Source: a virus
Direction: 5' to 3' (one strand)
Length of the DNA: 22,957 nucleotides
Virus record (IMG/VR): IMGVR_UViG_3300028766_000108
Coordinates: 1 to 22,957 of that record
Position numbers and translations under genes: made by a program. Of the stretch, positions 1 through 22,957 are shown piece by piece; position 1 is the stretch's first letter; each line of letters starts with the position of its first letter. The notes beneath the pieces were generated by a model. The model had not been told where the DNA came from and did not search any database. It was given only the letters and a program-made list of their open reading frames with translations.

Positions 1-3000
1 TTCCAATAGCTCCCATAATAATTGGTTGACACGCTGTTGTAATTTCCAGATGACGAGGTAGCGGTGCCCAACGAAAACCATTCTACACTTGACGCTAATA
101 TCTGCGCTATGTTCTTTCCGGCGATCTGAACGTAGTAGGACCCGGAGCTTGCATTGAAAACGGTGTAACTGCCAGACTGAGTGATCCCGAACGTAGTTCC
201 GCTCCCATTATTAAGCGTCAACTGCGGGCCTGTAGAGTTACTTATTGTTTGATTAGCCGTGAAGGTGTTGGCTGATCCCGTTCCAACTAGCCCGAGAGAG
301 GCAAGAGACTTAGGACCGTATGAACCCCCGCTCAAGCCTGTGCCAATCAAGTAGTTGGCAGGTTGTGCGTTTCCGGAAGGTAGGAGTAGGGCCGAACCGA
401 CACCATAAAGTCCTCCACTCGTACTTGTAAGCGACTCAGACCCCCCGTAAATCCAACTGAATGGATTAGACCCGGAGCCAAGGAAAACGGTAGCCCCGCT
501 CGACGGAGAAAAATAGTAGTAGCTCCCGCTTGGGAAAAAGGATAATGGAGAACCAGTTGTATTCTGTAAATTTCCGAGATTCAAGGTCGCAAGGTTGGCT
601 TGAGGAGCGTTGATGATCCCCATCCCCATGCTAATGTTACCGCTGAACCATCCTATCTGCGCGTTGACCAGGGCGACCGGATTACCAGCACTTCCGTATT
701 GTGACTGAGTCGTGGAGGTTGGCAAGGTGCTGGGAAGCCGCGCGGAGCCATCTGGCAAGCCTGTGAATGCGGGTGCCTGGGCGGAAGAGGGGTTATAGTT
801 CGCGGTGACATAAGTTGCTACGGCGGTTGCTATGTATTGTCCTCCGCACCAACCATTGGGATTGTTGGCGTTTCCTCCGGTAAGGGATGCTATGCAAGGG
901 GTAGCCATGTGCAGGTGATCCACATTGTAAGCCGGTACGCCTGCACTGTGGGCTTCGTTGTTGCCTATGCCTAATCGGTTGACAGTATAGGTGATCGTAC
1001 CTGGGCAGCTTCCGCTTGCGGCTGTGATGAATGCCAACTCCTGATTGGCTCCAGTATCAAAAACAAGCATATCTTCATTTAGAGGAATGGAACCACCTAC
1101 ACAAGTCATCTGTATAGATGTGTCAGTCGCGCCAATCGCATTGGTTAGTGTCCCGTAGCCGTACACAGCGCGAAGAGAAGATGGCTCAACGAGATGAATT
1201 GTGGCGTCTTCGATGTCTACCGCCGACGTTGGGTCGTAAGCGGCCAACATCGGAGTATTCACGTTGATAAAGTGCGATCCAAAAGTGCTTTGCTCCCAAG
1301 CATTGAGCTGCTGATTAATCGTCCAAAACTGGCCGCCAGACCAATTAACTGCGGAGTTTCCGTTGTCGTATGTGTTCGACCAGACTGCATAAAGCTCCCA
1401 CGGTGGCACATTCGCTACTGATGCCAGAAGATTCTGGTAGACGTACTGCGGTGCTTGTTGCGAGACGTTGTGCCCCATGCCGAAGATCTGAGCGACGGCG
1501 TTGCGACTCGGTTGGTCCGGTATGAACTGCGCTCCATAAATATTATTCACTGAGACAGGTGATCCCGTACCGTCCGGTACCCAAGCGCAGCAGCCTGAGC
1601 TATACGTTGCCTTCCCTGGAACTCCACCCCATGTGCCATGAAGATATTGACCCGTAGTGCTAGCATTCACTGGCTCCCAGCCAACTGTGAATGTCATGGT
1701 AGCTGTGCCGGTAATGGGAATCGTTCCCGTAGAGGATATTGCATAGGTGGGGACCGCGCCGATGCGTGCCGCGATCTGGCCTGGAGACTGGCCGGAATCC
1801 CCCAAATTGGTTACGGTGAGACCTGATGGCAATGGAGCGTATGCATTGCCTAAGAGTGGGCCATAGGTTGTTTGTGTCAGCGAGTCGCCGATGATGGCTA
1901 CGGTTGCCAAAGCAGAGGGGGTAGCGCCAGCCGCGACGTTGCCTGAGAACATCGCATTTCCTGAATCGTCAATCTTCCACATATAAGCACTGTTGCTGCT
2001 GTTCGCTCCATATACTTCTGCTCGCGTGTCATTGGCGGCAGGAACAATAGCGATAGCAGTCTGTGTGAGGCTAGGATACAAAGTAAGTGCATTAGCCTGT
2101 AAAGTATAGAAATTAAACGCATCGCTCGAATAATTCTGAATATAATCTGCCCCGAGCGTATCTATGCTTGTTCCATTTAATAGTCCTTGTACCCAGTTCA
2201 CGTTTACTCTTCCGGAAACCGAACTTGACGGCACATACCAGGAATATGCCGAATCGTAAATATTGAAATTGAACGTGTTGGCATCAATATTCGCAGTAGC
2301 GGTCGTAGTTGTTGTGGCAGATATTCCAATAGATGAAGGGGTTCCATTTCCTTCAAAAAACCCCTCAAATGTATTCGCCTCGATTTGTTTTCCTGCATTT
2401 AAAAGAGTGATCCCAGTGGCGGGAATTGAGGTAGATACGGCAAGAAAAGTCAGGCCCTTAAACTCATTTGCGTTAATCCAACCACCATTCGAGGTTGAAA
2501 GAACCAATGGCCGCAAAACGCCGTTAGTGTACATTCCATTGACATGGGTATACGCCGCGCCATAGTTCAAAGTTGGGCAGTTAATAAGTAGTCCTATTCC
2601 TGGCGCTGAAGTTGCTCCATCAATAGATAAATTATCAATTTCAGGCCCTATAATTGGCCCCCCGGTGGTGCAGGTAAAACTTACCGCACTTCCAGAATAC
2701 GTGATTGGATAATTCCCCAGCCCAACATGAAGTCCTTTGAGAATACTCCCTCCCACTACATGCACCACGTCTGATGACACTGCTGCGGGAATAATTGTCG
2801 TTGCATCCGAGAAATCAAGCTCTTGGCCAGCAGTTAGGGAAATCGTCCCGGCAAGAACCTGCGTAGTAGTTCCAAGGCAACTTGCATCTACCTTACCCAG
2901 AGACAATGGGAGTGATGCAAAGGCATTCGCTATTTTCACATCGGCAGTCGAGCCTGAAAAATAACAGGCTGACACACCGTTATTGACCAAAGGGGATGTA

Positions 3001-3626
3001 ATCGCAGCGCCCGCCGTGACGGTGCCTGGGAATGTGCAAACTTGCGATGATCCTGTACCAACGCAAGAGATTCCACTAGGAAGTGATCCTGTTACCCATG
3101 CAGTACCATTCCAGTACAGCTGAGTCTGATTGGTAACACTCCAGTAAGTGCCGCCAACAGGATAAGTAAGAATTGCTTCCACATTTGCATAACCATACGC
3201 TCCAGCGATCGCATTGAAGCGTGGGGCTAGGATGTTTGCATCTACGAGAGTTGAAATATTCTGCGAGACTCCAGAAATAGGTGTTGTTGTGATACCGCAT
3301 TTTGACTGCGCTAACGGACACACAGTGAACTGCCACTGGCTTCCTACAGGAGTTATTTTGCTGTTATCATAGACAGAAAGTGAAAAAGAACTTGTTCCAT
3401 CTAAAGTAACAGGTCCTTGATTCAATATCGATGGAGAAAGAGGTGCTCCATTAATATTGTAGATGCTGATATTTGGTTGAGCAGAATTAGGTACGAACTG
3501 TACCGTGACCGAGCCATTTGACCAAAGCGTTCCATCGCTATCTGTGACTGTTGCGGTTACGTTAGTTGTCTGAGCCGCTGTAATAGTGGCAAAAAGAAAA
3601 AAGAAACATGCAAACTTCTTCAACAT
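1..3626 (-). CDS. Tail fibre/spike with SGNH hydrolase domain (partial)
   Basis: The frame is open from the ATG at 3626 to the window edge: at least 1,208 residues, with the C-terminus missing. In order: a Sec-type signal peptide (MLKKFACFFFLFATITAAQ, cleavage probably near residues 18-19); an N-terminal domain with VTDSDGTLWSNGSVTVQF and two Cys; an Asn/Thr/Gly-rich beta-helix region (about 210-540); and a hydrolase with GDSLT (Ser582), NLGDSGQSPGQIAARIG, VWSNTYDNG (Asn751) and NVDHLH (Asp903, His906). Those match blocks of SGNH/GDSL esterases, which remove acyl groups from host polysaccharide. A beta domain seems inserted before DHLH. The C-terminal part reads as fibre. The start has AAGGAG five bases upstream. 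The active-site Asn and the host ligand are inferred. Confidence 0.8.
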   Translation of the reverse strand, partial: MLKKFACFFFLFATITAAQTTNVTATVTDSDGTLWSNGSVTVQFVPNSAQPNISIYNINGAPLSPSILNQGPVTLDGTSSFSLSVYDNSKITPVGSQWQFTVCPLAQSKCGITTTPISGVSQNISTLVDANILAPRFNAIAGAYGYANVEAILTYPVGGTYWSVTNQTQLYWNGTAWVTGSLPSGISCVGTGSSQVCTFPGTVTAGAAITSPLVNNGVSACYFSGSTADVKIANAFASLPLSLGKVDASCLGTTTQVLAGTISLTAGQELDFSDATTIIPAAVSSDVVHVVGGSILKGLHVGLGNYPITYSGSAVSFTCTTGGPIIGPEIDNLSIDGATSAPGIGLLINCPTLNYGAAYTHVNGMYTNGVLRPLVLSTSNGGWINANEFKGLTFLAVSTSIPATGITLLNAGKQIEANTFEGFFEGNGTPSSIGISATTTTTATANIDANTFNFNIYDSAYSWYVPSSSVSGRVNVNWVQGLLNGTSIDTLGADYIQNYSSDAFNFYTLQANALTLYPSLTQTAIAIVPAANDTRAEVYGANSSNSAYMWKIDDSGNAMFSGNVAAGATPSALATVAIIGDSLTQTTYGPLLGNAYAPLPSGLTVTNLGDSGQSPGQIAARIGAVPTYAISSTGTIPITGTATMTFTVGWEPVNASTTGQYLHGTWGGVPGKATYSSGCCAWVPDGTGSPVSVNNIYGAQFIPDQPSRNAVAQIFGMGHNVSQQAPQYVYQNLLASVANVPPWELYAVWSNTYDNGNSAVNWSGGQFWTINQQLNAWEQSTFGSHFINVNTPMLAAYDPTSAVDIEDATIHLVEPSSLRAVYGYGTLTNAIGATDTSIQMTCVGGSIPLNEDMLVFDTGANQELAFITAASGSCPGTITYTVNRLGIGNNEAHSAGVPAYNVDHLHMATPCIASLTGGNANNPNGWCGGQYIATAVATYVTANYNPSSAQAPAFTGLPDGSARLPSTLPTSTTQSQYGSAGNPVALVNAQIGWFSGNISMGMGIINAPQANLATLNLGNLQNTTGSPLSFFPSGSYYYFSPSSGATVFLGSGSNPFSWIYGGSESLTSTSGGLYGVGSALLLPSGNAQPANYLIGTGLSGGSYGPKSLASLGLVGTGSANTFTANQTISNSTGPQLTLNNGSGTTFGITQSGSYTVFNASSGSYYVQIAGKNIAQILASSVEWFSLGTATSSSGNYNSVSTNYYGSYW

Positions 3627-3636
3627 AAAAATCTCC

Positions 3637-4203
3637 TTACAACCAACTGTTAGTTTCAAGAAACTGGTATCTCTTGAGAGTTGATTTGGTAATGTCTGTG
3701 CGATATTGCATGTTTGGGATGTTGATACGACCGATTCTTCTATCACAAGAGCTTGAGGCTTCTTCGATGGAAGAGCCGACTCCAATGGGAGCGCAGATAT
3801 ACCCATAGTTGCCGCTTGTTATGAGTTTCTTGCCATCTTTTGCAAGCTTTACATCGAACAAATACGTGTTTACAAGCTGCTCAAGATCCTCAGGATCAAG
3901 CCCTTCTACTGGTACATCTTTCGCTTTTGGAAGCCGTAGCTCTGTCGGATACGGCGGTATTGAGAGCGTAACAGATACTCCGAACGGAGCAGTCCATTTA
4001 ATCTCCGGCGTCTTTCCAGCGGCGATATTTTGAAGAAGTTTCGCATATCCATGTCCATACATCGTTGCAATTGTGGGACAGCACAAGTAACCAAAGCGAG
4101 GAGTCCATTCTAGAGCATAGAGCTTATCTTCGGTTACGATAGAGTTGAGATCGAGAATTCCTCTAAAGCCAACAGCTTGCAAGAATGGGATCGCTTTCTT
4201 CAA
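3637..4203 (-). CDS. PurD-like ATP-grasp ligase, C-terminal part (frame-broken)
   Basis: This frame supplies the C-terminal half of the ATP-grasp enzyme. Upstream of the only start I can propose (TTG at 4203), the frame already encodes GPNTGCSGNLIFALSDESR, which matches the PurD GPNTG-x-MG segment; so the domain continues across the break. Further on, LDLNSIVTEDKLYALEWTPRFG carries the metal- and phosphate-binding E-x-x-P-R-x-G pattern (Glu32, Arg36 of this fragment). Joined, the protein would be about 429 residues, the usual PurD length. Alone, the fragment could be restarted weakly at TTG, with GGGAGGG very close upstream. The stop lies in the TAAGGAG site of the tail-fibre gene. Confidence 0.72.
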   Translation of the reverse strand: MKKAIPFLQAVGFRGILDLNSIVTEDKLYALEWTPRFGYLCCPTIATMYGHGYAKLLQNIAAGKTPEIKWTAPFGVSVTLSIPPYPTELRLPKAKDVPVEGLDPEDLEQLVNTYLFDVKLAKDGKKLITSGNYGYICAPIGVGSSIEEASSSCDRRIGRINIPNMQYRTDITKSTLKRYQFLETNSWL

Positions 4204-4922
4204 TCCCTCCCTGTAGATTCTTGATTCATCCGAGAGTGCAAAAATGAGATTTCCAGAACAACCTGTGTTTGGACCTTTTCTTCCAACGTGCCAGTTAGAA
4301 GATAAAAATCAGTCCCATTAAAAAACCCTTCTATCCCAATCTCCTGCCCTTTGACAAACTCTTGCAGGATAAAAGGAGCATGTTTAGCAGCATTCCACAA
4401 AGTGTCGATATACTCAATAAGATCAGCCGCGCTTTTTGCAACGTAGGTGGTGGCTGTGTCCTGAGTCTGGCCTCCTTCTGTAAAAGGCTTAAATACATAC
4501 GGTCTGTCATTCTTTCGTAGAAAAGCCTTAGCCTCAGTGGGCGTGTTAAATCTGGTATATGGGGGTACATTGATTCCGCAGTCCTCCATGGCTTTAAGGC
4601 CAGCTTCTCTGTCGTCCTCGAGCAAATGCTCGAAAGAACCGTCACCGAGTGTGGCTGCTTGCATCCTTGAAGCATCAGCTTGTTTCGCTTTGCCGGTAAG
4701 ATCAAACAGCGATAAATCATATCCAGCATAATCAGGATATCCAAATCCTGCCACTGTACGCCGATGATCTAGCGATAGCTTCTTGGGGGGTGGTATTAGC
4801 CCCCCAAGAACATCCACGTAGTCAGATTTGGATAGGTAGTAATCTACATCGTGGCCTTCTGCAAGGAGCCGAAGTACAAACCACGCTCCCAAGCCTGTAT
4901 ACGAGGACATTGCTATTTTCAT
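4200..4922 (-). CDS. PurD-like ATP-grasp ligase, N-terminal part (frame-broken)
   Basis: This frame encodes 240 residues, of which about the first 216 belong to an ATP-grasp enzyme related to phosphoribosylamine-glycine ligase. Seen: a short N-terminal domain (about 1-110), GINVPPYTRF (about 116-125), the ATP-grasp lysine in YVFKPFTEGG (Lys145), and ILQEFVKGQEIGIEGFFNG (about 185-203), like PurD E-(F/Y)-x-x-G-x-E. After LTGTLEEK the family sequence continues in the -1 frame, and the last 24 residues here are out-of-frame nonsense. ATP-grasp enzymes join a carboxylate to an amine using ATP; a role in purine synthesis or in modifying a virion part is open. The start has TAAGGAG from the 49-residue gene's stop. 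An 11-bp hairpin lies near codon 40. Confidence 0.75.
   Translation of the reverse strand: MKIAMSSYTGLGAWFVLRLLAEGHDVDYYLSKSDYVDVLGGLIPPPKKLSLDHRRTVAGFGYPDYAGYDLSLFDLTGKAKQADASRMQAATLGDGSFEHLLEDDREAGLKAMEDCGINVPPYTRFNTPTEAKAFLRKNDRPYVFKPFTEGGQTQDTATTYVAKSAADLIEYIDTLWNAAKHAPFILQEFVKGQEIGIEGFFNGTDFYLLTGTLEEKVQTQVVLEISFLHSRMNQESTGRD
4274..4281 (-). other. Frame break in the ATP-grasp gene (AAAAGG)
   Basis: The coding strand reads GAA-GAA-AAG-GTC, but the family continues as GGT-CCA-AAC-ACA-GGT. The frames differ by one base at an AAAA run (4276-4279). A lost A (sequencing or real mutation), or a -1 slip on A-AAG, would restore one protein. Confidence 0.7.
4780..4810 (-). other. Perfect 11-bp hairpin inside the ATP-grasp gene
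   Basis: The arms TTCTTGGGGGG and CCCCCCAAGAA pair perfectly across a 9-base loop. The hairpin encodes Leu-Gly-Gly...Pro-Pro-Pro-Lys-Lys near codons 39-48. No U-tract follows. A role in pausing or RNA stability is only a suggestion. Confidence 0.55.
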
Positions 4923-4934
4923 CGAAGCTGCTCC

Positions 4935-5084
4935 TTACCCCTGATGCTTTGCTTTACGGTGGATACTATCGCCGCTGCTTGTTTTGTGTTCGCCTTTACA
5001 AGCGGCTTGAGAGCCAGCAGCCTGCACACGTTCTTGCATAGCCTTGGCTTCCTTCAAAGAAAGATGCGCACTTTGACCAGACAT
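4935..5084 (-). CDS. 49-residue peptide coupled to the ATP-grasp gene
   Basis: This short gene has a near-perfect AAGGAGGT site six bases before its ATG, among the strongest in the window, so it is probably made in quantity. The product is hydrophilic and helical in its first half (SLKEAKAMQERVQAAGSQAA), with one Cys at about residue 29, and basic at its end (HRKAKHQG). It has no membrane segment or signal peptide. Its TAA stop lies in the TAAGGAG site of the following ATP-grasp gene, which ties the two together. Function is unknown; it could be a small virion protein, a partner, or a substrate of the ligase. Confidence 0.7.
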   Translation of the reverse strand: MSGQSAHLSLKEAKAMQERVQAAGSQAACKGEHKTSSGDSIHRKAKHQG

Positions 5085-5100
5085 AGGATTACCTCCTTGG

Positions 5101-6957
5101 TTATTGATTGATTGTTTTAGCAGGGAATAGCTGGTTAGCTATAATATTACCTGCTCCTGGAACTGTTTGTTGAAGAACATCCTTAGCAAGCGGTTTGATG
5201 TTATGCTTGCCAGTCTGAGTAGACTTCGTTGTGAGGTTGATAGTATCTTGAGCAGTACGTACAGCATCTCCAGCAATCGGACCCATTAAAGCAAGTGCGA
5301 GTCTGTCACCATGAGCAGCCCCAATAAAGGAGTGCATGATGCCCCAAGAACCGAAGTATGAAAGCATATCAAGATACTCCGAACTAAACTGTGCCAGATC
5401 CTCTGGATGTTGCAGTCGCTGATAGTCTTCTTTCAAACCTTGGCCAGCTTGTTTTGGATTCGCAGTTCGTGCAAAAACCTCGGCGGCTTTAAGCATCGGT
5501 GCAATGGTAGGAAACATTAAACCAATAGTACCAGCATAGCGAGCAATACCAACATAATCTCCACCTTCGAGTTTCTTCTGAAGTTCTCGTCGCATAAAGC
5601 GTTGCTGACTTGACACATATCCATGAAACATGGTAAGCATTCGTGTCCATGGATTACGCGTAGCGTTCAACGAGCGATCAAAAGGTCGAGAGATAAATGC
5701 GCGATTGTTTGTGAAGTGGTAGATCGCTTTGACTTTTTCTTCTCGTGTAAGTTGACCTCCACGTTTTACAATCTCACCAACATCTAAGCCGAGATCCTTT
5801 AATTCGATCCCAGCCATTTTATCACCTTGAGCAGCTTTCTCCGCCCAGTACTGCGCAGCATGATAACCCATTGTGGCGGCAGCTTTCAATTGCACATTGC
5901 GGATGAAATTGAAACCTGGATTATGAAAGATTTGATTGTACAATCTTCCGACTTCAGGCTGACCGATTTTCGTAACAAGTGGATTTTTCTCGCTTGACAT
6001 GTCATCAAGAAGCATATGAAAATGTTGTGATGTAAATACTGCTGCGGCATCGGTAAGCTCTTTGATTTCGCCATTTTCCATGCCCATCATAGATTTGTAG
6101 ATGCTAGCTAGTGGCGTTGCTGAAAGAGGATTAAAAAACGTACTCATGTGATTGACCGCAATCATAGGAGCAAGAAAGATTCTAGCCCGCTTTGAGGCAA
6201 ACTGTTCTATTGCATTAGAGCGTTCGTGCACACTAGCGGTGTCGAGTTTCTTTAGGTCAATATGAAGAGGTTCCTGGCCTTGGGCTTGTCGAAACTTATT
6301 CTCAAGCATCAACGCATTTTTCATATTAAGTTTAGTTCTAGATTGATCCACGCCAGAAGCTGAGACACCTTCTGAGCCAATTTCCAAAGGTCTAGTAGAG
6401 TCGTGGAACTGGTTCGAGGCAATATCAAGTAATGCTTGTGCATGTGCCTCAGAGAAAGGATCGCCTTTCTCGTAAAGTGGCATTATATCACCTATGAGAT
6501 TGGCATGGTTTTCTCCCATGACTTGCTGCTGTGCAAGCAAGCGTGCTTGAGAACCAAGCTTAATCGTATAGTCTTGCAATGTCATATCCGCATTTGCAGG
6601 ATCAAGAGCGATGATTTTTGCTGCTTGAGAAGCTGCGGGGTGGTTTTGAACTTTGAGATCTGAATGAACCTTTCCAAGAGTAGAATGAAGCTGCGTAGGA
6701 TCATTTTTAATAACCTCATGCACAGCATCCGCAGGCTTGAGAAGGTCACCTAAAATCTGCTGGCGTCGAAAATCATAATCAACCAGCCGCGTACCGACTT
6801 TCATTCCTTCTGGAGAACGCTTGAATTCCTCAGCTTGCGCTAGAAAAGTCTCACGTCCGAGCTTGGCTGTACCAGATTTCTCTGCGCTTTCACCAAGTTT
6901 AGAGTAAGCATCTTTAGCAAGACTTCCTAAAGCATCTGCTGCACCGCCAATTCCCAT
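5101..6957 (-). CDS. Internal virion / ejection protein
   Basis: The 618-residue product begins MGIGGAADALGSL and is mostly helix. Three hydrophobic stretches stand out: about residues 258-290 (RIFLAPMIAVNHMSTFFNPL), 473-497 (YAGTIGLMFPTIAPMLKAAE), and 533-566 (SYFGSWGIMHSFIGAA). A segment NPWTRMLTMFHGYVSSQQRF (about 434-453) and the ending VPGAGNIIANQLF resemble, from memory, the C-terminal ends of very large podovirus internal proteins. Together with its 922-residue neighbour it looks like one long T7 gp16-type protein split in two. The start has AGGAGGT five bases before a TAATG overlap. Function in DNA ejection is inferred from order, size and membrane-like segments. Confidence 0.6.
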   Translation of the reverse strand: MGIGGAADALGSLAKDAYSKLGESAEKSGTAKLGRETFLAQAEEFKRSPEGMKVGTRLVDYDFRRQQILGDLLKPADAVHEVIKNDPTQLHSTLGKVHSDLKVQNHPAASQAAKIIALDPANADMTLQDYTIKLGSQARLLAQQQVMGENHANLIGDIMPLYEKGDPFSEAHAQALLDIASNQFHDSTRPLEIGSEGVSASGVDQSRTKLNMKNALMLENKFRQAQGQEPLHIDLKKLDTASVHERSNAIEQFASKRARIFLAPMIAVNHMSTFFNPLSATPLASIYKSMMGMENGEIKELTDAAAVFTSQHFHMLLDDMSSEKNPLVTKIGQPEVGRLYNQIFHNPGFNFIRNVQLKAAATMGYHAAQYWAEKAAQGDKMAGIELKDLGLDVGEIVKRGGQLTREEKVKAIYHFTNNRAFISRPFDRSLNATRNPWTRMLTMFHGYVSSQQRFMRRELQKKLEGGDYVGIARYAGTIGLMFPTIAPMLKAAEVFARTANPKQAGQGLKEDYQRLQHPEDLAQFSSEYLDMLSYFGSWGIMHSFIGAAHGDRLALALMGPIAGDAVRTAQDTINLTTKSTQTGKHNIKPLAKDVLQQTVPGAGNIIANQLFPAKTINQ

Positions 6958-9725
6958 TACTGACCTCCTGCTTGAGCCAGTGTCTCACGTACTCGTTTCA
7001 TGATTTTTGTTACTTCGGTCGAGTTGCCTTTGAGGTATGCAGCTGTTTCACGTTCATGTAAGAGCGTAAGCGTATTCTGATATCTCGACCTAGCTTCTAC
7101 GGCAGCTTTGGAACGGCCAGGGAAGAAAGTTTTTACTTGCTTCAAATCATATTGCTGTGCGCTTTCTATGAGTTTCTTATCTCGTTGCCAAGGAGAAAGC
7201 GAGTCTGAACCTTTTATTCCAGGTTGTGTGGAGCGGAAAGCATTGCGTTGGCCAAGTTCTTTGTACCATTTCGAACGTGTGAAAATATCGATATGATTTT
7301 GGATTGCTTGTGAAAATTCTTCAATACCTGCTGTTGTTGTCTTACGACCTAGAAGCGTTCTCATCTTAGGACTGTTCATAAGAACATCTTCCAGTTTCCT
7401 TGCTACAGGTTTTGGAAGTCTGTCCTTGTAGGAGTACATGTATGCTAAAAAGTTAGTCCAGTCTCCACCTTCAGCATTGGATTTCTCAAACTGGATACCG
7501 GACTCTTTGAGGGGATTGAAGTACTCTCGCAAATCCTCTGCTAGAGCATGTGCAGCACTCACATCATCATCTGTCTTTCCAGCAAGTGTATCTACATATT
7601 CTTGCCAGAATTTTGGAGAATTCTTTCCACCTTTTGCAGTAGCAGCCTTGTCTGCGGCAACTTTCCAGTTAAAAGAAATAGCCATTTGATAACCAGTGAC
7701 TTTGCCTGATTTATCATAGTCATAACGAGAGTCAGTGTGTTGAGACGCCGTTTTTATAGAGGGCGCTTTTGGTTGATTCTTCGCAACGTTCTCTGGCCCA
7801 GTTACAGTCCTGGCTTCTGCCGCCTTCTTCACAGCTTCTACTCGCCGCTTGAGCATCGCAGCTTTAGCAACCACCGGCGCTTTCTCAGCACCACCAGGAT
7901 GATTTTTGAATACTTCTTGTGCTTTTGCAAGTTCTTGTTTCCATTCTGCTTGTCCTTCTGGGGTTTTCATATACTCATCTACAAGTTCCTGCCCTTTCAT
8001 TTGCTGAACTTGCGGCACATCAGAATCCATTCTCGATGCCGCTTTGTCAAGCTGTCCATCAAGAAACCCGCGAAGATCACCCCACCTAGCATCATCAGGT
8101 TTGAACTCTGAAATTTTCCATCCCTGCCGGTCAAGAAACTGACGAATGATTCTCATATTAGAGAATACTGTCTTCCACTTCACAGGATCCTTGTCGCTCA
8201 TATCCTGATGAAATTTAAGCCTGTCAAGTTCCTCCATCGGAGCTTTTTCTTCCATTGTAACATGAGCAAGAGCCTCTTCAATAATGGAAGATGCCGCCGG
8301 CCTACCACCCGCCGCCATTACAGAAGCCATGTGAGTCTGATATTGTTCCAAGTACTCTTCTGATGTAGCGCTACGTTTTCCTTGAGCACCTAGATCGGCC
8401 TCATGCTCTGCGGCGGCCATAGCATCTTTCTCGACTCCTTCAGGGAGATGATCGACAAGCTTAGCCGCACCTTTTCCAGCCATAGAAAAGAGAGTGCCCA
8501 TAGCTGCAAATTGAAGTCCCATTTTCCAAGCATCTTTTTTGTCTTCTGAGTCTAGCGTCAGTTCTCCAAAAGCCAACCCCTCTGTACCATAAGTAAGCAT
8601 CTTCGCCGCGGTCTGGCCTACCTTTGATGCGCCGAGAGTCTCCGTGAGATTGGCTAGCATCGGTACGCCTTCAGCAGTGGTTTTTGCAAGTCCAATTCCC
8701 AATTCGGTAGCTTTTCCAATACCGCTAAACAGCGGCAGCAGCATGGCATTCTCCACTACAAACGAAGAGGCTTTCTCGGTAAAGGTTCTAGCAGGTGTTA
8801 CACCAGACCAGAAGTCCTCTTGAGATGCTATGTCATGCATCCACTTTGAACCCCCAGTAGGATTTCGTTCGCCTGTGTCTTCGATTGCTTTGGCTATCCC
8901 GGTAACAAGTCCACTCTCTTTTACTCGATTGTGCATATTCAAATAAAGATTTTGCCATCCAACAAGACCTGTAAAGTCTCCGCTGCGAATGGAGTCTTCC
9001 ATAGCTACTATAGGAAGACCGGTAATATTTGTGATTGTACGAAGCGCATTTGCAGTTTCTCCAATAGCACTGTCTAAGCCTTCGAGAGCGCCTTTAACCA
9101 TTGGATTTCTATAGGCTTGTGCTGGATCATAAGACAGCCCAGATTTCCAAGCGTTACGAAGCCATAAATCCCTTGATAACGGTGCAGCACCCATCTTCTG
9201 ATACAGCGGCGCTAGAGCCTCATCGTAGTATCTTGAGGCGAGAGCGAGCTTTTCTGAGTCGGTTTTTCCTGCAAACTTCGGTGCTTCTTGTGACCAGCGA
9301 CTCAAACTGTTTGCAAGTCCATCATAAGGATCATCAAACAAGAAAGGATTCAGGCTGGTATCCTTCACAGCTTGTATCTTCTCTTTGGATTGCAGAGAGT
9401 TGATACTGTGATACTGCTGTTTGATCTCAGCAACCTTCGACTGTTGGATAAAATCAGCCATGCCTTCTTGCAATGCGAAACGAAGGTTAGTCTGAGGCTG
9501 GCTTATCTGGATCGAAGAACCGCTTGATTTTCCTGGCGCCTTGATTGATTGTGTCGATGGTCTGCTCGGCATCATGGCTGATGATACCCGCGCCGTAGTG
9601 GCCTTTAATAAGGAGTCTGTCTGCTGTTGAAACGCTTGACTTCCAGGGCTTGCCTGTTCTTGGATCGAGGTCGGCACTGCTCCCTGTGCCGGTGCTTGTG
9701 GTTGCGCTTCCTGTGCTTGTGCCAT
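6957..9725 (-). CDS. Large internal virion / ejection protein
   Basis: I place the start at 9725 (922 residues, MAQAQEAQPQ), where GGAG sits six bases upstream; an in-frame ATG at 9737 is possible, and one at 9462 would avoid the overlap. The first 80 residues are Gln/Ser/Pro-rich and overlap the upstream gene. A helical region follows (KLALASRYYDEALAPLYQKM, about residues 160-178). A hydrophobic, Gly/Ala-rich stretch at about 320-420 (VVENAMLLPLFSGIGK; LQFAAMGTLFSMAGKG) could insert into a membrane. The rest is charged helix. This fits the giant ejection proteins of podoviruses. No lytic transglycosylase or other enzyme motif was recognised. The stop overlaps the next start (TAATG). Confidence 0.62.
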   Translation of the reverse strand: MAQAQEAQPQAPAQGAVPTSIQEQASPGSQAFQQQTDSLLKATTARVSSAMMPSRPSTQSIKAPGKSSGSSIQISQPQTNLRFALQEGMADFIQQSKVAEIKQQYHSINSLQSKEKIQAVKDTSLNPFLFDDPYDGLANSLSRWSQEAPKFAGKTDSEKLALASRYYDEALAPLYQKMGAAPLSRDLWLRNAWKSGLSYDPAQAYRNPMVKGALEGLDSAIGETANALRTITNITGLPIVAMEDSIRSGDFTGLVGWQNLYLNMHNRVKESGLVTGIAKAIEDTGERNPTGGSKWMHDIASQEDFWSGVTPARTFTEKASSFVVENAMLLPLFSGIGKATELGIGLAKTTAEGVPMLANLTETLGASKVGQTAAKMLTYGTEGLAFGELTLDSEDKKDAWKMGLQFAAMGTLFSMAGKGAAKLVDHLPEGVEKDAMAAAEHEADLGAQGKRSATSEEYLEQYQTHMASVMAAGGRPAASSIIEEALAHVTMEEKAPMEELDRLKFHQDMSDKDPVKWKTVFSNMRIIRQFLDRQGWKISEFKPDDARWGDLRGFLDGQLDKAASRMDSDVPQVQQMKGQELVDEYMKTPEGQAEWKQELAKAQEVFKNHPGGAEKAPVVAKAAMLKRRVEAVKKAAEARTVTGPENVAKNQPKAPSIKTASQHTDSRYDYDKSGKVTGYQMAISFNWKVAADKAATAKGGKNSPKFWQEYVDTLAGKTDDDVSAAHALAEDLREYFNPLKESGIQFEKSNAEGGDWTNFLAYMYSYKDRLPKPVARKLEDVLMNSPKMRTLLGRKTTTAGIEEFSQAIQNHIDIFTRSKWYKELGQRNAFRSTQPGIKGSDSLSPWQRDKKLIESAQQYDLKQVKTFFPGRSKAAVEARSRYQNTLTLLHERETAAYLKGNSTEVTKIMKRVRETLAQAGGQ

Positions 9726-10947
9726 TTCCTGCTCCATCTCCTACATGTACAGTAGGAACTTGTAAACGAGAATCATCAACTTTGAGACCGAGACCTTTGG
9801 CGATCACATTGCGATTAAGCAAAAAGGCATTTTTTGCCTGCTCGTCGATAGCGTCAATGGATTGAAGCTGTCGCCGAATCTCAGCCTGTCTGCTAGAAGA
9901 TGGACCTTTATCAAGTTCGGCATTTAATGCTTGACGACTTTTTTGATTCTCAGTAGCGGATGTTCCATAGTTTTTCTGAGCTTCGTTAAAAGCTTTTAGA
10001 ACTTCGATTGGATTTCCCTGTTTGAGATTCTCCAGTGCGACTTGTGTACCAGCTCTGTAACGTTCCAACGCAGCTGCGGCAGCGTTATCCTTGTCTGCCT
10101 GTTTATTTTTGAGTATCTGCTCGTCAAGTTTGGTTCCAGAGTCAATAGCAGCTTTTCTTAGCTCAGTCGCAGCTTCAATATTCTTAACATCCAATGCACC
10201 TCGAGCTTTTAGCTGAGCAGCGAAAATTGGTCCCATAGCCTTAACCGTCTCAAGCTGTTCTTTTCGTTGCGCCAAAGCGGCCTGATACTGGGCCTGGGCT
10301 TGTACATTTGGACCCATCTGAGTAGGTGTCTTTTGCTGGAACTGCTCGGCATAGTCAAGATGCTGTTGAGCCATTTGCTTACCTTGAGCTACACCTTGAT
10401 GCTCCAGAGTTTTGTTTGCTTGAGGATCAGTAAAGTCAATGTTAAAGCCCTTTGCGATTTGCTTCCTGAGCTTATCGTTTGAAAGTATACCATTCATTAC
10501 AGCTTTGTTTCGCTCTGCCGCTGCCTTGGCATCTGCATTGTTTGGATCTTGCTTTAGTACTTGCTGCGCTTGGTCCATACCCTGCTGAGCCACAAGCAAT
10601 TGCTGTGTAGCAGAAGCGACTTCTACTTTCTGCTTGTTCTGCTTTTCCGTCTCCGCAGTAGCCAGCATGTGCGTGACTCCGCGAATTGTATTTCCGATTC
10701 CCTGCACTTGTGCATTGTGCCTTCCAACAACCTCTCGATTGTCCATATGCATAGGTGCAAGTTGCGTTTGCGGTTGCATCATAGAAGACGGCACCTGCCC
10801 AGCATGGCCACCTGCTACAGGTGTTGCAGCCTTCACAGCAAGCGACTGGAGATTCTCTTTATTTCCACCTAGAATCTGCTCCAGCACCTGCGCTGGATTG
10901 AAACTTGATCCTTGATTTACGCTCGTTGGTACTGTCGAGTCAGGCAT
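9487..10947 (-). CDS. Probable internal virion / ejection protein
   Basis: The 486-residue product is a long, charged, Gln/Ala/Lys-rich helical protein. Residues about 75-380 are almost unbroken helix with coiled-coil character (AKAAAERNKAVMNGILSNDK; DAVE-type heptads are not perfect). A Thr/Gly/Ser linker follows near 405-425, then a small folded C-terminal part (DPRTGKPWKSSVSTADRLL). In order and composition it fits the middle ejection protein of podoviruses, which helps build a channel through the envelope. No enzyme motif is visible. The start has TAGGAG containing the upstream stop codon. Its last 240 bases also encode the N-terminus of the next gene in another frame. Confidence 0.55.
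   Translation of the reverse strand: MPDSTVPTSVNQGSSFNPAQVLEQILGGNKENLQSLAVKAATPVAGGHAGQVPSSMMQPQTQLAPMHMDNREVVGRHNAQVQGIGNTIRGVTHMLATAETEKQNKQKVEVASATQQLLVAQQGMDQAQQVLKQDPNNADAKAAAERNKAVMNGILSNDKLRKQIAKGFNIDFTDPQANKTLEHQGVAQGKQMAQQHLDYAEQFQQKTPTQMGPNVQAQAQYQAALAQRKEQLETVKAMGPIFAAQLKARGALDVKNIEAATELRKAAIDSGTKLDEQILKNKQADKDNAAAAALERYRAGTQVALENLKQGNPIEVLKAFNEAQKNYGTSATENQKSRQALNAELDKGPSSSRQAEIRRQLQSIDAIDEQAKNAFLLNRNVIAKGLGLKVDDSRLQVPTVHVGDGAGNGTSTGSATTSTGTGSSADLDPRTGKPWKSSVSTADRLLIKGHYGAGIISHDAEQTIDTINQGARKIKRFFDPDKPASD
9722..9735 (-). promoter_or_regulatory. Nested ribosome-binding site and start of the 922-residue gene
   Basis: The coding-strand 14-mer GGAGCAGGAAATGG places GGAG six bases before an ATG (9725). 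The same bases encode Gly-Ala-Gly-Asn-Gly in the upstream gene. An ATG at 9737 in the same frame touches AGGAG without spacing and is less likely the start. The identical 14-mer occurs at 19808-19821 with the same arrangement. Confidence 0.55.
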
Positions 10948-10955
10948 ATCTTCTC

Positions 10956-11828
10956 CTATTCAAACGCATCCTCAGAATCACCAATTACAGAACCCCAGTC
11001 TGTGTTGTCAGCTACCATTGCCGAGGTATCTACTCCTGCAATCTGAGAGTTTCCGGCCGCCGCAGTAGAAGCAACCGAAGAATTTGATGGAACTGAAGCT
11101 GCTCCAGCATTTCCTGTGTTTGTAGCTCCACTGCTACCGTGTATAACAGCTCCCACATCTTGTGAAATATCACCCACCACATTTCCAAGCGTGCTCCATG
11201 CACTTGTGGCAGTTTCAGCTGCTGCTTTGTTTTCCATACCACTAAGCAGAGAGGCTGTTAGCTGCTCCTGTGACTGTGTAAGATTAGCACTCTCACCAGC
11301 AACTGCGGCTGTTTCTTGAGATTGTAGATTTGAATCTGCGATAGCTGCAACACTGCTGTTCGCTGAAACTCCACCTGCGCCAAGAGCAGCGTTTGTATTA
11401 GCTTGAGCTGTTGCCATTTGAGGCTGGAGAGATTGGATATACTCTTGGAGAATAGTAGAGTCTGTGCCGCTCATACCATTAAGAAGAGAATAAAGAGATC
11501 CTCCAACGCCAGAACCGTAGATATCATCAAGTTGCTTCTGAAGAGCATTCTGACCATTAGGGTTGTTTGCATTTGTGATAAATCCATTCGTCGATGAAGA
11601 AGCAGAGGTGCTCGTTGCGGGAACCGCACTACCTGTAGTCGAAGCCTGTGCTGTGTTAACACCGCCAAGATTAGGTGCAGAAGGAACGAGTGGATTCGAT
11701 CCTGTGGGTGTCGTAGGACTTCCAGGAATCCCTTTTCCAATAATAGACTGCATAGTTCCGCCAGTCTTTGGAGTGGTCTGGTTATTCCCAGCTGGATTAG
11801 AATAAGGCACCATGTTATTCGTTGCCAT
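10956..11828 (-). CDS. Probable internal virion protein (gp14-like)
   Basis: The 290-residue product has a low-complexity N-terminal third rich in Pro, Thr, Ser and Asn, then a helical core from about residue 95 to 235. The core begins LDDIYGSGVGGSLYSLLNGM and continues with a long Ala/Gln/Asn-rich helix (LQPQMATAQANTNAALGAGG). The C-terminus is again low-complexity Ser/Ala/Gly. Ala- and Gln-rich helical proteins placed after the adaptor and before two giant proteins correspond in order to the smallest T7 ejection protein, which is stored in the head and leaves with DNA. That match is by position and composition, not by a motif. The gene's stop codon (TAG) lies in the TAGGAG site of the next gene. 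Confidence 0.55.
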   Translation of the reverse strand: MATNNMVPYSNPAGNNQTTPKTGGTMQSIIGKGIPGSPTTPTGSNPLVPSAPNLGGVNTAQASTTGSAVPATSTSASSSTNGFITNANNPNGQNALQKQLDDIYGSGVGGSLYSLLNGMSGTDSTILQEYIQSLQPQMATAQANTNAALGAGGVSANSSVAAIADSNLQSQETAAVAGESANLTQSQEQLTASLLSGMENKAAAETATSAWSTLGNVVGDISQDVGAVIHGSSGATNTGNAGAASVPSNSSVASTAAAGNSQIAGVDTSAMVADNTDWGSVIGDSEDAFE

Positions 11829-12574
11829 TAAACACTTCCCTTCCGCAGTCTCATCCTGCGAGTTGTAGTAACTTGATCTCGGTTACGCTGAGAAGTGCGT
11901 TGGAAAATAAGCCCCGGCGCACCTTCAATACCACCGCTGGTTTGGAACTTCTGATCTCCATAGAGCGAGGAATGGAGTTCTTGCTTTTTATTTGCGAGAT
12001 TAAGTTGCGGCGCAAGCCTAATTGCTACTGCATACTCTAGAATCTCCTGCCATTCATCAGCCATCAAGATTGGAGTGTCTTCAGCAAAACCATTAGGTGT
12101 CTCAGTTAGCGGATGCTGCTTTTGATAACGCATATAGCAAGCATAGCTGTTATTTGGCATTGAGCCAATCAAAATCTGATTGTTATTCCGACTCCAGTAA
12201 AGTGGCAGTCCAGGAATATTGAGAAGCACTTCGATTGAGTCAAAGCTTCTGAACTTTAGATCATACCCTGCGTTAGTTTCGTTGTTTGTCGCACTCGGCA
12301 CCACAAAAGGATCGTTATAAATAAAGAACGAATTCACCTTTGTGACATCCAAAGGTGCATCAGCAGTGGCTAGAAAGTAACTGGGCGCATAGCTATTCTG
12401 ATAAGCAACGAAGTTTGTCAGCGGCCCTGTGACTTCTAGCAGTGGGTGCTTGTAATCCGTTGTAAGCTCTAGCATAGCTTTTCGGATAGCCTCATTAACT
12501 GTTCCCGTAGCCACAGGCCTATTCATCAACAAACCTTGAATACCCACATAACAATCACCGGCTTGAAAACTCAT
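11828..12574 (-). CDS. Head-tail adaptor-like protein
   Basis: The 248-residue product resembles podovirus adaptor proteins (T7 gp11 or P22 gp4 type) that sit on the portal and receive the tail nozzle. Seen: an N-terminal helical part (NEAIRKAMLELTTDY, about residues 27-41), a central beta section with FDSIEVLLNIPGLPLYWSRN, and a helical WQEILEYAVAIRLAPQLNLA (about 176-195), the kind of helix common in adaptors. The C-terminal tail is basic (TTTRRMRLRKGSV), suitable for contact with DNA or the portal. The start has TAAGGAG, with TAA the upstream stop. The gene overlaps the next by TAATG. Another tail-accessory identity remains possible. Confidence 0.52.
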   Translation of the reverse strand: MSFQAGDCYVGIQGLLMNRPVATGTVNEAIRKAMLELTTDYKHPLLEVTGPLTNFVAYQNSYAPSYFLATADAPLDVTKVNSFFIYNDPFVVPSATNNETNAGYDLKFRSFDSIEVLLNIPGLPLYWSRNNNQILIGSMPNNSYACYMRYQKQHPLTETPNGFAEDTPILMADEWQEILEYAVAIRLAPQLNLANKKQELHSSLYGDQKFQTSGGIEGAPGLIFQRTSQRNRDQVTTTRRMRLRKGSV

Positions 12575-12585
12575 TTTGAGACTCC

Positions 12586-12975
12586 TTAGAACACATACAC
12601 AGTAGCATTTACTGTTGCATCACTCGGTGCGAGATAGATATAGGTTGCTGTTGCTGTAGTTGGTTGCCATACTTGAAGTTGCTTATCCGAGTTTACAAGA
12701 TGTACTCCGATTGGCTGCCGCTGAAGACCGTGATTGACTGCAATCGCTGTACCGGTAGTTGTCCATTTATTAGCTTGCGTAGAAGACGCTGCTCCAATCC
12801 GTATCAATACACCTGAGCTATTTCCCTGTCCAAACTCGCTCCAGTTTCCAGTAGCATCTTTTCCAGTTGGAATACCCATATCCACATTACCATTGAGTGT
12901 TTGATGCACACTCTGCGCCCATCGAAGAGTATCTCCAGAAACACCAGCTGATACAGGATTCTGTGTCTTTGCCAT
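12586..12975 (-). CDS. Small beta-sandwich tail protein
   Basis: The 129-residue product has a short N-terminal helix (SGDTLRWAQSVHQTLNGNVDMG) and then a beta-rich domain. It carries the NHGLQRQPIGVHLVN-type segment (about residues 78-92), which I associate with small beta domains of phage tail accessories and fibre attachment proteins. The C-terminus ends in a strand pair (TYIYLAPSDATVNATVYVF). It starts at a TAATG overlap with the nozzle gene, and its TAA stop is part of the TAAGGAG site of the adaptor-like gene, so it is coupled on both sides. A tail-accessory role, such as docking the fibre, is likely but not proven. Confidence 0.65.
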   Translation of the reverse strand: MAKTQNPVSAGVSGDTLRWAQSVHQTLNGNVDMGIPTGKDATGNWSEFGQGNSSGVLIRIGAASSTQANKWTTTGTAIAVNHGLQRQPIGVHLVNSDKQLQVWQPTTATATYIYLAPSDATVNATVYVF

Positions 12976-15116
12976 TATACCGGCCTCTGTGAAGGATCAA
13001 AGGATGCGTACATTTGGATCTTCGAAAAGCGAATCTGCGCAGTATCAGAATTTCCAAAAGGTTGTATCTGAATCTGCAACTGAGGAGAATGCACTGTGAA
13101 AGCTCCCGCCGTGGTCGTTGTTTGTGGATATATCTGCACCTCGATTGGATTACCAGAAAGGGTATTATAGGTTGCTGGCTGCAAAATAAGCGTAGAAAAT
13201 ATAATACCGTTGATGTAAAACGTCACTGTAGTATCTGCTGTGACATTTGCCCATAGCGCAATGTACAAAGCATCAACTGTGATATCTCTGCCAAAAAGAA
13301 GCTCCTCTTGAGGAAATGTAACAAATGGTGCAATTGATCTTGAGTTAACATTGGCCAATCCTTCAGTTAAACTAATAGCAACTAAAGAAGTCGGACGACC
13401 TTCCTGAAATACCAGTACCGGCGAGTAGGCTGTGAGATTGGCTACTCCTTGATCAAAAGCAAGAATATCGCAAAAGATTTCGTTTCCAGTGGGAGTACCA
13501 GTGTATGAGAACACTTGCCAAGTGTTGTTGGAAGTATTATATAAAAACGTACTTCCACCAATCATAAATAAAATAACTGGCCAGGTATCTCCACCGATTG
13601 TAACTGCACATGCAACGCTTCCAGTAAGGGCAGCTTGAGATTGAAGAAGACTGAAAAACAACGCCTTGATTTTATTACCAATCGGACTTATCGTACTAGA
13701 AAGCTGAAAAATATTCGTGTTTCCAACATATGCACCAGTTTGATCATATGCACACACAAGTTGCGAATCCTGCGCACCTTCTCCAGAGTCACCAAGTCCA
13801 ATATGCGAAAACTGAAATGGATCAGCACCGCTTCCTAGAGCAGTTGCATAAGACAATCCCTCAGAGCGAATGATGAAAGCGGTATTGTTTGAAACTACCA
13901 GACCAGTTAAAGAATCTCCAATATCTGCAAGTTGTGTAAAGCCAGCTCCAGTAATATTCCCAGAGCCGTCTTCAGGTGACCACTCATCTAAATCTTCTGC
14001 TGCACTCCATGAAAAAATCATACTCGTATCTTGTACAACGTTATTAAGCGCTGGAATATTTCCAAGACCAATCAAAGAACCTGCGAACTTTCGAAGTATT
14101 TGAACCCCGGCATAAAGTGACGAAACTTTGAACAAACCGGGACCAGCATACTTTAAGATCATCGGTCCAAGGCCGGCCATGTATAGAGTACCGCCTACCG
14201 AGGCAGTAGAAATATTTGACGACTTAAATACAGGTTGAGTAGTATAAGCATCTGTTCCACCTTGGAGATTCGTAGGTCCGAAAGTCACAGGAGCGGCGGG
14301 AAAATAGTACGGTATTCCGCGACTAGTACTACCATTTGTTGAAGCATCTGCCACTTGATAATTGTTTCCTGCTGCTCCATTAGCAGAAGAATCGGCATTG
14401 GCAGTTATTACAATACCAAGACCATCAGTTGATGCAGAAGCAAAGACAGCATCGAAACCAGGCGCGCCGTTGAAAACTGTGTTAAACTGTGTAACAAATG
14501 CTGCTACGACCTCCGCTACTGTTTGGGGCGCACCAACAGCTATCGAGACAGTAGCAATAAGCCCACCTGATAGATACACACCAAGTGCCAAGGTTCCATA
14601 ATAGTATGCTTTATCTCCCAAGAGAGCTATTGGACCCAGTGGACTGAGTATTGGTAGCGTAATCGAAGCCACTGTCGGTGGAAATATAGGAGGTAAAAAC
14701 CGTACTGAAAAAGTATCGTTTCCGATAAGTGCCGGTGCTCCATATGTATTATAATTCCACGAGGTCATATAGAAGGTATAGACTATCCCATTAAGAGTAG
14801 ATCCATCTGGGGCCTCAGCAAATCCAAGAGCATAATTTAACTGCCCAAGTGGAGAACTGTAAAACGTTCCTACTTTAAGTAACGTGACTCCCATTGTACC
14901 AGACCAAAGAGTAGGGAATACCACCGACTGCCAGTTAGCAACGCATAGCTTGTTATCTACAACTACAAAACCATCCGAGGCAGCAAAACATTTACCATCG
15001 ATATAAGCTGGCGGCGCAGACGTATCCACGCCGCCAAAAGGAGCTTCAAGACCGCCATAGGTAATTTCGACTCCTAAATTACCATTTGCGAGTTTTTCTG
15101 TTTTCGCGTGTCCCAT
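12975..15116 (-). CDS. Tail nozzle/hub protein (P22 gp10 / T7 gp12-like)
   Basis: The 713-residue product is a large beta-rich protein that probably forms the tube or hub below the adaptor, through which DNA leaves. The clearest sign is FSWSAAEDLDEWSPEDGSGN (about residues 368-387), which resembles the R/S-W-S...W motif of podovirus nozzle and packaged-DNA stabilisation proteins. Strand repeats around it suggest a beta-propeller. Residues about 180-275 look like an inserted domain, with SIAVGAPQTVAEVVAAFVTQ and then TDGLGIVITANADSSANGAAG, a strand-helix pattern known from other phage tail proteins. The start has TTAGGAG upstream. The gene ends in a TAATG overlap with the next gene. Family assignment is by pattern and context only. 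Confidence 0.68.
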   Translation of the reverse strand: MGHAKTEKLANGNLGVEITYGGLEAPFGGVDTSAPPAYIDGKCFAASDGFVVVDNKLCVANWQSVVFPTLWSGTMGVTLLKVGTFYSSPLGQLNYALGFAEAPDGSTLNGIVYTFYMTSWNYNTYGAPALIGNDTFSVRFLPPIFPPTVASITLPILSPLGPIALLGDKAYYYGTLALGVYLSGGLIATVSIAVGAPQTVAEVVAAFVTQFNTVFNGAPGFDAVFASASTDGLGIVITANADSSANGAAGNNYQVADASTNGSTSRGIPYYFPAAPVTFGPTNLQGGTDAYTTQPVFKSSNISTASVGGTLYMAGLGPMILKYAGPGLFKVSSLYAGVQILRKFAGSLIGLGNIPALNNVVQDTSMIFSWSAAEDLDEWSPEDGSGNITGAGFTQLADIGDSLTGLVVSNNTAFIIRSEGLSYATALGSGADPFQFSHIGLGDSGEGAQDSQLVCAYDQTGAYVGNTNIFQLSSTISPIGNKIKALFFSLLQSQAALTGSVACAVTIGGDTWPVILFMIGGSTFLYNTSNNTWQVFSYTGTPTGNEIFCDILAFDQGVANLTAYSPVLVFQEGRPTSLVAISLTEGLANVNSRSIAPFVTFPQEELLFGRDITVDALYIALWANVTADTTVTFYINGIIFSTLILQPATYNTLSGNPIEVQIYPQTTTTAGAFTVHSPQLQIQIQPFGNSDTAQIRFSKIQMYASFDPSQRPV

Positions 15117-15139
15117 GGAAACTCCTAAGCTTTGCCCGC

Positions 15140-15415
15140 TTACTTTGTTCCGAGGTACAGATTAACTTCTCCAGTGAAGGTACCGCTAAACGTAAGCGGC
15201 CCGCTCATCCAGCCAAGTTCTTGAAAGTTTACAGCACTTCCATCAGCCGGAAAAGTCCATTGAAATGCGCGACCAGCTACATCTGTGATGATAAATGTCT
15301 GAGCCGCTACCGCACCGGTCCAAGTACCACCTTTAAACTTTACATTTGCTGTTCCAAAAGGAGTGGTGCCAGCACCAGTAATCTTCCAGATACGGCCTGA
15401 GTAATCATTTGCCAT
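15140..15415 (-). CDS. Small beta-rich structural protein
   Basis: This 91-residue protein is not recognised. It is nearly all short strands with aromatic and Thr residues (GRIWKITGAGTTPFGTANVK; GRAFQWTFPADGS; GPLTFSGTFTGEVNLYLG), which fits a small beta-barrel or beta-sandwich. The start has AAAGGAG six bases upstream, and the gene lies between the 230-residue structural gene and the nozzle-like gene with short spacers on both sides. Size and context suggest a small decoration or connector protein of the virion; that is inference. Confidence 0.62.
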   Translation of the reverse strand: MANDYSGRIWKITGAGTTPFGTANVKFKGGTWTGAVAAQTFIITDVAGRAFQWTFPADGSAVNFQELGWMSGPLTFSGTFTGEVNLYLGTK

Positions 15416-15428
15416 CTGCTACTCCTTT

Positions 15429-16121
15429 CTAGTTCCAGTTAAAGTGGCACTTGATTACCACACCATAAAATGAAACTGTACCACCAGCTCCCGCAGTAAG
15501 GTTAACGTTTAAGACAAGCTCTGAATCCGCGGAAATGATCATAGCAGGAGAGGCGATCGGCACATTGATAACTTTCACCTGACCTGCCGTGTTTGTGGTA
15601 GTTGTAAGTCCATTTGCACCAAGAGCAATCAAATTCGATACTACTGGCGCAGCGGCATTGGAGAAGACTGTCTTAGTTAGCCCAATCGTTGCTACTGTGG
15701 CAGCCGCAGCATAGACTCCATAAATTACATCGATACTATCAATCTGTGTTCCCTTGGGTACTGGCCCACTCTGCGGTCCGATGAGGGTCGCCATAGCAGA
15801 AGCCAACGTAGGTGGAAATCCTGTAATACCTTCTGGACCGCTTGTACCTGCTACTGTCGAAGGCCCAGGAACCGAAGCAGCAGTTCCATACTGCTCCTGA
15901 TCATATGCAGTTGTAGCATAAACTCCTGTGCGAATAAAAGCTTCCAGATTCGCAAAGAAAGTTCCAGCTTGAGTAGCTGCAAGGTTAAGTGAGAAGAGTC
16001 CCGCTCCTGCCGATCCTCTAGCAGCCAGGCTGGCAGTATCAAAGAACTCCGATGCACCGATAAAAAACTGACCGTCAGGAACCGAAACATCCTGAGTCCA
16101 GCGTCCGTCTGTCTGACTCAT
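15429..16121 (-). CDS. Beta-rich structural protein
   Basis: The 230-residue product is rich in Ala, Gly, Thr and Val, low in charge, and shows repeated short beta segments, with a Pro/Gly-rich middle (about residues 82-125). No signal peptide or membrane segment is clear. The C-terminal half (about 125-230) reads like a beta-sandwich, with IDSIDVIYGVYAAAATVAT followed by strand-turn-strand pairs and an ending FYGVVIKCHFNWN. Between the capsid/zinc-ribbon genes and the nozzle-like gene it is most likely a virion component such as a head fibre, decoration or minor head protein. I do not recognise the family. The start is supported by AAGGAG at good spacing. Confidence 0.62.
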   Translation of the reverse strand: MSQTDGRWTQDVSVPDGQFFIGASEFFDTASLAARGSAGAGLFSLNLAATQAGTFFANLEAFIRTGVYATTAYDQEQYGTAASVPGPSTVAGTSGPEGITGFPPTLASAMATLIGPQSGPVPKGTQIDSIDVIYGVYAAAATVATIGLTKTVFSNAAAPVVSNLIALGANGLTTTTNTAGQVKVINVPIASPAMIISADSELVLNVNLTAGAGGTVSFYGVVIKCHFNWN

Positions 16122-16134
16122 TTGAAACTCCTTC

Positions 16135-16148
16135 AGCGCCTTGGCGCT
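16135..16148 (-). other. Small hairpin before the 230-residue gene
   Basis: A perfect 14-base palindrome, AGCGCCAAGGCGCT on the coding strand, lies between the zinc-ribbon stop and the AAGGAG site of the next gene. Read as RNA it can form a 5-bp stem with a 4-base loop. It ends one base before that ribosome-binding site and could affect access to it. Confidence 0.4.
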
Positions 16149-16149
16149 T

Positions 16150-16437
16150 TTAGACTAGAAAATCTTCCACTTCTTCTGCAAAATCTGGTTGTCGTACCTT
16201 CTCTACCGGAACAAGCTCTTCTTTACCGTCTGTGAGAACCTGTGCAATTCGCACATCTCGCTCACCTAGAAGTCCTGGTCCACGACGAGAGTTTGAATCT
16301 TGACAATGAATGCAAAGCAGCAATCCCCGTTCCCATTTCATCTGTGCAATTTTTGTTTTCCTGTCACATCTTGCACAGTAGCGCCAAGGGCCTCGCCAGA
16401 GAGTGTGTTTCAAACCGGATTCAGCAAAGAAACTCAT
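16150..16437 (-). CDS. Zinc-ribbon protein next to the capsid gene
   Basis: The 95-residue product has two Cys pairs, YCARC (Cys21, Cys24) and LCIHC (Cys42, Cys45), spaced as in a four-cysteine zinc ribbon that binds one structural zinc. The ribbon sits in a basic N-terminal half. The last 25 residues are acidic (VRQPDFAEEVEDFLV). Such small ribbons may bind nucleic acid or act as structural pieces in virions; which applies here is unknown. The start ATG has AAAGGAG at good spacing directly after a large stem-loop, so its translation may be tuned by that structure. It ends 28 bases before the next start. Confidence 0.7.
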   Translation of the reverse strand: MSFFAESGLKHTLWRGPWRYCARCDRKTKIAQMKWERGLLLCIHCQDSNSRRGPGLLGERDVRIAQVLTDGKEELVPVEKVRQPDFAEEVEDFLV

Positions 16438-16452
16438 TTTAAACTCCTTTTA

Positions 16453-16494
16453 GTAGACGGAGAGCGGGGAGCAGGATCCGCTCTCCCCATCTAC
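16453..16494 (-). other. Stem-loop 2 behind the capsid gene
   Basis: A 9-bp perfect stem (GGAGAGCGG / CCGCTCTCC) is extended by 5 more pairs (GTAGA / TCTAC) across a small bulge, with a 10-base loop. An alternative 6-bp pairing, GGGGAG with CTCCCC, uses part of the same bases, so two structures compete. The ribosome-binding site of the zinc-ribbon gene (AAAGGAG) follows directly. No U-tract follows, so a partial terminator, an RNA-stability element or control of the next gene are all possible. Confidence 0.55.
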
Positions 16495-16495
16495 C

Positions 16496-16517
16496 TTGCA
16501 ACGATGGATTGTTGCAA
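16496..16517 (-). other. Stem-loop 1 behind the capsid gene
   Basis: A perfect 7-bp inverted repeat (TTGCAAC / GTTGCAA) with an 8-base loop lies 9 bases past the capsid stop codon. No U-tract follows, so it does not look like a simple intrinsic terminator. It may protect or define the 3' end of capsid mRNA, but this is inferred. Confidence 0.5.
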
Positions 16518-16525
16518 ACTTGAGG

Positions 16526-17485
16526 CTACGGTCCCTGAGTACCCCACACTCCCTGCCAACGAGGGCACCATGCAGCAACACGCATACGAGTTTTCTGCTT
16601 GATCGCATCCGTATCGAAGTCGTCGTCAAAGTCCGTGGAGGGTGCTTCGCGGTTGATAACCTCCAAAGCATGGTCCTGCTTCTCTGCAACCAAGAACCAA
16701 GCGCTAGGATTATTGAGCCAAGGAACTTCGATGTTCTTGTAATCCTCGGGCAGCAGAGAGTTGATGGTGTTGTCTGCTGTGTAAGGTTTACCCGAAGAAC
16801 CAAGAATCTCACGAACAAGGAACCGAAGCTCAGGAGGCGTGATCAGATTGACCCAGCGAAGTCGAATCGGAAAGCCCATGTTATCAATCATCCGAGAAGC
16901 ATGATTGGTAGCAAGCTGTAATCCAGCAACGCTGAAGTCCACGTCCACCGGGGGCCGATTAGGATATGTGCCAGGCGCACTAATAACACCCGCCGCTCCA
17001 GGAGCAATCTGGGTAGCATAAGCACCACCGAGAAGAGCATGCTGATTGTAGAACAGCGGATTGCCGTCGAATGTGGTGACGGCACTGGTAAAGCCCTGGT
17101 TGAATACATTCCACGCAATCATCTCTTTGGTAAAGGCAGCAGAACGAGCAAGCATAGTCGGTCCCTTTTTACCTACCAACCCATACTTATCATCGTCATA
17201 CAATTCCTTCGAGGTACGAATACCCAAAGAGTATGTCAGAGGTTCAACACGCTTAGAAGCACCCTGCTTCATTTCTGTGTAAGCAGTTGAGGCGTTTTCG
17301 GGCTTTTCCTGTAGAATAGAAACGCCCGCCATTTCCAGCTCTTGTTCGTACTCAGAATCCGAATCAACTTCGTGAAACACCTTCGGATAATCTGAAGCTT
17401 TGAGCTGGCTATCGAGGCTATCGAAGTAGATTTTACGAAGCCCCGGCTGCATAAGTTGTGGAAATTTCGCTCGTACTTGAGGCAT
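16526..17485 (-). CDS. Major capsid protein (HK97-fold, Mu gpT-like)
   Basis: The 319-residue product follows scaffold and decoration genes and has the size and layout of a major head subunit. A charged N-terminal arm and E-loop-like region (about residues 1-95) leads into a helical spine (ARSAAFTKEMIAWNVFNQGF, about 122-141). Then comes a segment FDGNPLFYNQHALLGG that resembles the DG-x-PLF-x-x-H pattern of Mu gpT-like capsid proteins, and a C-terminal beta region ending AAWCPRWQGVWGTQG. It would form the icosahedral shell. The start has a strong AAGGAG site 7 bases upstream, consistent with high expression. Two stem-loops lie just behind its stop codon. HK97 fold is inferred from motif and context, not shown directly. 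Confidence 0.82.
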   Translation of the reverse strand: MPQVRAKFPQLMQPGLRKIYFDSLDSQLKASDYPKVFHEVDSDSEYEQELEMAGVSILQEKPENASTAYTEMKQGASKRVEPLTYSLGIRTSKELYDDDKYGLVGKKGPTMLARSAAFTKEMIAWNVFNQGFTSAVTTFDGNPLFYNQHALLGGAYATQIAPGAAGVISAPGTYPNRPPVDVDFSVAGLQLATNHASRMIDNMGFPIRLRWVNLITPPELRFLVREILGSSGKPYTADNTINSLLPEDYKNIEVPWLNNPSAWFLVAEKQDHALEVINREAPSTDFDDDFDTDAIKQKTRMRVAAWCPRWQGVWGTQGP

Positions 17486-17501
17486 AGAAAATCTCCTTCG
17501 A

Positions 17502-18122
17502 TTAAGCTACCTGAATGGCAGCGGTGAGAAAAACAAAGTTAACTGGTGCGTTGACATAGGAACCAAGAGGAAGAGCAATAATCTGTACAACTGCGGAGCC
17601 ACCGGTCTTGGACTTGTCCACGTACCAGTAACCGTTAGCATCCTTGGTAAGACCGTAGGTAAGACCAATAGATGCCTGCACAGGAGTGTAATCAGCAGAA
17701 ACACTACCAGTCGCATTATCAAACAGCGCCTGGAAAATGTTATCCTGGTTCGGTTCCATATACAACGTGCGTCCATCAGAAACCGGTGTGCCAATAGCAA
17801 TGTTTACACCGAGAGGCTGATTGACTACAGAACCGTAGGTTTGGATAGCAATAGTGCCAGTAACTCCACCAAACGGCGGCACCGGAGCACCAGTTCCAAC
17901 AGCTGCTAGGTTAAGGCCGAAAGATTCTGCTACTCCTAGAATCCCAGCCGATACAGTTGTGCCATCCCACTGTTGAACATAGCCGGAGCCGTTCAGTTGC
18001 ACTGGGACGCCAGTAAGAAAAGTTTGCCCGGCCGCTTCAGGTTGAGAGCTAGTATAAGGTGTAGTGTTCGCCTTATTCTGTACCTGGAGAATCGGCAGAT
18101 GCGTGGTAAGATTTGCTGGCAT
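17502..18122 (-). CDS. Probable capsid decoration (cement) protein
   Basis: The 206-residue product is beta-rich, with many Gly, Thr, Val and Pro and few charged residues. Directly before the major capsid gene, a protein like this is most likely a decoration or cement protein on the outer capsid, where it would stabilise the shell. The pattern of alternating short strands and turns (VPVQLNGSGYVQQWDG, GVTGTIAIQTYGSVVN) fits a beta-tulip or beta-barrel fold, but I see no family signature. The start has GAGG about 8 bases upstream. The gene is separated from the previous one by a 53-base gap in which I found no strong terminator. Another structural role cannot be excluded. Confidence 0.6.
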   Translation of the reverse strand: MPANLTTHLPILQVQNKANTTPYTSSQPEAAGQTFLTGVPVQLNGSGYVQQWDGTTVSAGILGVAESFGLNLAAVGTGAPVPPFGGVTGTIAIQTYGSVVNQPLGVNIAIGTPVSDGRTLYMEPNQDNIFQALFDNATGSVSADYTPVQASIGLTYGLTKDANGYWYVDKSKTGGSAVVQIIALPLGSYVNAPVNFVFLTAAIQVA

Positions 18123-18175
18123 GTGCTTTACCTCATCTGAAAATGTTTAGGCGGCTCCTGCTACCGCGGTTGATG

Positions 18176-18775
18176 TTAAGCTTCCGGCTCGTAGAAGGTA
18201 GAGAATCTATCTAGCATCGGAGCCTCTCCAAGTTCAAAAGTGCCGACGATTTTAGAAGTCGGAGGTCTGTGGTTGTTACCGAGTTGACGTTTTGAAAGTT
18301 CAAGTCCCCTACGACGCTTGCCATAGAGAATTCGTTTATGAACACGCATACAGACCACATCCTGATAAGTGTAGCGTTCTTCAGAATCGAAGAGCAACGG
18401 CACCTTAAACGTAGGCTCTACATGCTCAGGCTTGAGAAACTCATAACCCTCTGCAAGAAGCTGACCAAGCCTACGCTGATCTGTAGAAGCCCAAACAATC
18501 TCATATTCGGTATCTTTGAGTTTCATGTTCATATAATCTGGAATCTCATGATCGATCACAGGAATATTGATGCGTGTATCGTACGCATCCTGCTCCTTGA
18601 GATTCTTCCAGTCCGGCTCCTTCGGAGCAGCAGCTTCTGCACGTTCTTTTTTGATGTTTGAAAGAACCTTCTTGATCTGCTCCTCAAGCTCTGTATTGTT
18701 AAGCTTTGGATCTGCAATAGCTTGTGCAACCTGTGCAGCCTGAGCGGTTTCTGTTTTATGCTCTATCGTAGGCAT
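18176..18775 (-). CDS. Hypothetical head-module protein
   Basis: This 199-residue protein is not recognised. The first 55 residues are helical and charged (KLNNTELEEQIKKVLSNIKK). A more folded part follows, with aromatic residues (YEIVWASTDQRRLGQLLAEG near residues 92-111), then a basic stretch KRRRGLELSKRQLG near residues 152-165, and a C-terminal beta-like segment. It starts at a TAATG overlap with the scaffold gene and ends 53 bases before the decoration-protein gene. Its constant charge and scaffold-coupled start suggest a head-assembly role, perhaps an internal head or DNA-contacting protein, but the sequence does not settle this. Confidence 0.65.
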   Translation of the reverse strand: MPTIEHKTETAQAAQVAQAIADPKLNNTELEEQIKKVLSNIKKERAEAAAPKEPDWKNLKEQDAYDTRINIPVIDHEIPDYMNMKLKDTEYEIVWASTDQRRLGQLLAEGYEFLKPEHVEPTFKVPLLFDSEERYTYQDVVCMRVHKRILYGKRRRGLELSKRQLGNNHRPPTSKIVGTFELGEAPMLDRFSTFYEPEA

Positions 18776-19494
18776 TAGTATCCCACCCCTTCTTTATCAA
18801 GCATCTCTGCATAATCCTCAGCAGTAAAACCAAGAAGCTTGGCCGCTTTACGAACTTCGTCTGTGGGGGTTTTGCGTTCGTGAGTACCAGAGCCAGTGTC
18901 TCCAGCAGAGCCGCCGCTTGTACCACGAGAACCGTTGTCAGAAGAGGCGAAGCGACTCTTGATCTTGCCTTCGAGAAGTTCATCGGTATGGTTACCCAGA
19001 ACTGTCTTATAGCAATTTTCAACCACAGAGGCATCATTCTTGGCTTGAATGCTCTGTGCGGCAATAAGAGCATCTACCTCGCGCTTGATGTCACCGTGGT
19101 AGTATTTGAATTTCTGCTCATCCTCAAAGACCTCACGCTTAACGCGATCAGCGCGAAGAAGTAGAACCTCGTTTGTCACAGGTTGATTTGCCAAAGCAAG
19201 AGCTTGCTTGGTCTTGCCTTCGAGCATCAGAGCTTCGATCTGCTCTTCCAATGTACCTTCTGCTTCTTGACGAGAAGAAACAGCGGCTCGTGCAGCAGCG
19301 GCGTCGTCCTTTTTCTTTTGCTCTGCTGAAGCGGTCACTTGAATGTTTTTAAGCTCTTCAAGCATTTCCCGAATCTTTGGAAGCTCTGCGGAGGCCGCAG
19401 CACCATCGTCGATCTTTTTCTGAAGATCGTCAGGAAGCGTAAACCCCTCCTGTCCATCTTCAGCTACCTTTTTCTGCCAGTTAAGAAATGTCAT
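18775..19494 (-). CDS. Capsid scaffolding protein
   Basis: The 239-residue product is highly charged and almost all helix, as expected for the internal scaffold that organises capsid subunits and is then lost. Seen: a long Ala/Glu/Lys-rich helical region (about residues 25-170) with coiled-coil character, a Gly/Ser-rich flexible linker around residues 188-206, and a short helical C-terminal tail of about 30 residues. A linker followed by a small terminal helix is the usual scaffold arrangement, where the tail contacts the capsid protein. The gene lies between portal and major capsid genes. No head-maturation protease was recognised nearby, so scaffold removal may be by exit rather than cleavage, as in P22 (inference). 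It ends with a TAATG overlap into the next gene. Confidence 0.72.
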   Translation of the reverse strand: MTFLNWQKKVAEDGQEGFTLPDDLQKKIDDGAAASAELPKIREMLEELKNIQVTASAEQKKKDDAAAARAAVSSRQEAEGTLEEQIEALMLEGKTKQALALANQPVTNEVLLLRADRVKREVFEDEQKFKYYHGDIKREVDALIAAQSIQAKNDASVVENCYKTVLGNHTDELLEGKIKSRFASSDNGSRGTSGGSAGDTGSGTHERKTPTDEVRKAAKLLGFTAEDYAEMLDKEGVGY

Positions 19495-19811
19495 TAGAGA
19501 TTACTCCCTTCCTGTGAAGATTTGAAAGTGGTTACTTTCCTACTCTGAGCTTCGATGTTCTCTTCAATTTCTTCAACGACTTCTGGAAGTTGAAGAAGCA
19601 TATTTGCAAGGTTAAGCTGTGTTTTTAGAATCGCTATGTGAGTCTTGACCTCTTCTGCTGACTTCTGTAGATTGAGTATCCTCACACCATCAATAGCCTC
19701 TTGCTTGAGGCTATTGAGCAGTCCCAGCACCGGCTGGAACTCCTCCCTGCCCCACAATTCCTTGAGGAACTGTCGATACGGGATTAGGTCTCCCACTTTG
19801 TTGATTTCCAT
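19494..19811 (-). CDS. Small helical protein nested at the portal 3' end
   Basis: I place the start at 19811, giving 105 residues beginning MEINKVGDLIPYRQ. The frame is open further upstream to 19916, but that part is the shadow of portal codons. The 19811 ATG has AGGAG at good spacing. Start and ribosome-binding site lie inside the portal gene, so the two genes overlap by about 100 bases in different frames. The protein is mostly helix, with a probable coiled coil from about residue 55 to 90, rich in Leu, Ile, Glu and Lys. It ends in a TAATG overlap with the scaffold start. Function is unknown; between portal and scaffold, a chaperone- or scaffold-like role in portal or head assembly is an inference. 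Confidence 0.65.
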   Translation of the reverse strand: MEINKVGDLIPYRQFLKELWGREEFQPVLGLLNSLKQEAIDGVRILNLQKSAEEVKTHIAILKTQLNLANMLLQLPEVVEEIEENIEAQSRKVTTFKSSQEGSNL

Positions 19812-21666
19812 TTCCTGCTCCTGCTCCCGCAGCTTGCGCTGCTTGTTGCATTGCGGCTTCGATAATGTTTGAGACATTCGGTAGAAGCGTCTCAGTATTA
19901 TCTTTGTTAAAATCACGCAACAGAGTCTGACCCATCACTCGTGTCGCAAGAAGCATTTCAAGATAGTACTGCTTGAGATCTTGTGGAATTTGTGGCTGAG
20001 CGATTGCTTGAATAACCTGGGCCTGGGAGTTGTATAGCCGCTCCATGCGATCGCTCAACAGAATATCATTCTGGCGTTCAAGCTCCTTGTTCATAGAAGC
20101 TGAGGCTGGCCGAAGTCTCAGGCCAAGCACGCCAGCTTTATACTGATCGAGAGCTTTTTTGAGCCTCTCTGCCTGTGTACCATACTTTTCAAGTCTCGAG
20201 CCGATACCATAGTTTGAGTACATTGTCAGAAACTTTAATCCAAGTTTTACATGTGCTGAGCGCATATCACCAGTGCGCAAGTTGTTTCGGTTATTCTGCT
20301 GCATCATAACCATGGAAGTGCCGGCAGCACTGTAGATGCCACGCTTTTGATTTACAATTCCACCGCCAGTTCCACCAGTCGCCGGATCTACTCCAGTACG
20401 TTCCTTTGCAATAGCCATGTGAAACTGATCTGGCCCATCGCTATATCCAAGGTCCGCTGCTGATTTAATATGCTCAAGCTCTCCTTCTTTCGCTGGAAGT
20501 ACAACACCAGGAAAAATATCAAGCATCGAGGTAAGCTTGGATTCCGGATCTGCTCTCCAGACACCAAGCATAGCCATGTTACGATTATTTGTGCGCCAGT
20601 TGTTATTGTTAGAAAGCTCCGTCTGGATCATATGAATCATCTCAGCAAAGCCGGTGCCGAGATAGGATTCATCGTCATATGCAAGTTTCATGTCCTGGTA
20701 TGGAAGCATGTTCTTTGGATAGTTGTTAAAGGCTATCCAAAGAATCTTCCGGCTCTTCTTGTGATACTTTGCTTGGAAAGAGTAGGTCTTTCTTTGAACA
20801 TCAAACTTAAAGAACAACGTGTAAATGTACCATCGCGCCGCTCCGGCATCTACGCCAGTGGATTCAATCCCAAACTGCTCGTTAACTTCACGCTCCATTT
20901 CAGTTTCTTGAACTGCATCTGGAGATGCGAGAAGCTTGTCAATGTCTGACTGCTTGTAATATGGACTTTTAGACTTCAAATCCTGTAAAGCCCACATATC
21001 CAGAGAGTCGATATGGCCCATCAACTTCATGTTCTCAAGCTTTGGAACAGATGGATCAAAGATAAACCTGTTGAGCGGCAGCAGCTCTGGATGAGGACCA
21101 TCTCGCTTTACAAAAACCCTGGACTCAGATCTAACCGGATTACCATCCTCTAAACCACCATCAAGATATACTCGTTCGACCTCACTCTCGTATTCATATG
21201 GTGTATAGATAATCCCTGTGCCATATTTGATAGCGCTGTGAAAAGCACTTTGCTCAACGCGGTATAAGTCCAGCTCATCTGGATCATATGCCATGTCCAT
21301 AAGGAAGCTTTGCACAATTTGCTTTAACTCTTCTCCATCTTTCGAGGGAAGATCACCACTCATCGTGGCTGCCCAGAGTGGATCGTACATATAAATGCCA
21401 CCCATAATACGGGCTAGCAACTCGTCACAAGCAGTGCCGATTATGGGAATGACTAGATTTGCTGCGCCAGGCCACGGCCAATCAGCAGATTGATTCTTTG
21501 GCCGAGCTTTATACAAGCGCACATACTCTGGCAGTTTCTCCGTGCGAAATGTCTGGAGCCGCCGGTCAAGATGCTCAACTTTTTCCTTGATGAACTCGCA
21601 CAGCTTTTTGTAGTTGTCCGGTCCAAACTCTTTCTCGGTAACTTCTGTAGGTGGCTGATATGGCAT
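19711..21666 (-). CDS. Portal protein (P22/podovirus type)
   Basis: The 651-residue product fits the portal that forms the dodecameric DNA gate at one capsid vertex, docks terminase during packaging, and later holds the tail adaptor. Supporting signs are the length, the position two genes after terminase and just before the scaffold, and an early WPWPGAANLVIPI segment (about residues 63-75) that I associate with podovirus portals. Long amphipathic helices occupy the last third. The C-terminus is low-complexity, rich in Gln, Ala and Gly (AAGAGAGNGNQQSG), and that stretch also carries the ribosome-binding site and start of the next gene. The start is fixed by a TAATG overlap with the upstream gene. 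No good Shine-Dalgarno precedes it, so expression probably depends on re-initiation. Confidence 0.85.
   Translation of the reverse strand: MPYQPPTEVTEKEFGPDNYKKLCEFIKEKVEHLDRRLQTFRTEKLPEYVRLYKARPKNQSADWPWPGAANLVIPIIGTACDELLARIMGGIYMYDPLWAATMSGDLPSKDGEELKQIVQSFLMDMAYDPDELDLYRVEQSAFHSAIKYGTGIIYTPYEYESEVERVYLDGGLEDGNPVRSESRVFVKRDGPHPELLPLNRFIFDPSVPKLENMKLMGHIDSLDMWALQDLKSKSPYYKQSDIDKLLASPDAVQETEMEREVNEQFGIESTGVDAGAARWYIYTLFFKFDVQRKTYSFQAKYHKKSRKILWIAFNNYPKNMLPYQDMKLAYDDESYLGTGFAEMIHMIQTELSNNNNWRTNNRNMAMLGVWRADPESKLTSMLDIFPGVVLPAKEGELEHIKSAADLGYSDGPDQFHMAIAKERTGVDPATGGTGGGIVNQKRGIYSAAGTSMVMMQQNNRNNLRTGDMRSAHVKLGLKFLTMYSNYGIGSRLEKYGTQAERLKKALDQYKAGVLGLRLRPASASMNKELERQNDILLSDRMERLYNSQAQVIQAIAQPQIPQDLKQYYLEMLLATRVMGQTLLRDFNKDNTETLLPNVSNIIEAAMQQAAQAAGAGAGNGNQQSGRPNPVSTVPQGIVGQGGVPAGAGTAQ
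19808..19821 (-). promoter_or_regulatory. Nested ribosome-binding site and start of the 105-residue gene
   Basis: The coding-strand 14-mer GGAGCAGGAAATGG carries the GGAG site and the ATG at 19811, while encoding Gly-Ala-Gly-Asn-Gly of the portal in the other frame. It is identical to the element at 9722-9735. Confidence 0.55.
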
Positions 21667-21995
21667 TAGAGGGCACTCGAAATGATTGTAGCATTTGTTC
21701 CAGCAACCATATTAGCTAAAGCCACTGGATCGGCCACTGTCTTTGTAACGTTAGAGGTGATTGTTTCCGTGGCACTCGTGCTTCCAGGCACCTGCGGCGC
21801 CGAGAGAGTGTACTGAAACTGTGGCATCGGCATTTGCGCACTGAAAGTCTTAAAGTCCGCTGTTAACAAGTTTACAAACTTATAGAAAAACTGGTACACT
21901 ACATTTCCATTTGGTGCAGGTAAAGCCTGCACCAAAGCCGATGCAGCTTGATTGGCAATGTAGAATAACATAAGTTGCTGCGGATCAATTGTCAT
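21666..21995 (-). CDS. Hypothetical protein between terminase and portal
   Basis: This 109-residue protein is not recognised. The first half is moderately hydrophobic and aromatic (for example VVYQFFYKFVNLLTADF near residues 32-48) but lacks a clear transmembrane segment. The second half is rich in Thr, Ser, Ala and Val, with a Pro-rich linker around residues 54-70. It starts behind TTAGGAG, in which the TAG is the stop codon of the preceding membrane-protein gene, and ends in a TAATG overlap with the portal start. That tight coupling on both sides suggests a role in head assembly or packaging, but nothing in the sequence shows which. Coding status is well supported by the ribosome-binding site and the two junctions. 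Confidence 0.65.
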   Translation of the reverse strand: MTIDPQQLMLFYIANQAASALVQALPAPNGNVVYQFFYKFVNLLTADFKTFSAQMPMPQFQYTLSAPQVPGSTSATETITSNVTKTVADPVALANMVAGTNATIISSAL

Positions 21996-22003
21996 GCTTG
22001 CTC

Positions 22004-22252
22004 CTAACTACGTTGATGTGCCTGAGCGCCATGATCGTAGAGAGCTTTTGCCGTGGCATAACCACTCTGAAAAGCACTTATCTTTCCAAGCTCCACTGAG
22101 TGAGCATTCAGTTCTTTTGAGTGATCCTCTAGCTGAATGTCATGCTCATCCAATCGCTTTGAGTGAGTTGACTGGTTCGAATACAAAACCCCAGCAAAAA
22201 AGATACAAGTAACAATACTTACAATTGTTGGTCCCCAGGCTGCCCAATCCAT
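22004..22252 (-). CDS. Small membrane-anchored coiled-coil protein (holin- or spanin-like)
   Basis: The 82-residue product has one hydrophobic segment at about residues 7-24, followed by a charged helical tail. The tail is strictly heptad-phased: Leu at 34, 41, 48 and 55, and His at 30, 37, 44 and 51. If Leu takes position a, His 37, 44 and 51 fall at position d, and Ile58 ends the last heptad. One membrane segment plus a coiled coil is compatible with an inner-membrane spanin, a holin-like protein or another membrane factor, but no endolysin is visible here, so lysis is only a possibility. The start ATG follows TTAGGAG, whose TAG is the terminase stop codon, so translation is probably coupled to terminase. 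I cannot name a family. Confidence 0.7.
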   Translation of the reverse strand: MDWAAWGPTIVSIVTCIFFAGVLYSNQSTHSKRLDEHDIQLEDHSKELNAHSVELGKISAFQSGYATAKALYDHGAQAHQRS

Positions 22253-22260
22253 GCTGTCTC

Positions 22261-22957
22261 CTAAGCTACCGCAGAAGCTACGCGGCGACGATATTGCGCC
22301 ATTTGTTTAGCAAGAAATTCATTGATCTTTTCTTCAGAGACTGTATCAAACTTCCATACCTGCGGCCCGTAGGAGAGAACATCTAGAAGATCAATCAAAC
22401 CTTTGCGCTGGCCGTACTGCTCTGCTTCTTCTTTGGTTTCGATGCAATTGTTAGCATCAAGCCAGAGTTCGTGGCGCTCGACAATTGGAATGAAGTTCTC
22501 AATGCGCTCAGCTTTGGCATTTGCATTCTGTGGAGTTTTCAAAGGCAGAAACTGAATTCCAGCAATCTCTGGGTGAGTATGCTTGTGCTCTTCTACGAAG
22601 TAGTTCAGATGATAGAGGAGGAACTTTTGTGCGGCGACTGCTTCCACATAGACGACGCGAAGCTTCCACTTGATTGCAAAGAAGAAAATCTTTTTTACAA
22701 ACTCATCAATCGGAGCGGCTTTTGCCCATTGATCGAGGAGATAGATTCTACGGGGACTGCGACTTATACCAGTCACAGCGATAGCGTGGCGGCAGCGTCC
22801 ATCCTTACCGACCTCTTGGCCCATGTGTGCACCGCCGTGGTTTGGATCAACAACCATGTAACGGTCAAGGTTTCGTGGGAAGATGTCTTTTTCTACATCG
22901 CCGGCGGCAACATGGTGTCGCACCACGATACGATATTGCTGAGGTTGCGTAGTTTCG
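22261..22957 (-). CDS. terL: Terminase large subunit, C-terminal nuclease part (partial)
   Basis: The reading frame is open to the window edge, so only the last 231 residues are visible and the true start lies outside. The segment looks like the RNase H-like nuclease domain of a phage packaging terminase, which cuts concatemeric DNA while the missing N-terminal ATPase domain pumps it through the portal. Seen: an acidic strand MVVDPNHGG (Asp at visible residue 37), a second acidic strand VVYVEA (Glu 105), and a C-terminal LIDLLDVLSYGPQVW (Asp 189 and Asp 192). That spacing matches the three-acid pattern of terminase nucleases. A GTG at 22926 could be mistaken for a start, but the frame continues upstream in coherent sequence. 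The gene precedes the portal by two small genes, a standard head-module position. Confidence 0.85.
   Translation of the reverse strand, partial: ETTQPQQYRIVVRHHVAAGDVEKDIFPRNLDRYMVVDPNHGGAHMGQEVGKDGRCRHAIAVTGISRSPRRIYLLDQWAKAAPIDEFVKKIFFFAIKWKLRVVYVEAVAAQKFLLYHLNYFVEEHKHTHPEIAGIQFLPLKTPQNANAKAERIENFIPIVERHELWLDANNCIETKEEAEQYGQRKGLIDLLDVLSYGPQVWKFDTVSEEKINEFLAKQMAQYRRRVASAVA

Follow-up and report, generated by a model that had tools for sequence, protein, structure and literature searches.

Signal peptides and even cysteine counts suggest export of a family of tail-fibre-like proteins in uncultured podoviruses

Tailed phages assemble in the cytoplasm of their hosts, and so, normally, do their tail fibres. 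The viral DNA analyzed here (the window: the whole stretch of 22,957 nucleotides, positions 1 to 22,957 of IMG/VR record IMGVR_UViG_3300028766_000108) carries a fibre-like gene that opens with a putative Sec signal peptide, which raises the question of what an export signal is doing on a tail fibre. In answer we propose, tentatively and with somewhat less than even confidence, that in a class of soil podoviruses the receptor-binding fibres mature outside the cytoplasm: the fibres would be Sec-exported, locked by disulphides and attached to virions no earlier than lysis, with assembly split between two compartments.

The fibre gene and its surroundings

The fibre-like open reading frame occupies positions 3626..3 on the minus strand. 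It starts with an ATG at 3626-3624, has the N-terminus MLKKFACFFFLFATITAAQTTNV and comprises 1208 aa inside the window before continuing past the contig end. A Shine-Dalgarno sequence (AAGGAG, 3633..3638, minus strand, read from the sequence) precedes the ATG with a spacer of 6 nt, and AGGAGG or a similar motif is found at the matching position in relatives, being strong in the closer ones. Homologues starting downstream of the hydrophobic stretch at a well-placed ATG, which the first-pass annotation had named as evidence against its own reading, were looked for, and the relatives instead keep the signal-bearing start. A wrong start codon is thus ruled out by the Shine-Dalgarno sequence and the homologues.

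The fibre gene is the last of the late operon in the window and in most relatives, placed after large late-operon proteins and beside other virion genes. Directly upstream in most relatives lies a PurD-like ATP-grasp gene (∼435 aa); in the window (3637..4922, minus strand) a frameshift divides it into two ORFs, and 22 bp are absent near 4275 compared with a sister contig. An Rfam search of the window returned no match.

From residue 1, the fibre reads MLKKFACFFFLFATITAA followed by QTTNVTATVTDSDG. The first of these stretches is the predicted Sec/signal peptidase I signal peptide (residues 1-18; 3573..3626, minus strand), with cleavage predicted before Q19. Behind it come a mature N-terminal beta-sandwich domain predicted by AlphaFold2 (approximately residues 19-150; 3177..3572, minus strand), with a conserved cysteine pair (C103, C110), then a ∼1.1-kb module (1923..3023, minus strand) and an SGNH-esterase-like module (approximately residues 576-911; 894..1901, minus strand). 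The last assignment is made at the level of motifs, GDSL and DHLH in the translation suggesting an SGNH esterase; a Pfam search of the module gave no match, and PHROG 19652, a family whose function is not known, matches residues 576-819.

The ∼1.1-kb module is common, at >99% identity, to fibre genes A and B of the sister contig IMGVR_UViG_3300029915_001170, to which the window is identical over 12.4 kb (100%) and nearly so over 8.65 kb (99.7%). Through this module, window positions 1-1922 continue into the sister contig's different fibre gene (B), and either the window or the 99.6-kb sister contig is recombinant or mis-assembled there. In other relatives the fibre is directly followed by convergent genes, a layout that weakly favours the window. 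The 99.6-kb contig may consist of two ∼50 kb phages joined at the shared module; alternatively, the fibre in the window may be recombinant. Because of this possible recombination or mis-assembly, the fibre sequence beyond residue ∼568 is uncertain, and the SGNH-like part at 894..1901 may belong to another fibre gene.

A conserved signal peptide

The N-terminus displays a positively charged n-region (MLKK), a hydrophobic core (FACFFFLFATI) and a c-region (TAA before Q) with small residues at -3 and -1, as expected for Sec export and cleavage by signal peptidase I. Signal peptides were scored with our own rule-based scorer on genes called with a simple ORF/Shine-Dalgarno script. This scorer passes 0.36% of shuffled N-termini from signal-less phage genes and 3% of shuffles of the fibre's own N-terminus; homology is the stronger support. 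A scan of viral contigs with fibre residues 1-185 found 7 loci and a profile scan 21. Judged on relatives with a complete start, approximately 20 uncultured viral relatives open alike, with MKK, a variable hydrophobic core and a conserved Ala or Gly directly before Gln. The classic Sec signal peptide recognized in the first-pass annotation is therefore a conserved family trait, in agreement with the start and its Shine-Dalgarno sequence.

Among the relatives' signals the core shows only 31% pairwise identity, yet 93% of its residues are apolar or small. The two lysines and the Ala-Gln step are nearly invariant, the Gln following Ala or Gly being invariant in the alignment and found at +1 of the conserved site in 13/13 family signals. 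The core thus keeps its hydrophobicity rather than its residues while the two ends are retained, an evolution typical of signal peptides; such drift would not be expected for a specific contact surface. Between close relatives the capsid protein is 92-96% identical, versus 51-59% for the fibre N-domain.

In 14 related loci, 17 of the 244 genes are scored as carrying a signal, namely 13 of the fibre family and 4 adjoining a family member; one more family member (G014) failed the cleavage-site test of our rule and was accepted by eye. T7, scored in the same way, yielded an Rz-type membrane protein only. A survey of five genomes, in which fibre-like proteins were listed from composition and our own gene calls, found the long Gly/Ser/Thr/Asn-rich fibre-looking proteins to be mostly signal-bearing. 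In the 99.6-kb sister contig it also found more signal-like genes, lying beyond the late operon; fibre clusters are thus where the trait is concentrated, but not the only place where it occurs. Several genomes hold 2-4 signal-bearing genes, most of them fibre-like (L037, 1922-10576; L058, 4138-8504; L075, 1823-7333), and in G013 and G019 two of them have the same N-domain. In the sister contig (L033), fibre A is followed by small signal-bearing genes at 8561-8818 (85 aa) and 6317-7138 (273 aa).

Dense and even cysteines

The mature forms of signal-bearing late proteins contain 2.03 Cys per 100 aa, versus 0.63 in other late proteins (p 2e-10), and several large late proteins have no Cys at all. 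The mature Cys count is even in 23/25 signal-bearing proteins, compared with 41/81 signal-less controls (proteins with at least 4 Cys). In a second set, obtained with a protein of the cultured phage Tunturi 1 as query, it is even in 16/17. The binomial p values for parity (1e-5, 1e-4) are optimistic, as the counts include related proteins and overstate independence. A few Cys-rich proteins scored as signal-less lift the signal-less average of the second set to 0.64; in this set our script is suspected to have chosen a wrong start for L079, and the signal-less scores of L078 and L084, genes that run off their contigs, rest on incomplete genes. The pair C103/C110 is kept in 11 of the 12 aligned family members.

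Since dense and even cysteines are a mark of full disulphide pairing, these figures support passage through an oxidising compartment. The first-pass annotation had found export odd for a tailed phage; we agree, and the cysteine statistics lend support to real export independently of the signal peptide. As judged from sequence, export of the signal-bearing fibre-like proteins is well supported. This conclusion does not depend on the C-terminal join in the window, since fibre B of the sister contig likewise opens with a signal-like start and has 14 Cys in its mature part. The combination of a signal peptide with dense, even cysteines could serve to mark such fibres in unannotated viral genomes.

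The domain behind the signal

AlphaFold2 models of the N-domain are of moderate quality, with pLDDT 75 when the signal is included and 80 without it. Searched against predicted viral structures, the mature N-domain matches tail-fibre and similar proteins with modest E-values (3e-4 to 8e-3). In two of these, LIT1 and RcapNL, the similar stretch begins at the protein's own N-terminus, signal-less. Profile-profile comparison of the N-domain with LIT1 and RcapNL was not significant (E 0.06-0.18), Pfam and PDB sequence searches with the domain returned nothing significant, and PDB fold searches gave no match at E ≤ 0.001, the best being intradiol dioxygenases (3e-3). From the structure predictions we consider, with moderate confidence, that the domain is an ordinary fibre N-domain placed behind a signal peptide.

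The relatives combine this conserved N-domain with differing C-terminal parts, including GGTGATTA repeats and pectate-lyase and BNR modules. The exchange of modules that separates window and sister contig may stem from the assembly; the module differences among the other relatives do not.

Origin of the N-terminus and possible hosts

The suggestion that the N-terminus was taken from a secreted host protein found no support. A scan of 84,980 bacterial and archaeal genomes, with a pattern filter that reaches close relatives only, found no relative, its pattern matches occurring at about the chance rate by our own estimate, and the predicted structure of the domain behind the signal is similar to that of ordinary phage fibre N-domains. 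A tblastn search of plasmids and annotated phages likewise gave no real match. Capture from a host gene was rejected accordingly, the sole later match being a phage contig in a metagenome-assembled genome (MAG), with two copies. That match came from a capsid-protein scan (one hit, 87% identical) and lies in a Sulfuriferula MAG (JARLJL010000016.1; L053/L058), where the phage contig carries two tandem signal-bearing fibres of the family. Since what was binned is an entire phage contig, this is weak evidence for Sulfuriferula as the host.

On the Granulicella tundricola plasmid pACIX901 (L048-L052), many predicted signal peptides end in Ala directly before Gln. With strict site choice, Gln stands at +1 in 31% of the Granulicella signals versus 8% in E. 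coli, and in a relaxed count of a small sample in 25/34 versus 7/17 (p 0.03), which is only suggestive of a Q-rule-like preference in Acidobacteriota. Bacteroidetes favour Gln at +1 of signal peptides (PMC5837995). By analogy, the Gln at +1 of the fibre would fit a host favouring this residue there, as Bacteroidetes do and the Granulicella plasmid suggests.

How an exported fibre might be used

The analysis shows a conserved signal peptide that is concentrated in genes of fibre type, together with the cysteine signature, the resemblance in fold and the modularity of the C-terminal parts. We favour a modular tail fibre or depolymerase that is Sec-exported, cleaved before Gln, folded and disulphide-locked outside the cytoplasm, and docked on virions at lysis, and we hold this to be very nearly an even call. 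Late in infection, the fibre would pass through the host Sec system and signal peptidase I would cut before Gln19, which may cyclise to pyroglutamate; cleavage would leave a first domain folded much like the N-domains of ordinary phage fibres. Outside the cytoplasm the fibre would fold, form its disulphides and probably trimerise. In the next step that we prefer, the exported fibres would remain in the periplasm or on the cell surface until lysis brings the contents of the two compartments together, and would then dock on virions. A role as a fibre is supported by the likeness of the N-domain fold to phage tail fibres, the repeats and the pectate-lyase and BNR modules of the relatives, the position of the gene behind the large late-operon proteins, the much higher identity of the capsid protein than of the fibre N-domain between close relatives, and the signals on most fibre-looking proteins of the five genomes. 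We know of no precedent for docking of fibres at lysis, and the open-access literature, covered mostly as titles and abstracts, yielded no account of tailed phages whose virion fibres carry a signal peptide.

The main competing explanation is that the proteins are exported and never join the virion, acting as secreted or surface-held late depolymerases or adhesins that would clear capsule or matrix for the progeny, coat the cell or block receptors. This is a serious possibility, if somewhat less probable than docking. The evidence for export (signal conservation, cysteine density and parity) speaks for it equally, as do the enzyme-like C-terminal modules (pectate lyase, BNR, SGNH motifs), the occurrence of several of these genes side by side in certain phages, and the signal-bearing Q-rule genes of Porphyromonas phages, whose function is not known (PMC10367356). 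Yet it would leave these phages, judged by composition only, without an obvious receptor-binding protein; a 713-aa late protein could fill that role instead of the fibre. The N-domain moreover resembles fibre N-domains, and virion receptor-binding proteins usually keep their N-domain while their C-terminal modules are exchanged.

It is improbable that the hydrophobic N-terminus serves another end than export, staying uncleaved as an anchor or assembly segment while the fibre is put together in the cytoplasm. Such a role would agree with where tail fibres are normally assembled, but the core conserves hydrophobicity and not residues between its fixed lysines and Ala-Gln step, the cysteines point to an oxidising compartment, and the LIT1 and RcapNL fibres of related fold start at the domain itself. 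A part in superinfection exclusion or lysogenic conversion, played from the surface of the infected cell, is less probable still, the genes lying at the end of the late operon, even though exported adhesive cell-surface fibres do exist in the MAT proteins of Bdellovibrio (PMC10769870).

Should the fibres reach the virion, as in the docking proposal, tailed-phage assembly would in some cases extend beyond the cytoplasm, and infection would depend on the host's Sec system, signal peptidase and disulphide machinery. Otherwise, much of the late-operon end is devoted to secreted proteins and the true receptor-binding proteins lie elsewhere.

Comparison with known systems

Tail fibres and SGNH-type tail proteins of N4-like phages (LIT1 ORF53, KPP21) and a 651-aa protein of RcapNL have an N-terminal beta-sandwich alike in predicted structure and the same build of a modular long fibre; unlike the window fibre, they are signal-less, and LIT1 has fewer cysteines (7 in 730 aa). 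The MAT fibres of Bdellovibrio are, by description, phage-fibre-like proteins in which a signal peptide is directly followed by a conserved beta-rich domain of ∼130 aa (PMC10769870), but they are bacterial proteins used in predation. The Q-rule proteins of Porphyromonas gingivalis phages have Sec signals ending before Gln and are not described as fibres (PMC10367356), while signal-bearing endolysins (Lys44, SAR endolysins; PMC6116005) are tailed-phage proteins exported by host Sec that act as lysis enzymes, not as fibres.

The closest cultured parallel is offered by Tunturi 1 and Tunturi 2, podoviruses of the acidobacterium Tunturiibacter (PMC11924767), which likewise have runs of Cys-rich, mostly even-Cys, signal-bearing fibre and spike genes. 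In each, a single stretch contains five such signal-bearing genes; their products are named tail fibre, tail spike/pectin lyase, virion structural protein or hypothetical protein, and 4/5 of the signals end in Ala before Gln. The link to Acidobacteriota phages mentioned in the first-pass annotation is indirect: it runs through this shared architecture and the frequent Gln at +1 on the Granulicella plasmid, but a tblastn search with the N-domain of a family member gave no match in the phage collection to which Tunturi 1 and 2 belong. The fibres of Tunturi 3, which grows on the same host strain, are signal-less and mostly Cys-poor, as are the examined tail genes of Tunturi 4 and 5. Since two cultured phages show the trait and another, from the same host strain, lacks it, the question of whether exported fibres reach the virion can be tested now.
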